Assembly (NCBI RefSeq): GCF_019801465.1 | Contig: NZ_JAHVJA010000010.1 | Location: forward strand, 62,001 to 126,000 | Source of the DNA: Leisingera daeponensis | GTDB lineage: Bacteria > Pseudomonadota > Alphaproteobacteria > Rhodobacterales > Rhodobacteraceae | Direction of reading: 5' to 3' | Length of the DNA: 64,000 bases | Shown: one piece after another, positions 1-64,000 of the stretch | Position numbering within the stretch: position 1 is the first letter of the stretch | Layout of the letters: every line of letters starts with the position of its first letter | Translations under genes and position numbers: made by a program | Notes under the pieces: model-generated | What the model was told of the DNA's origin: nothing | Databases searched by the model: none | The model's input: only the letters and a program-made list of their open reading frames with translations

Positions 1-1
1 G

Positions 2-334
2 GCCGCCCAGGCCGGCAATGAGCGGCTGCTGACCACGCCGCTGCCCTTCGTCTATTCGCTGCTGGTCTGGCGCACCACGTATCTCTACTGCCTGCTCTTG
101 CCCTTTGCCCTCCTGGACAGCGCCGGCTGGTTCGAGCCGCTGGTGGCGGCGGTGGTGGCCTATGTGTTCTTCGGCCTGGCTGAGGTGACGCACGAACTGG
201 AGCACCCGTTCCGCAAACAGGCCAATTCGGTGCCGCTCAGCGCCATGTGCCGGGTGATGGAAATCTCGGTCTGCAACGCTCTGGGGCGCGATGTGCCGCC
301 GAAACTGGAACCGGTGAACTACGTTCTGGACTAG
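2..334 (+). CDS. Bestrophin family protein, C-terminal part (5' end outside window)
   Basis: The frame is open from the window edge, so only the last 110 residues are visible. They hold two hydrophobic stretches (around the PFVYSLLVWRT and VAAVVAYVFFGLAE segments) and end with the pattern seen at the end of bacterial bestrophins: a helix running into GLAEVTHELEHPF, then an acidic/proline tail. Bacterial bestrophins are pentameric inner-membrane anion or cation channels. The assignment rests on the EHPF region and its placement after the last membrane helix; the pore-lining N-terminal half cannot be checked. The gene is followed by two intergenic repeats and converges on folC. Confidence 0.72.
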   Translation, partial: AAQAGNERLLTTPLPFVYSLLVWRTTYLYCLLLPFALLDSAGWFEPLVAAVVAYVFFGLAEVTHELEHPFRKQANSVPLSAMCRVMEISVCNALGRDVPPKLEPVNYVLD

Positions 335-350
335 CGGCTGGCAGCAGGAA

Positions 351-410
351 GGGGGCGCTGCCCCCTCGGCCTCGCGGCCTCCCCCCCGGAGTATTTCCGG
401 AAAGATGAAA
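351..410 (-). repeat. Intergenic repeat, family B, copy 1
   Basis: Read on the minus strand, this starts TTTCATCTTTCCGGAAATAC, continues through a G-rich and GC-palindromic stretch, and ends in GGGGGCAGCGCCCCC, which is itself a hairpin. Related copies lie at 53480-53530 and 13251-13283. It sits between two converging genes and could act as a bidirectional terminator. The similarity between copies is seen directly; the function is inferred. Confidence 0.6.
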
Positions 411-417
411 AGCGGCC

Positions 418-493
418 GCGCCGCGCCAGCGGCGCCTGGCCCAACGGGGTGAGACCGGCAGGTCGAAACCGGGCGGGAGAACCTCCCCCGCCC
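418..493 (+). repeat. Modular intergenic repeat, family A, copy 1
   Basis: Modules in order are a hairpin GCGCCGCGCCAGCGGCGC, the box GGCCCAAC, a variable stretch containing GAGACCGGCAGGTCGAA, and a closing box GGCGGGAG followed by a C-rich run that can pair with it. The same order recurs at six other places in the window. This copy fills the gap between the converging bestrophin and folC genes. Confidence 0.65.
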
Positions 494-505
494 ATGCTGC
501 AGGGT

Positions 506-1774
506 TCAGCCGTTTTCGCGCAGGATATGGCCCGCCAGATAGAGCGAACCGCAGATCAGCACCCGCGCCTGCGGGTCTTTCGCAGCAATCGCCTTCAGCG
601 CCGCAAGGGTGCTGTCCGCCGTGCCGGCCTCGATGCCGACCGACTTGGCCGCGGCCTCGGTCTCTTCAGCGCTGAGCGTGTTGATCTCATCCGGGATCGA
701 GATCGCGGTCAGGCTGGCCACATGCGGCGCCAGCGGCGCCATGTAGCCGCTCACGTCCTTGGTGTTCAGCATGCCGCAGATCAGATGCGTCGGGCGCTCC
801 GGCAGCTTGGCCAGCACATCCGCCAGCGCCACCCCGGCCGCGGCGTTGTGGCCGCCGTCCAGCCACAGCTCTGCCTCCGGCGCGGCCTCGATCAGCGGGC
901 CGGTTTTCAGCTTCTGCATCCGGGCAGGCCATTCGGCGTTCAGCATGGCGGCCTCGCAGGCGGCCTCGTCGGCGCCCAGGTGGCGCAGCGCCGCCAGCGC
1001 CGCGCCGGCGTTCTGGATCTGATGCGCGCCCAGCAGGGCAGGCAGCGGCAGGTCCAAGAGGCCGTTCTCGTCCTGGAACACCAGGCGGCCGCGTTCCTCA
1101 TAGACGTGCCAGTGCTGGCCATGGGCAATCAGCGGCGCGCCAAGGCGGGCAGCGGTGGCTTCGATCACCTCCATCGCCTCCTCGGGCTGCGGGCCGACCA
1201 CCACCGGCACCCCGCGCTTGATGATGCCTGCCTTCTCCGCGGCGATCTTGGCCAGCGTGTTGCCCAGGAACTGCTCGTGGTCGATGGAGATCGGGGTGAT
1301 CACCGACACCTCGGGCGTGATCACGTTGGTGGCGTCCAGACGCCCGCCCAGACCGACCTCCAGCAGGGTGTAATCCGCGGGCGTGCGCGAAAACGCCAGG
1401 AGACCCGCCACCGTGGTGATCTCGAAATAGGTGATGTTCTCGCCGCCGTTCCTGGCATAGCACTCGTCCAGCACCTCAGTCAGATGCGGCTCGGAGATCA
1501 GCTCGCCCGCCAGCCGGATCCGCTCGTGAAAGCGCGCCAGATGCGGCGAGGTGTAGGCGTGAACGCTCTTGCCCATGCCCTCAAGACCCGCCCGGATCAT
1601 CGCCTGGGTCGAGCCCTTGCCGTTGGTGCCTGCCAGATGGATCACCGGCGGCAGCTTGTCCTGCGGGTTGTCCAGTGCGGCCAGCAGCCGCCAGACCCGG
1701 TCCAGCGTCAGGTCGATGATCTTGGGGTGCAGCGCCATCATGCGGGCGAGGATCGCGTCGGAGGTCTGGGTCAT
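506..1774 (-). CDS. folC: Bifunctional folylpolyglutamate synthase/dihydrofolate synthase FolC
   Basis: A cytosolic Mur-ligase-fold enzyme that adds glutamate to dihydropteroate and to reduced folates, with ATP. At 422 residues it has normal family length. The ATP-binding loop GTNGKGST is at about residues 49-56, and the usual central ligase motifs (ITPISIDHEQFLG, EKAGIIKRGVPVV) and C-terminal DGGHN motif are present. I chose the start at MTQTSDA; the open frame extends 33 codons further upstream but that stretch is low-complexity and crosses the hairpin between folC and accD. It is last in a leftward group after the CPBP protease and accD; accD-folC is a common bacterial gene pair. Confidence 0.95.
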   Translation of the reverse strand: MTQTSDAILARMMALHPKIIDLTLDRVWRLLAALDNPQDKLPPVIHLAGTNGKGSTQAMIRAGLEGMGKSVHAYTSPHLARFHERIRLAGELISEPHLTEVLDECYARNGGENITYFEITTVAGLLAFSRTPADYTLLEVGLGGRLDATNVITPEVSVITPISIDHEQFLGNTLAKIAAEKAGIIKRGVPVVVGPQPEEAMEVIEATAARLGAPLIAHGQHWHVYEERGRLVFQDENGLLDLPLPALLGAHQIQNAGAALAALRHLGADEAACEAAMLNAEWPARMQKLKTGPLIEAAPEAELWLDGGHNAAAGVALADVLAKLPERPTHLICGMLNTKDVSGYMAPLAPHVASLTAISIPDEINTLSAEETEAAAKSVGIEAGTADSTLAALKAIAAKDPQARVLICGSLYLAGHILRENG

Positions 1775-1810
1775 CAGCCTGGTCCTGTCAGGTCGGAGTT
1801 TCTTGCGGGG

Positions 1811-1844
1811 CAAAGAACAGCGCCCGCCCTTGAGAGGACGGGCG
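1811..1844 (-). terminator. Hairpin between accD and folC
   Basis: On the minus strand GCGCCCGTCC and GGGCGGGCGC pair around a six-base loop (one G-U pair), followed by a short T-containing tail. It lies in the 110-base gap between accD and folC and could be a partial terminator that lowers folC expression relative to accD. The U-run is poor, so termination is uncertain. Confidence 0.45.
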
Positions 1845-1884
1845 CGGCCCGGCCGCGCGGCCGGGCGAGTCACTATAGGCCGGA

Positions 1885-2835
1885 TTACTCGGCCGCTTCT
1901 TCGCTGACTGCGCCATCCGCCGGCGCGTTTGCGGCCTTGGCGGCGTCTTGCTTCTCCGGCACCGGCAGGTCGCCCACCACCTGCGGCGGCAGGCCCATCA
2001 GCATCCGGATGATGGTGATCAGCTCTTCGCGCATCTCGGTGCGCGGGGTCACCCGGTCCAGCATGCCGTGGTCCAGCAGGTACTCGGCGCGCTGGAAACC
2101 CTCCGGCAGCTTCTCGCGGATGGTCTGCTCGATCACCCGCGGGCCGGCAAAGCAGATCAGCGCGTTCGGCTCGGCGATATGCACGTCGCCCAGCATCGCG
2201 TAGGAGGCGGTCACGCCGCCGGTGGTCGGATGGGTCAGCACCACGATATAAGGCAGGCCTGCCTCTTTCAGCATCTCCACCGCAACGGTGGTGCGCGGCA
2301 TCTGCATCAGCGACAGGATGCCTTCCTGCATCCGGGCGCCGCCGGCCGCCGAGAACAGCACCAGCGGGCGGCCCAGCTTCACGGCTTCCTCAGCCGCGGC
2401 GATGATCGCATTGCCGACATACATGCCCATCGAGCCGCCCATGTAGGAAAAGTCCTGCGCGGCGGCGATGATCGGGGTGCGGCCGATTTCGCCGGCAGCC
2501 ACCAGCATCGCCTCTTTCTCGCCGGTCTTCTTCTGCGCGGCCTTGATCCGCTCGGGGTATTTCTTCTGATCCTTGAACTTCAGCGGGTCGGCCAGCGGCT
2601 CCGGCACCGCGACCTCGGTGAACACGCCGCCGTCAAACAGCGCGGTGAAACGGTCGCGCGGCGAAATATGCATGTGATGGCCGCAGCTGGTGCAGACGTT
2701 CTGATTGTCGCTCAGCTCGCGGTGAAACAGCATCGTGCCGCATTCATCGCATTTCTGCCAAAGGTTCTCGGGCACTTCACGGCGCGAAAAGATCGAGTTG
2801 ATCTTGGGCCGGACGTAGTTGGTGATCCAGTTCAT
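1885..2835 (-). CDS. accD: Acetyl-CoA carboxylase carboxyltransferase subunit beta
   Basis: Together with AccA it transfers the carboxyl group from carboxybiotin to acetyl-CoA, giving malonyl-CoA for fatty acid synthesis. The N-terminal four-cysteine zinc ribbon is complete (Cys29, Cys32, Cys48, Cys51), followed by the crotonase-like carboxyltransferase core with the typical [12 protein letters not shown] and [12 protein letters not shown] motifs. The start [10 protein letters not shown] is the conserved family start; the 21 codons upstream in frame are non-conserved. The acidic, alanine-rich C-terminal tail after about residue 285 is variable in this family. It lies between the CPBP protease and folC on the same strand. 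Confidence 0.96.
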
Positions 2836-2898
2836 ATAGCTTGCCTCTCCGGGGGCGCGGTTTGCCCCCCAGATAAGACGCCTTGGCCGCAATTGCAA

Positions 2899-3789
2899 TC
2901 AGCGGCGTATGGCAAGCCTTGCGCAAAGCCAGCTGACCAGCATCAGGGCGAAGTCGACCGCCATCCACGGCCGCAGCGCCTGCACGTCCGCCAGGTCGAA
3001 GGGGATCAGGTACAGCGCCAGCCCGTTCAGGCTGCTGGGCGAGCCGAACAGCAGCAGCGCGGTGACGTTGTTGAAGAAATGCACCGCCATCGCCGGCCCC
3101 AGTGTGCCGGCCCGCGCCGTCAGGTCGGCCATCAGCACCCCGAACAGCCCCGCCCAGGCGGTGATCACCAGCGCATTATCCCCGGCCTCGGCCGGCAGAT
3201 AGTGGCCGAACGCGAACAGCGCCGAGGGCACCAGCAGCCAGACCGCCGGATGCCGGAACCGCGCCGCCAGAGCCTGCTGGATGTAGCCGCGGAACAGGAT
3301 CTCCTCCGAACCGGTCTGCACCAGCACCGCAGCGATCGACACAGGCAGGATGCCGAGCCAGGTCCAGAACGGCAGGTTCTGTGTCATCGGCGGCCCCATG
3401 TCGTAGGGCGGCAGCGCCACCAGCAGCAGGCTGAGGCCCAAGAGATACAGACAGACCCGCCCGAACTGGTGCATGAGCGGGCGCAGATGGCCGGTCACGG
3501 TGGCGAAGCCGCGCTGATGGAACAGCCGCGCCGCCATCGCCACTCCCAGCGACAGAAAGGCGAAACTGCCCAGGAGCACCAGCATCGCGCCGGGCGTGCT
3601 GCCATCCGCCAGTCCCTGCAGCCAGTCGCCGGGAAACAGCCCTGCCAGGATCACCTGCAGCGCCGCCGTCATCGCAAGGCTGACCGATGCCACCAGCACC
3701 AGCCCCAGCATCAGCCGCCACAGCGCCGGCCGGAGACGGGCAAAGCGCACCAATGCCTCATGCGCCCTGTAGCTGTACCTGTCGTGCAT
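2899..3789 (-). CDS. CPBP family intramembrane glutamic endopeptidase
   Basis: A multi-pass membrane protein of 296 residues with the CAAX/ABI protease motifs in order: EEILFRGY (Glu162, Glu163, Arg167), FAFGH (His196) and HFFNN (His237, Asn241). These are the residues expected to form the catalytic site, so the protein is probably active. Substrates are unknown; bacterial members act in bacteriocin self-immunity, protein processing or stress responses. The start at MHDRYS has a good GGAGGAA ribosome site directly upstream. It is 63 bases upstream of accD on the same strand and may share its transcript. Confidence 0.9.
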   Translation of the reverse strand: MHDRYSYRAHEALVRFARLRPALWRLMLGLVLVASVSLAMTAALQVILAGLFPGDWLQGLADGSTPGAMLVLLGSFAFLSLGVAMAARLFHQRGFATVTGHLRPLMHQFGRVCLYLLGLSLLLVALPPYDMGPPMTQNLPFWTWLGILPVSIAAVLVQTGSEEILFRGYIQQALAARFRHPAVWLLVPSALFAFGHYLPAEAGDNALVITAWAGLFGVLMADLTARAGTLGPAMAVHFFNNVTALLLFGSPSSLNGLALYLIPFDLADVQALRPWMAVDFALMLVSWLCARLAIRR

Positions 3790-3944
3790 GTTTCCTCCGG
3801 GCCGCGCAGGCGGCAATCCGGCCCACGTTATGCATTGCTGCAACGCCAAGGCAAGCCGGGCACCCGCCCTGGCGGTTCAGGCTTGCCGCCCTGCCCCCCG
3901 CTCCGTAATGTTTCCCTTAAAAAACAAGACCGGCAGGAACAGCA

Positions 3945-4763
3945 GTGATCAGAACAAGCAACGGGAAATCCGTGCCTTTTCCCGCACCCGGCGGAAACGC
4001 GCCCATGCGGCGCGGCGCGGCGGCGGCAATTGTGCTGGCAGCGATGGCCTTGGCCGGATGCAGCCCGGCGCCCCGGAACATGCCCTTTTCCGCCCGCACC
4101 GCCGGGCAGGCGCCGCAGGCCGGCGTCGAGGTGATGTCCTTTGCCGGCGGCGATGTGCTGCTGGCCGCGCCCGGGGGCTACTGCTTTGACCGCCGCAGCA
4201 GCCAGCCCGACAGCAGCGGCGGCTTCGCCCTCCTGGCCCATTGCAGCCGCATGGGCCGCCAGAACTGGTTCGGCGCCCGCAAATCGGCGGTTCTCACCGC
4301 GTCTATCGGCCCCGCCAGGCCCGCAGCCGCCGCCCCGCGCGCCGCTGATATCGCCGCCATGTTTCCGGACGCCAGGGTGCTGGAAAGCAGCGAGGACCAG
4401 CTGCTGCCGCTGGTCAAGCTGGAGTTCCCCGGCGCCGTCGCCGACAGCGCCAGCCCGGTCCACTGGCGCGGCGCCTTTGTGCTGGACCGCCACCTGGTGG
4501 CCCTGGCGCTCTACGCCCCCGAGGACAGCCGCACCCTGGGCAGCCACGGCGCCGCCCTGCTGAACGAGATGACCCACCGCACGCTGGAGGCCTCCACCCT
4601 GCCGTCGCTGGAAACCGCGGCGGCGCTGCCGCCCGCAGCCGCCGCACCCGGCCTGCGGCCGCAGCCCCGCCCGGCATCCGGGCCGGCGCAAGCCGCCGGC
4701 ACCGGGGCGGACCCGCGCAAAAAACGCGGGCTCGGGCAGCGGATTGCCGGTTTATTTCAATAG
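3945..4763 (+). CDS. Putative lipoprotein of unknown function
   Basis: The protein has an N-terminal hydrophobic signal ending in a lipobox (MALAGC), so it is probably lipidated at Cys39 and held in the envelope. I recognise no enzyme domain. The middle (about residues 60-220) looks like a compact mixed fold, and the last 60 residues are Ala/Pro-rich and end in a basic stretch (DPRKKRGLGQR). The GTG start has an AGGAA site five bases upstream. An alternative ATG at 4005 (MRRGAAAA) would give a more standard signal peptide with a weaker ribosome site, so the start is undecided. It is followed 82 bases later by the DUF6478 gene. Confidence 0.7.
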   Translation: MIRTSNGKSVPFPAPGGNAPMRRGAAAAIVLAAMALAGCSPAPRNMPFSARTAGQAPQAGVEVMSFAGGDVLLAAPGGYCFDRRSSQPDSSGGFALLAHCSRMGRQNWFGARKSAVLTASIGPARPAAAAPRAADIAAMFPDARVLESSEDQLLPLVKLEFPGAVADSASPVHWRGAFVLDRHLVALALYAPEDSRTLGSHGAALLNEMTHRTLEASTLPSLETAAALPPAAAAPGLRPQPRPASGPAQAAGTGADPRKKRGLGQRIAGLFQ

Positions 4764-4845
4764 CCGCCCCCGGTTACACTGCGGCCGGCCCTGCACCGGG
4801 GCCGCACCGGCAAGCAAGACCGAACAACAGGCAAGAGAGAGCACG

Positions 4846-5607
4846 ATGGGCAGGATCATGGACCGGTTGCTTCACCTGCGCAGCCTGCGCCGCTGGCGCG
4901 CCGCGGCAGAGGAATCCTCCCGCGCGCCGCTGTCGGAGCTGCGCCGCCAGCGCAACCAGGCCCGCCAGCTGCGCACCCATCTGGACCGGCTGATCCACAC
5001 CGCCGACGGCCGCCTGGCGCTGCCCCAGATCGGTTCCTCCTTCTTTCCGCGCCCGCATGGCACCGACTGGTCCTGGCGACCCGAAATGTGGCGCGGCCCC
5101 TTGCCGGAGCGCGGCATGGCCTCGGTGCCGCCCAAGGCCCGGCTGGGCAATGAGGTGCAGCTGTTCCACGACTGCGCCTTCTCCGAACTGACCCTGCGCC
5201 AGCTCAGGAACACCCGCGAGGAGGACCTCGCCCCCTTCGGCCTGCGCATGGATGTGTTCAAGTTCGACGGCTCCTTCCTGTCGCTGGTGATCGACCTGCC
5301 GCCGGCAGCCGCCGAAGGCATCACCCGCCAGCACCTGCTGCGCATCGACAGCATCATCGAATCCGAAAAACCGATTGAGATCTTCGCCCGCCTCAACATC
5401 CAGCACGGCCCCAACACCGAACAGCTGGTGCGCGAGCTGCCGCAGGAGGAGAAGAACATCGTGGTGGAATTCGACCTCGCCTATTCCAAGCTGAACGAAA
5501 AGCGGATCGAGAAGATCTGGCTCGACCTGATCTTCGAGGCGCCGGACCTGAACCAGGTCATCCTGCGCGACCTGACCTTCTCGCGCCACCGCCGCGCGGC
5601 GATCTGA
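4846..5607 (+). CDS. DUF6478 family protein
   Basis: A 254-residue soluble protein that resembles a Rhodobacterales family of unknown function (DUF6478 from memory). It begins with a basic helical segment (HLRSLRRWRAAAEE), continues with a coiled-coil-prone stretch rich in Arg and Leu, then an aromatic-rich region with a phenylalanine/proline core, and a C-terminal beta-rich half ending in basic residues. The start at MGRIMDRL has an AGAGAG site eight or so bases upstream and is more likely than the longer open frame. The next gene begins 27 bases after the stop, so the two are probably co-transcribed. Confidence 0.75.
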   Translation: MGRIMDRLLHLRSLRRWRAAAEESSRAPLSELRRQRNQARQLRTHLDRLIHTADGRLALPQIGSSFFPRPHGTDWSWRPEMWRGPLPERGMASVPPKARLGNEVQLFHDCAFSELTLRQLRNTREEDLAPFGLRMDVFKFDGSFLSLVIDLPPAAAEGITRQHLLRIDSIIESEKPIEIFARLNIQHGPNTEQLVRELPQEEKNIVVEFDLAYSKLNEKRIEKIWLDLIFEAPDLNQVILRDLTFSRHRRAAI

Positions 5608-5634
5608 GGAGCCCAGCCCGATGAGTAACCTGAC

Positions 5635-6012
5635 ATGAGCGACCTGACACTGACCAAAATCCGTTTCCGCAACGGCATCTGGGAAGGCAAGATCGGCAAT
5701 GCCCCGGCCAGCGGCGCGCGGCCCGATATCACCGTGATGTTCCAGGATCAGCCGGTCGAAAACGTGATCCTCAGCGAAGGCCAGGCAGACGGCGACTGGC
5801 TGGTCGCCATACCGGTCCCGGCGGAGGCACTGGCCGACGGGGTGCAGACCTTCGTGATCTTTGATGCCGCGGACAGCACCCGGCTGGGCGATTTCACTCT
5901 GATCGCGGGTGAGGCGGTGGCGGACGATCTGCGCGCCGAGGTCGAACTGCTGCGCGCCGAGCTCGACATGCTGAAGCGCGCCTTCCGCCGCCACTGCCTG
6001 GAAACCATGTAA
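5635..6012 (+). CDS. Conserved hypothetical protein, beta-rich with C-terminal coiled coil
   Basis: A 125-residue protein of no family I can name. The first 90 residues are beta-rich with repeated hydrophobic/acidic alternation (ITVMFQDQPVENVIL, WLVAIPVPAEAL). The last 30 residues (LRAEVELLRAELDMLKRAF) form a clear heptad-pattern helix, suggesting oligomerisation. It follows the DUF6478 gene after 27 bases and converges on the PEP mutase-family gene with only 8 bases between stops. No signal peptide or membrane segment is visible. Confidence 0.7.
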   Translation: MSDLTLTKIRFRNGIWEGKIGNAPASGARPDITVMFQDQPVENVILSEGQADGDWLVAIPVPAEALADGVQTFVIFDAADSTRLGDFTLIAGEAVADDLRAEVELLRAELDMLKRAFRRHCLETM

Positions 6013-6020
6013 GCGGCGGC

Positions 6021-6764
6021 TTACTCCAGCGCCTGGAAATGCTCGGCCAGCACCTGCATCAGCCTGTCATGCGGGATCGGGCCATAGCTGCAGCGCGCCA
6101 CCCCGGCCTGCCGGGCGGTCTCCAGCGTGATGCCGCGCATCATCGTGTTGACCGGCAGCGAACAGCCCTCGCAGACCCGCGCGATCAGATCTGGGTCCGT
6201 CAGGCCCGGCACAAAGAACCCGTTGCCGCCGGCCTCTGCATAGGCCGCCGCGCGCTCCAGCGCCTCCGGCAGCAAGGCGGCGTGTTTGGCAGCGTCCTTT
6301 TCCTTCAGAAACAGATCGGTGCGCGCGTTCACGAACAGATCCGCATGGGCCGCCCGCACCGCGGCCACCCGCCGGGCCTGCTCTTCGATGCTGTAGAACT
6401 CCGCGGTGCCGACCACCTGATCCTCGAAATTGAGGCCGACCGCGCCGGTCTCTGCCAGCCGCTTCGCATTGGCGGTCAGCTGGTCCGGCTCGCGGGCATA
6501 GCCGCCCTCGAAATCAATGGTGACAGGCAGCTCCGTGGCGGCCACGATGCGTTCCGCATTGCCCAGCACGAACTCCAGCGGCACTTGCTCGCCGTCCGGA
6601 AACCCCTGCGCCGCGGCCACCGGGAAGCTGCCGGTCGCCAGCGCCCTGGCCCCCGCCCCGGCAATCGCCCTGGCGCTGCCCGCGTCCCAGATGTTGTACA
6701 AAACCACCGGATTGCCCGGCTGGTGCAGCGCCGCAAATGCCTTGGCGCGGTCGGAATATGTCAT
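6021..6764 (-). CDS. Isocitrate lyase/PEP mutase family protein
   Basis: A 247-residue alpha/beta-barrel protein of the PEP mutase/isocitrate lyase superfamily, with metal-binding DFEGGYA (Asp84, Glu86), NFEDQ and NARTD motifs. The isocitrate lyase catalytic cysteine loop (KKCGH) is absent, so true isocitrate lyase activity is unlikely. Candidates are C-C lyases acting on small oxo-acids or carboxy-phosphonates, and the substrate cannot be read from sequence. Its ATG overlaps the stop of ada as ATGA, so it is translationally coupled to the DNA repair gene. Confidence 0.87.
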   Translation of the reverse strand: MTYSDRAKAFAALHQPGNPVVLYNIWDAGSARAIAGAGARALATGSFPVAAAQGFPDGEQVPLEFVLGNAERIVAATELPVTIDFEGGYAREPDQLTANAKRLAETGAVGLNFEDQVVGTAEFYSIEEQARRVAAVRAAHADLFVNARTDLFLKEKDAAKHAALLPEALERAAAYAEAGGNGFFVPGLTDPDLIARVCEGCSLPVNTMMRGITLETARQAGVARCSYGPIPHDRLMQVLAEHFQALE

Positions 6765-7825
6765 GCTGAAATCCTCTGTCTGTAGCCTGTTTCAATCTCA
6801 ATGAGCCGCTGCTTGCGCCAAAGGCCGCCGCCGTAGCCGGTCAGCGATCCGTCCGCCGCCAGCACCCGGTGGCAGGGCACCACCAGCGCCAGCTGGTTGG
6901 CGCCATTGGCCCGCGCCACCGCCCGCGTGGCCGTAGCCCGCCCCAGCTCCTGCGCCACCTGCGAATAGCTGCGGGTTTCGCCCGCCGGAATGGTCAGCAG
7001 ATAGCGCCAGACCTCGCGCTCGAACCCGGTGCCGTGCAGCGCCAGCGGGGTCCGGAAATCCGCGCCCTCCCCGGCAAAGAACCGGCGCAGCTCCCCGGCG
7101 ATCTGCTCCGTCGGCGCGGGGCGGCCGAAGCCCAGGCCGCCGGGCTGCGCTTTCTGAAGCTTGGCCACCTCCCGCGGCAGCGCCTTGCGGTCGGCAAACT
7201 CCAGCAGATGCAGCTGATGGGCGCAGCTGATCGCAATCATCGCACCCAAGGGCGTATCGATCCAATCCGCCAGCAGCAGCGCATCCTTGCGGAACGCGCC
7301 GGGTGCAATCCCCACCAGCTTGGCAAAGGCCGCACGGAAGGCGCTGGCGCTTTCGAACCCCGCATCGAGCTGCGCCGCAATCACCGGCTCGCCCGCCTTC
7401 AGTGCCGTGAACCCCTCGCGCAGGCGGCGCTGCCGCGCCATCTCCAGGAAGGTCATGCCGAAATGCCGCTTGAAGGCGCGCCGCACGGTGGAGGCATCCA
7501 GCCCCAGCCGCACCAGGTCGCCCTCGCCCCAGCGGTAAGCGGGCCGCGCCTCCAGCCGCGCCAGCAGGTCCTGCACCATCGGATCATCCCCGGCCGCCGC
7601 CGCCAGCGGCTTGCAGCGCTTGCAGGCGCGGAAGCCCGCCTCGATGCAGTCGCCCGGCGTGGCGTGGAACCGGCAGTTCTCGAACTTGGGTTTGCGCGCC
7701 GGGCAGGTCAGCCGGCAAAAGATGCCGGTGGAGGTCACGCCGACATAGGCGCGCCCCTCAAATGCGGCGTCGCGGTCCAGCAAAGCTTGGTAGAGCGTCC
7801 GGGAATCAGGCAGGTCAAACATCAT
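6761..7825 (-). CDS. ada: Ada: bifunctional methylated-DNA repair protein and AraC-type activator
   Basis: Three parts are visible in 354 residues: an N-terminal zinc domain with four cysteines (Cys37, Cys41, Cys68, Cys71) that accepts methyl groups from phosphotriesters, an AraC-like helix-turn-helix around residues 85-175, and a C-terminal O6-methylguanine methyltransferase with the PCHR active site (Cys318). Methylation at the N-terminal cysteine normally turns Ada into an activator of its own operon. The start at MMFDLPDS is chosen over a longer in-frame extension that lacks family similarity. It is coupled by ATGA to the PEP mutase-family gene downstream. Confidence 0.93.
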   Translation of the reverse strand: MMFDLPDSRTLYQALLDRDAAFEGRAYVGVTSTGIFCRLTCPARKPKFENCRFHATPGDCIEAGFRACKRCKPLAAAAGDDPMVQDLLARLEARPAYRWGEGDLVRLGLDASTVRRAFKRHFGMTFLEMARQRRLREGFTALKAGEPVIAAQLDAGFESASAFRAAFAKLVGIAPGAFRKDALLLADWIDTPLGAMIAISCAHQLHLLEFADRKALPREVAKLQKAQPGGLGFGRPAPTEQIAGELRRFFAGEGADFRTPLALHGTGFEREVWRYLLTIPAGETRSYSQVAQELGRATATRAVARANGANQLALVVPCHRVLAADGSLTGYGGGLWRKQRLIEIETGYRQRISA

Positions 7826-7930
7826 GCGGCGACCATAGCCCAGCCCGCCCCGCCAGTACGCCGGATATCGGGCGTTTATTGTCACGATGGCGCGAGATGC
7901 GCCGGGTCCGAGGTTCCCCGGCCAGCCGCC

Positions 7931-8629
7931 TCAGTTGATGTATTCAACTCCGCTGCAGGACTGCGGCCCCTGACCGCCTGCCTTGCGCGCCGCGATCCCG
8001 GCCAGCAGCGCCGCCTCGTTCTCGAAATGCAGGTCGAAGGTCACCAAGGGCGCGCCCCCGGCATCCAACGGCATTGCGGCCGACAGGTTGCGAACCACCG
8101 TATCCATCGCATGCTGCACCACCTCATCCCGGTACAGGATCATGTCGCGGCTGCAGCTGTCGGCTGCCCCGCGGCGAGCAGCCGCTGCAGCCCCCAGAAC
8201 CTTATCCTCGTCAAAATTGACGATCCGGCTGGCGACCTCGTTCTTCTCGCTGCCTTTGACAATGTATTCATGCAGCACCTTCAGCTCAGGGATGGTCCCG
8301 CTGACGGTATTGCCGCCCTCTTTCAGCTCTTCTCCGATGCCGCTGACGGTTTTCCAGTCGAACCCGGTGAAATCCACCCCGATGACCACCTTCTGCTGCC
8401 ATTGAGAAACGTAGACGGCGTTGTTTTCCTTTCCGAAAAAATTCCGTTCCTTGACCAGAACCAGCGCATTGGCGGAATAGGCTTCGGTTGTTTCCAGCGC
8501 ATTGATCAGCCGCGGCTCCGAGACCACCGGCGTCGTTTCGGTCACCCCCGGCTGTTTGCCCTGCAGAAAGAAGTACACACCCGCAGCCCCGGCGAAGAGG
8601 GAAATGATCATCAGCAGAATTTTGTCCAT
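7931..8629 (-). CDS. Membrane-anchored protein of unknown function
   Basis: A 232-residue protein with one N-terminal hydrophobic helix (MDKILLMIISLFAGAAGVYF) and a soluble domain expected in the periplasm. The pattern of a basic strand motif (KVVIGVDFTGFDW) followed by a proline-containing strand (GTIPELKVLHEYI) resembles DUF4230-type proteins, but only loosely. Two late cysteines could form a disulfide. The start at MDKILL has an AGAAA-type site; the longer frame upstream is poor. Base composition is less GC-rich than in its neighbours and about 450 bases upstream appear empty, so this may be an acquired or fast-evolving locus. Confidence 0.7.
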   Translation of the reverse strand: MDKILLMIISLFAGAAGVYFFLQGKQPGVTETTPVVSEPRLINALETTEAYSANALVLVKERNFFGKENNAVYVSQWQQKVVIGVDFTGFDWKTVSGIGEELKEGGNTVSGTIPELKVLHEYIVKGSEKNEVASRIVNFDEDKVLGAAAAARRGAADSCSRDMILYRDEVVQHAMDTVVRNLSAAMPLDAGGAPLVTFDLHFENEAALLAGIAARKAGGQGPQSCSGVEYIN

Positions 8630-9078
8630 GGATTTCTCCGATTTCCTGGCGCGCATTGGGCCGGCAGCCGGCCCCCGCAAAAATACTTGTGTTGAATAAT
8701 GCCGTACGTTGGGCGGACGCTGGCTGTGCAGTCAACAGGTTTTCGGGCACCGCGCCGAACGCGATCAGGCAGGTGTTGCGCCCCCACCGTACGCCGCCTT
8801 CACGAGATCCTCATTTCCCGGTGCCAGACTGCCTCCTGATCGATCCCCCGCCATGGTTCAGCGCACGGGCCATGACACGAGGCGCAGGCATCTGTGTGGC
8901 TGCCTGCGCGACACAAGGAGACCGGCCCTGATAAAAAAAGGGGGTCGTTCAGGAAATCCTGCCCGAGCAGGCCTCCTGTGGGGTCTGTCCACCTCCATCC
9001 GGCGGCGCCGCCCCCTTCACTGGGACACAGCGCATATCGGCACAGCACCATCCCGCCGGACCCGGCGGGATGCCGGAA
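8630..9078. other. Gene-poor gap, about 450 bases
   Basis: No frame on either strand looks like a protein. Codon use is irregular, and a possible heme motif (CASCH) on the minus strand sits in a frame with no signal peptide or family likeness. A perfect hairpin ATCCCGCC/GGCGGGAT at 9049-9072 lies next to the ctpA terminator. GC content drops locally. The stretch could be a decayed gene. Confidence 0.5.
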
Positions 9079-9108
9079 ATGAAATAAAGGCCGCCCAACC
9101 GGACGGCC
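9079..9108 (-). terminator. Rho-independent terminator of the gpmI-envC-ctpA operon
   Basis: On the minus strand GGCCGTCC pairs with GGGCGGCC around a short loop and is followed by TTTATTTC. It lies about 30 bases after the ctpA stop codon and has the classical stem plus U-tract form. Confidence 0.8.
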
Positions 9109-9136
9109 CCTTTCGTGCTGCGCGCTTGCGCGGGCC

Positions 9137-10468
9137 TTACTTCGGCCCCAGCGCCACCATCCCCTTCAGGATGTCGATGGCATAGGCCAGCTGATAGTCC
9201 TGCTCGCGCAGTTCCGCAGCTTTCTCGGCCTTCTCGCGCTCTTCCTCGATCTGGCGGACCTCGTCCTCGGACAGGCTGTCATTGTTCAGGCTGCCGCGCA
9301 GATCCGCTTCCGAGCGCGACCGGCGGGACGGGCCGTCCTCTTCCTCGGTTGCAGGGGTGCGGCGCGGCTGCGCCACCACGATGTCGGGGGAGACGCCCAG
9401 CGCCTGGATCGAGCGGCCCGACGGCGTGTAATAACGTGCCGTGGTCAGCCGCATCGCGCCCTCGCCCTTCAGCGGCATCACCGTCTGGACAGAGCCCTTG
9501 CCGAAGGACTTGGTGCCCACCACGATGGCGCGGCGGTGGTCCTGCAGCGCGCCCGCGACGATTTCCGAGGCCGAAGCCGAACCGCCGTTGATCAGCACCA
9601 CGATCGGCTTGCCCTTGGCCAGGTCGCCCGGGGTCGCGTTGAAACGCTCGCCGTCTTCCGGATCGCGGCCGCGGGTGGAGACGATCTCGCCCGATTCCAG
9701 GAAGCTGTCGGCCACCTTGATCGCCTGGGTCAGCAGGCCGCCCGGGTTGTTCCGCAGGTCCAGCACGATGCCGTTGACATTGTCCATGCCGCCGGCTTCC
9801 TCGATCTGCTTCTTGAGGTTTTCCTCGAGGTTCGGCGTGGTCTGGTCATTGAAGGTGGTGATCCGCATCACCACGGTGTCGCCCTCGGTGCGGGCCCGCA
9901 CCGCGGTCAGCTTGATGGTGTCGCGGATGATCGACACGTCGAACGGCTCCGGCTCGCCCTCGCGCACCACGGTGATCACGATCTCCGAGCCGACCGGCCC
10001 GCGCATCAGCTCCACCGCATCGTCCAGAGACAGGCCCAGCACACTTTCGCCATCGACATGGGTGATGAAATCTCCGGCTTCCATCCCGGCCTCGTCCGCC
10101 GGGGTGCCATCGATCGGGGAGACCACTTTGACAAAGCCCTCCTCCTGGGTGACTTCGATGCCCAGGCCGCCGAACTCGCCGCGGGTCTGCACCCGCATCT
10201 TGTCGGCATCATCCGGCGACAGGTAGCTGGAATGCGGATCCAGCGACGCCAGCATGCCGCCGATGGCCGCCTCGATCAGCTCCTTCTCGTCAACTTCCTC
10301 GACATACTGCGCCCGGATGCGCTCGAAGATATCGCCGAACAGGTCCAGCTGCTCATAGACGTTCGCCTCGCGCGCCTCTTCCTGCGCCAGCAAGGGCCCC
10401 GCCACATAGGTTGTTGCAACGATCCCTGCCAGCGTGCCGCCAACGGCGGCCATCGCAAATTTTTTCAT
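9137..10468 (-). CDS. ctpA: S41 family C-terminal processing protease CtpA
   Basis: A periplasmic serine protease that trims or degrades envelope proteins. In 443 residues there is an N-terminal signal/anchor (residues 5-27), a PDZ domain (about 95-170) and the S41 catalytic domain with the Ser-Lys dyad: Ser299 in GGSASASEI and Lys324 in GTKSFGKGSVQ, 25 residues apart as in known tail-specific proteases. The C-terminal tail is charged (residues about 375-420). I chose the ATG at MKKFAMAA because it has GAAGG five bases upstream and begins a normal signal sequence. It starts 7 bases after the envC stop. Confidence 0.95.
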   Translation of the reverse strand: MKKFAMAAVGGTLAGIVATTYVAGPLLAQEEAREANVYEQLDLFGDIFERIRAQYVEEVDEKELIEAAIGGMLASLDPHSSYLSPDDADKMRVQTRGEFGGLGIEVTQEEGFVKVVSPIDGTPADEAGMEAGDFITHVDGESVLGLSLDDAVELMRGPVGSEIVITVVREGEPEPFDVSIIRDTIKLTAVRARTEGDTVVMRITTFNDQTTPNLEENLKKQIEEAGGMDNVNGIVLDLRNNPGGLLTQAIKVADSFLESGEIVSTRGRDPEDGERFNATPGDLAKGKPIVVLINGGSASASEIVAGALQDHRRAIVVGTKSFGKGSVQTVMPLKGEGAMRLTTARYYTPSGRSIQALGVSPDIVVAQPRRTPATEEEDGPSRRSRSEADLRGSLNNDSLSEDEVRQIEEEREKAEKAAELREQDYQLAYAIDILKGMVALGPK

Positions 10469-10475
10469 CAAGCCT

Positions 10476-11609
10476 TCATCCACCTTTTCCAGTGCGGAAC
10501 CACGTTTCGGGGTCCACCGGGCTGTTGTCCATTCTCACTTCTATATAGAGCGTTTCTGTCCGGTCAGTTCCACCCCCTTCACCGCTTGTTGACAGAATCG
10601 CGTCCGGTTTCGGATTTTCTCCGCTCATCAGCCCGACAGGGGTTCCCTCGGGGATCACCTGGCCTGTCTCGCCGAACACCTCGGCCAGGCCCGACAGCAC
10701 AAACAGCGTCTCCGGCTGCGGCTCCAGAATCACCACGTTGCCCAGATCCAGCAGCGGCCCGCGGTAGCGGATGGTGGCCGCCGTGGGCGCGGTGACCAGC
10801 GCCCGCGGCCGCGCCGCGACCAGCAGGCCGGGGCGGGCGATGCCCGCGGCATCGCGCTCGCCGTAGCGGCGCAGCACCAGCCCCTCGACCGGCAGCGGCA
10901 GGCTGCCGCGCAGCGCGCTGATGTCGGCCTTGCTGGCGGCGATTTCGCCGCCGGCGATCTCCGCCAGCCCGTCGGCAAAGCCCGACAGCGTCTCGGTCGA
11001 GGAGATCAGGATGGCGGTGCGCACCGGGTCCTCGGTGAAGCGTTTCGGCAGGCTGGTGCGGTCGGCAATCGCGGTCGACAGCTGCACCCGCGCGCTCTGC
11101 ACCCCGGCCAGCCCCTCTTCCAGCGTCCTGGCGGCGTTCTGCTGCAGCAGGCGCAGGCTCTGCACCTCGTCCAGATCGGTCTTCAGCGCCTGGGCCTTGG
11201 CTTGCAGCGCCGGCGTCACCTCCGCCAGCATCATCGCGGAGCGCGCCGCGCCAAGCGGCCCCGACGGATGCACCATCAGCACCGGCGGCGGCGCGGTTTC
11301 AATGGTCTGGATGATGCCGAGGAGGCCCGAGACTTCCTCCTGCCGCGCCGCCAGCTGCGCGCTCAGCTGACCCTCGCGCCGCGCCACCCGGCGCAACCCG
11401 TCGCGCATCGCGGCCAGCCCCGCCTCATAGGCCTTCACAGTGGCGGTCAGCGCCTTCACCCGGTCGCGCGAGCTGTCCGCGTCCTGCAGCCGGACCGAGG
11501 CCTGCTCCAGCTGTTCCGCCGCCTCCCGCGCGGCCCCGGCCGGATCCGCGGCCGCCGGCAGCGGCGCGGCCAGCACGGCCAGCAGCATCAGGCCCGCGCG
11601 GCGGATCAT
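10476..11609 (-). CDS. EnvC-like murein hydrolase activator (degenerate M23/LytM domain)
   Basis: The 377-residue protein has a cleavable signal peptide ending in ALPAAADP, a long coiled coil (about residues 25-220) and a C-terminal LytM fold. The metal ligands of active M23 peptidases are missing: the HxxxD position reads ARPGLLVAA and the HxH position reads FVLSGLAEV, so it is expected to be non-catalytic like EnvC, which activates amidases at the division site. Its start overlaps the gpmI stop as ATGA and ctpA follows closely, the common alphaproteobacterial gpmI-envC-ctpA arrangement. Confidence 0.9.
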   Translation of the reverse strand: MIRRAGLMLLAVLAAPLPAAADPAGAAREAAEQLEQASVRLQDADSSRDRVKALTATVKAYEAGLAAMRDGLRRVARREGQLSAQLAARQEEVSGLLGIIQTIETAPPPVLMVHPSGPLGAARSAMMLAEVTPALQAKAQALKTDLDEVQSLRLLQQNAARTLEEGLAGVQSARVQLSTAIADRTSLPKRFTEDPVRTAILISSTETLSGFADGLAEIAGGEIAASKADISALRGSLPLPVEGLVLRRYGERDAAGIARPGLLVAARPRALVTAPTAATIRYRGPLLDLGNVVILEPQPETLFVLSGLAEVFGETGQVIPEGTPVGLMSGENPKPDAILSTSGEGGGTDRTETLYIEVRMDNSPVDPETWFRTGKGG

Positions 11610-13123
11610 GACAGCAGGCTCTCCCCGGTCATCTCGGCTGGTTTCTCCAGCCCCATCAACTCCAGGATGGTGGGGGCCAGGTCGGCCAGCCGCCCGTCGC
11701 GCAGCTTCGCGCCCTCCGGCCCGCCAACCAGCGCCACCGGCACCAGGTTGAGCGTATGAGCGGTATGGGCACCGCCGGACACCGGGTCCACCATCACCTC
11801 GCAGTTGCCGTGGTCGGCGGTGACGATCATCGCGCCGCCCGCCTTTTCCAGCGCCGCCACCACCTTGGCCAGCCCCTGATCCACCGCCTCGCAGGCGCGG
11901 ACCGCCGCCTTCAGATCGCCGGTGTGGCCGACCATGTCGGGGTTGGCGTAATTGGTGACGATCAGGTCATAGCCCGCCTCGATTGCCTCGACGAATTTCT
12001 CCGTCACTTCCGGCGCCGACATCTCCGGCTGCAGATCATAGGTCGCCACATTCGGCGACTTCGGCATATAGCGGTCCTCGCCCTCCTCCGGCTCTTCCTT
12101 GCCGCCGTTGAGGAAGAAGGTCACATGCGGGTATTTCTCGGTCTCGGCCAGGCGGAACTGGCGCTTGCCCTGCTTGGCCACCCAGGCGCCCAGCGTGTTG
12201 ACGATCGCCGCCTTGGGGTAGGCAGTGGTCATGTATTCGTTGTGGCTGTCGGAATACTCCACCATGCCCAGCAGCGCCGCCAGTTTCGGGCGCTCGCCCA
12301 CGTCGAACTCGGCAAAGCCCGGCTCGCCGATGGCGCGCAGGATCTCCCGCGCGCGGTCGGCGCGGAAGTTGAGGCAGAAGAACCCGTCGCCATCCTTCAC
12401 GCCCTCATAGCCCTGCAGCACCGTCGCGCCGATGAACTCATCGGTTTCCGACTGGTTATAGGCGTGGTCCACCGCGCCGTGCGCTGTCTGCCCCGGCCGG
12501 CCCAACGCGCGGATCATCGCGTCATAGGCTTCGCTGACGCGGCCCCAGCGGTTATCGCGGTCCATCGCGAAATAGCGCCCGGTGACGGTGGCAATCCGCA
12601 CCCCCTCGGGCAGCCGCTCCTCCAGCCGCCGGAAATGGCGGAACGCGGATTTCGGCGCCACATCGCGGCCGTCGGTGATCGCATGCAGCCAGACCGGCAC
12701 GCCGGCATCGGTGATCGCCCTGGCCGCCGCCAGGATGTGGTTGATATGCCCGTGCACGCCGCCGTCCGAGACCAGCCCCATCAGATGCGCCGCGCCGCCG
12801 CTTTCCTTCAGCTGCGCGATGAAGGCCTGCAGGGCTTCGTTCTCAAAGAACGACCCGTCCTCGATCGCCAGGTCGATCTGGCCCAAATCCATCGCCACCA
12901 CCCGGCCCGCGCCGATGTTGGTGTGGCCGACCTCGGAGTTGCCCATCTGCCCGGTCGGCAGCCCCACATCCGGCCCATGGGTGATGAGTTTCGCCGCCGG
13001 CCCCCTGGCCATGATCGCATCGAAGGCCGGGGTCTGCGCCAGATAGGGCGCGTTCGCCTTGCCCGGCTCGCCGCTGCCCCAGCCGTCGAGGATGCACAGG
13101 ACAACGGGTTTGGGTACGGTCAT
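11606..13123 (-). CDS. gpmI: 2,3-bisphosphoglycerate-independent phosphoglycerate mutase
   Basis: Interconverts 3- and 2-phosphoglycerate in glycolysis and gluconeogenesis, using two Mn ions. At 505 residues it matches the family length. The N-terminal metal motif LCILDGWG (Asp13) and the phosphoserine motif MGNSEVGHTNIG (Ser63) are intact, as are the C-terminal TADHGN and GGAHTAHT metal sites. The start at MTVPKPVV fits the family; six extra codons upstream are open but not conserved. It is first in the operon with envC and ctpA. Confidence 0.96.
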   Translation of the reverse strand: MTVPKPVVLCILDGWGSGEPGKANAPYLAQTPAFDAIMARGPAAKLITHGPDVGLPTGQMGNSEVGHTNIGAGRVVAMDLGQIDLAIEDGSFFENEALQAFIAQLKESGGAAHLMGLVSDGGVHGHINHILAAARAITDAGVPVWLHAITDGRDVAPKSAFRHFRRLEERLPEGVRIATVTGRYFAMDRDNRWGRVSEAYDAMIRALGRPGQTAHGAVDHAYNQSETDEFIGATVLQGYEGVKDGDGFFCLNFRADRAREILRAIGEPGFAEFDVGERPKLAALLGMVEYSDSHNEYMTTAYPKAAIVNTLGAWVAKQGKRQFRLAETEKYPHVTFFLNGGKEEPEEGEDRYMPKSPNVATYDLQPEMSAPEVTEKFVEAIEAGYDLIVTNYANPDMVGHTGDLKAAVRACEAVDQGLAKVVAALEKAGGAMIVTADHGNCEVMVDPVSGGAHTAHTLNLVPVALVGGPEGAKLRDGRLADLAPTILELMGLEKPAEMTGESLLS

Positions 13124-13250
13124 GTCAAAAGCTCCGGGCAAGGCAATGTTCGCTAGCCTTCTAACGCCTTGCCGCGCCGGGGTGAACCGTCATTGCTGCC
13201 ACAGTTGGCGTTATCAGGGCCCCTGGCGGCGGCAGGACCCTGCCCCGCCG

Positions 13251-13283
13251 CTTCATCTTTCCCCAAAATACTCAAATCCCCGG
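13251..13283 (+). repeat. Intergenic repeat, family B, copy 3 (diverged)
   Basis: The stretch CTTCATCTTTCCCCAAAATA followed by CTC matches the core of the copies at 351-410 (minus) and 53480-53530 (plus). It overlaps the end of dnaE2, whose TGA stop lies inside the repeat core. The GC-rich hairpin half seen in other copies is not clear here. Confidence 0.5.
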
Positions 13284-16208
13284 TCCGTCCCCCGTGCTGC
13301 CGTCCCTGTTCTGCGGCGTCAGCAGATGCCGGATCAGCGCCACCGGATGGGCGCGCAAGGACAGCCGCATGGCGACGTAATCCTCCACCACCTCCTCGCC
13401 CAGCCCCATCTGCGGCAGATCGGCGGCGGGCTCGTAAATCCCCTCGCCCTCCAGTTCGCGGGCAAACAGCGGCAGCGGCTTGCGGGCGGTGATCGCCTTG
13501 GCCGCCCACAAGGCCTCGCGCCGGTTGAGGCCAAGGGCGGCAAAGGCATCCGCCTCCGCCAGCCGCTCGATCACCGGCGGCGCGATGCCCGCCTTGCGCC
13601 AGACGTCCTCCACCTCGTGGTAGCCGTTGCCGCGGGCGGCAGTCAGCCAGGCGGCGTCCTCGTCGCGCAGGCCCTTGATCTGGCGGAACCCCAGCCGCAG
13701 CGCCAGGCCGCCCTGACCGTCCGGCTCCATCACGTTGTCCCAGTAGGAGTTGTTGATGCAGACCGGGCGCACCTCCACCCCGTGCGCGCGGGCGTCGCGC
13801 ACGATCTGGGCGGGCGCGTAAAACCCCATCGGCTGCGCATTCAGCAGCGCGCAAGCAAAGATCCCCGGATGGTGGCACTTGATCCAGGCCGAGGCATAGA
13901 CCAGCAGGGCAAAACTGGCGGCATGGCTTTCGGGGAAGCCGTAGGAGCCGAAGCCCTCGATCTGGGAAAAACAGCGCTCGGAGAACTCCGCGTCATAGCC
14001 GTTCTTCGCCATGCCGCGCAGGAACAGGGAGCGGAACTCGCTGACGCTGCCGTGTTTCTTGAAGGTCGCGAGCGAGCGGCGCAGCCGGTCGGCCTGCTCC
14101 GGCGTGAAGCCCGCACCGACGATGGCGATCTGCATCGCCTGCTCCTGGAACAGCGGCACGCCGAGGGTCTTGCCCAGCACCTCGCCCAGCGCATCCGAGG
14201 GGAAATGCACCGGCTCCTCCTTGTTGCGGCGGCGGATATAGGGGTGCACCATGTCGCCCTGGATCGGGCCTGGGCGGACGATGGCGACCTCGATCACCAG
14301 GTCATAGAAACAGCGCGGCCGCATCCGGGGCAGAAAGTTCATCTGCGCCCGGCTTTCGACCTGGAAGACGCCGATGCTGTCGGCGCGGCACAGCATGTTG
14401 TAGACTTCCGGGTCCTCTGGCGGCAGGGTGGCGAGGCTGTAGTCCAGCTGGTGGTGCTGGCGCATCAGATCAAACGCCTTGCGGATGCAGGTGAGCATGC
14501 CCAAGGACAGCACATCGACCTTGAGAATGCCCAGCGTGTCGATGTCGTCCTTGTCCCAGCAGATGACCGTGCGGCCCTCCATGGTGGCGTTCTCGATCGG
14601 CACCAGCTCGTCCAGGCGCCCTTGGGTGATGACAAAACCGCCAACATGCTGGCTCAGGTGGCGGGGAAAGCCGATGATCTGCTCGACCAGCTGCAGGGTC
14701 AGCTGCAGGCGGCGGCTGTCCGGGTCCAGCCCGATCTCGCGCATCCGCTCCGCCTCCACGCCCTTGGCGCTGAAGAAGCCCCAGAGCTGCGAGGACATGG
14801 CCGAGATGGTGTCCTCGGTCAGCCCCATGGCGCGGCCCACCTCGCGGATGGCGCGCTTGCCACGGTAGTGGATCACCGTGGCGCAGAGGCCTGCGCGGTG
14901 GCGGCCGTAGCACTCATAGATCCACTGGATCACCTCCTCGCGCCGCTCGTGCTCGAAATCCACGTCGATGTCGGGCGGCTCGTCGCGGGCTTCGGAAACG
15001 AAACGCTCGAATACCATGGTGCCCAGTTCCGGGCTGACGGAGGTGACGTCGAGGCAGTAGCAGACCACCGAGTTTGCCGCCGAGCCGCGGCCCTGGCAGA
15101 GGATGCCGCGGGAACGTGCAAAGGCGACGATGTCGCGCACCGTGAGAAAATAGGGGTCGTATTTCAGCTTGGCGATCAGGGTGAGCTCATGCTCCAGCAG
15201 CGCGCGCACCCGCTGCGGCGCACCGCCGGGGTAGCGCCAGCTGAGACCCTCTTCGGCGAGCCTGCGCAGGCGCTGCGGCGGGGTTTCGTTTTCGCTGCCC
15301 TCGTCCGGGTAGTCATAGCGCAGCTCATCCAGCGAGAAGGTGAGCTGCTCCACCAGCCGGGCGGCATTGTCCACCGCCTGCTCATGATCGCGGAACAGGC
15401 GGCGCAGCTCCGCCTCGGACCGCAGCCGCTGCTCGCCGTTGGCCATGGCGGCGCGGCCCAGTTCCTCCACCTTGCGGCGCAGGCGGATGGCGGTCAGCAC
15501 ATCGCCGAGGCGGCGGCGGCTGCCGTGGTGCATCCTTGGCGCGGCGCTGGCCAAGGGGGGCAGGTTCAGCTGTTTTGCCAGCTCCGCCAGCTGCGCAAAG
15601 CGCGCCCGGTCGCCGCCGTCATAGGCGGGCGCCATCAAGAGGTGCATGCGGGAGCCAAAGCGGCGCGTCAGCGCGTCCATATGCGGTGCCCATCCATCCG
15701 CGCCGCGCGGGTCCTGTCCCGCCTGCGGCAGCAGGAGCAGGTGGAGGCCGTCCGCAAACTCCAGAAGGTCGGCGAGGTGCAGAATGCAGCTGCCCTTCTC
15801 CGCCCTCAGCCGCCCGGTGGACAGCAGCCGGGTCAGGCTGCCCCAGCCGGTGCGGTTCACGGGCAGCGCGATCACCTCCGGCGCGTCGGTGAATATCAGC
15901 TTTGCCGCCGGGATCAGCCGCACGGTGTCATAGACCGGGAAGGAGGCCGGCTGCGGAATACCTTTGGGCCGCGGCGGGCCAATCGGCGTGTGCGTGCGGT
16001 CCCAGGCCAGCCGCTCGCGCACCCGGCGGGCAATGTCGCGGCATTCCGCATGGGCGCGCACGATGCCCGCCACCGAGTTTTCATCGGCAATGGCGATCGC
16101 CGCGATCCCCAGCTCCAGCGCACGGGCCGCATACTCCTCCGGGTGCGAGGCCCCGGTGAGGAAGGTGAAGTTGGAAAGGCAGGCAAATTCGGCGAACATG
16201 AGTCGCAT
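13272..16208 (-). CDS. dnaE2: Error-prone DNA polymerase DnaE2 (ImuC), C-terminally short
   Basis: A C-family translesion polymerase used in SOS mutagenesis. The N-terminal PHP domain, the polymerase active site (PPDIDVDFEHERREE, plus the following GLCATVIHYRGKRAIREVGR helix), thumb/fingers and the helix-hairpin-helix part (IKGLRDEDAAWL) are all present. The protein stops at about residue 978, just after VVEDYVAMRLSLRAHPVALIRHLL, where family members normally continue for roughly 100 residues into an OB-fold domain. I cannot find that domain downstream in any frame. The start is MRLMF or the internal MFAEF at 16199. No imuA or imuB gene is adjacent. Confidence 0.9.
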   Translation of the reverse strand: MRLMFAEFACLSNFTFLTGASHPEEYAARALELGIAAIAIADENSVAGIVRAHAECRDIARRVRERLAWDRTHTPIGPPRPKGIPQPASFPVYDTVRLIPAAKLIFTDAPEVIALPVNRTGWGSLTRLLSTGRLRAEKGSCILHLADLLEFADGLHLLLLPQAGQDPRGADGWAPHMDALTRRFGSRMHLLMAPAYDGGDRARFAQLAELAKQLNLPPLASAAPRMHHGSRRRLGDVLTAIRLRRKVEELGRAAMANGEQRLRSEAELRRLFRDHEQAVDNAARLVEQLTFSLDELRYDYPDEGSENETPPQRLRRLAEEGLSWRYPGGAPQRVRALLEHELTLIAKLKYDPYFLTVRDIVAFARSRGILCQGRGSAANSVVCYCLDVTSVSPELGTMVFERFVSEARDEPPDIDVDFEHERREEVIQWIYECYGRHRAGLCATVIHYRGKRAIREVGRAMGLTEDTISAMSSQLWGFFSAKGVEAERMREIGLDPDSRRLQLTLQLVEQIIGFPRHLSQHVGGFVITQGRLDELVPIENATMEGRTVICWDKDDIDTLGILKVDVLSLGMLTCIRKAFDLMRQHHQLDYSLATLPPEDPEVYNMLCRADSIGVFQVESRAQMNFLPRMRPRCFYDLVIEVAIVRPGPIQGDMVHPYIRRRNKEEPVHFPSDALGEVLGKTLGVPLFQEQAMQIAIVGAGFTPEQADRLRRSLATFKKHGSVSEFRSLFLRGMAKNGYDAEFSERCFSQIEGFGSYGFPESHAASFALLVYASAWIKCHHPGIFACALLNAQPMGFYAPAQIVRDARAHGVEVRPVCINNSYWDNVMEPDGQGGLALRLGFRQIKGLRDEDAAWLTAARGNGYHEVEDVWRKAGIAPPVIERLAEADAFAALGLNRREALWAAKAITARKPLPLFARELEGEGIYEPAADLPQMGLGEEVVEDYVAMRLSLRAHPVALIRHLLTPQNRDGSTGDGPGI

Positions 16209-16211
16209 GAT

Positions 16212-16226
16212 ATTCTTGTTTTGTTC
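16212..16226 (-). promoter_or_regulatory. Probable LexA (SOS) box of dnaE2
   Basis: On the minus strand the sequence is GAAC-N7-GAAT, one base from the alphaproteobacterial LexA consensus GAAC-N7-GAAC (equivalently GTTC-N7-GTTC). It lies 4 bases before the first possible dnaE2 start and 13 before the second. Position in front of an SOS polymerase makes it convincing. It could also affect the divergent DUF1203 gene. Confidence 0.72.
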
Positions 16227-16268
16227 TCATGTGGAGTCTTGCCGAAAAGCCGGCCGGGATACGGTGCT

Positions 16269-16350
16269 GCGCCGCGCGCCAGCGCGGCGCCCGGCCCAAC
16301 AAGCCCAAGGCATTTTCAATGCCCGCAGGGCTGGCGGGAGCGCCCCCGCC
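16269..16350 (+). repeat. Modular intergenic repeat, family A, copy 2
   Basis: Hairpin GCGCCGCGCGCC/GCGCGGCGC, then GGCCCAAC, a variable middle containing a second small hairpin (GCCCAAGGCA region), then GGCGGGAGCGCCCCCGCC. This copy lies between divergent genes (dnaE2 and DUF1203), unlike most copies, so it would be in the 5' region of DUF1203. Confidence 0.65.
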
Positions 16351-16431
16351 TTTCTGCGGGATGCGCAGGATCCGGGTCGATCCGGGACCGCCGCTTCCGG
16401 CAGGATCGGGACAGCAACAAGGAGACACGCG

Positions 16432-16896
16432 ATGCTGAAAATCACCCCCCTGCCCACAGAGATTGTCCGCGCCCTGCAGAATGGCGGGCCGGATGCCCAC
16501 GGCCAGCGGCCGGAGCGCACGGTGTCGGATGGCGGCGGCAATCCCTGCCGCCACTGCCTGAGATACATTCCCAAGGGCGCAGGCATGCTGATCCTCGCCC
16601 ACCGCCCCTTTCCGCAGGCGCAGCCCTATGCCGAGACCGGGCCGATCTTCCTGTGCGCGGATCATTGCGCGCGGCATGACGGCGAAGCTCTGCCGGAGGC
16701 TCTGGAAGGCTCTCCCGATTACCTGATCAAGGGCTACAGCGCCAATCACCGGATCGTCTATGGCACCGGCATCGTGACCCCGCAGGCGCAGATGATGGCG
16801 CAGGCCGAAGCGATCTTTGCGGATCAGCGGGTCAGCTACATCCACATCCGTTCCGCCCGCAACAACTGCTATCAGGCGCGGATTGACCGCAGGTGA
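16432..16896 (+). CDS. DUF1203 domain-containing protein
   Basis: A 154-residue soluble protein of a widespread family without known function. Family-like features are the CRHCLRYIPKGAGMLILAHRPF segment in the first third, with the pair of cysteines and a tyrosine, the FLCADHC segment, and the closing YIHIRSARNNCYQARI pattern. The conserved cysteines and histidines suggest metal or redox involvement, which is inference. An AAGGAG site seven bases upstream fixes the ATG. It is divergent from dnaE2. Confidence 0.85.
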   Translation: MLKITPLPTEIVRALQNGGPDAHGQRPERTVSDGGGNPCRHCLRYIPKGAGMLILAHRPFPQAQPYAETGPIFLCADHCARHDGEALPEALEGSPDYLIKGYSANHRIVYGTGIVTPQAQMMAQAEAIFADQRVSYIHIRSARNNCYQARIDRR

Positions 16897-16978
16897 GCGG
16901 AGCTTCACGAGAAAGCGGATGGCTCCGCCTGGCCTCTCAGAATACAGAGCGCCGCGCCTCCCCTGCCAGGCCGGGCCT

Positions 16979-17914
16979 TCAGGCGGATTTCGTCAGCGAC
17001 AGGAACACGTCTTCCAGATCCGCTTCCTCAGTCTTCACGTCGCGGATGCTGATCCCCGCCGCATGCACCGCGGCCAGCACCTCCTCGGCGCTGGTCACCT
17101 GGCTGCGGTAGCGCAGCACCACGGCGCCGTCGTCGCGCAGGGCGGCCTCGATCCCCTCCCCCTGCGGCAGCGCCGTCACCGGGGCGGCGGGCTGCACCAC
17201 CATCGCCTTGGCGTCGAGCCGCCCCAAGAGGCTGGATTTGCTGTCGCGCGCGACCACCTGGCCCTGGTTGATGATGGCAATCTCGTCGCACATCTCCTCG
17301 GCCTCCTCCAGGTAGTGGGTGGTAAGGATGATGGTCATGCCCTGGGCATTCAATTTGCGGATGTTCTCCCACAGCATCTGGCGCAGCTCGATGTCGACGC
17401 CCGCCGTCGGCTCGTCCAGCACCAGGACGCTCGGGCGGTGGACCAGCGCCTTGCCCAGCAGCAGGCGCCGCCGCATGCCGCCGCTCAGGGTGCGGGCATA
17501 GGCCTCCGCCTTGTCCTGCAGCCCGATCATCCGCAGGATCTCGTCGCTGTGGCGCTCGTGCTTGGGCACGCCGTAGAGCCCCGCCTGCACCTCCAGCGCG
17601 CCGCGCGGGGTGAAGAAGGGATCCAGGTTCAACTCCTGCGGCATCACGCCGATGGCAGCACGGCTTTGGCGCGGGTTTTCGTCCTGGTCGAAGCCCCAGA
17701 TCGACACCGCGCCGGAGGTCTTGCGCACCAGCCCTGCCAGGATGTTGATCATCGTCGACTTGCCCGCGCCGTTCGGCCCCAAGAGGCCGAAGACAGAGCC
17801 GCGGGGCACCGAGAGGTCGACGCCCTTCAGCGCCTCCTTGGCAGCGCTGTTCTTCTGGGCCGCATAGACCTTGCGCAAACCCCGGATTTCAATCGCCGCC
17901 GTGTTCATTCCCAT
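16979..17914 (-). CDS. ABC transporter ATP-binding protein (ABC-2 exporter type)
   Basis: A 311-residue ATPase with Walker A GPNGAGKS (residues about 46-53), signature LSGGMRRRL, Walker B LVLDEPTAGVD and a C-terminal extension of about 75 residues, as in DrrA/YadG-like subunits of ABC-2 exporters. The start MGMNTAAIEI has GGGAG four bases upstream; MNTAAI six bases later is also possible. No permease gene is next to it: the neighbours are an MscS channel and an intergenic gap, so its membrane partner must lie elsewhere. The substrate cannot be inferred. Confidence 0.88.
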   Translation of the reverse strand: MGMNTAAIEIRGLRKVYAAQKNSAAKEALKGVDLSVPRGSVFGLLGPNGAGKSTMINILAGLVRKTSGAVSIWGFDQDENPRQSRAAIGVMPQELNLDPFFTPRGALEVQAGLYGVPKHERHSDEILRMIGLQDKAEAYARTLSGGMRRRLLLGKALVHRPSVLVLDEPTAGVDIELRQMLWENIRKLNAQGMTIILTTHYLEEAEEMCDEIAIINQGQVVARDSKSSLLGRLDAKAMVVQPAAPVTALPQGEGIEAALRDDGAVVLRYRSQVTSAEEVLAAVHAAGISIRDVKTEEADLEDVFLSLTKSA

Positions 17915-17997
17915 CGCTCCCGTGACAAACCGCTGCGGCTCGCGGCCGCTGACGGAAAACGGGATACCCTGCATCGGCAGCGGCGGAAACCGGGAAA

Positions 17998-19044
17998 TCA
18001 GCCAGCGCTGCCCTCGCCCTGCCGGCCATCGCCGCTCCGGCCGTCCCGGCCCTGGCCGTCATCCTCCGCACGGCTGCGGCGCAGCGCGGTTTCGATGCGG
18101 GCGGCTTCGGGCGGCTCGCCTTCAGGTGCGCGCGGCCAGCCTTCGCGCTGCTTGCCGCGGATGCCGTCGGTTTCCTCGGTCTGGTCGTGGAACAACAGCA
18201 CCCGGGTGGGATAGGGCATGTCGATGCCGGCCTTGTCGAGCGCGTTGTAGACTTCCTTGATCACCCGGGCATAGGTGTGGCTGACCTCGGTACGCACCGA
18301 CTTGGTCCACCAGCGCAGCCGCACCGTATTGCCGTCGGCATCCATCGACCAGGGCAGCGCCTCGGGGGCAGGATCGTCCAGCACCCCTTCGACGCCGGCG
18401 CAGGTCTCTTCCATGATCTTGCAGGCGGTGTCGAAATCATCCGAGCAGCCGATCTGCACCCCGTATTGCGAGCGGCGCTTGTCAAAGGCGGTGTTGACGA
18501 TAACCGCGTCGGTGTAAATGTCGGCATTGGGGATCACCACGCGGCGGCCGTCGTAGGTCTTGATCATGGTGGCGCGGGTCTCGATCCGCTCCACCGTGCC
18601 CTCGTAGCCGCCGGAGACGATCTGGTCGCCGACCTCGAACGGCTGGCGCAGCAGGATCAGGATCCCCGCCAGCATGTTCTGCAGGATGTCCTTGAAGGCA
18701 AAGCCGATCGCCACCGAGGAGATCCCCAGCCCGGCGAACAGATCGCCCGGCGTGACCGAGGGCGCCACGACGGTGATCGCCAGCATCACGCCGACGATGA
18801 TGATGGCCCAGCGCACCAGCGCGCCGCCAACCTCGCCCAGGCTGGGGCGGCCGCGCCGGTGGCCCATGCGGCACAGCAGCCGCCCGACGGCGCCCGCCGC
18901 GAACCAGAAGACCAGCAGCAGCACGATGACGATGCCGATGTTGGGCAGGAGCGAGAAGAAGCCGTCGACCCAGGAATCCAGCTTCTCGAAGAAATTGCCG
19001 GTGTCGGCGTCGATCTCCTCGAGGCCGCTGTCTTCGGATTCCAT
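17998..19044 (-). CDS. MscS family mechanosensitive ion channel
   Basis: A 348-residue inner-membrane channel that opens under membrane tension during osmotic downshift. It shows an N-terminal acidic segment, three membrane helices (about residues 30-55, 75-100, 105-135), the pore/beta-domain hallmark (SVAIGFAFKDILQNMLAGILILLRQPFEVGDQI) and the alpha/beta C-terminal domain. The last 45 residues are charged and Gly/Asp/Arg-rich, probably disordered. The AAGGAG site lies six bases before ATG at MESEDSG and touches the earlier ATG directly, so the later start is preferred. Confidence 0.92.
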   Translation of the reverse strand: MESEDSGLEEIDADTGNFFEKLDSWVDGFFSLLPNIGIVIVLLLVFWFAAGAVGRLLCRMGHRRGRPSLGEVGGALVRWAIIIVGVMLAITVVAPSVTPGDLFAGLGISSVAIGFAFKDILQNMLAGILILLRQPFEVGDQIVSGGYEGTVERIETRATMIKTYDGRRVVIPNADIYTDAVIVNTAFDKRRSQYGVQIGCSDDFDTACKIMEETCAGVEGVLDDPAPEALPWSMDADGNTVRLRWWTKSVRTEVSHTYARVIKEVYNALDKAGIDMPYPTRVLLFHDQTEETDGIRGKQREGWPRAPEGEPPEAARIETALRRSRAEDDGQGRDGRSGDGRQGEGSAG

Positions 19045-19205
19045 TCGCATCTCCTTGACCAGACGGTGCTTCTGGCAACGAAATGGCGCGGTTTCGCACC
19101 CGGTCAAGCAGCGCTGCGGCCCCTTGCCCGTCTGCGGCGCCGCCGCTATGGTTCGGCAAAACGCGTGCCAATGCGGTGCGCAAAGCCAGTGAGACACAGC
19201 CAGAC

Positions 19206-19400
19206 ATGACCATCGCCCCGCCCGAAACGCGCATCGTCACCACAACCCGCGTCGCCTGTGACGGCGGCGAAGGCGCCCTCGGGCATCCGCGGGTTTACCT
19301 GCATATTCCCGAAGATCAGGGCTGGGTCGAATGCCCCTATTGCGACTGCAAGTTTGTCCTTGCGGACGCGCAGGAAGAGGCCGCCAAGGCGGCGGAGTGA
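19206..19400 (+). CDS. zf-CHCC zinc-finger protein (NDUFS6-like)
   Basis: A 64-residue protein with the Cys-His-Cys-Cys pattern: Cys in VACDGG, His in GHPRVYLHI and Cys-Cys in CPYCDCKF. This is the bacterial counterpart of the complex I accessory subunit NDUFS6, found in many alphaproteobacteria, where it probably binds zinc at NADH dehydrogenase. No nuo genes are nearby. The ATG was chosen because the domain starts directly after it. Confidence 0.88.
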
Positions 19401-19530
19401 TCCGGCGGGCGTGAGGCCGCCAGGGCTGGTCCGGGGCCCGGGAAATCCGAACTTTCCAACTTGGTTCCCTTGAAGAAATTTGCCAGCGCCCGGCAGTGTC
19501 CGAGACGAAGAGCAAGGGCGGGCAGCGGAT

Positions 19531-20016
19531 ATGTCAAAGCTTCTGATCGTCTATCACAGCCGCACCGGCGGCAGCCGCATGATGGCGGAGGCTGCGGCCG
19601 AGGCTGCGCGGGGTGAAATTGAAACCGTCCTGAAACGCGCCGAAGACGCCGGCCCGGAGGATCTGCTGGCGGCGGACGGCTATATCTTCTGCGCGCCAGA
19701 GAATCTGGCGGCGCTGTCCGGCCAGATGAAGGAATTCTTCGACCGCTGTTATTACCCGGTTCTGGGGCGCCTCAACGGGCGGCCCTATGCGCAGATGGTC
19801 TGCGCCGGATCGGACGGCGAGAACGCCGCCCGCCAATGCGCGCGGATTGCCACCGGCTGGCGCCTGAAAGAGGTGCAGAAGCCGCTGATTATATGCACCC
19901 ATGCGCAGACGCCGGAGGCCATTCTGGCGGAGAAGGTTATCCCGGAGAACGAGCTGGAGGCCTGCCGCGAGCTGGGGCTGGCCCTGGGGGCTGGTCTGGC
20001 GATGGGGGTGTTTTGA
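19531..20016 (+). CDS. Flavodoxin family protein
   Basis: A 161-residue flavodoxin-fold protein. The first strand and phosphate-binding loop (LLIVYHSRTGGSRMMAEA) bind FMN, and the YIFCAPENLAALSGQMKEFFDR segment matches NAD(P)H:quinone/flavodoxin-like reductases that hold the isoalloxazine ring. The substrate is unknown. The start at MSKLLIV is set by the fold; the ribosome site (GGGCGG) is ordinary. It stands alone between zf-CHCC and an unknown gene. Confidence 0.85.
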   Translation: MSKLLIVYHSRTGGSRMMAEAAAEAARGEIETVLKRAEDAGPEDLLAADGYIFCAPENLAALSGQMKEFFDRCYYPVLGRLNGRPYAQMVCAGSDGENAARQCARIATGWRLKEVQKPLIICTHAQTPEAILAEKVIPENELEACRELGLALGAGLAMGVF

Positions 20017-20059
20017 TTCTGCCCGCAAACATGCGAAACGCCGGCACCCAACCGGGCAG

Positions 20060-20497
20060 CTACTTGTAAAGCCGTGTGTCCTGCAGAAACACCGTATCAA
20101 AGATTGCGAATGCGGTAGAGGCTAACTCTGTTCCAATGACACTTTCACGATCAAGTGCACTGGCTGCCAGCCCACTTCCGGCCGGCGGGCGCCCGCCAGC
20201 GTCAATGACCATGACCCCCGGGCCGTCCTCGTTTTCAAAATGCATCAGAGAGACGGCAATGCGGTCAGCAGGTGACGCCCCTTCCCCCCAAGGCCCGATG
20301 ACAAAGTCATAGTTGGCCGGGTGGCAACCAAGCCCGGCCCCAGCAGTCCAATGCACCTGGTAGCTGGCGACCGTGCCTGCCGGGGAAAGGACAAATCCCC
20401 AAACCAAACGGGTTTCGCTACCGCAACAGCTGCAAACGCCATTGCTTTGGCCCAACGGTTCCACTTCGTAATCGGCTGTCACAGAGGAGTCCTGCAT
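20060..20497 (-). CDS. Hypothetical protein with N-terminal cysteine cluster
   Basis: A 145-residue protein that I cannot assign. The N-terminal motif CSCCGSETRLVWGFV holds three cysteines in four residues plus aromatic residues, suggesting a small metal site. The rest contains acidic and Gly/Pro-rich segments (WGEGASPADRIAVSL, VIDAGGRPPAGSG). Codon use is less GC-biased than the neighbours on both sides, a possible sign of recent acquisition. No clear ribosome site precedes the ATG. It lies between the flavodoxin gene and polA, transcribed away from polA. Confidence 0.6.
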   Translation of the reverse strand: MQDSSVTADYEVEPLGQSNGVCSCCGSETRLVWGFVLSPAGTVASYQVHWTAGAGLGCHPANYDFVIGPWGEGASPADRIAVSLMHFENEDGPGVMVIDAGGRPPAGSGLAASALDRESVIGTELASTAFAIFDTVFLQDTRLYK

Positions 20498-20658
20498 GAA
20501 AACCGTCTACCTATAGCCGAGTTGCGCGTCCAGCTTTGCTGTCGCGCACACTTTGGCCTTTGTTTCGGTTGATAACTCCAATTGCCCTTCCCTGCCGGAT
20601 CACCGATAACCGGGAAACAGAACACGAACGGATCTCAAAAACGGGGGCGAGACAGGCT

Positions 20659-23463
20659 ATGAGCGGGACACAATTCGGCAAGGGCTGCCATCTGCATCTG
20701 ATCGACGGCTCGGCCTTCATCTTCCGCGCCTATCACGCGCTGCCGCCCTTGACCCGCAAGTCCGACGGGCTGCCGATCGGTGCGGTGGCGGGGTTCTGCA
20801 ACATGCTGTTCAAGCAGGTTGAGGACAACAAGGGCCCGGATGCGCCGACCCATGTGGCGGTGATCTTCGACTACTCCGGCAAGTCCTTCCGCAACGAGAT
20901 GTACGATCTCTACAAGGCCAACCGCCCGCCCGCGCCCGAGGATCTGGTGCCGCAGTTCCCGCTGACCCGCGAGGCGACCCGCGCCTTCAACATCGCCTGC
21001 AAGGAGATTGAAGGCTTCGAGGCCGACGACATCATCGCGACCCTGGCCTGCCAGGCGCGCGAGGCCGGGGGCCGGGTCACCATCATCTCCTCGGACAAGG
21101 ACCTGATGCAGCTGGTCGGCGGCGGCGTCGAAATGCTGGACGCGATGAAGAACAAGCGCATCGACAGCGACGGCGTGGTGGAGAAATTCGGCGTCGGCCC
21201 GGACCGGGTGGTGGATGTGCAGGCGCTGGCCGGCGACAGCGTCGACAACGTGCCGGGCGCACCGGGGATCGGCATCAAGACCGCGGCGCTGCTGATCAAC
21301 GAGTTCGGCTCGCTGGAGGAGCTGCTGGACCGGGCCGAAGAGATCAAGCAGCCCAAGCGGCGGCAGACGCTGATCGAGAAGCGGGAGCAGATCGAGCTGT
21401 CTAAGAAGCTGGTGCAGCTCGACTGCAACATGACGCTGGATTTCACTCTGGATGATCTGGAGGTGAAGGAGCCGGATGCGGAGACGCTGCTGACCTTCCT
21501 GAGCGAAATGGAGTTCCGCACCCTGTCCAAGCGCATGGCCGATCAGCTGGGCATGGAGGCGCCGGCCATCCCGGAGGCCCCCGCCGCAGCGGCAGCGTCC
21601 AGTGCGGCGCCGGAAGCGGTGCCCTTTGACAAGGAAAACTACGAATGCGTCCGCGACGCTGCCGGGCTGCAGACATGGGTGGACCGCATCCGCCAGCGCG
21701 GCTGGGTGGCGGTGGATACCGAGACCACCGGCCTCGACGAAATGGTGGTGGATCTGGTCGGCATCTCGCTCTGCGTCGAGGCGGGCGAGGCCTGCTATAT
21801 CCCCTTGGCGCACAAGGCCGGGGGCGATGACCTGTTCGGCGGCGAGGGGCTGTCAGAGGGGCAGATGCCGCTGGAGGAAGCGGTGGCGATGCTGAAGCCT
21901 GTTCTGGAAGACCCGGCGATCCTGAAGATCGGCCAGAACATGAAATACGACGCCAAGATCCTGCACCGCTACGGGGTGGAGGTGGCGCCGGTCGACGACA
22001 CCATGCTGATGTCCTACGCGCTGCATGCAGGCCTGCACGGCCATGGCATGGACACGCTGTCCGAACGCTATCTCGACCACACGCCGATCCCGATCAAGCC
22101 TTTGCTGGGCAGCGGCAAATCAGCGATCACCTTTGACAAGGTCGCCATTGACGACGCCGTGCCATACGCGGCGGAGGACGCCGACATCACCCTGCGCCTG
22201 TGGCAGCTGTTCAAGCCGCAGCTGCATCAGGAGCGGGTGACCACGGTTTATGAAACGCTGGAACGGCCGCTGGTGCCGGTGCTGGCAGACATGGAGCGCA
22301 ACGGCATCAAAGTGGACCGCGACACGCTCAGCCGCATGTCCAATGCATTCGCCCAGAAGATGGCCGCTTTGGAGGCGGAGATCCATGAGCTGGCAGGCGA
22401 GAGTTTCAACGTCGGCTCCCCCAAGCAGCTGGGCGAGATCCTGTTCGACAAGATGGCGCTGCCCGGCGGCAAGAAAGGCAAGACCGGCGCCTATGCCACC
22501 GGCGCGGATATCCTGGAGGACCTGGCGACCGAGCACGACCTGCCCGCCCGGGTGCTGGACTGGCGGCAGCTCTCGAAGCTGAAATCGACCTACACGGACG
22601 CGCTGCAGGACCACATCAACCCCGAGACCGGGCGGGTGCATACGTCTTATGCGCAGACCGGCGCCAGCACCGGCCGCATGGCCTCAACCGATCCGAACCT
22701 GCAGAACATTCCGGTCCGCACCGAGGAAGGCCGCCGCATCCGCGAGGCGTTTGTGGCAGAAGAGGGCAATGTGCTCTTGTCGCTCGACTACAGCCAGATC
22801 GAGCTGCGCATCCTCGCCCACATGGCCGGAATCGACACGCTGAAACAGGCCTTTGCCGACGGGCAGGACATCCACGCCATGACCGCCTCGGAGATGTTCG
22901 AGGTGCCGCTGGAGGAGATGACGCCGGAAATCCGCCGCCAGGCCAAGGCGATCAACTTCGGTGTGATCTACGGCATTTCCGGGTTCGGCCTGGCGCGCAA
23001 CCTGCGCATTCCGCGCAAGGACGCGCAGGGCTTCATCGACCGCTATTTCGAGCGTTTCCCGGGCATCCGCAAATACATGGACTCGACGGTGGAATTCGCC
23101 AAGGAGCATGGCTATGTGCAAACCCTGTTCGGGCGCAAGATCCACACCGCGGAGATCAACGCCAAGGGGCCGAAGGCGGGCTTTGCTAAACGCGCGGCGA
23201 TCAACGCGCCGATCCAGGGCACCGCGGCGGACGTGATCCGCAGGGCAATGATCCGGATGCCTGAGGCCATCGCCCATCTGCCCGCGCGGATGCTCTTGCA
23301 GGTGCACGACGAACTCCTGTTCGAAGTGCCGGAAGCGGCGGTGGAGGAGACCATCGCAGCCGCCCGCCAGGTGATGGAGAACGCCGCCGATCCGGCGGTG
23401 CATCTGGACGTGAAGCTGGTGGTGGACGCAGGCCGCGGCCGGAACTGGGCCGAAGCGCATTAA
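20659..23463 (+). CDS. polA: DNA polymerase I
   Basis: Gap-filling polymerase for Okazaki fragments and excision repair. In 934 residues the order is: 5'-3' exonuclease (about 10-300, with LIDGSAFIFRAYHA and FEADDIIATLA), 3'-5' exonuclease (about 335-530, with VDTETTGLDE, NMKYDAKIL and YAAEDADIT all intact, so proofreading is probably active) and polymerase (about 550-930, with DPNLQNIPVRT, DYSQIELRILAH, the finger helix RRQAKAINFGVIYG and QVHDELLFEV). The start MSGTQFGKG directly precedes the conserved N-terminus, although the frame is open 41 codons further upstream. Confidence 0.97.
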   Translation: MSGTQFGKGCHLHLIDGSAFIFRAYHALPPLTRKSDGLPIGAVAGFCNMLFKQVEDNKGPDAPTHVAVIFDYSGKSFRNEMYDLYKANRPPAPEDLVPQFPLTREATRAFNIACKEIEGFEADDIIATLACQAREAGGRVTIISSDKDLMQLVGGGVEMLDAMKNKRIDSDGVVEKFGVGPDRVVDVQALAGDSVDNVPGAPGIGIKTAALLINEFGSLEELLDRAEEIKQPKRRQTLIEKREQIELSKKLVQLDCNMTLDFTLDDLEVKEPDAETLLTFLSEMEFRTLSKRMADQLGMEAPAIPEAPAAAAASSAAPEAVPFDKENYECVRDAAGLQTWVDRIRQRGWVAVDTETTGLDEMVVDLVGISLCVEAGEACYIPLAHKAGGDDLFGGEGLSEGQMPLEEAVAMLKPVLEDPAILKIGQNMKYDAKILHRYGVEVAPVDDTMLMSYALHAGLHGHGMDTLSERYLDHTPIPIKPLLGSGKSAITFDKVAIDDAVPYAAEDADITLRLWQLFKPQLHQERVTTVYETLERPLVPVLADMERNGIKVDRDTLSRMSNAFAQKMAALEAEIHELAGESFNVGSPKQLGEILFDKMALPGGKKGKTGAYATGADILEDLATEHDLPARVLDWRQLSKLKSTYTDALQDHINPETGRVHTSYAQTGASTGRMASTDPNLQNIPVRTEEGRRIREAFVAEEGNVLLSLDYSQIELRILAHMAGIDTLKQAFADGQDIHAMTASEMFEVPLEEMTPEIRRQAKAINFGVIYGISGFGLARNLRIPRKDAQGFIDRYFERFPGIRKYMDSTVEFAKEHGYVQTLFGRKIHTAEINAKGPKAGFAKRAAINAPIQGTAADVIRRAMIRMPEAIAHLPARMLLQVHDELLFEVPEAAVEETIAAARQVMENAADPAVHLDVKLVVDAGRGRNWAEAH

Positions 23464-23484
23464 GCCAAAATAACAGTCCGCCGC

Positions 23485-23558
23485 GGCGGGGGAGCGCTCC
23501 CGCCAGGCTTCGACCTGCCGGTCTCATCCCGTTGGGCCCGGCGCCGCTGGCGCGGCGC
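23485..23558 (-). repeat. Modular intergenic repeat, family A, copy 3
   Basis: On the minus strand it reads hairpin GCGCCGCGCCAGCGGCGC, box GGGCCCAAC, GGGATGAGACCGGCAGGTCGA, then GGCGGGAGCGCTCCCCCGCC. It is the closest match to copy 1, sharing the GAGACCGGCAGGTCGA middle. It starts 22 bases after the polA stop codon. The rest of the 317-base gap up to the next gene shows nothing else I can support. Confidence 0.65.
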
Positions 23559-23780
23559 AGCGCTGCTGATCCGGGTCAAGGGGACCGCCAGTCTCGGCAC
23601 CGGCAGCGCCGGGTGCAGCCGGCGCTGCAACAGGGCGAAAGGCAATCAACTGCCCGCTTCGGCCAAGGTGCATTGACTTCCGGCGGGCCGGCGGGGAAGT
23701 CTGTGCCCGGTCTGCCGGCGCTGCCGGCCGGGCCGGAATTTCACCCGTGCATTTTCACCCAATCGTTCCGGTGCAAGACA

Positions 23781-24044
23781 ATGAAAAAGATCATTTTTGC
23801 CAGCCTTCTCGCCACCGCTGGCGGCTGCGCGCATCACATCAGGCCTTCGGTCACTGAGTATAACGGCGACAGCGTGACTATCGCGACCCCGCAGCACCAC
23901 CCGCGGCACTGGGCGCTGAAAGCGGCAACCCAGGAAGCGGACCGGATCTGCCGGAAGGGACATGGGAAACAAGCCGAACATGCCTCCACCCGCAAGGATG
24001 GCGCGGCCGGAACGAATTACGACCTGTTCCTCTGCCTGAACTGA
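23781..24044 (+). CDS. Small exported protein, possible lipoprotein
   Basis: An 87-residue protein with a short signal (MKKIIFASLLATAGGC). The cysteine after AGG could be lipidated, though the -3 position is not the usual Leu. The mature part has histidine-rich segments (CAHHIRPS, PQHHPRHW), a glutamate/arginine helix (ATQEADRICRKGHG) and a terminal Cys (DLFLCLN). The YNGDSV and EADRICRKG pattern resembles small secreted proteins of marine alphaproteobacteria, with no known function. Composition differs slightly from neighbouring genes. Confidence 0.6.
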   Translation: MKKIIFASLLATAGGCAHHIRPSVTEYNGDSVTIATPQHHPRHWALKAATQEADRICRKGHGKQAEHASTRKDGAAGTNYDLFLCLN

Positions 24045-24064
24045 CGCTGCCGCGTGCGGCAACT

Positions 24065-24145
24065 GCGCCGCGACAGCGGCGCCCGGCCCAACCGCGGCTG
24101 CGGCATCTTCGACGCCGCCTGCAGCGGGCGGGAGCAACCCTCCCC
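24065..24145 (+). repeat. Modular intergenic repeat, family A, copy 4
   Basis: Hairpin GCGCCGCGACAGCGGCGC, GGCCCAAC, a GC-rich variable middle with its own inverted repeat (GCGGCATC/GACGCCGC), then GGCGGGAGCAACCCTCCCC. It lies between the converging small exported protein and DUF2798 genes and nearly fills the gap. Confidence 0.65.
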
Positions 24146-24152
24146 TTCGCTG

Positions 24153-24386
24153 TTACCCCTCAGACGGCTGGCGCACCAGCCGCGCCACCAGCCGCCGGGC
24201 CACCGGCGCGACCACCAGCACCGCGGGAAAGGCCACCGGCCAGCTGACGCTCCAGGCCGCCATCCAGGCCGCCGCGAATCCCTCCAGGCCGGTCACCCGC
24301 AGGGTGGCAATCCCCGAGACGATGCAGGACATCATCCCCGACAGCAGCAGAGCGAACAGAACCGGGGCAAAACGGGCGGGCAGCAT
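24153..24386 (-). CDS. DUF2798 domain-containing membrane protein
   Basis: A 77-residue protein with two membrane helices (about residues 7-26 and 40-66) and basic ends, the usual layout for DUF2798. The helix motif SGMMSCIVSGIATLR is family-like. The function is unknown. The ATG has AAGGAA seven bases upstream. The frame continues far upstream but that part overlaps the tandem operator-like repeat and lacks protein character. The gene lies downstream of a 260-base non-coding stretch containing that repeat. Confidence 0.82.
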   Translation of the reverse strand: MLPARFAPVLFALLLSGMMSCIVSGIATLRVTGLEGFAAAWMAAWSVSWPVAFPAVLVVAPVARRLVARLVRQPSEG

Positions 24387-24525
24387 GGCGGTTTCCTTCT
24401 GGCAGGGCCGGTATCGTGACGGGGCCGGTAACAGGACCGCCTGGCGGACGGCAGCATCCTGACGGCAGGCCCCCGTCCTCAGCGCGGCAGACGCGAAGAC
24501 GGTATGCAGGATGGCGCGGCCGAAG

Positions 24526-24567
24526 AAAACTGCGCAAGCGCACAGAACAAAACTGCGCGGACGCACA
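24526..24567. promoter_or_regulatory. Tandem operator-like direct repeat upstream of DUF2798
   Basis: Two 19-base units, AAAACTGCGCAAGCGCACA and AAAACTGCGCGGACGCACA, match at 16 of 19 positions with a 23-base period. Each contains an imperfect palindrome (TGCGC..GCGCA). The near two-turn spacing would place two bound regulators on the same face of the helix. It lies about 140 bases before DUF2798 and 80 bases after the isomerase gene. No regulator is adjacent. Confidence 0.5.
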
Positions 24568-24645
24568 ATGGTCTGCGGAATGCGGTTTGCGCAGGCTGGC
24601 CTGCAAGCAGAGGCCGATGGCGACGCCGGGGCGCTCAGCGCCGCC

Positions 24646-25398
24646 TCAGCCCAGCCAGCCCAGGCTGTCCTCGGTGCGCCGGGTCGAAGGGGTGTATTCG
24701 GCGCTGACCCAGCCGGTGTAGCCGCTGGCGTCGATTGCTTCGAAAAGCTTCTGGAAGTCCACCGGCCCGGTGCCCGGCTCGCAGCGGCCCGGGGCGGCGC
24801 CGATCTGTACATGCACGGCGCGGGAGCCGAAGGTCTCCCACACCTTGAGTGCGTCGCCGTGGATCATCTGCGCGTGGTAGGCGTCATACTGCAGGCCGAC
24901 GTTGGGGCGGTCCACCGCGTCCAGCACCTCGACCGCAAGGTTGTAGTCATCCAGAAAATAGCCGGGCTGGTCGCCGCTGTTCAGCGGTTCGATGGTGAAC
25001 TGCTGCTCCGGCGCGCGGTCGGCGGCCCATTGCAGATTCTCGATGAAGGTCTGCCGGGCCGCCTCGCCCTTGGCGTAGCCGGCCATCACGTGGATCTTGC
25101 CCGCCTTCAGCGCCTCGGCGTAGCGCAGCACCCGGCGGATGTCGCGCTGGAAGCGGTCGGTGCCTTCCGGCACCGCCGCATAGCCGGGCATGCCGCCGGT
25201 GTAATTGGGCGGCGGCGCATTGATCAGCAGGAGCTGCAGCCCGTTGGCGAGCAGCGCCCGCTGGGTTTCCTTGGCGGCCAGTTCATAGGGATAGAGGATC
25301 TCCACCGCCTCGAACCCCGCCGCGGCAGCGGCCTGGAACCGGTCGAGATAGGGCAGCTCGGCAAACAGCAGCGAGATATTGGCCGCGAAGCGGGGCAT
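24646..25398 (-). CDS. Hydroxypyruvate isomerase-like sugar isomerase (Hyi/OtnI family)
   Basis: A 250-residue TIM-barrel protein of the xylose isomerase-like family. The first strand (RFAANISLLFAELPYLDRF), the central glutamate strands (EQQFTIEPLNSGDQPGYFL), the substrate-metal region (GLQYDAYHAQMIHGD) and the late HVQIGAAPGRCEPGTGPVDF match hydroxypyruvate and 2-oxo-tetronate isomerases. It probably interconverts hydroxypyruvate and tartronate semialdehyde or a related tetronate. An AAGGAG site six bases upstream fixes the start. No other glyoxylate genes are next to it. Confidence 0.87.
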   Translation of the reverse strand: MPRFAANISLLFAELPYLDRFQAAAAAGFEAVEILYPYELAAKETQRALLANGLQLLLINAPPPNYTGGMPGYAAVPEGTDRFQRDIRRVLRYAEALKAGKIHVMAGYAKGEAARQTFIENLQWAADRAPEQQFTIEPLNSGDQPGYFLDDYNLAVEVLDAVDRPNVGLQYDAYHAQMIHGDALKVWETFGSRAVHVQIGAAPGRCEPGTGPVDFQKLFEAIDASGYTGWVSAEYTPSTRRTEDSLGWLG

Positions 25399-25587
25399 AG
25401 GATTCTCCTTGTTGACCGTTGGTCTAACCCCGCTCCGCGGAGCAGCCAAGGCGTCAAAAGAGCAGAATTTTCCTATTAAACTTTCATTAACCAGAGGCGG
25501 GCTGGAATTCGCTGACTGCGCGCAATGCTGCAGAGGCCGCGGAAGGGCGCTGCCCGGCTACCGGCCGGGTGGCGCAGGTGCAAAAGC

Positions 25588-26184
25588 CTACGCCCCGTCC
25601 AGCTCTGCCGAGGGGATCAGCGGGAAGAAGTGGCCGCCGGACCAGACGCCGAACCAGCCGCCGTGGTGCTCTCCCAGCTCCGCCAGCCGGTAGAAGCTCT
25701 TGCGGTCGATCAGCGCCTCCAGCCCGGCACGGATCATGACATAGGGCGACGGCTCGCCGGTCCCCGCGTCGCGCTCCACCCGGATCGGGTGATCCGGCCC
25801 CGCCGCGGCGGTGTCGCCGATATTGGTGGTGAAGGTGATGACCTGATCGCGCCCCTGCCCGGCCGCGTCGAAATCCACCGCCACAAAGGGCGCGTCCTCG
25901 ACGGTGATGCCGACTTTCTCGACCGGGGTCACCAGGTAGTATTTGCCTTCCTCCAGCTTGAGGATCGACGCGAACAGCTTGACCAGCTCGAAGCGGGTGA
26001 ACGGCGTGCCGAGGTAATGCCAGCTGCCGTCGCGGGCGATGCGGATGTCCAGATCGCCGCAGAACGGCGGGTTCCACAGGTGGACGGGCGGCAATCCCTT
26101 GCCTTTGCCGGCCGCTTTTGCCGCGGCGGCAATGCCTTCGGCATCGGGGGTCACAGGTTTTTGTCCGCTCATTGCTTTTGCCAT
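25588..26184 (-). CDS. DUF1285 domain-containing protein
   Basis: A 198-residue soluble protein of a family without known function. The hallmark is LWNPPFCGDLDIRIARDGSWHYLGTPFTR near residues 36-65, followed by the KLEEGKYYLVTPVEKVGITVEDAPF strand. The N-terminal 30 residues are Ala/Lys-rich and variable; the ATG at MSGQK (26172) is an alternative start. It is divergent from the moxR operon, 52 bases away, an arrangement found in many alphaproteobacteria that suggests a shared role or shared promoter. Confidence 0.9.
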   Translation of the reverse strand: MAKAMSGQKPVTPDAEGIAAAAKAAGKGKGLPPVHLWNPPFCGDLDIRIARDGSWHYLGTPFTRFELVKLFASILKLEEGKYYLVTPVEKVGITVEDAPFVAVDFDAAGQGRDQVITFTTNIGDTAAAGPDHPIRVERDAGTGEPSPYVMIRAGLEALIDRKSFYRLAELGEHHGGWFGVWSGGHFFPLIPSAELDGA

Positions 26185-26236
26185 TTCCAGTCAGCACGAT
26201 AGAGTAACAGCATATATCCGGGAAACGAGGAATGTC

Positions 26237-27240
<1,004 letters not shown>

Positions 27241-27244
<4 letters not shown>

Positions 27245-28134
27245 CCAGGCCTGCCGCCTCTCAGGCTGCGGTTGGACTGCGGCACCGGGCAGAGGCCGAG
27301 GCCAGCACCCTGCCGCCCCTGCTGGTGCAGGCGCGGCATCTGGCGGGGTCCGTCCTGATGGGCGAACACGGCCGCCGACGGGCCGGCGCGGGCGATGATT
27401 TCTGGCAGTACCGCCCGGCTCAGGCCGGCGACAGCCGCCGGATGATCGACCACCGGCGCTCGGCCATGGGCGATGTGCAATATGTGCGCGAGCGGGAATG
27501 GCAGATCGCCCAAACCGTGCATCTGTGGGTCGATGCCGGCGCCTCGATGCGCTTTGCCTCCTCCCCCAAGCTGCCGCAGAAAGCAGAGCGCGCGCGGCTT
27601 CTGGGCCTGGCTGCCGCGGTGCTGATGGTACAGGGCGGCGAACGGGTGGGCCTCACTGGCGGCAGCCTGCCGCCGCGGCGCGGCAGCGTGCAGATCCTGC
27701 GGCTGGCGGAGGCGCTGTCAGCGGACGATGCCGAAGATTACGCCCCGCCCGGGCACCGGGCGCTGATCCCGCATGCCCGGGCGCTGTTCATTTCGGATTT
27801 TCTGGGGCCCTTCGAGCCTGTGGAGCAAGCGCTGTCCAAGGCCGCCGCGCGCGGCGTCCGGGGCGTGCTGCTGCAGGTGCTGGACCCGGCCGAGGAAACC
27901 TTTCCCTTTGCCGGCCGCACCCTGTTTGAAAGCATCGCGGGCGGTGTCACACATGAAACACTGAAGGCCTCAGCCCTGCAGGAACGCTATCTGGACCGGC
28001 TGGCGGAGCGCCGCGCGGCTCTTGAGCGGCTGTGCCGCGTGGCCGGCTGGCGGTTCGGCCGGCATCACACGGGCGATGCGGCGCAGGCAGCGCTGATGTG
28101 GCTCTATCATGCTTTGGAAAGAACCGCGCCATGA
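27241..28134 (+). CDS. DUF58 domain-containing protein
   Basis: A 297-residue protein beginning at GTG that overlaps the moxR stop by four bases, so translation is coupled. The DUF58 core is seen in GDDFWQYRPAQAGDSRRMIDHRRSAM (about residues 50-75) and the VWA-like strand HLWVDAGASMRF. DUF58 proteins are usual partners of MoxR ATPases, probably presenting a VWA-like surface. No membrane segment is evident, whereas the next two gene products are membrane proteins. Confidence 0.92.
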
Positions 28135-30914
28135 CGATGATTGCAGGCATCGGCTTCACCGCGCCCTGGCTTTTGCTGGGCTTGCTGGCCCTGCCGGTGC
28201 TGTGGCTGCTGCTGCGGGCGATCCCGCCTGCGCCGAAACGCCAGCCGTTCCCGGCGGTGACGCTGCTGCTGGGCCTGAAGGATGACGAAAGCCTGTCGGA
28301 CCGCACGCCCTGGTGGCTATTGCTGCTGCGGCTCATGGCGGTGGCGGCGGCAATCATCGGGCTGTCCGGGCCGGTGCTGAACCCTTCCACCGAGGAGGGC
28401 GGCGGCAGCGGCCCGCTGCTGATCGTGATGGACGCCGGCTGGGGCGGCGCCGCGGGCTGGAAACAGACCAGCGCCCAGGCCGGAGTGCAATTGGAGGAAG
28501 CCGGCCGGGCCGGGCGCCCGGTGGCTGTGCTGCGCCTCAGCGCCCCGGAAGTCTTGCAGTTCCGCGCCGCCAGCGACTGGCAGCGGCAATTGGCCGGGCT
28601 CGCGCCGCTGCCCTGGCAGCCGGGGCCGGATCAGCTGGAACAGGCGCTGGCGGCGATCGGCGGCGCCGAAGGCCGCTTTGACACCGTCTGGTTCAGCGAC
28701 GGGCTGGAATTTCCCGGCCGCGAAGAGCTGATCGGGGCGCTGGGGCGGCGCGGTGAGATTGAGGTCTATGAACAGCCCGCGGCGGTGCTGGGTCTGATGC
28801 CTGCAAGCTATACCGGCAGCGCAATCGAACTGACGGTGCAGCGCAGCCTCGCCGGGCCGGCACAGGAGGTCTCTGTGGTGGCGCAGGGCAAGGATCCGGG
28901 CGGCACCGAGCGCAGCCTGGCCTCGCTGCCGGTGCGGTTCGGCGATAGCGCCCTCACCGCCTCGGCGGAGCTGTCGCTGCCCGCGGAGCTGCGCGCGCGG
29001 CTGTCGCGGTTTGAGATCCGCGGCGTGAAATCGGCCGGCGCGGTGGCGCTGACCGATGATTCCCTGCGCCGCCGCGAGGTCGCGCTGGTGTCTTCCGAAA
29101 GCGCCGATGAAGGCCTCGCGCTGCTGTCGCCGCTGCATTACCTGCGCCAGGCCCTGGCGCCGTCGGCGGAGCTGCTGGAGGGCGCGCTGGGGGATCTTCT
29201 GCCGGCGAATCCCGATGTGATCGTGCTGGCCGATGTGGCGCGGCTGGCCCCCGCGCAGGAAGAGGCGGTGATTGAGTGGGTCGAGAACGGCGGCCTGCTG
29301 CTGCGTTTCGCCGGGCCGCGGCTCGCCGCCAGCGACACCGCGCGCGCGGGCGAGGAGCCGCTGATGCCGGTGCGCCTGCGCATTGGCGGCCGCAGCATCG
29401 GCGGCGCGATGAGCTGGGGCGAGCCGAAGACGCTGGCGCCCTTTGCCGAGGGTTCGCCGTTCTACGGGCTGGAGGTGCCGGCGGAGGTCTCGATCAGCTC
29501 GCAGGTGGTGGCGCAGCCCGATCCGGAACTGTCGCAGCGGGTGATTGCGGAACTGGCGGACGGCACTCCTCTGGTGACGCGAAAGACGCTGGGCCAGGGC
29601 CAGGTGGTGCTGTTTCACGTGACCGCCAATGCGGAATGGAGCAGCCTGCCGCTGTCCGGGCTGTTCGTGTCGATGCTGGAGCGGCTGGCGGTGTCGTCCT
29701 CTGCCGCGCAGCCGGATGCCGCGGACCTGGAGGGCACCACCTGGACACCGGTCGAGGTGCTGGACGGTTTCGGCCGCCTCGAGGCTGCCGGAACGCTGCC
29801 CGGCGTGCCGGGCCCGGATCTGGTGGCGGCGCCCGCCGGGCCGGACCTGCGGCCCGGTGTCTATGACGGCGGGCGGCGGATGCTGGCGCGCAACGTGCTG
29901 CGCCCCGGCGATGAGCTGCGGGCGGCGCGCTGGCCGGCCTCGGTGGAGGTCAGCAGTTATGACGCGCCGCAGGAACTGCCGCTGGGCGGGTCGCTGCTGA
30001 CGCTGGCGCTGCTGCTGCTGGCGCTGGACGTGCTGGGCACGCTGCTGGTCTCCGGCCTGCTGGGCCGCGCCCGGACCGCCGCCCTGGCGGCGGCGCTCGG
30101 GCTGGCTGCGCTGGCGGCGCCGCAGCACCTGCAGGCGCAGGACGTGCCGGCGCCGGAGGATTTCAGGGCGGCCGAACTGGCGGCCGAACTGGTGCTGGCG
30201 CATGTGCTGACCGGCGATCCGCAGGTCGACCGGGTTGCCGAGGCGGGCCTGCGCGGACTGTCGGACACGCTGTTCTTCCGCACCTCGGTGGAGCCGGCCA
30301 ACCCGGCCGCGGTGGACCTTGAGCGCGATGAGCTGGCCTTCTACCCCCTGCTCTACTGGCCAGTCACCCGCGACCAGCCGCTGCCCTCCTCCGAGGCTTA
30401 CGCGAAGCTCAATACCTATCTGCGGGCAGGCGGGATGATCCTGTTTGACACCCGCGACGCGGATCTGGCTGCCTCGGGCGCCACCAGCCCGGCGGCGCGG
30501 CGGCTGCAGCAGATCGCGCTGCCCCTGGACATTCCGCCGCTGGAGGTGGTGCCGGAGGACCATGTGCTGACCCGCGCCTTCTATCTGCTGCAGGATTTCC
30601 CCGGCCGCCATGGCCGCGGCCCGGTCTGGGTCGAAGCGGCGCCGCCGGATGCCGAGCAGGCCGAGGGCATCCCGTTCCGCAATCTCAATGACGGGGTGAC
30701 GCCGGTGGTGATCGGCGGCAACGACTGGGCCGCGGCCTGGGCGGTGGATGAGAACGGCCGCCCGCTCCTGCCGGTCGGGCGCGGCTATGCCGGCGAGCGG
30801 CAGCGGGAGCTGGCGTTCCGCTTCGGCGTCAACCTGGTGATGCATGTGCTGACCGGCAACTACAAATCCGACCAGGTGCATGTGCCGGCCCTCCTGGACC
30901 GGCTGGGGCAGTAG
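28131..30914 (+). CDS. DUF4159 domain-containing membrane protein (BatA-type N-terminus)
   Basis: A 927-residue protein starting at an ATG that overlaps the DUF58 stop. Residues 10-30 and 60-80 are membrane helices with the aerotolerance-regulator (BatA) N-terminal pattern, followed by a long VWA-like extracytoplasmic region. Two more hydrophobic segments lie near 620-665, and the DUF4159 domain (about 680-925) contains FYPLLYWPVTRDQPLPS and GGMILFDTRDAD. It probably works with MoxR and DUF58 in envelope maintenance; no direct activity can be read off. Confidence 0.9.
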   Translation: MTMIAGIGFTAPWLLLGLLALPVLWLLLRAIPPAPKRQPFPAVTLLLGLKDDESLSDRTPWWLLLLRLMAVAAAIIGLSGPVLNPSTEEGGGSGPLLIVMDAGWGGAAGWKQTSAQAGVQLEEAGRAGRPVAVLRLSAPEVLQFRAASDWQRQLAGLAPLPWQPGPDQLEQALAAIGGAEGRFDTVWFSDGLEFPGREELIGALGRRGEIEVYEQPAAVLGLMPASYTGSAIELTVQRSLAGPAQEVSVVAQGKDPGGTERSLASLPVRFGDSALTASAELSLPAELRARLSRFEIRGVKSAGAVALTDDSLRRREVALVSSESADEGLALLSPLHYLRQALAPSAELLEGALGDLLPANPDVIVLADVARLAPAQEEAVIEWVENGGLLLRFAGPRLAASDTARAGEEPLMPVRLRIGGRSIGGAMSWGEPKTLAPFAEGSPFYGLEVPAEVSISSQVVAQPDPELSQRVIAELADGTPLVTRKTLGQGQVVLFHVTANAEWSSLPLSGLFVSMLERLAVSSSAAQPDAADLEGTTWTPVEVLDGFGRLEAAGTLPGVPGPDLVAAPAGPDLRPGVYDGGRRMLARNVLRPGDELRAARWPASVEVSSYDAPQELPLGGSLLTLALLLLALDVLGTLLVSGLLGRARTAALAAALGLAALAAPQHLQAQDVPAPEDFRAAELAAELVLAHVLTGDPQVDRVAEAGLRGLSDTLFFRTSVEPANPAAVDLERDELAFYPLLYWPVTRDQPLPSSEAYAKLNTYLRAGGMILFDTRDADLAASGATSPAARRLQQIALPLDIPPLEVVPEDHVLTRAFYLLQDFPGRHGRGPVWVEAAPPDAEQAEGIPFRNLNDGVTPVVIGGNDWAAAWAVDENGRPLLPVGRGYAGERQRELAFRFGVNLVMHVLTGNYKSDQVHVPALLDRLGQ

Positions 30915-30923
30915 GAGCGCGCG

Positions 30924-32966
30924 ATGACACAGACTATCCTGTTCGACCCGCTGGTGCCCTGGCCGGTGATCTGGGCCGCGGCGGCGGTGACCCTGGCGGC
31001 GCTGCTGCTGGGGCTGTGGAAAGGGCTGTCGGGCTGGGCCTTGCGGGCGCTGGCGGCGCTGGTGCTGCTGGCGGCGCTCTCCGGCCCGGTGCATCAGAGC
31101 GAGGACCGCGCCCCGCTGGAAGACATCGTGATCGTCGCCGAAGACCAGACCGCCAGCCAGCAGCTGCGGGACCGCCCGGAGCAGATGGCCCGCGCCCGCA
31201 GCCAGCTGGCGGCAGCGCTGGCGGAGCGGCCGGGAACAGAAGTGCGCTGGGTCAGCGTTCCGGATGGCGAGGGCGACGAGGGCACCCGGCTGATGGCAGC
31301 GGTGGCCCAGGCGCTGGCCGACGAGCCTCGGGCGCGGGTGGCGGGCGTCATCGCGCTGAGTGACGGGCAGGTGCACGACGCGGATCAGGCGGTGAGCCTG
31401 CCCGCCCCGATGCACCTGCTGCTGACCGGGCGCGAGGACGACTGGGACCGCCGCCTGATCGTGAAAAACGCCCCGGGCTTTGCCATCATCGGCGAGCCGG
31501 TGAAGCTGACGCTCCGGATCGAGGATCAGGGCGCGGTGCCGGCGCAGGGCGGCTTTGCCGATCTCGACGTCTCGGTGGCGGGCGGGCCGCCGCAGCGCTT
31601 TACCCTGCCCGTGGGCGTCGATTTCGAACTGCCGATGGTGCTGAAGCACGGCGGCCGCAACGTGATTCAGTTCAACGTGCCGGAAGAGCCGGGCGAGCTG
31701 ACCGCGCGCAACAACCAGGCGCTGGTGCAGATCAACGGGGTGCGCGACCGGCTGCGGGTGCTCCTGGTCTCAGGCGAGCCGCATGCCGGCGGGCGCACCT
31801 GGCGCAACCTGCTGAAATCCGACAGCGCGGTGGACCTTGTGCATTTCACCATCCTGCGGCCGCCGGAGAAACAGGACGGCGTGCCGGTGGAGGAACTGTC
31901 GCTTATCGCCTTCCCCACCCGCGAGCTGTTCCTGGAAAAGATCGAGGATTTCGACCTGATCATCTTTGACCGCTACAAGCGGCGCGGCATCCTGCCGGCG
32001 GTCTACCTCGACAATGTCGCCAATTACGCGATGGGCGGCGGCGCGGTGCTGGTGGCGGCCGGGCCGGATTTTGCCAGCGCCGACAGCATCTACCGCTCGC
32101 CCTTGTCGCTGATCCTGCCTGCGGAACCCTCGGCACGGGTGCTGGAGGAGGCCTTCCGCCCCGAGGTTACGGACCTGGGCAAGCAGCATCCGGTGACCTC
32201 AGGCCTTGAAGGGGCCGCGGACTGGGGCCGCTGGCTGCGCCAGATCGAGCTCAGGACGCCGGAAGGCCATGTGCTGATGAGCGGCGCCGGGGAGCGGCCT
32301 TTGCTGGTGCTGAACCGGGTGGGCGAGGGCCGGGTGGCCTTGCTGGCCTCGGACCACGCCTGGCTGTGGAGCCGCGGCTATGAGGGCGGCGGGCCGCAGC
32401 TGGAGCTGCTGCGCCGCCTTGCCCATTGGATGATGAAGGAGCCGGAACTGGAGGAGGAGGCGCTGTGGGCGGAAGCCGCCGGCCAGCGGATGCGCATCCT
32501 GCGCCGGACACTGGCAGGACAGGTGGGGCCGGTGACGGTGACCGCTCCCGACGGTTCCACCGTGGAGCTGGAGCTGCGCCAGACCGCGCCGGGGCAATGG
32601 GAAACCCGCTACACAGGGCCGGAGCCGGGATTGTACCGGCTGGAAGAGGGCAAGGAGACCACGGTGGTGGGGCTTGGACCCGCGGCGCCGAAGGAGTTCG
32701 AAGAAACCATTGCCACCGGTTCCGTTCTGGCCCCGGTGCTGGAACCGCTGCGCGGCGGCGTCTTGCGGCTGGAGGACGGGATGCCGTCGCTGCGCAGCGT
32801 GCGGGCCGGGCGCCCGGCATCCGGGCGCGGCTGGATCGGGCTGACCCCGCGGGAGGCCTATGAGACGCTCTCAGTGAGCCAGGGCCCGCTGCTGCCGGGC
32901 TGGCTGGCGCTGCTGCTGGCATCCTTCTTCATCCTCGCAGGCTGGCTGCGTGAAGGGCGTCGTTAG
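30924..32966 (+). CDS. Membrane protein with glutamine amidotransferase-like/VWA-like domain
   Basis: A 680-residue protein, last of the moxR operon, nine bases after the preceding stop. It has two N-terminal helices (about 12-32, 38-55) and one C-terminal helix (655-672), with a large periplasmic part between. The segments DRLRVLLVSGEPHAGGRTWRNLLKSD and FDLIIFDRYKRRGILPAVYLDNVANYAMGGGAVLVAAGP resemble the class I glutamine amidotransferase-like fold of this family, but the catalytic Cys is not visible, so it is probably non-enzymatic. Its 3' end is followed by a family A repeat. Confidence 0.87.
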   Translation: MTQTILFDPLVPWPVIWAAAAVTLAALLLGLWKGLSGWALRALAALVLLAALSGPVHQSEDRAPLEDIVIVAEDQTASQQLRDRPEQMARARSQLAAALAERPGTEVRWVSVPDGEGDEGTRLMAAVAQALADEPRARVAGVIALSDGQVHDADQAVSLPAPMHLLLTGREDDWDRRLIVKNAPGFAIIGEPVKLTLRIEDQGAVPAQGGFADLDVSVAGGPPQRFTLPVGVDFELPMVLKHGGRNVIQFNVPEEPGELTARNNQALVQINGVRDRLRVLLVSGEPHAGGRTWRNLLKSDSAVDLVHFTILRPPEKQDGVPVEELSLIAFPTRELFLEKIEDFDLIIFDRYKRRGILPAVYLDNVANYAMGGGAVLVAAGPDFASADSIYRSPLSLILPAEPSARVLEEAFRPEVTDLGKQHPVTSGLEGAADWGRWLRQIELRTPEGHVLMSGAGERPLLVLNRVGEGRVALLASDHAWLWSRGYEGGGPQLELLRRLAHWMMKEPELEEEALWAEAAGQRMRILRRTLAGQVGPVTVTAPDGSTVELELRQTAPGQWETRYTGPEPGLYRLEEGKETTVVGLGPAAPKEFEETIATGSVLAPVLEPLRGGVLRLEDGMPSLRSVRAGRPASGRGWIGLTPREAYETLSVSQGPLLPGWLALLLASFFILAGWLREGRR

Positions 32967-32983
32967 GCAGCTCCCGCAGCCGG

Positions 32984-33059
32984 GGTGCTCCCGCCCAGTC
33001 CGGGCTTCCTGCCGGAAACCGTCCTGGTTGGGCCAAGCGCCGCGCCATTGGCGCGGCGC
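32984..33059 (-). repeat. Modular intergenic repeat, family A, copy 5
   Basis: On the minus strand: GCGCCGCGCC/GGCGCGGCGC hairpin, box TTGGCCCAAC, middle with CCGGCAGGAAG, then GGCGGGAGCACCCC. It sits between the converging moxR operon and hydratase genes, next to an unrelated strong hairpin. Confidence 0.65.
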
Positions 33060-33062
33060 GGG

Positions 33063-33087
33063 TCGCTTCGGGCACAGCCCGAAGCGA
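33063..33087. terminator. Perfect 11-base-pair hairpin between converging genes
   Basis: TCGCTTCGGGC and GCCCGAAGCGA pair perfectly around the loop ACA. There is no U-run in either direction, but it lies between two converging operon ends 26 bases from the hydratase stop, so a role in 3'-end formation or RNA stability is likely. Confidence 0.5.
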
Positions 33088-33112
33088 AACACCTCATCCC
33101 GGCGGCAGCAGA

Positions 33113-33961
33113 TTATTCTTTGAAGAACACTTCAATCACCGGGTCGCCCGGCAGCCCTGCATAGGTCACGCTGACCCCGCCCTTGCCTGCGCGCGGCGGG
33201 AACAGCGGGCCGAAGGAGCCGGCGGAAATCAGGTCGCCTGCCTTGAACTCCACCCCCTTGGAGCGCAGCCAGAGGGCGGCGTTGACCGGGTTGCCCAGCA
33301 CCGCCCGGCCCGGCGCCTGCACCAGCACGCCGCCTGCCGCGTCGCGCAGGGTGACGGACATCTCTTCCAGCATCCGGGACATCTCTGCCGGGTCCTCCAC
33401 CGGCACCGGCGCGCCGAGGACCCCCAGCCGGGTGCCAACGCCCATGGCAGTGATGGATTCCGCGGAAAAAAGCTGGTCCCCCGCCAGAGTGAGGTCGGCC
33501 AACTCGATGAAGGGACGGATGGCGGAAATATGGGCCAGTGCCTCTTCAGGCGTGGTTGCACTGTTGATGCCGTCATCGGCGACCACCAGAACCAAATCGG
33601 CTTCCACCATCGGGATGGCGCCCCACGGGGCGTCCAGCGTGGCGCCGTTTTCCAGCATCATGTTCTGGAACAGCAGGCCCTGCACTGGCTCCGTGGCACC
33701 GAAGCGCTCCTGCGCCGGTTTGCTGGTAAGGCCGGCCTTGTATCCGATCACCACCCCCAAGTGCGGTTCCAGCGCCGCGGCGAGTTTGGCCTGGGAGCAC
33801 AGCGCGTCCTCCATGCTGCCTCCCGGCGACAGCGCCTGCGCCGGGGTCTTGGCCAGGTAGCTGTCCACGAAGGCAGCGATTTCGGCATCGGTGGCACAAG
33901 CAGCCATGGCGGCGGGAGACGTGAGGGCCAGGGCGCAGGCGGCAAGGAGTGATTTCAGCAT
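33113..33961 (-). CDS. Exported 2-keto-4-pentenoate hydratase-like protein (FAH fold)
   Basis: A 283-residue protein with a clear signal peptide (MLKSLLAACALALTSPAAMA, cleavage before ACATD), odd for a fold that is nearly always cytosolic. The mature part keeps hydratase features: GYKAGLTS (Lys75), the metal site MVEADLVLVV (Glu120, Asp122 in place of the usual second Glu) and PFIELADL (Glu153, Asp156). Known relatives add water to 2-hydroxypenta-2,4-dienoate in aromatic degradation; no such genes are near. It follows pbpC by 29 bases on the same strand, suggesting a periplasmic role linked to that operon. Confidence 0.82.
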   Translation of the reverse strand: MLKSLLAACALALTSPAAMAACATDAEIAAFVDSYLAKTPAQALSPGGSMEDALCSQAKLAAALEPHLGVVIGYKAGLTSKPAQERFGATEPVQGLLFQNMMLENGATLDAPWGAIPMVEADLVLVVADDGINSATTPEEALAHISAIRPFIELADLTLAGDQLFSAESITAMGVGTRLGVLGAPVPVEDPAEMSRMLEEMSVTLRDAAGGVLVQAPGRAVLGNPVNAALWLRSKGVEFKAGDLISAGSFGPLFPPRAGKGGVSVTYAGLPGDPVIEVFFKE

Positions 33962-33990
33962 GAAAAAGGCCTTGAGGCAGAACACAGGGA

Positions 33991-36111
33991 TCAATCGATC
34001 CGCAGGGTAACCCGGTCGGAACGTCCGGCGCCATCGACAATCACCAGCGAGGAGAAGCCGGGGCCAGGGCTGGGCAGGGAGAACTCGCGGCGGCGCTGGC
34101 CCGACAGAACCGGCAGGCCGTTTGCCATCACCAGAAACGGCGCAGTGCCGCCGCGGAGTTTAAGCGTCAACTCCGCGCCCTCCAGCGCCAGCCAAGCGCC
34201 GTCGGGCGGGAAGATCAGCTCCGGCGCATCTGCAGGCTCAGAGAAAGCTGCATCGCGGGGGCGGAAGCGCTGCAACGGCGGCGGCAGGTCTGCGGAGCTG
34301 ACAATCAGCGTGGCGGGCGGCGGCGGCGGCAGCGGGTCGAGTGCGGGTTTCAGGCGGCCGAAGGCCTCGAACAGCACCGGCGCGGCCAGATCGCCGCCGA
34401 AGATACCGGGAACCGGGGTGCCGTCGGCGCGGCCCATCCAGACGCCGATCACGTGGCGCCCGTCCCAGCCGACCGCCCAGGCATCACGGTGGCCGTATGA
34501 GGTGCCGGTCTTGTAGGCGATGGTGCCTGCATGGGCGCCTGCGGGCACCGGAAGGCCGCGCAGGATGTCCGCGACCTGCCAGGCGGCCTCGGGCGAACTC
34601 AGGCGGCCTGCGGGGTGCGGCGCCTCGCCCTGCATCACCCGCAGCTTCGGCCCCTGCCCGCCTGCCGCCAGCCCGGCATAAAGCTGCACCATGTCCTGCA
34701 GGCTGATGCCGAGACCGCCGAGCGACAGCGCCAGCCCCGGCGCGCCGCCGGGCAGGTCCGGCCGGGCGCCGCCTGTGCGCAGCGAGGCCAGCACCCGCGC
34801 CGGGCCCAGTTCCTGCGTCAGCTTCACCACCGGGATGTTGAGGGACAGTTGCAGCGCCTCGCGCACTGTAATGTCGCCGCGGAATTCTCCGTCGAAGTTC
34901 TGCGGCGCATAGCCTGCGAAGTTGACCGGCCCGTCGCGGATTAAGGTTTCCGGATGCGCCAGCCCCTGGTCGAAGGCGAGGCCGTAAATCAGCGGCTTCA
35001 GGGTGGAACCGGGGGAGCGGACCGCCTGGGTCATGTCGACAAACCCGCGCCGTTGCACGCCGGCATAGCCGGGGGAGCCCACCATCGCCAGCACCTCCCC
35101 GGTCCGGTGATCGGCAGCGATCAGCGCGGCGGAAAGGCGCGGACTGCTGCGCACAGCGTCGGCGGCCAGCATCTCCATCCGCGCCTGCACAGCGGCGTCG
35201 AGGGTCAGGCGCAGCTGGCGTTTGCCGGGGTGCTGTGCCGCAACGCGGTCGGCCAGATGCGGCGCGAGGCGCGGGAAGGCGGCCATCCGGTGCGGCAGCG
35301 GAGTGCGGCGGGCGGCCTCGGTTTGTTCGTCGCTCAGAAGCCCCTGGCGCTGCATCCGCGCCAGAACCCGGTCGCGGGCATTGCCGGCAGCCTCGGGGAA
35401 GCGGTCGGGGCGGCGGCGTTCGGGGCTCTGCGGCAGGGCAACCAGCAGCGCGGCTTCCGCCGGAGTGAGGCGTTTCGGCTCCTTGCCGAACCAGCTGTAG
35501 GTTGCCGCGCGGATGCCTTCGGCCGCGCCGCCATAAGGGGCGTGGGTCAGGTAGAGGGTGAGGATCCCGTCCTTGCTGAGTCGGCGCTCCAGCGCCAGCG
35601 CCACCCGCATCTGGCGCAGCTTGCCCGCCCAGCGGCCGGTGGTGCCGTCTTCCAGCAGGCGCGCGACCTGCATGGTGAGGGTGGATCCGCCGGAGACCGC
35701 GCGGCCGTTCCACAGCGCCTGGCCCGCGGCGCGCAGAAGGGCGATGGGATCGACGCCGGCATGGGAGCGGAAGCGCTTGTCCTCGTAGCGCAACAGCATC
35801 TCGAGGAAGCGCGGGTCGACGTCCGCGGGCCGGACGGCGAGGCGCCAGAGGCCGTCGCCGACGGGGTAGACGCGCAGGAGCTTACCATTGCGGTCAAGGA
35901 CTTCGGTGGAGCTTTCCGCAAGGGTAAGGGGGAGGTCAGTGCTGCCGATCCACGTGTCAAAAGCGCGATAGGCCGCAAAGACTGCAATAAGCAGAACCGC
36001 TAAAGCAGCGGCATACCATTTCAGCCTTTTGCCTGGCCGAAGGCCCGGCAGCGCCCGTCCCGCCCCGCCGGGCCGGGCGCTGCCCTTAGCTTTGGTCCGC
36101 CAGCGTTTCAC
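33991..36111 (-). CDS. pbpC: Penicillin-binding protein 1C
   Basis: A 706-residue bifunctional peptidoglycan synthase. After a basic N-terminus and membrane anchor (about residues 30-50) come the GT51 glycosyltransferase (RYEDKRFRSHAGVD, RAVSGGSTLTMQ), the transpeptidase with SPGSTLKPLIYG, SLN and KTGTS, and a C-terminal BiPBP_C domain. The GTG start overlaps the alpha-2-macroglobulin stop by four bases (GTGA). A2M plus PBP1C is a classical pair: the macroglobulin is thought to trap attacking proteases while PBP1C repairs the wall. Confidence 0.95.
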   Translation of the reverse strand: MKRWRTKAKGSARPGGAGRALPGLRPGKRLKWYAAALAVLLIAVFAAYRAFDTWIGSTDLPLTLAESSTEVLDRNGKLLRVYPVGDGLWRLAVRPADVDPRFLEMLLRYEDKRFRSHAGVDPIALLRAAGQALWNGRAVSGGSTLTMQVARLLEDGTTGRWAGKLRQMRVALALERRLSKDGILTLYLTHAPYGGAAEGIRAATYSWFGKEPKRLTPAEAALLVALPQSPERRRPDRFPEAAGNARDRVLARMQRQGLLSDEQTEAARRTPLPHRMAAFPRLAPHLADRVAAQHPGKRQLRLTLDAAVQARMEMLAADAVRSSPRLSAALIAADHRTGEVLAMVGSPGYAGVQRRGFVDMTQAVRSPGSTLKPLIYGLAFDQGLAHPETLIRDGPVNFAGYAPQNFDGEFRGDITVREALQLSLNIPVVKLTQELGPARVLASLRTGGARPDLPGGAPGLALSLGGLGISLQDMVQLYAGLAAGGQGPKLRVMQGEAPHPAGRLSSPEAAWQVADILRGLPVPAGAHAGTIAYKTGTSYGHRDAWAVGWDGRHVIGVWMGRADGTPVPGIFGGDLAAPVLFEAFGRLKPALDPLPPPPPATLIVSSADLPPPLQRFRPRDAAFSEPADAPELIFPPDGAWLALEGAELTLKLRGGTAPFLVMANGLPVLSGQRRREFSLPSPGPGFSSLVIVDGAGRSDRVTLRID

Positions 36112-39100
36112 CTGACTTCCACACGCCCGGTGCCGGTGCGGGCGCGGTAAGCCGGGCGGTACATGTCCTCGACCGAGGCCGCAGGGTGGTGGAACACTCC
36201 GGGCGTCACCGCGCGGACCACATAGGCCAGCGTAACCGGGGAGGCATCGCGCACATTCACGGCCGCCAGGAAGCGGTCGCTGCGGAATTCGGCGTGTTCA
36301 GCTTCGGCCGGGTTCAGCCAGTCGAGATCGCGCAGATCGCCGGAGCGCAGGAGGTTGGGGTTGTCGATCTCAAAACCCGCGGGCAGCGGGTCGTTGACCA
36401 TCAGCCGCGCACCGGTCTTCTCTTGCGGCTTCACCCGCAGGACCGCCACAAACCGCGCGCCGGCCTGAACGGACTGCACCTCCAGCGGCTGGCCCTCCAG
36501 CGTGTAATAGCTGCGCTCGATGGTGTAGCCGAAGCCGCCCGCGGCGGGCGAGACCTCGGGCACGCCAAGCGTGGTGAGGGTGATCTCCGCGGTGCGCCCG
36601 CTGGCGGCGGTCAGGGCCAGTTCCGGTGCATTCCGACCGTCAGCCGCCCGCACAAACGGGCCTTGGACGGGCTGCCCGTTGACCAGCAGGCCAGACGCCT
36701 CCGGGTTCTGCGCCAGCGCGTGGGCTGCCATCAGGGTCCAGGCGGCCTCCTGCGGGGAGCGGTAGCCGCTGGCGTTCGAAAGCCGCGACGACAGGTTCAC
36801 GCGGTCCACCGCTTCCGATCCGGCCTCGGCGGCCAGCGCCAGAACACCGGCGGAGTCGCGCAGGCGTGTGCCGAAGTCGGCGCGCCAGAGGCGGGCCTCG
36901 TCCCGCCCTTCAGCGCCGATCATCTGCGCGGCGCGGGCAAACATCCGGTCAGCGCGGCGCTGGTCGCCATAGGCCGCAAGGGCGGCGCCCACTTGGGCTG
37001 CGGCGAGCGGCGTGGCAAAGGCGCCGCCCTTCACATCGGCGTAATAGCGCAAATCGCCCATCCGGGCCGCCCCCTCGCGGGCCAGCACCAGGAGAGCATA
37101 GGCAATCTCCTCGCCGCCCCTGTCGAAATCCGGGGCGTAGTTGATGCGGTTGCGCAGGTTGTCCATCGCCTGGGCAAAGGCCTGCTGCGGCACCTCGTAG
37201 CCTTGCGCGCGGGCGCGGCTGAGGAAGTCGCTGGCATAGGCGTCGAGCCAGAACTCGCCGCTGTCGGCGCGCCAGAGGCCGAAGGCACCGCTGGGGGCCT
37301 GGCGGGTCAGCACCTGGCGGATGGCGGCGTTGATGCGGGCGTCCACCGCCGGGCCGTTACCCAGCCCTGCGGCCTGCGCCACGCTGCTGAGGTAAAGGAG
37401 CGGCAGCGCCTTGGAGGTCACCTGCTCGGTGCAGCCGTAGGGGTATTGGTCCAGTTCCGCCAAGAGGCCCGGCACGTCGAACTTGGCCAGCGGGCCGGAG
37501 GAAATGGTGGCCCGTGCGGTGCCGGGGCGCAAGCCCGCGAAGACGTCCTTGCTGAACAGGAAGGTGTCGCCGGCCGCGAGGGTGAAGCGGCGGGTCTCGG
37601 ACGTCACCGGGTCATTGGCGCGGACCGGGAGGCGCAGGTCTTGGCGCAGTTCCTGCCCGTCCGGGATGGTGAGAGACAAAGTCAGTTTGTGGTCGCCCAC
37701 AGTTTCCGCTGTGACCGGAAGTTCCAGCACGGTCTTGCCTTGTTCCTGCAAGGTGACAGCGGCGGGCAGGCTACCGAGCGTGAGGCCGCCTGCGGTGGTT
37801 GCAGTTAGTTTCGTCTCACCAGCCGGACCATCGGCGTGCACGATCTCAATGAGGGCGCGGCTTTCATCGCCCGGCGCCAGGAAGCGCGGCAGCGAGGCGG
37901 TGACCACCACCGGGTCGCGCACCAGCATGTCGGCTTCGGCCTGGCCGACGGCCTTGCCCGACCACGCGACCGCCATCAGCCGCACGGTGCCGTTGAAGGC
38001 GGGAAGCGTCATCGGGAACTCAGCCGCGCCGTTGGCGTCCGCTTTCAGCGGGCCGGAAAACAGCGCCACCAGATCCTGCGTGGGCGGCGGCGATTGCATT
38101 TTCATGCCGCTGTCCGCGTCGCCGCCCGAACGGATCCGTCCCATCGCGCCGTTGCCGGGGGCGATCAGACGGCCGTAGACGTCGCGCAGCTCCATCCCAA
38201 GGCGGCGCTGGCCGTAGTAATGCGCGCTGGGATCGGGGCTTTCGAACCCTGTCAGATTGAGGATGCCGAGGTCCACCGCGGCAACCGTCAGCCAGACCTC
38301 TTCGCCCTCCGCCGCGCCATCCACGCGGAGTTTCGCCACTTGGGTGCCGCGCGGGCGGGTGACTTCGGGTACGTCAATGGCGACCTGCAGCTGCTGGCCG
38401 GGCTGGGTGACAGCGGCGTGCGCCAAGCCCAGGGCCCGCAGCGGGGTGCGGCCCCTGTCGCCTGCCACCGGCTGGATCACGGTTGCGGTCACATAGGCGC
38501 CGCTGCCCCAGTCCTGTGTCACCTCCAGCGGGATCACGGTTTCGCCTGCCGGAACTTCCACTGCCAGGCGGTGGATCAGGCGGTTGGAGACCACCGAGAC
38601 CAGCGCGGTGCCTGCGGCCTGCGGCACGATGCGCAGGCGGGCGGTGTCGCCGGGGGTGTAGCTGTCGCGGTCCAGTGACAACTCCAGCCTCGCCGGGGTC
38701 TCGGTGCTGCCTTCGGGCGCGTACCAGCCGGCGTAGAAGTCATAAGCGGCGGATGCATATGCGCCGTCGAGACGTTCAACGACCAGCTCATAGCGGCCCC
38801 AGTCCACGGGCTGCGACAGCGGCAGCGGGTCGCTGCCCAGCGTCGCCTCGCCGGTGGCGACGCGGGTGCGGCGGGTGACCGGCTCCCAGTTCCAGTTGCC
38901 GTAGAGCTGATACCACTGGTAGCGGGTTTCAACGCGGTTCAGGGTCCATTTGACCCGCATCGGCATGGGCGTCAGGTCCGGCGACAGGGCGATGAATTCA
39001 AAGCCTGCCTCGGAGCCTTCCGCCGCGGCCTCGTCAAACTGCGGCTTGATACCGAGAACGGGGCCGGCAGGGCGGACAGGCAGCTCCAGCCTGCGTTCCA

Positions 39101-41555
39101 CCGGCCGGGCAGACCCGTCAGCGACGCGGGTGGTGAGGGTGGCCAGCAGCGGCTTGCCTTCCGCCGGGACGGCGGCGGGCAGGCTGGCCGCAAAGGCGGC
39201 GCTGCCATCGGGGCCGGTTTCCTGGCCGCCATAGTGCTCGGTCTGGGCGGAAGAGGCCTCATCATGGCGGCCGAAGCGGAAGCCGGGCCATTGCTCCAGT
39301 GTGTTTGCCGCGGTGAGGCGGATGCTGCCCTCCACCTTAAGGCCTGCGCCCGGTGCGCCGAACAGGTAGTCGGCTTGCAGGGAAATCTGGGCGGCGCTGC
39401 CGGGCTGAAGCGCATCCGCATTAGTGACCTGCTGCGCAAAATCGATGCGCTCGGGCAGGAAATCCTCGACCAGGATCTGGCGGCTTGCGAGCGCGGGGGC
39501 CTTGAGGTCGCTCCTGATCTCGATGCGCCAGGTGCCGCGGGGGGCGGCGGGGCCGGTTTCCAGCGCAAAGACGTGGCCGCCCTGATGGCCTGCGGCGGAG
39601 GTCTGGCGGGTGTATTCCACGCCGTCCGGGCGCAGCAGGACCGCGGTCAGCGGCAGGCCCTCGATGGCCTGCGCCTGGCTGTCGCGCGCCAGCGCGGTCA
39701 CATGCACGGTTTCACCGGCGCGGAAGGCGCCGCGGGTGGTGGCGAGGAACACGTCCACCGGCCCCGGCGCGGGGCGGCCGGCAACGCCGCGGTCCGACAG
39801 GTCAAAGGCGGCGTCATTCAGGGGCAGGAAGGTGAAGTCGCCCTCCCCTGCCCGCGCGGTGATCAGCGCCGGGGCCGCGCCGCCGGAGCCGCGGGTGAGG
39901 CCGGGGACAAAGTGCGCATAGCCGCTGGCGTCGCTGATCTGGGTCGCCAGCACCTCATTGGCGGCGGAGATCAGGCTGACCTCGGCACCCGCCTGCGGAT
40001 TGGCATCCGCCAGGGATTGCACCTGCACATGGAGGCCGTCGCTGCCGGACATGGTGCTGAGGCCCAGACCGGTCAGCACAAACCACTGGGTGGCACCGGC
40101 ATCTTCATAAGGATCGGAGCCCGGCACCCGGGCTGTGAGCGCATACAGTCCCGGCTTCTGCCCTGTTAGAGCCTGATCCAGCGGCAGGCGGCTGGTCATG
40201 GCCTGGTTGAGCGCGGTGTCCACTTCGGCGCTGCCGGTCCAGATTTCCTCGGCAATGTCGGCTGCGAAATGCTCGTCCTCCCAGCGGGAGAGCGGCTTGG
40301 CGAAATAGCCATCCTGCAGGGTGCGCAGCACGTTGCGGCTGCTGACCCGGCGCAGGCGCAGGTCCAGCTCCGTCAGGTTCACCGTTTCCACCGGAAGCGC
40401 GGCCTGACCGCCCGTCGGCAGCACATAGGCGCGGCCCGGGAAGCGGACCAGGGGGGAGCGGTCGCGCACGTAATGGGTCAGCTCCACGTCCTTGTAGAGC
40501 TGCTCGCCGCTGGCCGCCGGCAAGCCGCGGCGCAGGGTGATGCGGTAGCGCTTGCCGTGTTCCGCCCCGTCCAGGCACAGCTGGCGGCCCTGGGCAGTCA
40601 CGGCGAGGCTGTCCTCGGGCAGGCGGACATAGTTTTCGTAATCGGTGCCGGCCTGTTCCAGATCCTCCGAGAACTCGGCGCAGATGCGCGGTGCGGCGCT
40701 GTCGCTTTCAACCGTGCTGGAGGTGACCCGGAAGCCGTATTTGGCAATGGCATCCTCCAGCTGCGCGGCGCGGGCGGCATCCGGCGCGGTGTCCTGCGCC
40801 AGCCGCAGCAGCGGCAGCATGGCGCGGCCCCGGCCTTGCACCTCCTGCGCACGGGCGGCTGCAGCCAGCGCCTCTGCCTGCGCCGCGGGGGCCGCGGCCC
40901 GCAGGTAGCCGTTCAACGCGGCGAGATACGCCTCAGTGCGGTAATGCCGCTGCTGGCTGCGGCTGCCGCTGTCCCCGGCGGCGCGCAGCAGATACCCGGA
41001 AAGCCGTGTCCAATCCTCAGCCGCGTCGCTCAGCACCGCCGCCTGCGCCATCCAGCGCAGCGCGGCCAGGGTCTCGCCGCCCCGCAGCAAATTGCCGGCG
41101 GCGGCGCGGGCCTCCGACGAATCGCCGGTTGCCAGCGGATAATCCAGCCCGAGGGTGGCGGCGAGATGAGCGGCGCGCTGCAGCTCCTGCTCCGGAATGA
41201 ACTCCAGCCGGGCGGCGCGCTGTGCCGCCGCCGCTGCCAGACCGGGTGCGGCGGGCTGTTTCACGGCTGACAAAGCGCCGGCATAGGAGCTGGATTGCCC
41301 CAGCGCGGATTTGGGAAAGCAGGCGTTCGCCCTTTGATTGAACACAAACCCCGCACAATCCGCCTGGACAGAACAGGCGCGGGCGCAGGACCCGGCATCC
41401 GTGTCGAACAGCGGCTGCAGGTCGGAGCCGAAAAAATCGGTGTCCGCATAGGCGCGGTAGCGGAAATCAGGAACCGCCTGCTGCGCCCGGGCAGCCGGCA
41501 GAAACATAAGAAAAGCAATAAAGTAGAGAAAAACAGAAGCAAACAGACGCGGCAT
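36108..41555 (-). CDS. Bacterial alpha-2-macroglobulin with N-terminal PAN/apple-like domain
   Basis: An 1815-residue periplasmic protein (YfhM type). It has a signal peptide (to about residue 28, ending ARAQ, no lipobox), a PAN/apple-like segment with four to six cysteines (about 33-85), repeated macroglobulin beta domains, and the thioester motif GCTEQ near residue 1374, which can covalently trap a protease. The thioester is intact. I chose the ATG with GGAGGG five bases upstream; a TTG four codons earlier is less likely. It is first of an operon with pbpC and the exported hydratase. Confidence 0.94.
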   Translation of the reverse strand: MPRLFASVFLYFIAFLMFLPAARAQQAVPDFRYRAYADTDFFGSDLQPLFDTDAGSCARACSVQADCAGFVFNQRANACFPKSALGQSSSYAGALSAVKQPAAPGLAAAAAQRAARLEFIPEQELQRAAHLAATLGLDYPLATGDSSEARAAAGNLLRGGETLAALRWMAQAAVLSDAAEDWTRLSGYLLRAAGDSGSRSQQRHYRTEAYLAALNGYLRAAAPAAQAEALAAAARAQEVQGRGRAMLPLLRLAQDTAPDAARAAQLEDAIAKYGFRVTSSTVESDSAAPRICAEFSEDLEQAGTDYENYVRLPEDSLAVTAQGRQLCLDGAEHGKRYRITLRRGLPAASGEQLYKDVELTHYVRDRSPLVRFPGRAYVLPTGGQAALPVETVNLTELDLRLRRVSSRNVLRTLQDGYFAKPLSRWEDEHFAADIAEEIWTGSAEVDTALNQAMTSRLPLDQALTGQKPGLYALTARVPGSDPYEDAGATQWFVLTGLGLSTMSGSDGLHVQVQSLADANPQAGAEVSLISAANEVLATQISDASGYAHFVPGLTRGSGGAAPALITARAGEGDFTFLPLNDAAFDLSDRGVAGRPAPGPVDVFLATTRGAFRAGETVHVTALARDSQAQAIEGLPLTAVLLRPDGVEYTRQTSAAGHQGGHVFALETGPAAPRGTWRIEIRSDLKAPALASRQILVEDFLPERIDFAQQVTNADALQPGSAAQISLQADYLFGAPGAGLKVEGSIRLTAANTLEQWPGFRFGRHDEASSAQTEHYGGQETGPDGSAAFAASLPAAVPAEGKPLLATLTTRVADGSARPVERRLELPVRPAGPVLGIKPQFDEAAAEGSEAGFEFIALSPDLTPMPMRVKWTLNRVETRYQWYQLYGNWNWEPVTRRTRVATGEATLGSDPLPLSQPVDWGRYELVVERLDGAYASAAYDFYAGWYAPEGSTETPARLELSLDRDSYTPGDTARLRIVPQAAGTALVSVVSNRLIHRLAVEVPAGETVIPLEVTQDWGSGAYVTATVIQPVAGDRGRTPLRALGLAHAAVTQPGQQLQVAIDVPEVTRPRGTQVAKLRVDGAAEGEEVWLTVAAVDLGILNLTGFESPDPSAHYYGQRRLGMELRDVYGRLIAPGNGAMGRIRSGGDADSGMKMQSPPPTQDLVALFSGPLKADANGAAEFPMTLPAFNGTVRLMAVAWSGKAVGQAEADMLVRDPVVVTASLPRFLAPGDESRALIEIVHADGPAGETKLTATTAGGLTLGSLPAAVTLQEQGKTVLELPVTAETVGDHKLTLSLTIPDGQELRQDLRLPVRANDPVTSETRRFTLAAGDTFLFSKDVFAGLRPGTARATISSGPLAKFDVPGLLAELDQYPYGCTEQVTSKALPLLYLSSVAQAAGLGNGPAVDARINAAIRQVLTRQAPSGAFGLWRADSGEFWLDAYASDFLSRARAQGYEVPQQAFAQAMDNLRNRINYAPDFDRGGEEIAYALLVLAREGAARMGDLRYYADVKGGAFATPLAAAQVGAALAAYGDQRRADRMFARAAQMIGAEGRDEARLWRADFGTRLRDSAGVLALAAEAGSEAVDRVNLSSRLSNASGYRSPQEAAWTLMAAHALAQNPEASGLLVNGQPVQGPFVRAADGRNAPELALTAASGRTAEITLTTLGVPEVSPAAGGFGYTIERSYYTLEGQPLEVQSVQAGARFVAVLRVKPQEKTGARLMVNDPLPAGFEIDNPNLLRSGDLRDLDWLNPAEAEHAEFRSDRFLAAVNVRDASPVTLAYVVRAVTPGVFHHPAASVEDMYRPAYRARTGTGRVEVR

Positions 41556-41649
41556 GGCACCCTCCAATACTGGAGGCAGGCTGGCACGGGCTTAACGTCA
41601 TAGCAAGATTCCTCCGCGTAACAAAAAGGGAGAGCGGCACGGCTGCCCT

Positions 41650-41678
41650 GCGCGCAGAGATTGCTGCGCGCCGTTTTT
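41650..41678 (+). terminator. Terminator-like hairpin in the leader of the hybrid kinase gene
   Basis: GCGCGCAG pairs with CTGCGCGC around a six-base loop, followed by CCGTTTTT. It is on the coding strand, 29 bases before the kinase start codon. It could stop antisense-side read-through from the macroglobulin region or attenuate kinase expression. Confidence 0.55.
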
Positions 41679-41706
41679 GTATTGATGTATTGCGGAGTTT
41701 GCAGGG

Positions 41707-43986
41707 ATGAGCCTTGCTGACAAACTGGCGGAGGAAAGGCGGGCGCGGCTCGCCGCAGAACGGCTGCTTGAGCTCAAGCAGGCCGAACTGTCCGCTGCCA
41801 ACCGCAAGCTGGGCCGCCATGCGCTGGCGCTGACCAAGCAGATCGGCCAGACCCAGGCCGAGGTCGCCACGGTGCGCGACGAAAACGCCAAGGTGAAATC
41901 CGACCTTCACACCGCCAACGAGAAGATAGAGACTGCCGAGCGGCGGCTGTGGCACTCGATTCAGGCGTTCCAGGACGGTTTTGCCTTCTTTGATGCCGCG
42001 GGCCATCTGATCGGCGCCAACACCGCCTATCTCAACATCTTCGACGGGCTGGAGGAGGTCACGCCCGGCATCACCTACGGGCGCATCCTGCAACTGCTGA
42101 CCGATGAAGGGCTGATCAATACCGGCAGCATGAAAGCCCGTGACTGGCGCGCGATGATGACCGAGCGCTGGAAGTCCGACGCCCCCGAGCCGGTGGTCAT
42201 CCAGCTGTGGGATGAACGGTACCTGCGCCTGATCGACCAGCGCGGCCACGGCGGCGACGTGGTGACGCTGGCGCTCGATATCACCTCGTCCGTGCGCTAT
42301 GAGCAGGAGCTGCAGGACGCCCGCGCCCGGGCCGAGGCAGCAAACCGGGCCAAATCCGCCTTTCTTGCCAACATGAGCCACGAAATCCGCACCCCGATGA
42401 ACGGCGTGGTCGGCATGGCCGAACTGCTGAGCGACACCAGCCTCGACGATGAGCAGCGGCTCTATGCCAATACCATCAAGAACTCCGGCGAAGCGCTGCT
42501 GGTCATCATCAATGACGTGCTGGATTACTCCAAGATCGAGGCCGACAAGCTGGAGCTGCATCCGCAGGAGTTCGACCTGGAGCGCAGCCTGCACGAGGTA
42601 GTGATGCTGTTGCAGCCGACCGCCCGCGACAAGGGGCTGGCGCTGCTGGTGGATTACGACCTGTTCCTGCCGACGCGTTTCGTCGGCGACCCGGGCCGGA
42701 TCCGGCAGGTGCTGACCAATCTGGCGGGCAATGCGGTGAAATTCACCAAGCAAGGCCATGTGACCCTGCGGGTGACCGGCATTTCCTCCCCCGAAGACGG
42801 CCAGTGCGCAGTGCATGTCACCATTGAGGACACCGGCATCGGCATCCCCGCGGAAAAGCTGGAGCATGTGTTCGGCGAGTTCAACCAGGTCGAGGACGAG
42901 CGCAACCGCAAGTTCGAAGGCACCGGCCTGGGGCTGGCGATCTCCAAGCGGCTGATCGAGATGATGGGCGGAGAGATCTGGGTCGACAGCGAAGAGGGCA
43001 AGGGCTCCTGTTTCGGATTCCGCCTGCCAATGCCGGTGGCAGGCAGCGCCGCGGAGCAGACGCCGCCGAAGCTGCCTGCCAGCCTGCGTCATGTGTTGCT
43101 GGTGGATGACGTGCCGCTCAACTGCGAGATCCTGCAGAAGCATCTGCTGATCTTAGGGATCAAGGTCACCACGGCCGGCACGTCTGCGGCCGCGCTGGCA
43201 GCCATGCACGACAGCATCAGCCTGGTGATCAGCGGCCACAACCTGCCCGGGCTGGACGGGCTGCAGCTGGCACGGGAACTCAAATCCGGCGGCTGGGGCG
43301 GCGTGCCGGTGCTGCTGATGAATTCCAGCCCGCAGGCGGCCATCGGACCGGACGTCCGGCAGCTGGTCAGCGGCGTGCTGCAAAGCCCCGCGCCGCGCAG
43401 CGATCTGTTCAGCCAGCTGGCCCGGCTGGGCAGCGATTCCCCGGCTCCGGCGGCCGCGCCGGCTTCACCAGTTGCGGCGGTTGCGGCGGCCGCCCCCGCG
43501 CCGGCTGCTGCGGCGCCAAAGCCGCCCCCTGCTCCCGCTGCTCCCGCTGCCCGCAAGATGCGGGTGCTGGCCGCGGAGGACAACAAGACCAACCAGCTGG
43601 TGTTCCGCAAGATCGTGAAGGAGCTGAACATCGACTTGCAGTTCGCCGGCAACGGGCTGGAGGCCGTCGAGGCCTTCAGGTCCTTTCAGCCGGATCTGAT
43701 CTTCATGGACATCTCGATGCCGATGATGGACGGCAAAGAAGCCACCATGGAGATCCGCAGGCTGGAGGCGGAGAGCGGCGGCCATGTCCCTGTGGTGGCG
43801 CTGACCGCCCATGCAATGGCCGGCGATTCCGAGGGCATTCTGGCGGCCGGGCTGGACCACTACCTGACCAAACCGCTGCGAAAAGCGCTGATTCACGATC
43901 AGATCCGGACACATGCGCCCGACGGCACCCAGCCGCTTGAGGCCGGCGCGCCGCCGGCCCAGGCCGCAGCGGGCGGCGCGAGCTGA
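41707..43986 (+). CDS. Soluble hybrid sensor histidine kinase with two receivers
   Basis: A 759-residue cytoplasmic kinase without membrane segments. Order: coiled coil (1-80), PAS domain (about 82-195), HisKA with His225 in NMSHEIRTP, HATPase with N-box [16 protein letters not shown] and GTGLGLA (to 440), receiver 1 (462-572), an Ala/Pro linker (575-615) and receiver 2 (618-735) with Asp668 in [10 protein letters not shown]. Receiver 1 has Gly510 where the phospho-accepting Asp belongs, and its conserved Lys is also lost, so it is a pseudoreceiver. No response regulator is adjacent. The signal is unknown; the PAS domain may sense a cytosolic cue. Confidence 0.92.
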
Positions 43987-44033
43987 GCCGAAAATTTCCG
44001 GCAGGTCCCGGCGCGGCGAGCCTTCCCCCTGCC

Positions 44034-44798
44034 TCAGGCCTTGCGAAGGAAGACAGGCTTGTCCGGTTCCGACATCTGCGGCTGATAGGCATAGCCGCCG
44101 GCATCGAAGTCCTTGAGACTCTGCGCATCCGTCAGACGGTGCTGGATGATAAAGCGCGTCATCGCGCCGCGGGCGCGCTTGGCGTAGAAGCTCACCACCT
44201 TCGGTGTGCCGTTCTTGTCTTCCATGAACACCGGCGTCACCACCCGCGGCTTCAGCACCGCCTGATCGACCGCGCCGAAGTATTCCTGGCTGGCACAGTT
44301 GACCAGCACATCCGTTTCCACTGCCTCGGCCTGTGCGTTCAAGGCATCCGAAATTTTGCGGCCCCAGAACTCATAGAGGTTCTTGCCGCGCGGGTTCTTC
44401 AGCCGCGACCCCATCTCCAGCCGGTAGGGCTGCATGGCGTCCAGCGGCCGCAGCACGCCGTAGAGGCCGGAAAGGATGCGGAAATGATCCTGCGCCCAAG
44501 CCATTTCATCGGCATCCAGAGAAGACGCCTCGAGCCCCTGGTAGGTGTCGCCGGCAAAAGCCAGTGCCGCCGGGCGGGTGGCGTCCGTCCTGGGGTCGGC
44601 GGCAAATTCCTGAAAGCGGTCATAGTTCAGCTTGGCCAGATCCTCGCTGATGTGCATCAGCTTCATCAGGTCCGCCACTGTTTGTCCGCGCGCCACCTCG
44701 GCCAGCGCCACCGCGTCGTCATGCAGCGCGGGCCAGGTCACGTCCTGATCCCGTTCCGCCCAGTCCAGCTTCTTGGCCGGAGAGGTCACTACCAGCAT
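44034..44798 (-). CDS. yaaA: Peroxide stress protein YaaA
   Basis: A 254-residue protein of the YaaA (UPF0246) family, which lowers free intracellular iron during hydrogen peroxide stress and has a DNA-binding-like fold. Typical parts are the start MLVVTSPAKKLD, the segment FAGDTYQGLEA, LSGLYGVLRPLDAMQPYRLEMG and the C-terminal FYAKRARGAMTRFII. It is followed downstream by the kinase stop on the opposite strand; upstream is recQ on the same strand, 41 bases away. Confidence 0.95.
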   Translation of the reverse strand: MLVVTSPAKKLDWAERDQDVTWPALHDDAVALAEVARGQTVADLMKLMHISEDLAKLNYDRFQEFAADPRTDATRPAALAFAGDTYQGLEASSLDADEMAWAQDHFRILSGLYGVLRPLDAMQPYRLEMGSRLKNPRGKNLYEFWGRKISDALNAQAEAVETDVLVNCASQEYFGAVDQAVLKPRVVTPVFMEDKNGTPKVVSFYAKRARGAMTRFIIQHRLTDAQSLKDFDAGGYAYQPQMSEPDKPVFLRKA

Positions 44799-44839
44799 GT
44801 CTGCCCCCGAATATCTGCCTTATGTTGCTTGGCGCGATC

Positions 44840-46897
44840 CTATCCCGCGCCGCGCAGGACGTCCAGAAACGCCGATGCGAAACGTTCCGCGCGGCGCTCC
44901 CCCAGCAGCCTTGCGAGACCGTCCTCGTCGCCCTCGCGCAGCTGCGCCACCTTGGCCAGCAGCGACGCCGAGCAAGTGAGCGGCTTCAGCGTGCCGCATT
45001 CGCCGCGTGCCAGCTGCGCCTGAACCTCCAGCAGCCCGTCGTAAACCGAGCCGGAATTGCGCCCCGCCAGCTTACGCCGCGCCGGGTGCAGCTGTTCGGA
45101 CGCGCCGGTGATGACGCTCAGGAAATCATCGCCGTAGCGTTCCAGCTTCTTGGCGCCGACGCCGCTGATGCGGGCCATCTGGTCGAGGGTTTCGGGCCGC
45201 ATCTCGGCCATCTCGATCAGGGTGCGGTCGGGGAAGATCACATAGGCCGGCACTTTCTGAGCCTCGGCCAGCGCGCGGCGCTTGGCCTTGAGCGCCGACA
45301 GCAAGGGCGCGTCTTCCTCCGACACCAGCGCCTTCACCGCCGGGCGGCGGTCGGCGGATTTGATCGTGTCGCGGCGCAGCTCGATCGACTGCTCGCCGCG
45401 CAGGATCGGCAGCGCCGCCTCGGTAAAGCGCAGGGCGCCGTGGCGCTCCGGGTCCGGGCGCAAGAGGTCGTGGCCCATCATCTGCCGGAACACCGCCTGC
45501 CACTGGCGCTTGCCGAATTCCTTGCCGCAGCCGTAGACCGACAGCTCGTCATGGCGCTTGGCGCGGATCCGGTCGTTATCGGCGCCCAAAAGGATGTCGA
45601 TCAGGTGGCCGGAGCCGAACCATTCCTCGGTCCGCAGCACCGCCGACAGCGCCTTCCTCACAACGGTGGTGCCGTCGAACACATCGGCAGGCGTGTCGCA
45701 GAGGTCGCAATTGCCGCAAGGCTCTGCGTCCTCGCCAAAGTACCCCAGCAGTTTCTGGCGTCGGCAGCGGAGCGCCTCGGCCAGGCCCAGGAGCGCATTC
45801 AGGCGGGCGTGGTCGGCGGCGCGGCGGTCGGGCGGGGCGAGGCCCTCGTCGATCTGGCTGCGGCGCAGGCGAATGTCGTCGGGGCCGAACAGGGTGAGGG
45901 TTTCCGCAGGCGCGCCGTCGCGGCCGGCGCGGCCGATTTCCTGGTAATAGGCCTCGATGCTTTTGGGCAGGTCGGCATGGGCGACCCAGCGGATGTCGGG
46001 CTTGTCGATGCCCATGCCGAAGGCAACGGTGGCGACCACGATCAGGCCGTCCTCGCGGGCAAAGCGGGTTTCGACGATGCGGCGGTCCTCGGCCTCCATG
46101 CCGCCGTGGTAGAAACAGGCGGAATGCCCGACGTCACGCAGAGCCGCCGCCAGCGCCTCGGTCTTGGCGCGGGTGCCGCAGTAGACGATGCCGGACTGGC
46201 CCTTGCGGGCGGCGGCGAACTCCAGAATCTGGCGGCGCGGGCTGTCCTTGGCGGCAAAGGCGAGGTGGATGTTAGGCCGGTCAAAACCGCGCAGGAAGCT
46301 GCGGGGGGCCTCGCCGTCAAACAGCTTCTGGACGATTTCTTCCTGCGTTTCCTGATCCGCCGTCGCGGTGAAGGCGGCCAGCGGCACGTCCAGTGCGCGG
46401 CGCAGCTCTCCGATGCGCAGGTAATCGGGGCGGAAATCGTGGCCCCATTGGCTGACGCAATGGGCCTCGTCCACCGCGATCAGGCTGACGCCGATGCGGC
46501 GCAGCATGCCCATCGCCGCGCCCGAGGCGAGGCGTTCCGGGGCCATGTAGAGGAGCTTCAGCTGGCCCGCCTCGATTGCCTGCCAGACGGCTTCGGTTTC
46601 CTCGTCGGTATTGCCGGAAGTCAGCGCGCCTGCATTGACGCCGGCCTCCTGCAGGGCGCGGACCTGGTCGCGCATGAGGGCAATGAGGGGGGAGATCACC
46701 ACGGTGATGCCGTCGCGCAGCAGGGCGGGCAGCTGGTAGCAGAGCGACTTGCCGCCGCCGGTCGGCATGATCGCCAGCACGTTCTCCCCGGCGGTCACGG
46801 CGTCTACAATTTCCTCCTGCCCCGGGCGGAAGGCGTCAAAGCCGAAAATCTCGCGCAGAATGGGTGTCGCGCCGGTCAGGGCGGTCATATCCGTCAT
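44840..46897 (-). CDS. recQ: ATP-dependent DNA helicase RecQ
   Basis: A 685-residue 3'-5' superfamily 2 helicase. Walker A MPTGGGKS is at residues 45-51, followed by DEAH box (VDEAHCVS), helicase motifs through GRAGRDG, the zinc cluster with CGNCDLCD, a winged-helix region and an HRDC domain near the C-terminus (VIFPDRTLIEMAEMRPETLDQMARI). It acts in recombination and stalled-fork repair. The second ATG (MTALTGA) nine bases later is an alternative. yaaA follows on the same strand. Confidence 0.96.
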   Translation of the reverse strand: MTDMTALTGATPILREIFGFDAFRPGQEEIVDAVTAGENVLAIMPTGGGKSLCYQLPALLRDGITVVISPLIALMRDQVRALQEAGVNAGALTSGNTDEETEAVWQAIEAGQLKLLYMAPERLASGAAMGMLRRIGVSLIAVDEAHCVSQWGHDFRPDYLRIGELRRALDVPLAAFTATADQETQEEIVQKLFDGEAPRSFLRGFDRPNIHLAFAAKDSPRRQILEFAAARKGQSGIVYCGTRAKTEALAAALRDVGHSACFYHGGMEAEDRRIVETRFAREDGLIVVATVAFGMGIDKPDIRWVAHADLPKSIEAYYQEIGRAGRDGAPAETLTLFGPDDIRLRRSQIDEGLAPPDRRAADHARLNALLGLAEALRCRRQKLLGYFGEDAEPCGNCDLCDTPADVFDGTTVVRKALSAVLRTEEWFGSGHLIDILLGADNDRIRAKRHDELSVYGCGKEFGKRQWQAVFRQMMGHDLLRPDPERHGALRFTEAALPILRGEQSIELRRDTIKSADRRPAVKALVSEEDAPLLSALKAKRRALAEAQKVPAYVIFPDRTLIEMAEMRPETLDQMARISGVGAKKLERYGDDFLSVITGASEQLHPARRKLAGRNSGSVYDGLLEVQAQLARGECGTLKPLTCSASLLAKVAQLREGDEDGLARLLGERRAERFASAFLDVLRGAG

Positions 46898-46982
46898 GGG
46901 GGCGGAGGGCCTCGCGGTCAGTGCTGCTCTTCTTTGGCAGGCACAATCCCACAGGAGGCATGGGGCGGCAAGGCCCGCAGGT

Positions 46983-47008
46983 AAAAAGCCCGGCAGGAAA
47001 CGCCGGGC
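46983..47008 (-). terminator. Rho-independent terminator of the YggT gene
   Basis: On the minus strand GCCCGGC and GCCGGGC pair around a seven-base loop and are followed directly by TTTTTAC. It starts 14 bases after the YggT stop codon and would separate it from recQ downstream. Confidence 0.82.
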
Positions 47009-47022
47009 CGGGGATTTTCAGA

Positions 47023-47310
47023 TCAATAGAACGCCGAGACGTTGTTCACCAGAATGATGCGCAGCGCGTAGACGCCGATCAGCACCGCCAGCGGCGCCAG
47101 GTCGATGCCCCCCATGCTGGGAAGGATGCGGCGCACCGGGGCGTAAAGCGGCTCCAAAATGCGGTTCAGGCCGTACCAGATCTGCCCCACCAGCTGCTGG
47201 TGCAGGTTCAGGACCTGGAAGTTGATCAGCCAGCTCATGATCACATGGGCAATGATGAAGAACCAGACCACGTCCAGGATCAGCATCAGGATTTGGAACA
47301 GCGAGACCAT
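47023..47310 (-). CDS. YggT family membrane protein
   Basis: A 95-residue protein with two membrane helices (about residues 4-28 and 70-92) joined by a loop containing the family motif NRILEPLYAPVRRILPSMGGIDLAP. YggT proteins are linked to osmotic/ionic tolerance and, in some bacteria, to cell division or thylakoid organisation. The ATG with a GGGAAAT site just upstream is the family start; the open frame runs 94 codons further upstream but lacks protein character. Confidence 0.9.
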   Translation of the reverse strand: MVSLFQILMLILDVVWFFIIAHVIMSWLINFQVLNLHQQLVGQIWYGLNRILEPLYAPVRRILPSMGGIDLAPLAVLIGVYALRIILVNNVSAFY

Positions 47311-47443
47311 CGGTATTTCCCTTTTTCGAACAGCCTCACAGGTAAGCAGACGCGGCGAAATGCGCAAGGCTTCCGCGAGGTTGCGGTTGACGCGCTGTAA
47401 ACGGGTGGCATCACGGGCACATGCAGCACAGGAGCGCGCGCCG

Positions 47444-47992
47444 ATGTACCCGATTGTCCGCCTGATCAAGGATACCGTTCTGGCCAGCCGGATGGAGCGG
47501 CTGCCGATCACCGGCATGCATGTGTCCAGCCACATCTGCTGGCCCTGGGACCTCGACATGTGGATGGAGCTGAACAACGGCCGCACCATGACGCTCTATG
47601 ATCTGGGGCGCACCATGCTGGCGCAGCGGGTGGGGCTGATCCGCTGCCTGCGCGAACGCCGCTGGGGGCTGACGGTGGCGGGGTCCTCGGTCCGCTACCG
47701 CCGCCGCATCCGCGGCTTTGAGAAGTTCGAGATGCGCAGCCGCACCGCCGGCTGGGACGACAAGTTCATCTATGTCGAGCAGTCGATGTGGAAAAAGAAC
47801 GGCGACTGCGCCAGCCATGTGATGCTGCGCACCGCGGTCACGGACAAAAGCGGCATCGTGCCGCCGCAAAAGGTGCTGGAGGCGCTGGGGCAGCACGCGG
47901 AAGCCTCTCCCGAACTGCCGGGCTGGATTCGGGACTGGTGCGCGGCGGATGCCGGCCGGCCCTGGCCGCCGATGCAGGACAGGCTTGCCTAG
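47444..47992 (+). CDS. Acyl-CoA thioesterase-like protein (hotdog fold, THEM6-like)
   Basis: A 182-residue protein similar to the single-hotdog group that includes eukaryotic THEM6. The segment SSHICWPWDLDMWMELNNGRTMTLYDLGR fits the first helix and strand, where the Asp/Asn of the hotdog active site lie. The middle is basic, and the C-terminal YVEQSMWKKNGDCASHVMLRTAVTDK fits the final strands. It probably hydrolyses acyl-CoA or an acyl-thioester; the substrate is unknown. An AGGAG site lies about a dozen bases before the ATG. The MFS gene follows after 50 bases. Confidence 0.75.
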   Translation: MYPIVRLIKDTVLASRMERLPITGMHVSSHICWPWDLDMWMELNNGRTMTLYDLGRTMLAQRVGLIRCLRERRWGLTVAGSSVRYRRRIRGFEKFEMRSRTAGWDDKFIYVEQSMWKKNGDCASHVMLRTAVTDKSGIVPPQKVLEALGQHAEASPELPGWIRDWCAADAGRPWPPMQDRLA

Positions 47993-48042
47993 GCCCCTGC
48001 CCGCCTGCCATACCTGAAGGCAACAATAACAAGAGGGCGGGC

Positions 48043-49407
48043 ATGCAGCAGGTATCCTTGCGCAAGCGCATCTGGGGGTGGTGGTTCTTCGATTGGGCCA
48101 GCCAGCCGTATCACACGCTGCTGGTCACCTTTGTCTTCAGCCCGTTCTTTGCCGCGGTGGCGGCAGAGCATTTCATGGACCTGGGGCTGGACGACGAGGC
48201 CGCCAAGGCGCAGGCCCAGACCGTGTGGTCGATGTGCCTGACGGTGACCGGCCTGATCATCGGTTTCGGCGCGCCGTTCATGGGGGCGCTGGCCGATATC
48301 TCCGGACGGCGGCGGCCCTGGATCATGATGTTCTCGCTGCTGTATGTGCTGGGCGCCTGCGGCCTGTGGTTCATGGACCCGGGCGGCAGCAACCTGTGGT
48401 GGATGCTGATCAGTTTCGGCGCCGGCTTCATCGGCGCGGAGTTCGCGCTGATCTTCGTCAATGCGCAACTGCCGTCGCTGGCCGGCAGGGAGGACGTCGG
48501 CGATGTCTCCGGCTCCGGCTTTGCCTTTGGCTATCTGGGCGGGGTGATTTCGCTGTTCATCATGCTCCTGTTGTTTGTCGAGCAGGCCAGCGGCAAGACC
48601 CTGATCGGCCTCAGCCCGCTGTTCGGGCTGGACGCGGAGGCGCGCGAGGGCACCCGCGCCGTCGGCCCCTTCACCGCGCTGTGGTTCGCCGTCTTCATGA
48701 TCCCCTATTTTCTGTGGATGCGCGAAGGCCGTGCCACCGGCCGGCGCGGCACGATCGGGCAGGCGGTGGCGCTGGTGGTGCAATCGGTGAAGAACCTGCG
48801 CAACCGGATCAGCCTCGCCAGCTACCTCGGCTCCTCGATGCTGTACCGCGACGCGCTGAACGGGCTTTACGGGTTTGGCGGAGTTTACGCCAAGCTGGTG
48901 CTGGGCTGGCAGATCACCCTGATCGGCGTGTTCGGCATCGTGGCGGCGCTGGCGGCCACCCTGTTCTGCTGGATCGGCGGCAAGGCGGACCGGAAATTCG
49001 GGCCGAAGGCGGTGATCATCGCCTCCATCTTGGTCCTCAGCTGTGTCTGCCTGACCATCGTCAGCATGTCGCGCGAGCAGATCTACGGCATCCCCCTGGC
49101 TGAGGGCTCAACACTGCCGGATGCGGTGTTCTTCGGCTGCGGCGTGCTGATCGGCGGTTTCGGCGGCATCCTACAATCGGCCAGCCGCAGCCTGATGGTG
49201 CGCCACACCGTCCCGCTGAAAGCGACCGAGAGCTTTGGCCTTTATGGCCTGTCGGGGCGCGCCACCGCTTTTCTGGCGCCGATGCTGATCGGCGTTGCCA
49301 CCACTGTTACCGGCAGCGCCCGGCTGGGGATCACCCCGGTCATCGCGCTGTTTCTGATCGGATTGGTACTGTTATTCTGGGTTCATGGAGAAGGAGATCA
49401 GAGTTGA
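48043..49407 (+). CDS. MFS transporter, UMF1/Atg22-like
   Basis: A 454-residue inner-membrane transporter with about 12 helices. The N-terminus (WGWWFFDWASQPYHTLLVTFVFSPFF) and the loop GALADISGRRRPWI match the Atg22/UMF1 subfamily, whose yeast member exports amino acids from the vacuole. The bacterial substrate is unknown. The start lies behind a GAGGGCGGGC stretch. Its stop overlaps the TTG start of mepA by four bases, an unusual coupling between a transporter and a murein endopeptidase. Confidence 0.88.
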   Translation: MQQVSLRKRIWGWWFFDWASQPYHTLLVTFVFSPFFAAVAAEHFMDLGLDDEAAKAQAQTVWSMCLTVTGLIIGFGAPFMGALADISGRRRPWIMMFSLLYVLGACGLWFMDPGGSNLWWMLISFGAGFIGAEFALIFVNAQLPSLAGREDVGDVSGSGFAFGYLGGVISLFIMLLLFVEQASGKTLIGLSPLFGLDAEAREGTRAVGPFTALWFAVFMIPYFLWMREGRATGRRGTIGQAVALVVQSVKNLRNRISLASYLGSSMLYRDALNGLYGFGGVYAKLVLGWQITLIGVFGIVAALAATLFCWIGGKADRKFGPKAVIIASILVLSCVCLTIVSMSREQIYGIPLAEGSTLPDAVFFGCGVLIGGFGGILQSASRSLMVRHTVPLKATESFGLYGLSGRATAFLAPMLIGVATTVTGSARLGITPVIALFLIGLVLLFWVHGEGDQS

Positions 49408-50273
49408 GACTGTTACTAGCCATCTGTCTGGCGGTGGCGGGATGGAGTGTTCCGGCAAGCGCGCAGACCCCCGCCAAGGCGCTGTTCGGCGCCAAGCCGA
49501 GCGCCTCGCAGCAGCGGCCCGCGCCGTTCGGATCCTACGCCAAGGGCTGCGTGGCCGGCGCCGCGCAGCTGCCAGAGACCGGTCCCACCTGGCAGGCGAT
49601 GCGGCTCAGCCGCAACCGCAACTGGGGCCATCCGGAAGCGATCGATTTCGTCAAGGACCTGAGCCGCGTCGCCGCCAGGCAGCGCGGCTGGAAGGGGCTC
49701 TATATCGGCGACATCAGCCAGCCGCGCGGCGGACCGATGCTGTCGGGCCACCGCAGCCATCAGATCGGCCTCGATATCGACATCTGGATGCGCCCGCCGG
49801 ACCGGCTGAACCTCAGCCGCAGCGCGCGCGAAAACATCTCCTCGATCTCGATGCGCCGGGCCAAAGGCGCCTATGTGAACAGCAGCTGGACGCGGGCGCA
49901 CCACGAGATTCTGAAGGCCGCGGCGCAGGACAGGCGGGTGGCACGGATCTTCGTGTTTCCCGGCGCCAAGGTGCAGATGTGCAACGACGAAAAGGGCGAC
50001 CGCCGCTGGCTGCGCAAGATCCGGCCCTGGTGGGGGCACCATTACCACTTCCATGTGCGGCTGAACTGCCCCCGCGGCGCCCGCGGCTGCGTTGATCAGG
50101 CGGCCCCGCCCAAAGGCGACGGATGCGCCGATGCGCAGCAGTGGGTGAGCAACATTCTGAACCCGCCGCCGCCGAAACCGGTTGACCCCAGCGCGCCCAA
50201 GCCTAAACCACGGCGGGACTACACCCTTTCGGACCTGCCCAAGCAATGCGCCGCCGTTCTGCAATCAAACTGA
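49404..50273 (+). CDS. mepA: Penicillin-insensitive murein endopeptidase MepA
   Basis: A periplasmic LAS-fold zinc peptidase that cuts D-Ala-mDAP cross-links in peptidoglycan. In 289 residues it has a signal peptide (cleaved after ASA), the metal motif GHRSHQIGLDIDIW and the catalytic GHHYHFHVRL, plus the cysteine pairs that stabilise the fold. It begins at TTG, with AAGGAG seven bases upstream, overlapping the MFS stop. Family members often end near residue 270; here a proline-rich tail extends it. The next gene starts inside its last 28 bases. Confidence 0.93.
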   Translation: MRLLLAICLAVAGWSVPASAQTPAKALFGAKPSASQQRPAPFGSYAKGCVAGAAQLPETGPTWQAMRLSRNRNWGHPEAIDFVKDLSRVAARQRGWKGLYIGDISQPRGGPMLSGHRSHQIGLDIDIWMRPPDRLNLSRSARENISSISMRRAKGAYVNSSWTRAHHEILKAAAQDRRVARIFVFPGAKVQMCNDEKGDRRWLRKIRPWWGHHYHFHVRLNCPRGARGCVDQAAPPKGDGCADAQQWVSNILNPPPPKPVDPSAPKPKPRRDYTLSDLPKQCAAVLQSN

Positions 50274-51157
50274 TCCTGGCTGTTGCCGCTGCCGCCGGCC
50301 TGGCGGCAGCAGGCTATGCCGCCAGCCGCCCGCTGGCGGAGGAGAGCAAGGCACAGTACCTGAGCAGCTACACCTGGACGTTGAAAAAGCCCTGGTTCGG
50401 CGGATTTTCGGCACTGAAGATCACCGATGGCGGCAGCGCCATGGTGGTGCTGAGCGACCGGTCAACGCTGGTGACGGCCCGGATCGCACGCCGCCAGGGC
50501 CGGATTTCGGGCATTACGGCGGCAAGCGCGCACCGCCTGCGCGCCTCCACCGGCAAGACCCTGCGCGGCTTTGCCGGCGACAGCGAGGGCCTGGCCATCG
50601 CGCCGGACGGCAGCCGCTACATCTCATTCGAGGGCGCGGCGCGGGTCGCCCGCTACCGCCGGCCCGAGGCCCCCGCCGAGGTGCTGCCGCGGCCCAAGGC
50701 GTTCCGGAAGCTGCCGCCCAACAAGTCGCTGGAAACCCTAGCCATCGACTCCCGCGGCCGGCTCTACACGCTGCCGGAGCGCGCCTTTGACAAAAACGGC
50801 CGGATCCCGGTCTGGCGCTGGAACGGGCGGCGCTGGTCGCGCCCCTTCAGCCTGCCGCCGCGCGGCGGCTTCCTGCCGGTGGATGCGGATTTCGGCCCCG
50901 ACGGGCGGTTCTACCTCTTGGAGCGCGACCTGACCCTTCTGGGCTTCCGCAGCCGCCTGCGCCGCTGGGACATCACCGCCGCCGGGCCGGTGAATGAAAC
51001 CACCCTGCTGCTAACCGGCCCCGGCACCCATGACAACCTCGAAGGGCTGTCGGTCTGGCTGGACGGAACCGGCCGGATGCGCGCAACCATGGTATCGGAC
51101 GACAACTTCCTGCCGGTGCAGCGCACCGAGTTGGTGGAATACGCCCTGCCCCGCTGA
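50246..51157 (+). CDS. Phytase-like esterase domain protein, exported
   Basis: A 303-residue protein of the esterase-like activity of phytase family (PF13449-like beta propeller). It begins with a twin-basic N-terminus and hydrophobic signal (residues 6-26). The blades carry repeated motifs of the type EGLAIAPDGSRYISFE, ETLAIDSRGRLYTLPE and DADFGPDGRFYLLERD, then DNLEGLSVWLDGTGRMRATMVSDDNF, typical of the family. The substrate is unknown. Its ATG overlaps the mepA 3' end by 28 bases, so it may be translated by reinitiation. It is followed by a diverged family A repeat. Confidence 0.85.
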   Translation: MRRRSAIKLILAVAAAAGLAAAGYAASRPLAEESKAQYLSSYTWTLKKPWFGGFSALKITDGGSAMVVLSDRSTLVTARIARRQGRISGITAASAHRLRASTGKTLRGFAGDSEGLAIAPDGSRYISFEGAARVARYRRPEAPAEVLPRPKAFRKLPPNKSLETLAIDSRGRLYTLPERAFDKNGRIPVWRWNGRRWSRPFSLPPRGGFLPVDADFGPDGRFYLLERDLTLLGFRSRLRRWDITAAGPVNETTLLLTGPGTHDNLEGLSVWLDGTGRMRATMVSDDNFLPVQRTELVEYALPR

Positions 51158-51160
51158 CAC

Positions 51161-51225
51161 GCGCGTCGCGCCCAACCGCAAGGGGTCCTTCGCAGAAGGC
51201 ACCCGGCGCGGGCGGGAGCCCTCCT
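51161..51225 (+). repeat. Modular intergenic repeat, family A, copy 6 (diverged)
   Basis: It keeps the GCGCCCAAC box and the closing GGCGGGAGCCCTCC box, but the first hairpin has shrunk to GCGCGTCGCG. The middle contains a small inverted repeat (CCTTCG/CAGAAGG). It lies between two genes on the same strand, phytase-like and queuosine transporter. Confidence 0.55.
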
Positions 51226-51339
51226 TGTCCCGGCCGTGGACGCGGAAACCTTGCAGGACAGGCCTGTGCGGTCTAAAGGGGCCGGTCTTTTGCCGCTGCG
51301 GAGCCCGCTTCGCGGCCCTGGAACAAACGGATCAAGCGC

Positions 51340-51975
51340 ATGACCCGCTCGCATATTCCCGGCATTCTTGCCATGGCCGCCGTGGTGGCGGCCTCCAACG
51401 TCCTTGTGCAATTCCTGTTCGGCGACTGGCTGACCTGGGGCGCCTTCACCTACCCTGTGGCCTTCCTGGTGACCGACGTGATGAACCGCGTCTACGGCGC
51501 CGCCGCCGCGCGCAAGGTGGTGGCGGCCGGGTTCATCACCGGGGTGATCTGCTCTCTGATCGGCACCCGGATCATGCTTGAAGGCGACGGCTTCACCTAC
51601 CCGGCGGTGACGCTGCGCATCGCGCTCGGCTCCGGCCTCGCCTTTCTGACGGCGCAGATGCTGGACGTCGCCGTCTTTTCTGCCTTGCGCGAAGGAAAGT
51701 GGTGGCGGGCGCCGCTGGCCTCCACCCTGATCGGCTCCTCGGTGGACACCGCGATCTTCTTCACCGTCGCCTTTTCCGTGTCGCTGGCCTGGATCGAACC
51801 GGCCAATGATGTGTCCTGGGCCGGCGACATGCTGCCGCTGATCGGACTGGGGCCGGTGGTGCCCTATTGGGTCTCGCTCGCGTTCGCCGATTGGCTGGTG
51901 AAATTGTCGCTGGCGCTGCTCGCGCTTGTGCCCTTCCGCATCATCGTGCGTTCGTTAACCAAAAAGGCCACATGA
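51340..51975 (+). CDS. Queuosine precursor transporter (YhhQ/VUT family)
   Basis: A 211-residue inner-membrane protein with about six helices that imports queuosine precursors such as preQ0/preQ1. The motif TYPVAFLVTDVMNRVYGAAAARKVV near residues 37-60 is the family signature, and SSVDTAIFFTVAFSV fits the later helix with a conserved Asp. A short basic C-terminus follows. There is no strong ribosome site before the ATG. The gene is followed after seven bases by a promoter-like TTGACA and the compact leader unit. Confidence 0.92.
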   Translation: MTRSHIPGILAMAAVVAASNVLVQFLFGDWLTWGAFTYPVAFLVTDVMNRVYGAAAARKVVAAGFITGVICSLIGTRIMLEGDGFTYPAVTLRIALGSGLAFLTAQMLDVAVFSALREGKWWRAPLASTLIGSSVDTAIFFTVAFSVSLAWIEPANDVSWAGDMLPLIGLGPVVPYWVSLAFADWLVKLSLALLALVPFRIIVRSLTKKAT

Positions 51976-51982
51976 TTTTGTT

Positions 51983-52011
51983 TTGACATTGGCCGAATCT
52001 GTGGCAGGCTG
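51983..52011 (+). promoter_or_regulatory. Possible promoter of the small transcription unit
   Basis: A perfect TTGACA at 51983-51988 is followed after 17 bases by AGGCTG, a weak -10. Alphaproteobacterial housekeeping promoters are often weak at -10. Transcription would start near 52018, just before the Shine-Dalgarno. Confidence 0.4.
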
Positions 52012-52032
52012 AACTTACACGAAACATCAGAA

Positions 52033-52160
52033 AGGAGGTGCCCATTGTCTAGAGAAGCTATGGAGAGCAGTGCCGGAACAGTTCAGAAGGAGTGCGGCCG
52101 AGGCAGCCCTTGGTACGTATAGATCACTGAATTGGTGCTGACCTAACCGGTGCACCTCCT
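52033..52160 (+). ncRNA. Structured leader or small RNA with self-complementary Shine-Dalgarno
   Basis: AGGAGGTGC at 52033-52041 is complementary over nine bases to GCACCTCCT at 52152-52160, with two more G-C pairs after a one-base bulge. The second element contains CACCTCCT, which is the anti-Shine-Dalgarno sequence of the 16S rRNA 3' end. Pairing would close the ribosome site of the small frame. A strong terminator follows at once. The unit is 230 bases with its own promoter-like and terminator elements, so it is probably an independent transcript. Confidence 0.55.
52045..52122 (+). CDS. Candidate 25-residue leader peptide or small protein
   Basis: A TTG-initiated frame of 25 codons with an ideal AAAGGAGGT ribosome site five bases upstream. 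It encodes a polar peptide starting MSREAMESS and ending GRGSPWYV, with one cysteine at position 17. An internal ATG (MESSAG) lies five codons in but lacks its own ribosome site. Codons such as AGA, ACA, GTT and GTA are unlike the GC-rich neighbours, so the RNA may be constrained for reasons other than protein. I know no family. Its presence as a real peptide is inferred only from the perfect ribosome site and isolated transcription unit. Confidence 0.45.
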   Translation: MSREAMESSAGTVQKECGRGSPWYV

Positions 52161-52167
52161 ATCATCT

Positions 52168-52208
52168 CGAAGGGCTGTTCCCCGCGTGTGGAACAGCCCT
52201 TTCGATTT
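52168..52208 (+). terminator. Strong terminator of the small transcription unit
   Basis: CGAAGGGCTGTTCC pairs with GGAACAGCCC-TTTCG (one extra T) around an eight-base loop and is followed by ATTTT. The stem is among the strongest in the window and would isolate the unit from arfB downstream. Confidence 0.85.
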
Positions 52209-52238
52209 TGGAAGACCCTGCCGCAAAACACCTAAGCC

Positions 52239-52658
52239 ATGATCCGCATAAACGACCAAATCGCCCTGCAGGACTGGGAAATGACCGAGAGCTTCATCCG
52301 CGCCTCGGGCCCCGGCGGGCAGAATGTGAACAAGGTGGCGACCGCGGTGGAGCTGCGGTTCGAGGCCGAGCGCTCGCCGGCGCTGGCGCCTGCGGTCAAA
52401 TCCCGGCTGAAACGGCTGGCCGGGCGGCGCTGGACCAAGGACGGCGCCATCATCCTGCAGTGCGACGAGACCCGCTCGCAGCAGCGGAACCGCGAAATCG
52501 TGCGCGAGCGGCTGGCGGAGCTGGTGCGCAAGGCGCTGGTGGCGCCCAAGCGGCGCATCGCCACCAAACCCACCCGCGGCTCGGTCAAGCGGCGGCTGGA
52601 GGCCAAGAAGCAGCGCGGCGAGCTGAAAGCGACGCGCGGTAAAATCGACCCGGATTGA
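52239..52658 (+). CDS. arfB: Alternative ribosome-rescue hydrolase ArfB
   Basis: A 139-residue peptidyl-tRNA hydrolase that frees ribosomes stalled on truncated mRNA without a stop codon. The GGQ motif (Gly26, Gly27, Gln28) sits in SGPGGQNVNKVATAVELRF, and the basic C-terminal tail (KRRIATKPTRGSVKRRLEAKKQRGELK), which reaches into the empty mRNA channel, is present. The length is normal for ArfB and too short for a full release factor. It lies immediately after the terminator of the small unit. Confidence 0.94.
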   Translation: MIRINDQIALQDWEMTESFIRASGPGGQNVNKVATAVELRFEAERSPALAPAVKSRLKRLAGRRWTKDGAIILQCDETRSQQRNREIVRERLAELVRKALVAPKRRIATKPTRGSVKRRLEAKKQRGELKATRGKIDPD

Positions 52659-52723
52659 AACCGCGGATTGCACAGCGCTTCCGCCCGGCCCATGCTGTTG
52701 CCAGACAGTTTGGGAGGAATATC

Positions 52724-53470
52724 ATGCGGCTGGACGGAAAAACCGCCATCGTGACCGGCGGCGCCTCGGGCTTTGGCGCAGGCATCGTGCGCAAGTTCCT
52801 GGCCGAAGGCGCCCGGGTGATGATTGCCGATATCAACGGGGCAGCCGCGGAAGCGATGGCGGCTGAGCATGGCGGCAACGCCATCGCGCAAATCGTGGAT
52901 GTTTCCGACGGCGGTTCGGTCACCGCGATGGCGGAGGCGGCGCTGGCGGCCTTCGGGCATCTCGACATTCTGGTCAACAATGCCGGCGTCACCCATCTGC
53001 CCGCGCCGCTGGAAGACATCTCCGAGGACGACTTCGACCGGGTGATGGGGGTCAACATGAAATCGGTCTACCTGACCGCCCGCGCCCTGGTGCCGCATAT
53101 GAAGGCCAACCAGCGGGGCGCAATCCTGAATGTTGCCTCCACCGCCGGGGTGTCGCCGCGCCCGAACCTCAACTGGTACAACGCCTCCAAGGGCTGGATG
53201 ATCACCGCTACCCGGACGATGGCGGTGGAGCTGGCGCCGCACGGGGTGCGGGTCAACGCAATCAACCCGGTGGCCGGGGAAACCCCGCTGCTCAAGTCCT
53301 TCATGGGAGAGGACACCCCGGAGATGCGCGCCAAGTTCCTGTCCACCATCCCGATCGGCCGGTTCTCGACGCCGGAGGACATGGGCAATGCGGCCTGCTT
53401 CCTGTGCTCGGACGAGGCGGCCATGGTGACAGGCGTCGCAATGGAAGTCGACGGCGGCCGCTGCATCTAG
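52724..53470 (+). CDS. SDR family oxidoreductase, glucose/ribitol-type
   Basis: A 248-residue classical short-chain dehydrogenase. The nucleotide-binding loop TGGASGFGAG is at residues 11-20, NNAG at about 85-88, and the catalytic triad is Ser139, Tyr152 and Lys156 in the stretch NVASTAGVSP to WYNASKG. The acidic residue after strand 2 (ADIN) favours NAD. The substrate is unknown. A GGGAGGAAT site precedes the ATG. It is followed by a family B repeat, then the P1 peptidase gene. Confidence 0.92.
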   Translation: MRLDGKTAIVTGGASGFGAGIVRKFLAEGARVMIADINGAAAEAMAAEHGGNAIAQIVDVSDGGSVTAMAEAALAAFGHLDILVNNAGVTHLPAPLEDISEDDFDRVMGVNMKSVYLTARALVPHMKANQRGAILNVASTAGVSPRPNLNWYNASKGWMITATRTMAVELAPHGVRVNAINPVAGETPLLKSFMGEDTPEMRAKFLSTIPIGRFSTPEDMGNAACFLCSDEAAMVTGVAMEVDGGRCI

Positions 53471-53479
53471 CCCTCCCTC

Positions 53480-53530
53480 TTTCATCTTTCCGGAAAATAC
53501 TCCCGCCGGAGGCAGCGCGCGCCAGCGCGC
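53480..53530 (+). repeat. Intergenic repeat, family B, copy 2
   Basis: Reads TTTCATCTTTCCGGAAAATA followed by CTCCCGCCGGAGG and a GCGCGC palindrome (GCGCGCGCCAGCGCGC). It is the closest match to the copy at 351-410. It lies between two genes on the same strand, SDR and P1 peptidase. Confidence 0.6.
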
Positions 53531-53555
53531 TTCAGTCAAAAAAGGACCGCGCAAC

Positions 53556-54578
53556 ATGCTCCCCGGGCCCAGAAACCTGATCACCGACGTGCCCGGCATC
53601 CTTGTCGGCAACGCCCAGGACGCCACGTTAAAATCGGGCACCACCGTGCTGACATCGGACAGTTCCTTCACTGCCTCGGTGCATGTGATGGGCGGCGCGC
53701 CGGGCACGCGCGAGACGGATCTGCTGGCGCCCGACAAATCGGTGGCCAAGATCGACGCGCTGGTGCTGTCGGGCGGCTCCGCCTTCGGTCTCGATGCCTG
53801 CTCCGGGGTGATGGACGCGCTGCACGAGGCCGGCCGCGGCTATCCGGTCGGGCCGGCGCGGGTGCCGCTGGTGCCGGGGGCCATTCTCTTTGACCTGCTG
53901 AACGGCGGCGCTAAGGCGTGGCGGGAAAACCCCTACCGCGCCCTGGGCCGTGCCGCTTTCGAAGCCGCGGCACCGGACTTCGCTCTCGGCACTGCCGGCG
54001 CAGGCACCGGCGCATTGACCGCGATGCTCAAGGGCGGTCTCGGCTCGGCCTCGCTGGTGCTGGAGGGCGGTGCCACCGTCGGCGCCCTGGTGGCCGCCAA
54101 CCCGCTGGGCGCCGCCACCACACCGGGCGAGCGGCATTTCTGGGCTGCCCCTTATGAAATCGGCGAGGAATTCGGCGGCGCCGGCCCCGACCCGGACGCC
54201 GGGCTGGGCCGCGTTCTGGAGAGCCGCAAGACGGCTGCGCTCCAGAAACTGGCCGGCTCGCCGCTGCCGCCGGAGCGCGCCAACACCACCATTGCCATCG
54301 TCGCCACAGACGCCGCGCTGACCAAGGCGCAGTGCCAGCGCCTGGCCACTGCCGCCCACGACGGCATCGGCCGCGCCATCGTGCCCGCGCATTCTCCGGG
54401 CGACGGCGATCTGGTGTTTGCCGCCAGCACCGGGGCGCGAGCGCTGGACGCGCCAGACGCAGACCTTGGAACGCTCTGCCATGCCGCTGCGTTGTGCCTT
54501 AGCAGAGCCATCGCACGGGCCGTCTATCTTGCCCGCCCGGAGCCCGGAGACCTGCTGCCCTGCTGGGCCGCGTCCTGA
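53556..54578 (+). CDS. P1 family (DmpA/S58) self-processing peptidase
   Basis: A 340-residue protein of the DmpA aminopeptidase fold, made as a precursor that cuts itself into two chains. The first half carries GNAQDATLKSGTTVLTSD and the GGSAFGLDACSGV region; the proposed cleavage site and nucleophile lie in the ERANTTIAIVATDAALTK segment, where the nucleophile is Thr rather than the Ser of DmpA. The reaction is probably aminopeptidase or amide hydrolysis, with substrate unknown. The ATG lies after a short GGA site; the preceding repeat is not translated. Confidence 0.88.
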   Translation: MLPGPRNLITDVPGILVGNAQDATLKSGTTVLTSDSSFTASVHVMGGAPGTRETDLLAPDKSVAKIDALVLSGGSAFGLDACSGVMDALHEAGRGYPVGPARVPLVPGAILFDLLNGGAKAWRENPYRALGRAAFEAAAPDFALGTAGAGTGALTAMLKGGLGSASLVLEGGATVGALVAANPLGAATTPGERHFWAAPYEIGEEFGGAGPDPDAGLGRVLESRKTAALQKLAGSPLPPERANTTIAIVATDAALTKAQCQRLATAAHDGIGRAIVPAHSPGDGDLVFAASTGARALDAPDADLGTLCHAAALCLSRAIARAVYLARPEPGDLLPCWAAS

Positions 54579-54686
54579 AAACTGCGGTCTCCTGCAGGGG
54601 CTTTGATGCGCGTCAAACTGCCGGTTGACACCGCAGGATATTGGATCATGAGTCACACCTGCCAACTCAGAACTGGAGCAAGCAAT

Positions 54687-55163
54687 ATGAAACCTCTTTT
54701 GACTGCCGCGATTTTCGGCCTCCTCGCCGCCCCCGCCTTTGCCGAAGGCGACCCGGAAGCTGGCGAAAAAGGGTTCAACAAGTGCAAGTCCTGCCACACC
54801 GTCACTTCGGATGCCGGCGACGTGATCATCAAGGGCGGCAAGACCGGTCCCAACCTGTGGGGTCTGGCCGGACGCCAGGCAGGCACGGCCGATGGCTTCA
54901 ACTACAGCGATGACCTGGTCGCGGCAGGCGAGGCCGGACTGGTCTGGGATGAAGAGAAATTCGTCAGCTTCACCGCCGACCCCAAGAAGTTCCTGCAGGC
55001 CGAAACCGGCAACAGCAAGGCCAAGTCGAAAATGTCCTTCCGCCTGAGGAAGGGCGGCGAGGATATCTATGCTTTCCTGGCCAGCCACGGCCCTGCACCG
55101 GCAGAGGAAGCTCCGGCGGACAGCGCCGCAGCTGAGGAAAGCACGGAAGCCGCCACCGAATAA
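54687..55163 (+). CDS. Cytochrome c2/c550-type c-type cytochrome with acidic tail
   Basis: A 158-residue periplasmic class I cytochrome c. It has a signal peptide (cleaved after AFA), the heme site CKSCH (Cys33, Cys36, His37) and the distal Met116 in SKMSFRL, in the c2/c550 layout. The KTGPNLWGLAGR loop is typical. It would carry electrons between the bc1 complex and oxidases. After about residue 135 there is an Ala/Glu-rich acidic extension not found in short family members. The GGAG site lies nine bases upstream of the ATG. Confidence 0.93.
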   Translation: MKPLLTAAIFGLLAAPAFAEGDPEAGEKGFNKCKSCHTVTSDAGDVIIKGGKTGPNLWGLAGRQAGTADGFNYSDDLVAAGEAGLVWDEEKFVSFTADPKKFLQAETGNSKAKSKMSFRLRKGGEDIYAFLASHGPAPAEEAPADSAAAEESTEAATE

Positions 55164-55188
55164 CACCGGCCTTCCGGCTGGAGACCCG

Positions 55189-55218
55189 AAAAGCCGCGGC
55201 ATTTTCGCCGCGGCTTTT
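55189..55218. terminator. Bidirectional terminator after the cytochrome gene
   Basis: AAAAGCCGCGGC and GCCGCGGCTTTT form a 12-base-pair stem around ATTTTC. The T-run on one side and A-run on the other let it work in both directions. It lies 25 bases after the cytochrome stop. Confidence 0.85.
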
Positions 55219-55315
55219 CGCGTAATTGCTTTCCGGGCCGGCAAACGTTAGCGGTAGGAGCCAGGCCATCGCGATTGCGGCAGGCCGCGCCTGAGAAAAC
55301 CGTCACGGACACAGT

Positions 55316-55858
55316 ATGAGCCACATGATCCCCGCCTGGGTGAACGGTGAATTGACACCGGTTGACAAGCTGGCCGCGCATGAGCGCGGGCTGAAGCACA
55401 AGGCTGTCTCTGTCTTTGTGGTGAAAGGCGTGGAAATCCTGATGCAGCGGCGGGCGATGGGGAAGTACCACACGCCGGGGTTGTGGGCCAACACCTGCTG
55501 CACCCACCCGATGTGGGACGAGCAGCCCTCGGCCTGCGCGGTGCGGCGGATGAAGGAGGAACTGGGGCTGACCGGGCTCTACCCCGAGTTCCGCCACCAC
55601 CTGGAATACCGCGCCGATGTCGGCAACGGGCTGGTCGAGCACGAGGCGGTGGATGTGTTCCTGGCCCATGCCCACCGGCCGCTGCGGATCGCCGCCAACC
55701 CGGACGAGGTGATGGAGACCCGTTGGGTCGATTACCACGACCTGCTGGCGGAGGTGAGCCGCCATCCCGAACGCTTCACCCCCTGGCTGAAGATCTACCT
55801 GCACAATTACGCCGACGTGATCTTTGGCCCCGACCTGATCATCGCCGGACGCCGCTGA
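55316..55858 (+). CDS. idi: Isopentenyl-diphosphate delta-isomerase type 1
   Basis: Interconverts isopentenyl and dimethylallyl diphosphate, the building blocks of isoprenoids. A 180-residue Nudix-fold enzyme with metal and catalytic residues intact: Cys62 in NTCCTHP, Glu108 and Glu110 in GLVEHEAVD, and the Nudix helix ACAVRRMKEELGL. The bacterial type 1 enzyme needs a divalent metal and no flavin. It starts 98 bases after the terminator. In the Roseobacter group idi is often near carotenoid or bacteriochlorophyll genes, but none is seen here. Confidence 0.94.
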   Translation: MSHMIPAWVNGELTPVDKLAAHERGLKHKAVSVFVVKGVEILMQRRAMGKYHTPGLWANTCCTHPMWDEQPSACAVRRMKEELGLTGLYPEFRHHLEYRADVGNGLVEHEAVDVFLAHAHRPLRIAANPDEVMETRWVDYHDLLAEVSRHPERFTPWLKIYLHNYADVIFGPDLIIAGRR

Positions 55859-55938
55859 CTCCCCTTTCCTTCCATGCCCGCTTGCCCTGCTGCGCGCACC
55901 GTGCTTATGTGCCCGGACAATTAGGGAGTATACTTATC

Positions 55939-57195
55939 ATGTCCATCCTCATCGCCGGCGGCGGCATTGCCGGGCTGACCCTCGGGCTGACGCTGCATCA
56001 GACTGGCGTGCCGTTCCGCATCTTTGAAGCGGCGCAGGAACTGAAGCCGATGGGCGTCGGCATCAACCTGCAGCCCAACGCGGTGCGGGAGCTGCTGGAC
56101 ATGGGGCTGGATGCAGAGCTGGGCGCCATCGGCGTGCAGACCCGGCAGCTGGGGTTCTACAGCAAACTGGGCAAGACGATCTGGGAAGAGCCGCGCGGCT
56201 TGGGCGCAGGCTATGCCTGGCCGCAGTATTCGGTTCACCGGGGCGAATTGCAGATGATGCTCTACCGGGCTCTGATGAAGCGGGCCGGGCCGGATTGCCT
56301 GGAAACCGGCGCGCGGGCGGGCGGGTTTGAACACACGGACGGCGGCGCCGCGCTCCTGCTGGCGGACGGACGGCGGTTCGAAGGATCGCTAGTTGTTGCA
56401 GCGGATGGCATCCACTCCGCCCTGCGTGTGCAGATGGTGCCGGATGAGGGCGCGCCCATCTGGAACGGCCGCATCCTGTGGCGGGCCACCTCTAGGGCAC
56501 CGGCCTTCAAGGGCGGCGCGGCGATGGCCATGATCGGCCATGACCATCTGCGGCTGGTGGCCTACCCGATCTCTGCCCCCGATGCGGAGGGCCGTGTCAC
56601 CATGAACTGGATTGCGGAGAAGAGCTTTGACCCTTCCGCGCCCTGGCGCCGCGAGGACTGGAACCGGCCCGCAGACATCCAGGAGTTTCTGCCGGACTTC
56701 GAAGACTGGCAGTTCGATTGGATCGACGTGCCCGCGCTGATCCGCGGCGCCGAAGTGGTCTATGAATATCCGATGGTGGACCGCGACCCGCTGGCGCGCT
56801 GGAGCGCAGGCAACGTGACGCTGATGGGAGACGCCGCGCATCCGACCTATCCGGTGGGCTCCAACGGCGCCAGCCAGGCCATTGTCGATGCGCGGGTGAT
56901 CGGCGCCAAGCTGCTGGAACACGGGGTGAATGCCGCCGCGCTCCAGGCCTATGAGGCAGAGGTGCGCCCGGTGACCACGGCAGTGGGCCAGGCCAACCGC
57001 GCGGGCGGCGGGCCGGACGGTGTGCTGCAACGGGTCGAGGACCTGTGCGGCGGCGACTTTGCAGACATCGGCGAGGTGATTCCGCAAGCCGAACTGGCCG
57101 CCCATGCCGCCAAGTACAAATCGATTGCGGGGTTCTCCATTGAGGAACTGAACGCGCGCCCTCCGACCATCCCGACAGGCGCCCGCATCAGCTGA
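55939..57195 (+). CDS. FAD-dependent monooxygenase, PhzS-like
   Basis: A 418-residue group A flavoprotein hydroxylase. The FAD loop GGGIAG is at residues 7-12 and the second FAD motif is GDAAHPTYPVGSNGASQAI, whose GSNGASQAI form is typical of PhzS-like enzymes. The middle contains DG(I)HSALR, as expected. The substrate is probably a small aromatic. The ATG lies in a weak site (GGGAG about 14 bases upstream); the frame upstream overlaps idi in another reading frame and is not coding. Confidence 0.88.
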   Translation: MSILIAGGGIAGLTLGLTLHQTGVPFRIFEAAQELKPMGVGINLQPNAVRELLDMGLDAELGAIGVQTRQLGFYSKLGKTIWEEPRGLGAGYAWPQYSVHRGELQMMLYRALMKRAGPDCLETGARAGGFEHTDGGAALLLADGRRFEGSLVVAADGIHSALRVQMVPDEGAPIWNGRILWRATSRAPAFKGGAAMAMIGHDHLRLVAYPISAPDAEGRVTMNWIAEKSFDPSAPWRREDWNRPADIQEFLPDFEDWQFDWIDVPALIRGAEVVYEYPMVDRDPLARWSAGNVTLMGDAAHPTYPVGSNGASQAIVDARVIGAKLLEHGVNAAALQAYEAEVRPVTTAVGQANRAGGGPDGVLQRVEDLCGGDFADIGEVIPQAELAAHAAKYKSIAGFSIEELNARPPTIPTGARIS

Positions 57196-57300
57196 AGCAC
57201 TCCTGCGGCCAGCCGCGGGTCAAGGGCGGCACTGCCGCCGTGCGGCAGGCACGGTTCACCCTTGAAGCGCGGATGGGTGTGAACACACTCGGCCAGGCGC

Positions 57301-57326
57301 GTTTAAGGGCAGACCTGCCCTTAAAC
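57301..57326. repeat. Perfect 12-base-pair inverted repeat with a two-base loop
   Basis: GTTTAAGGGCAG and CTGCCCTTAAAC flank AC. It lies in the 248-base gap between the converging monooxygenase and glpK genes, just before a family A repeat. The stem is very stable but the loop is too tight, so a DNA-level role such as cruciform or protein site is possible. It could also be a degenerate bidirectional terminator. Confidence 0.5.
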
Positions 57327-57344
57327 CGCTTCTCAGCGAAAAAA

Positions 57345-57423
57345 CGCCGCGCAAAGCGCGGCGCCACGCCCAACTGTGAGGCCCATTCCATGAATGGGCA
57401 GAAGCAGGCGGGAGCGCCCCGCC
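57345..57423 (+). repeat. Modular intergenic repeat, family A, copy 7
   Basis: Hairpin CGCCGCGCAAAGCGCGGCG, box CCACGCCCAAC, a middle with an inverted pair GCCCATTC/GAATGGGC, then GGCGGGAGCGCCCCGCC. It lies between converging genes, 20 bases before the glpK stop. Confidence 0.65.
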
Positions 57424-57442
57424 CTGCCCTGTTTTACCGCGG

Positions 57443-58933
57443 TCAGACTCCGATCACCGCCTGCACCGCGCGCTGCCAGCGGGCATAGGCGGCCTCGCGC
57501 GCGGCGGGCTGCATCAACGGCACGAACTGGCGGTCGAGCTTCCAGGTATCGGCAAATCCGGTCTGATCCGGGTAAATCCCGGCCCGCATCCCCGCCAGCC
57601 AGGCCGCGCCCAGCGCCGTGGTTTCCTGCATCACCGGGCGGTCGACGGCGGCGCCCAGCAGGTCCGACAGGCTCTGCATGGTCCAGTCGCTGGCGCTCAT
57701 GCCGCCGTCGACGCGCAGGGTCACGGTGTGGTGGCTGTCATCCTCCCAGTCGGCGCGCATCGCCTCATAGAGATCGCGGGTCTGGTAGGCGACGCTTTGC
57801 AGCGCGGCGCGGGCGAATTCGGCAGGGCCGGAGTTGCGGGTGAGGCCGAACATGCCGCCGCGGCATTCCGGCTCCCAATACGGCGCGCCGAGACCGGTGA
57901 AGGCGGGCACCAGGATCACGTCCTGGCCCGGGTCGGCCCGCAAGGCCAGCTCGCCCGACTCGGACGCCTGTCCGATGATCCCCAGCCCGTCGCGCAGCCA
58001 TTGCACCGCGGCGCCGGCAATAAAGATCGAGCCTTCCAGCGCATAGGTCGGCTTGCCGTCGAGCTGATAGGCGATGGTGGTCAGCATCCGGTTCTTGGAC
58101 ACCACCGGCTCATCCCCGGTGTTCAGCAGCGCGAAGCAGCCGGTGCCGTAGGTGGATTTCATCATCCCCGGCTGGAAACAGGCCTGGCCGATGGTGGCCG
58201 CCTGCTGGTCGCCGGCCACGCCCAGAATCGGGATCTCCCCGCCCAGGATCTCCGGATCGGTGGTGCCGAAATCAGCGGCGCTGTCCTTCACCTCCGGCAG
58301 CATCTGCTGCGGCACCTCCAAGAGATCGCTGATGGTGCGGCTCCAGCGGCCCTTGCGGATGTCATACATCAGCGTGCGCGCAGCATTTGTGGCGTCGGTC
58401 ACATGCGACGCGCCGCCGGTCAGGCGCCAGATCAGGAAGCTGTCCACGGTGCCGAACAGCAGCTCGCCTGCCGCGGCGCGGTCGCGCGCGCCGGGAACGG
58501 TGTCGAGAATCCATTTCACCTTGGTGCCGGAGAAATAGGGGTCTAGCAGCAGTCCGGTGCGGTCGGTGACCATCTCCTGGTGGCCGGCCTTGCGCAGTTC
58601 CTCGCAGATGGCCGCGGTGCGGCGGTCCTGCCAGACAATGGCGTTATGGACCGCCTTGCCGCTGGTCTTGTCCCAGACCACGGTGGTTTCGCGCTGGTTG
58701 GTGATGCCGATGCCCGCGATGTCAGCGGCGGTGGCATCCAGATCCGCCATCACCTTGCGGCAGACCGCGACGGTAGTGTCCCAGATCTCCTCCGGGTCAT
58801 GCTCCACCCAGCCCGCCTGCGGGTAATGCTGGGTGAACTCCTGCTGTGCGGTGCCCGCGACCTGCATCCCCGCATCAAACAGGATTGCCCGGGTCGACGT
58901 GGTGCCCTGATCAATTGCCAGAATATAGTTCAT
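57443..58933 (-). CDS. glpK: Glycerol kinase
   Basis: Phosphorylates glycerol to glycerol 3-phosphate with ATP. A 496-residue FGGY-family kinase. The N-terminal phosphate motif [12 protein letters not shown], substrate residues in [14 protein letters not shown] and the FGGY signature part [12 protein letters not shown] are present, and the C-terminal [19 protein letters not shown] carries the catalytic fold. No glpF or glpD is next to it, so it stands alone. The ATG is the family start. Upstream it is 67 bases from the panC stop, same strand. Confidence 0.95.
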
Positions 58934-59000
58934 CGGCTGCCCTCCAGTCTCCTCTGACCGGGGACAATAAACGCAAAGGTGCTATCGCTACCAGTCCCTA

Positions 59001-59873
59001 CTAATAATTTAGTTGCAGAACTTCGATATTGTCGATCAGGCGGATGCCGTCCATCCAGGCGGCCGCCAGCAGGCGGGCCGGACGGGAGGGGGTGTCGAGC
59101 GCTTCCAGTGTTTCCGCGCAGCGCAAGTCGAAGTATTCCACATCGCCGAAGCCTGCCTCTGCCAGCGCCTGGCGCGCGGCGGCTTCCAGCGGCGCCCAGG
59201 GCTCGCCTGCCGATGCTTTGGCGGCAGCCTCCCGCATGGCGGCATTCAGCGCAGCTGCCCGGTCCAGCCCGTCCTGCGACAGGCGCAGGTTGCGCGAGGA
59301 CATGGCGAGGCCCGACGGCTCGCGCACGGTTTCGCAGCCGATCACCTCGATCGGGATGTCCAGATCGCGGGCCATGCGGGTCACCACCATCAGCTGCTGG
59401 TAGTCCTTCTGGCCGAAAAAGGCCTTGTCCGCGCTGGTCTGCAGGAACAGTTTGGCGACCACCGTCGCCACCCCGTCGAAATGGCCGGGACGGAAAGGCC
59501 CCTCCATCACCGCGGTGGTGCTGCCGCCGACAGAGACATTGGTGGCATAGCCGCCGGGATAAATCTGGTCCGGGTCCGGCACATAAATCAAGTCGACGCC
59601 GTAAGGGGCAAGCTTTTCCGCGTCCTCGTTTTCGGTGCGCGGGTAGTTTGCCAGATCCTCCGGATTGTTGAACTGCTTGGGGTTCACGAAGATGGTCACG
59701 ATCACCCGGTCGCAGGCGGCCTTGGCGGCCTCCACCAGCGACAGGTGGCCTGCATGCAGCGCGCCCATGGTCGGCACCAGAGCAATGGTTTCACCGGCGC
59801 GGCGCCAGCCGGCCGTCTTGGCGCGCAGATCAGCCAGGCGGCGCAGGATCGGAGCGGTCATGTCAGCAGTCAT
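59001..59873 (-). CDS. panC: Pantothenate synthetase
   Basis: Joins pantoate and beta-alanine with ATP in coenzyme A biosynthesis. In 290 residues the nucleotidyltransferase motifs are intact: the early [17 protein letters not shown] and the later [17 protein letters not shown]-like [24 protein letters not shown]. The start overlaps the panB stop by ATGA. Alternative ATG at 59861 is possible. The C-terminal domain (dimer) follows after residue 190. Confidence 0.95.
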
Positions 59874-60700
59874 CCTTTGGAGGGGGCCTGATCGGAAAAC
59901 ACATGCTCTGCCGCGGGGAAGGTCCGCGCCCGCACTTCGGCAGCGTATTCGGCAATGCCGGCCTCTGCCAGCGGGCCAAGATCGGCGTAGCGTTTGACGA
60001 ACTTCGGCTTGAAGGCGGTGAAGAAGCCCAGCATGTCATCGACCACCAGGATCTGCCCGTCGCAGCCCGCGCTGGCGCCGATGCCGATGGTGGGAATCGC
60101 CACCTCGGCGGTGATCTTGTCGGCCAGTTTCTGCGGCACCTTTTCCAGCACCACCGAGAACGCGCCGGCCTCCGCCACCGCGCGGGCGTCAGCCAGAACG
60201 GCTTCTGCCTGGTCCTCGCGGCCCTGAACCTTGTAGCCGCCCAGTGTGTTGATCGACTGCGGCGTCAGGCCGATATGCGCCATCACCGGGATGCCGCGCT
60301 TGACCAGGAAGCGGATGGTTTCGGCCATCTCGACGCCGCCTTCCAGCTTGACTGCGGCGCAGCCGGTTTCGGCCATCAGCCGGGCGGCATTGCGGAACGC
60401 CTGCTGCGGGCCTTCCTCATACGACCCGAACGGCATGTCGATGACCAGCATCGCCTGGCTCAGACCGCGCGCGACCGCCTGGCCGTGCATGATCATCATC
60501 TCCATGGTCACGCCGAGGGTGGAGGTCAGCCCGTGCAGCACCATGCCGACGCTGTCACCGACGAGCACGAAGTCGCAGTGCCTGTCCATCAGCCGCGCCA
60601 TCGGCGTGGTATAGGCCGTCAGGCTCACCAAAGGGGTGCCGCCCTTGCGGGCCCGGATGTCTTCGGCGTTGGGCGCCTGTTTCTTGGCTGTCGCGCTCAT
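59870..60700 (-). CDS. panB: Ketopantoate hydroxymethyltransferase
   Basis: Transfers a hydroxymethyl group from methylene-tetrahydrofolate to 2-oxoisovalerate, giving ketopantoate, the first step of pantothenate synthesis. In 276 residues the metal and substrate motifs are present: [41 protein letters not shown] and [11 protein letters not shown]. The start MSATAKKQA is the usual one; the frame is open 14 codons further. It is first of the panB-panC pair, coupled by ATGA. Confidence 0.96.
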
Positions 60701-60866
60701 GGCTGTCCTGTCCGCGGTTCTAGAGTGGACACGGATTACCAATTAACGCGGCGTGCTTCCAGTGCGCGAAATGCCGCCCGCCCTTGATTACGCTCGGGAA
60801 ACAGGGAAACTCGTTTCCAATGGGCGCCATTTTCAGGCCCGCAGATTGCACACAGGGAGATTTCAG

Positions 60867-62345
60867 ATGGGTTTCAGATCCTTTGTAGTTGCCGCCGGTT
60901 CCGCGCTGGCGCTGGCGGCGGGCAGCGCCTGGGCCAAGGACAGCGTCACCATCGGCCTGCAGCTGGAGCCGCCGCATCTGGACCCGACCAGTGCCGCCGC
61001 GCAGGCCATCGACTCGGTGGTTTACAGCAATGTCTTCGAGGGGCTCACGCGCTTCATGGGCGACGGCTCGGTGGTGCCAGGGCTGGCGGAAAGCTGGGAA
61101 ATTTCAGAGGACGGCACGGTCTATACCTTCAAGCTGCGTGAGGGCGTCACCTTCCACGACGGCAGCGCGATGGATGCGGAGGATGTGAAATTCTCGCTCG
61201 ACCGCGCCCGCGCCGAGGACAGCACCAACGCGCAGAAAGCGCTGTTCGAAGGGATCACCGCCGTGGATGCGGTGGACCCACAGACCGTGCAGATCACGCT
61301 GGAGGCGCCGAACGGCAGCCTGCTGTTCAACCTGGCCTGGGGCGATGCGGTGATCGTGGCGCCGGAGAGCATCGACAGCATCAAGACCAATCCGGTCGGC
61401 ACCGGCGCTTATACCTTCCAGGAATGGGTGCAGGGCGACCGCATCACGCTGGCGCGCAACCCGGATTATTGGGGCGATCAGCCGGCGCTGGCCTCCGCCA
61501 CCTTCAAGTTCATCTCCGACCCGACCGCGGCCTTTGCCGCGATGATGGCGGAAGATATTGACGCTTTCGACAACTTCCCGGCGCCGGAAAACCTGCCGCA
61601 ATTCGACGCCGACCCGCGGTTCCAGGTTCTGGTGGGCTCCACCGAAGGCGAGACCATCCTGTCCACCAACAACAAGCAGCCGCCGTTCGACGATATACGG
61701 GTGCGGCAGGCAGTGGCCCATGCCATCGACCGTCAGGCGATCATTGATGGCGCAATGTTCGGCTACGGCACCCCGATCGGCACCCATTTCGCGCCGCACC
61801 ACCCGGCCTACAAGGATCTGACCGGCATGTCCGCCCATGACCCGGAGCAGGCCAGGGCGCTGCTGGCCGAGGCCGGGTTCCCGGACGGGTTCGAGACCAC
61901 CCTGCACCTGCCGCCGCCCTCCTATGCCCGCCGCGGCGGCGAGATCGTTGCTGCGCAGCTGGCCGCCATCGGCATCAAGGCGGAGATCATCAACGTGGAA
62001 TGGGCGCAGTGGCTGGAGAGCGTGTTCCGCGGCAAGAGCTTTGGCCTGACCATCGTCAGCCATACCGAGCCGATGGACATCGGCATCTATGCCCGGCCTG
62101 ACTATTACTTCCAGTATAACAGCAAGGCGTTCCAGGAGCTGATGAACCGGCTGAACGCGACCACCGACCCGGATACCCGAACCGCAATCCTGCAGCAAGC
62201 GCAGGAGATGATCGCAGCGGATTACGTCAACGGCTACCTGTTCCAGCTGGCCAAGCTGGGCGTCGCTAAGGCCGGGCTACAGGGGCTTTGGGAGAACGCG
62301 CCCACAGCGGCCATCGACCTGAGCGCGCTCAGCTGGGCGGAATGA
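60867..62345 (+). CDS. Dipeptide/oligopeptide-type ABC transporter substrate-binding protein
   Basis: A periplasmic binding protein of the Dpp/Opp (SBP_bac_5) family, 492 residues, with a signal peptide (cleaved after AWA). Family features are DPTSAAAQAIDSVVYSNVFEGL, ESWEISEDGTVYTFKLREGVTFHDG, and DIRVRQAVAHAIDRQAIIDGAMFGYGTP. Substrates may be peptides, opines or other small cations. A GGGAG site lies before the ATG. Its gene overlaps the 3' end of the converging deacetylase gene by 17 bases, and a permease of the same family begins 1.3 kb later. Confidence 0.93.
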   Translation: MGFRSFVVAAGSALALAAGSAWAKDSVTIGLQLEPPHLDPTSAAAQAIDSVVYSNVFEGLTRFMGDGSVVPGLAESWEISEDGTVYTFKLREGVTFHDGSAMDAEDVKFSLDRARAEDSTNAQKALFEGITAVDAVDPQTVQITLEAPNGSLLFNLAWGDAVIVAPESIDSIKTNPVGTGAYTFQEWVQGDRITLARNPDYWGDQPALASATFKFISDPTAAFAAMMAEDIDAFDNFPAPENLPQFDADPRFQVLVGSTEGETILSTNNKQPPFDDIRVRQAVAHAIDRQAIIDGAMFGYGTPIGTHFAPHHPAYKDLTGMSAHDPEQARALLAEAGFPDGFETTLHLPPPSYARRGGEIVAAQLAAIGIKAEIINVEWAQWLESVFRGKSFGLTIVSHTEPMDIGIYARPDYYFQYNSKAFQELMNRLNATTDPDTRTAILQQAQEMIAADYVNGYLFQLAKLGVAKAGLQGLWENAPTAAIDLSALSWAE

Positions 62346-63459
62346 TGCCCGCCCCCGCCCGCAGATAGGCCACCCGCTCCCGGATCACTTGCCGGATCTC
62401 CCCGCCGCGCGGCTGATCCCGGAGCGTCGTGAACCAATGCTCCGGCGGGTTGCGGCCCAGCCGGTTGCCGGTGAACTCCAGCCCGCGCAGCACGGCCTCT
62501 CCGGCGGCAGGCAGCCTCTCCGGCAACTCAATCCCGTTCAGCACGGCCCAGACACCGGTCCAGAGCCGCCCGACCGACCACGGGTTATAGCCGCCCCCGC
62601 CCAGCACCAGATACCGCGGCGCCATCCCCGTCAGCGCCCGCACCACCGCCCAATGGGCATTGTTCGACAGGTCCAGATGCGGCAGCGGGTCTTCAGTCAC
62701 CGCATCGGCCCCGCATTGCAGCACGATGGCATCCGGCGCGAAACGCTCGACCGCCGGCAGGATCAGGGAGTCTCGGATGAACGCCATCTCGTCATCGTTG
62801 AAGCCGCGCGGCACCGGCATGTTCAGGGCTGATCCGCCCGCATCCTCCGTCAGCATGCCGGTCTTGGGCCAGAGGTTTTCCTCATGCACCGAGATCATCA
62901 GCACGTCCGCATCACCGGCAAAGCCGTGCTCCACCCCGTCGGCGTGATGCGCGTCGATGTCGACATAGGCGATCCGCTGCGCGCCGTGGTGGCGCAGCGA
63001 CAGCATCGCCAGCACCGGATCGTTCAGATAGCAGAAGCCGTTGGCCCTGTCCGGCATCCCGTGATGGGTGCCGCCCGCCGGGTTGTAAACGATGCCGCCG
63101 CCCGCCAGCAGCTCGCCCGCCAGGATCGAGCCGCCCGCGGCGGTGGCCGGGCGGCGGTAAATCTCCGGGAACACCGGGTTGGAGATGGTGCCGAGATGAT
63201 GCCGCGCGCGTACCGCCGCGGTCACCTCCTGCGCTGCTTCCGCCGCCTGCAGCGCCGCGATGTATTCGGGCGTGTGCCAGACGGTCAGCGCCGCCGGCTT
63301 GGCGCGGGGCGAGTTCACATAGACCGCATCCGGCAGCCAGCCCAGCGCCCGGGACAGATCCATGACAGTAGACACCCGCGGCACCCGCAGCGGATGGGTG
63401 CGGCCATAGGACGATCCGCGGTAGATTTCCGATCCGATGAACAGGGGGCGCGACAGCAT
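62329..63459 (-). CDS. Histone deacetylase/AcuC family deacetylase
   Basis: A 376-residue arginase-fold metal hydrolase. Zinc ligands and catalytic residues are intact: GGTHHG (His132, His133), DIDAHHADGVEHGF (Asp169, His171), QCGADAV (third Asp) and the catalytic Tyr in GGGGYN. It resembles AcuC and class I HDACs more than acetylpolyamine hydrolases, but the two are hard to separate by eye. The substrate could be an acetylated small molecule or protein lysine. The start MLSRPLFIG is chosen over a longer frame without ribosome site. It lies in reverse between two genes of one ABC transporter. Confidence 0.9.
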   Translation of the reverse strand: MLSRPLFIGSEIYRGSSYGRTHPLRVPRVSTVMDLSRALGWLPDAVYVNSPRAKPAALTVWHTPEYIAALQAAEAAQEVTAAVRARHHLGTISNPVFPEIYRRPATAAGGSILAGELLAGGGIVYNPAGGTHHGMPDRANGFCYLNDPVLAMLSLRHHGAQRIAYVDIDAHHADGVEHGFAGDADVLMISVHEENLWPKTGMLTEDAGGSALNMPVPRGFNDDEMAFIRDSLILPAVERFAPDAIVLQCGADAVTEDPLPHLDLSNNAHWAVVRALTGMAPRYLVLGGGGYNPWSVGRLWTGVWAVLNGIELPERLPAAGEAVLRGLEFTGNRLGRNPPEHWFTTLRDQPRGGEIRQVIRERVAYLRAGAGIIPPS

Positions 63460-63633
63460 GGCCCAGTGATAGCCGGTTTCGCGCTGCGGCCAAAGGGCCT
63501 CCCCCAATGCTCTGCCCGGTTTCCCGGAGAGGGTCCGGCCAACCCTTTGACGCTGCGCATTTTTGCCGGTGAGCTGCGGTTTCCCTGCGCTGCCCTCTGG
63601 ACCCGTTCAGCTCAGGCTCCTAACGTGGCAGCC

Positions 63634-64000
63634 ATGCTGCATTACGCCCTGAAACGCCTGTTGTCGCTGATCGTCAGCCTGGCCGTCGCCTCGCTGGTGA
63701 TCTTCCTCGTGGTCGAGGTGGCGCCGGGCGACCCGGCCTCCTTCATGCTGGGGGTCAACGCGCAGCCCGACACCGTTGCGGCGCTGCGCACGGAACTGGG
63801 CCTGGATCAGGGCAAGCTGGCCCGCTACCTGTCCTGGGCCGCGGGGATGCTGAGCGGCGATTTCGGCACATCCTACACCTACCGCACGCCGGTTGCAGGG
63901 ATGATCGCGGACCGGCTGTGGGTGTCGCTGCCGCTGGCGCTATATGCGCTGACACTGTCCACCCTGATCGCTTTTCCGGCCGGCATCTACGCCGCCGCCC
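63634..64000 (+). CDS. ABC transporter permease, DppB-like, N-terminal part (runs off window)
   Basis: The first 122 codons of a Dpp/Opp-type permease: one N-terminal helix (LLSLIVSLAVASLVIFLVVEV), the periplasmic part with VAPGDPASFMLG and SGDFGTSYTYRTPVAGMIADRL, then a second helix start (LPLALYALTLSTLIAFPAGIYAA). It is the typical partner of the binding protein gene 1.3 kb upstream. The end of the gene and the remaining transporter parts are outside the window. Confidence 0.9.
   Translation, partial: MLHYALKRLLSLIVSLAVASLVIFLVVEVAPGDPASFMLGVNAQPDTVAALRTELGLDQGKLARYLSWAAGMLSGDFGTSYTYRTPVAGMIADRLWVSLPLALYALTLSTLIAFPAGIYAAA

Follow-up and report, generated by a model that had tools for sequence, protein, structure and literature searches.

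The closest described relative of the RNA examined here is the Caulobacter sRNA CC2171 (Rfam RF01867), reportedly one of 27 RNAs in the original Caulobacter paper. No described function for this sRNA was found in the literature searched, and its line in Rfam mentions neither a frame nor a function. Among the article sections available to our literature searches, none was found that describes a frame or an extended Shine-Dalgarno (SD) sequence in a CC2171-like RNA. The accessible portion of the Rfam 15 paper (PMC11701678) gives one further covarying pair for the family. For Mesorhizobium huakuii, the available excerpt of PMC5596092 annotates MH_s33 as CC2171 and lists for it further coordinates spanning 215 nt, which we take to be the RNA-seq product; it reports RNA-seq products for 34 of 35 non-riboswitch candidates.

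The rnTrpL/trp leader of Sinorhizobium is similar in combining a short translated frame with an attenuator terminator that gives a small RNA; as described in the part of PMC10117765 at hand, it differs by its leaderless start, its linkage to trpE and its functional peptide, whereas the present RNA has an extended SD, no class-wide downstream gene and a peptide that is not under selection. The alphaR8/SisA-D RNAs are alphaproteobacterial sRNAs with an anti-SD segment, for which the available text of PMC12559287 describes no SD-plus-frame module; the 10-mer core UUUCCUCCCU given there was absent from 51970-52238 on reading.

Architecture of the locus and its relation to CC2171

All features below are on the forward strand of the window, that is, the whole stretch of 64,000 nucleotides that was analyzed. 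The RNA was placed at 52017-52205, its 5' end estimated from the promoter and the Rfam CC2171 start and its 3' end set by the terminator. A -35 hexamer TTGACA (51983-51988), kept in congeners and many Rhodobacterales, is followed after a 16-bp spacer by a putative -10-like hexamer CAGGCT (52005-52010, by eye), which has CANNCT/CANNTT-like counterparts in many Rhodobacterales relatives; promoter-like -35/-10 pairs were also seen upstream of many Rhodobacterales-type sequences (both by eye). The extended SD AGAAAGGAGGTG (52029-52040) is a 12-nt complement of the organism's own 16S 3' tail. It precedes a small frame of 25 codons (52045-52122) with a TTG start, the ending GRGSPWYV and TAG at 52120-52122. 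The intrinsic terminator stem-loop (helix 6, 52168-52204) was identified by fold and covariation. Direct reading thus confirmed every piece listed in the preliminary description: TTGACA, SD, TTG, the 25 codons to GRGSPWYV and the terminator stem-loop. A generic scanner run on the window listed neither the 51983-52010 promoter nor any terminator there, owing to an interrupted T-run (TTTCGATTTT) and a weak -10. The upstream neighbor (51340-51975) is a Vut_1 family queuosine precursor transporter (Pfam PF02592), presumably of the YhhQ type (yhhQ below); the downstream neighbor (52239-52658, starting 34 nt past the terminator stem) is an RF-1 domain protein (Pfam PF00472), which we take to be an ArfB-like ribosome rescue factor (arfB below).

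A conserved terminator helix together with promoter-like sequence is consistent with a stand-alone transcript. In a survey of 144 loci, a strong hairpin was present 90-240 nt downstream in 142 (score at least 31, counted without a chance control). The compact unit proposed earlier, with its own promoter-like and terminator sequences, a small frame and conserved stems, held up on sequence comparison, and close relatives, searched for absence of both the frame and the stems, were found to keep them. A motif that recurs in the promoter spacer (51983-52010 and its Rhodobacterales counterparts), TTGACAnACACAAAATCTGTGnCA, has CACA/TGTG arms and may be an operator. In its TTGACAN7AATCTGTGGCA form, at up to 2 mismatches, the motif occurred in the organism's own genome only at the present locus; with this single site, a regulon sharing the spacer motif was rejected.

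In an Rfam scan of the window no family scored above its cut-off and no 6S RNA homology was found. RF01867 matched at 31.6 bits (E = 9.7e-5) over the whole model, under its cut-off of 75; four other weak hits (mir-4900, PyrR206, sR22, bxd_5) were taken as chance. By sequence, then, the RNA is distantly related to CC2171, with the Rfam cut-off placing it outside the family, and the earlier statement that no family was recognized gives way to this assignment. Shared features are the 5' module GAAAGGAGGTG, the start codon, the TGTC at the 5' end of the window RNA, a similar length and a terminator, and the two can be aligned end to end. They differ in closure, which in CC2171 is made by a CAUUGUC:GACAAUG helix lying 3' of the start codon and in the Rhodobacterales form by SD:anti-SD pairing; in the RF01867 alignment the window has mismatched pairs at the CAUUGUC:GACAAUG helix.

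RF01867 matched 43 of 101 relatives, one of them over the cut-off. Of 385 class genomes, 84 gave a match, which passed the cut-off in 13, and 301 gave none; among 14 control genomes the 1 match was in Caulobacter vibrioides. The cut-off was passed by 6 of the 17 loci scanned, from Bosea, Methylobacterium, Rhizobium, Brevundimonas, Microvirga and Falsiroseomonas. The 5'-module pattern was found in 74 of the 385 class genomes, with 0 for the reversed control among the rows listed. In the named collection it matched at least 120 stretches, which were, among those listed, from alphaproteobacteria or from MAGs labeled only Proteobacteria/Pseudomonadota, bar one. This sole exception is an Acidobacteriaceae MAG (L202), in which a 104-codon frame, VirB3-like by eye, begins at the match. 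With the window's own DNA as query, matches were obtained in 21 of 21 genomes of the genus and 4 of the 16 other family genomes searched.

A covariance model (R1) was built on 51 Rhodobacterales-type sequences (alignment A4), the window included. On the window, which is thus among its training sequences, R1 placed G000:C10:114022-114205, that is 52022-52205, at 132.6 bits (E = 9.8e-35). It matched 182 of 198 family genomes, each from another genus, 173 of them with E < 1e-8 (by eye); the weak ones may be terminator-only. When 8 genomes were re-searched without strict filters, the extra R1 matches were weaker and mostly short and terminator-like, and one full-length match (E = 1.4e-9) was recovered in a previously missed genome (G033); the RNA is single-copy in the re-searched family genomes. 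Outside Rhodobacterales a second RF01867 or pattern match occurs in some genomes, one of which (G048) was matched twice by the 5' pattern and twice by RF01867, and the RNA may be duplicated in some lineages. Across 20 congeners the RNA has a median identity of 95.3%; the values for arfB are 80.6% at third codon positions and 97.5% at first and second positions. The comparisons point to a CC2171-like RNA that has relatives across many families of Alphaproteobacteria and is represented at this locus by its Rhodobacterales form.

Initiation site and small frame

The organism's own 16S tail reads ...GGCTGGATCACCTCCTTTCTAA (antisense strand). The SD of the RNA matches 12 nt of this tail, in the window as in its genus, compared with a maximum of 6 nt at the 44 long-ORF starts in the window. 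The 4.89-Mb genome has 4 copies of this 12-mer: in the RNA, in the 16S gene, at an SD-like site and at an intra-ORF site (the last two by eye). In other lineages 15-16 nt of the 16S tail are matched in 78 of 84 clusters, although the patterns that selected them contained 11 of these. Among sequences fetched by similarity or RF01867, AAAGGAGGTG was invariant in 22 of Rhodobacterales type and 11 others. Pairing of the common form with 16S was predicted at -32.4 kcal/mol, vs. -8.7 for GGAGG alone. In the part of PMC4117421 that was available, an SD is reported for only 24.6% of Caulobacter CDSs, which makes a retained extended SD the more striking.

The patterns that fetched loci L062-L211 required 11 nt of the SD together with a TGTC at the start; for L092-L211 the start codon had in addition to begin with A or G. 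SD length, start-codon shares and the serine second codon are therefore not free observations; frame openness and length in the pattern-fetched loci are. Frame counts were made on 198 loci, grouped into 98 clusters below 75% identity because a few genomes still appear twice among the loci (L026 and L113, for example). Sequence duplicates (L077, L185) and second loci of genomes already used (L002, L024, L027-L031, L042, L057, L059) were dropped from the frame count, L202 was dropped from the frame, substitution and mimic counts, and L136, L161, L152 and L202 from the grouped structures.

A stop within codons 2-14 was found in 0 of 98 clusters in frame, vs. 40 and 38 in frames +1 and +2 (by locus, 0 of 198 vs. 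67 and 85). Dinucleotide shuffles of codons 3-14 gave an expectation of 26.4 clusters with a stop, the lowest of 300 being 13. The 27 loci fetched with RF01867, for which no frame was demanded, gave the same picture (early stops 0, vs. 11 and 8 in the other frames). Of the clusters open over these early codons, 95 of 98 reached a stop by codon 35; the other frames did so in 32 of 58 and 27 of 60. At the 75 places fetched with a pattern that put no demand on the start codon's first base, that base was A, G or T and never C (by eye).

The frame usually has 14-35 codons among relatives. In Rhodobacterales it usually has exactly 18 codons, and its stop (TGA, TAG or TAA) directly precedes GGCAGCCC or a variant. 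In the window's genus there is no stop at this point; codon 19 (52099-52101) is CGA, and the frame continues to 25 codons. The 18-codon Rhodobacterales frames are rich in AGA, ATA, TTG, AGA and ACA at codons 3, 5, 6, 8 and 12. AGA, ATA, TTG and ACA codons are rare in GC-rich genomes; in these frames they may slow ribosomes, or may merely follow from pairing. In the Azospirillum-type loci L068, L131, L155 and L164 the frame has 56-59 codons (MSHGA..ALLTAG..) and looks like a secreted-protein precursor, unlike other lineages.

The pN/pS of the frame was 0.66, 0.95, 0.88 and 0.89 in four identity bands, with differences spread evenly across codon positions, and in the window's genus 9 disjoint pairs showed 11 nonsynonymous and 0 synonymous differences. 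Since the frame is free of stops at these pN/pS values, translation appears to be selected and the peptide does not. That the frame encodes a small functional protein is accordingly very improbable and a functional peptide was rejected on pN/pS: the frame is always open and 96 of 98 clusters encode serine at codon 2 (the search patterns demanded the first two bases of this codon), yet amino-acid selection is lacking, the differences within the window's genus are nonsynonymous only, and peptides of different lineages look unrelated. The pattern of a frame selected to stay open while its product is not points to translation itself as the function, and suggests, by sequence, that the job of the RNA is being engaged by ribosomes.

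Anti-SD closure and a possible ribosome-gated switch

The window RNA was predicted to fold at -77.8 kcal/mol (z-score -4.55; 0 of 200 shuffles as stable), and in the best fold the SD is paired with GCACCTCCT at 52152-52160. In the consensus of the 51 Rhodobacterales-type sequences this is helix P1, formed by the SD and the C-rich internal anti-SD CACCTCCT (52153-52160) and paired in 94.6% of cells; its SD side shows no variation, which is what constraint by 16S would produce. P2, a hairpin at 52042-52063 that pairs the start-codon region (CCAU with AUGG in the window), was paired in 93.2% of cells. P3 joins GCCGG (52072-52076) to CCGGT (52147-52151) in the consensus structure and was paired in 91.7% of cells, with double changes at 5 of 5 pairs; in the single-sequence fold of the window this region is paired otherwise. 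The P4 hairpin/motif AGGCAGCCCTTG (52101-52112) lies just 3' of the 18-codon stop position and has few variable pairs; other lineages have what looks by eye like a related motif, G-CARCC. P5 is weak (71.6% of cells), and terminator helix 6 was paired in 95.3% of cells with double changes at 11 of 12 pairs. Over all named helices 91.7% of cells were paired vs. 39-56% with the 3' partners slid, and 20 pairs showed a double change vs. 7-11 when slid (0 of 500 shuffles equal); the slid control is biased in favor of these helices, which had been named from the consensus fold of the group itself and from one member. RNAalifold on the same alignment recovered P1, most of P2, P4 and the terminator, and did not find P3.

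In the window, SD accessibility was predicted at 0.25-0.59 in the nascent RNA and at 0.00-0.02 once 52166 is reached. Opening 52031-52059 was predicted to cost 15 kcal/mol and 16S pairing to give -21.2, so loading would be favored during transcription and balanced later. Closure takes other forms elsewhere. In Bradyrhizobium the SD is predicted to be closed by TCACCTC inside the frame (10 similar sequences with hardly any variation). In the CC2171-like group the frame's CUGGAUC has a possible partner in GAUCCAG, which follows the SD, a second helix joins CAUUGUC to a GACAAUG ahead of the terminator, and the SD is predicted to be half open in the full RNA (median 0.48); the switch part may therefore not be general. 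Strong SD closure was predicted in Rhodobacterales and Bradyrhizobium only. Exact copies of at least 7 nt of the 16S tail were found downstream of the start in 31 of 98 clusters (shuffle mean 8.9, maximum 17 in 100 shuffles), vs. 4 clusters for the reversed-tail control.

The C-rich anti-SD segment could instead make this an ordinary base-pairing sRNA that targets mRNAs through that segment, with the SD and frame hiding it or being secondary. Alphaproteobacterial sRNAs with an anti-SD signature are indeed described in the available part of PMC12559287 (alphaR8/SisA). In the other lineages examined, however, the 16S-tail mimic lies elsewhere or is another part (CUGGAUC, TCACCTC), and what the lineages have in common is the start signal and the open frame, so that we consider this account distinctly unlikely.

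The locus is a real, conserved RNA with a translation module and probably a regulatory role. We propose that it is a stand-alone mini-mRNA acting as a ribosome-gated switch, a reading on which we are evenly divided; the comparative signature is strong, and the mechanism is put forward as a hypothesis built on it. The open frame, start, stop and closing helix rest on comparison; loading, gating and any output are inferred. With the SD partly open during RNA synthesis, a 30S subunit could load, and translation of the disposable frame would keep the 5' half open. Were ribosomes scarce or slow, the anti-SD would shut the SD and the RNA would fall silent, so that its open or closed state would read out ribosome availability. 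Most speculatively, the open state might signal via the freed C-rich anti-SD, or through altered RNA stability or termination; in Rhodobacterales a candidate output would be read-through into arfB. Should ribosome engagement indeed gate the RNA, it would directly sense or buffer free 30S subunits in a class in which an SD may be absent from many mRNAs. The part of Schrader et al. 2014 that was available (PMC4117421) reports Caulobacter ncRNA regions as collectively untranslated by ribosome profiling and does not name CC2171; this collective call counts against the switch reading. If it holds for CC2171, translation would have to be conditional, or engagement without elongation would be what counts.

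Alternatively, the RNA could be a decoy, a sink for 30S subunits that offers a perfect initiation site on a throw-away frame, with structure setting the uptake. The invariant AAAGGAGGTG, the predicted strength of 16S pairing of the common form and an open frame with a free peptide all agree with this; the predicted self-closing in Rhodobacterales and Bradyrhizobium weighs against a constant sink, and RNA amounts comparable to free 30S would be required, which leaves the decoy unlikely. The possible logic is that of 6S RNA. 6S RNA imitates a promoter, and synthesis of a short product frees it; the analogy would be an initiation-site mimic released by a short product, with the difference that the present RNA would act on ribosomes and 6S acts on RNA polymerase. 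The broadest formulation is accordingly held with low confidence: an alphaproteobacterial RNA class whose conserved function is ribosome engagement, which carries a perfect initiation site on a disposable frame, closes itself in at least some orders and senses or titrates free 30S as a translational counterpart of 6S RNA, in Rhodobacterales perhaps also coupled to arfB.

Gene neighborhood and possible read-through into arfB

The yhhQ/arfB neighborhood and antiterminator pairing were analyzed in 194 of the 198 loci, four being too close to a contig end. The 71 Rhodobacterales-type loci, 21 of them from the window's genus, have the order yhhQ - RNA - arfB, with yhhQ in 69 and arfB within 1.5 kb in 60. 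In 56 of these 60 a gap of 13-131 nt separates the terminator from arfB, little space for a promoter of its own. Outside Rhodobacterales the neighbors differ and there is no common gene downstream. By crude ORF-based calls, with the 18-codon loci left out, the next gene was convergent in 64 (56 + 8) and co-directional in 41 (38 + 3). A conserved co-directional downstream gene, as a leader or attenuator would have, was thus not found across the class and was largely found within Rhodobacterales, and a cis-leader for the whole class was rejected on these orientations, crude as the gene calls are. Among the options raised in the preliminary description, the small protein fails on pN/pS and a plain leader peptide fails for the class on neighbor orientation; a regulatory RNA, with translation built in, is the best supported.

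Within Rhodobacterales the RNA may still read through into arfB. The corresponding alternative, that it is an arfB leader/attenuator in which terminator read-through transcribes arfB and translation of the small frame sets the amount, draws on the position of arfB and on a possible antiterminator: in the window CAGCCCTT after codon 19 (52101-52112) can pair over 8 nt with the 5' arm of the terminator, and in 18 clusters the longest run between the post-codon-18 segment and this arm averaged 5.06 vs. 3.96 in shuffles (highest of 200 shuffle means, 4.56). The antiterminator test is weakly positive, its signal being carried by few sequences (L187, L001, L041). The RNA is also kept at the 9 of 69 yhhQ loci that lack arfB there (two are the same genome) and at 4 loci with 0.5-1 kb between RNA and arfB, and the absence of a common gene outside Rhodobacterales weighs further against this alternative, which we judge somewhat unlikely.

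The translation theme noted earlier for the flanking genes (queuosine, ArfB) was seen in Rhodobacterales-type loci and, bar one Hyphomonadaceae MAG, not elsewhere, and is therefore not general. In that MAG (L116) arfB lies upstream of the RNA and is divergent. By eye, neighbors in Bosea and one Methylobacterium (L099, L101, L115, L153, L188, L200) are RNase R-like, and those in Microvirga (L138, L152, L160, L170, L196) are release factor 3-like, a theme of translation or RNA decay again, perhaps by coincidence.
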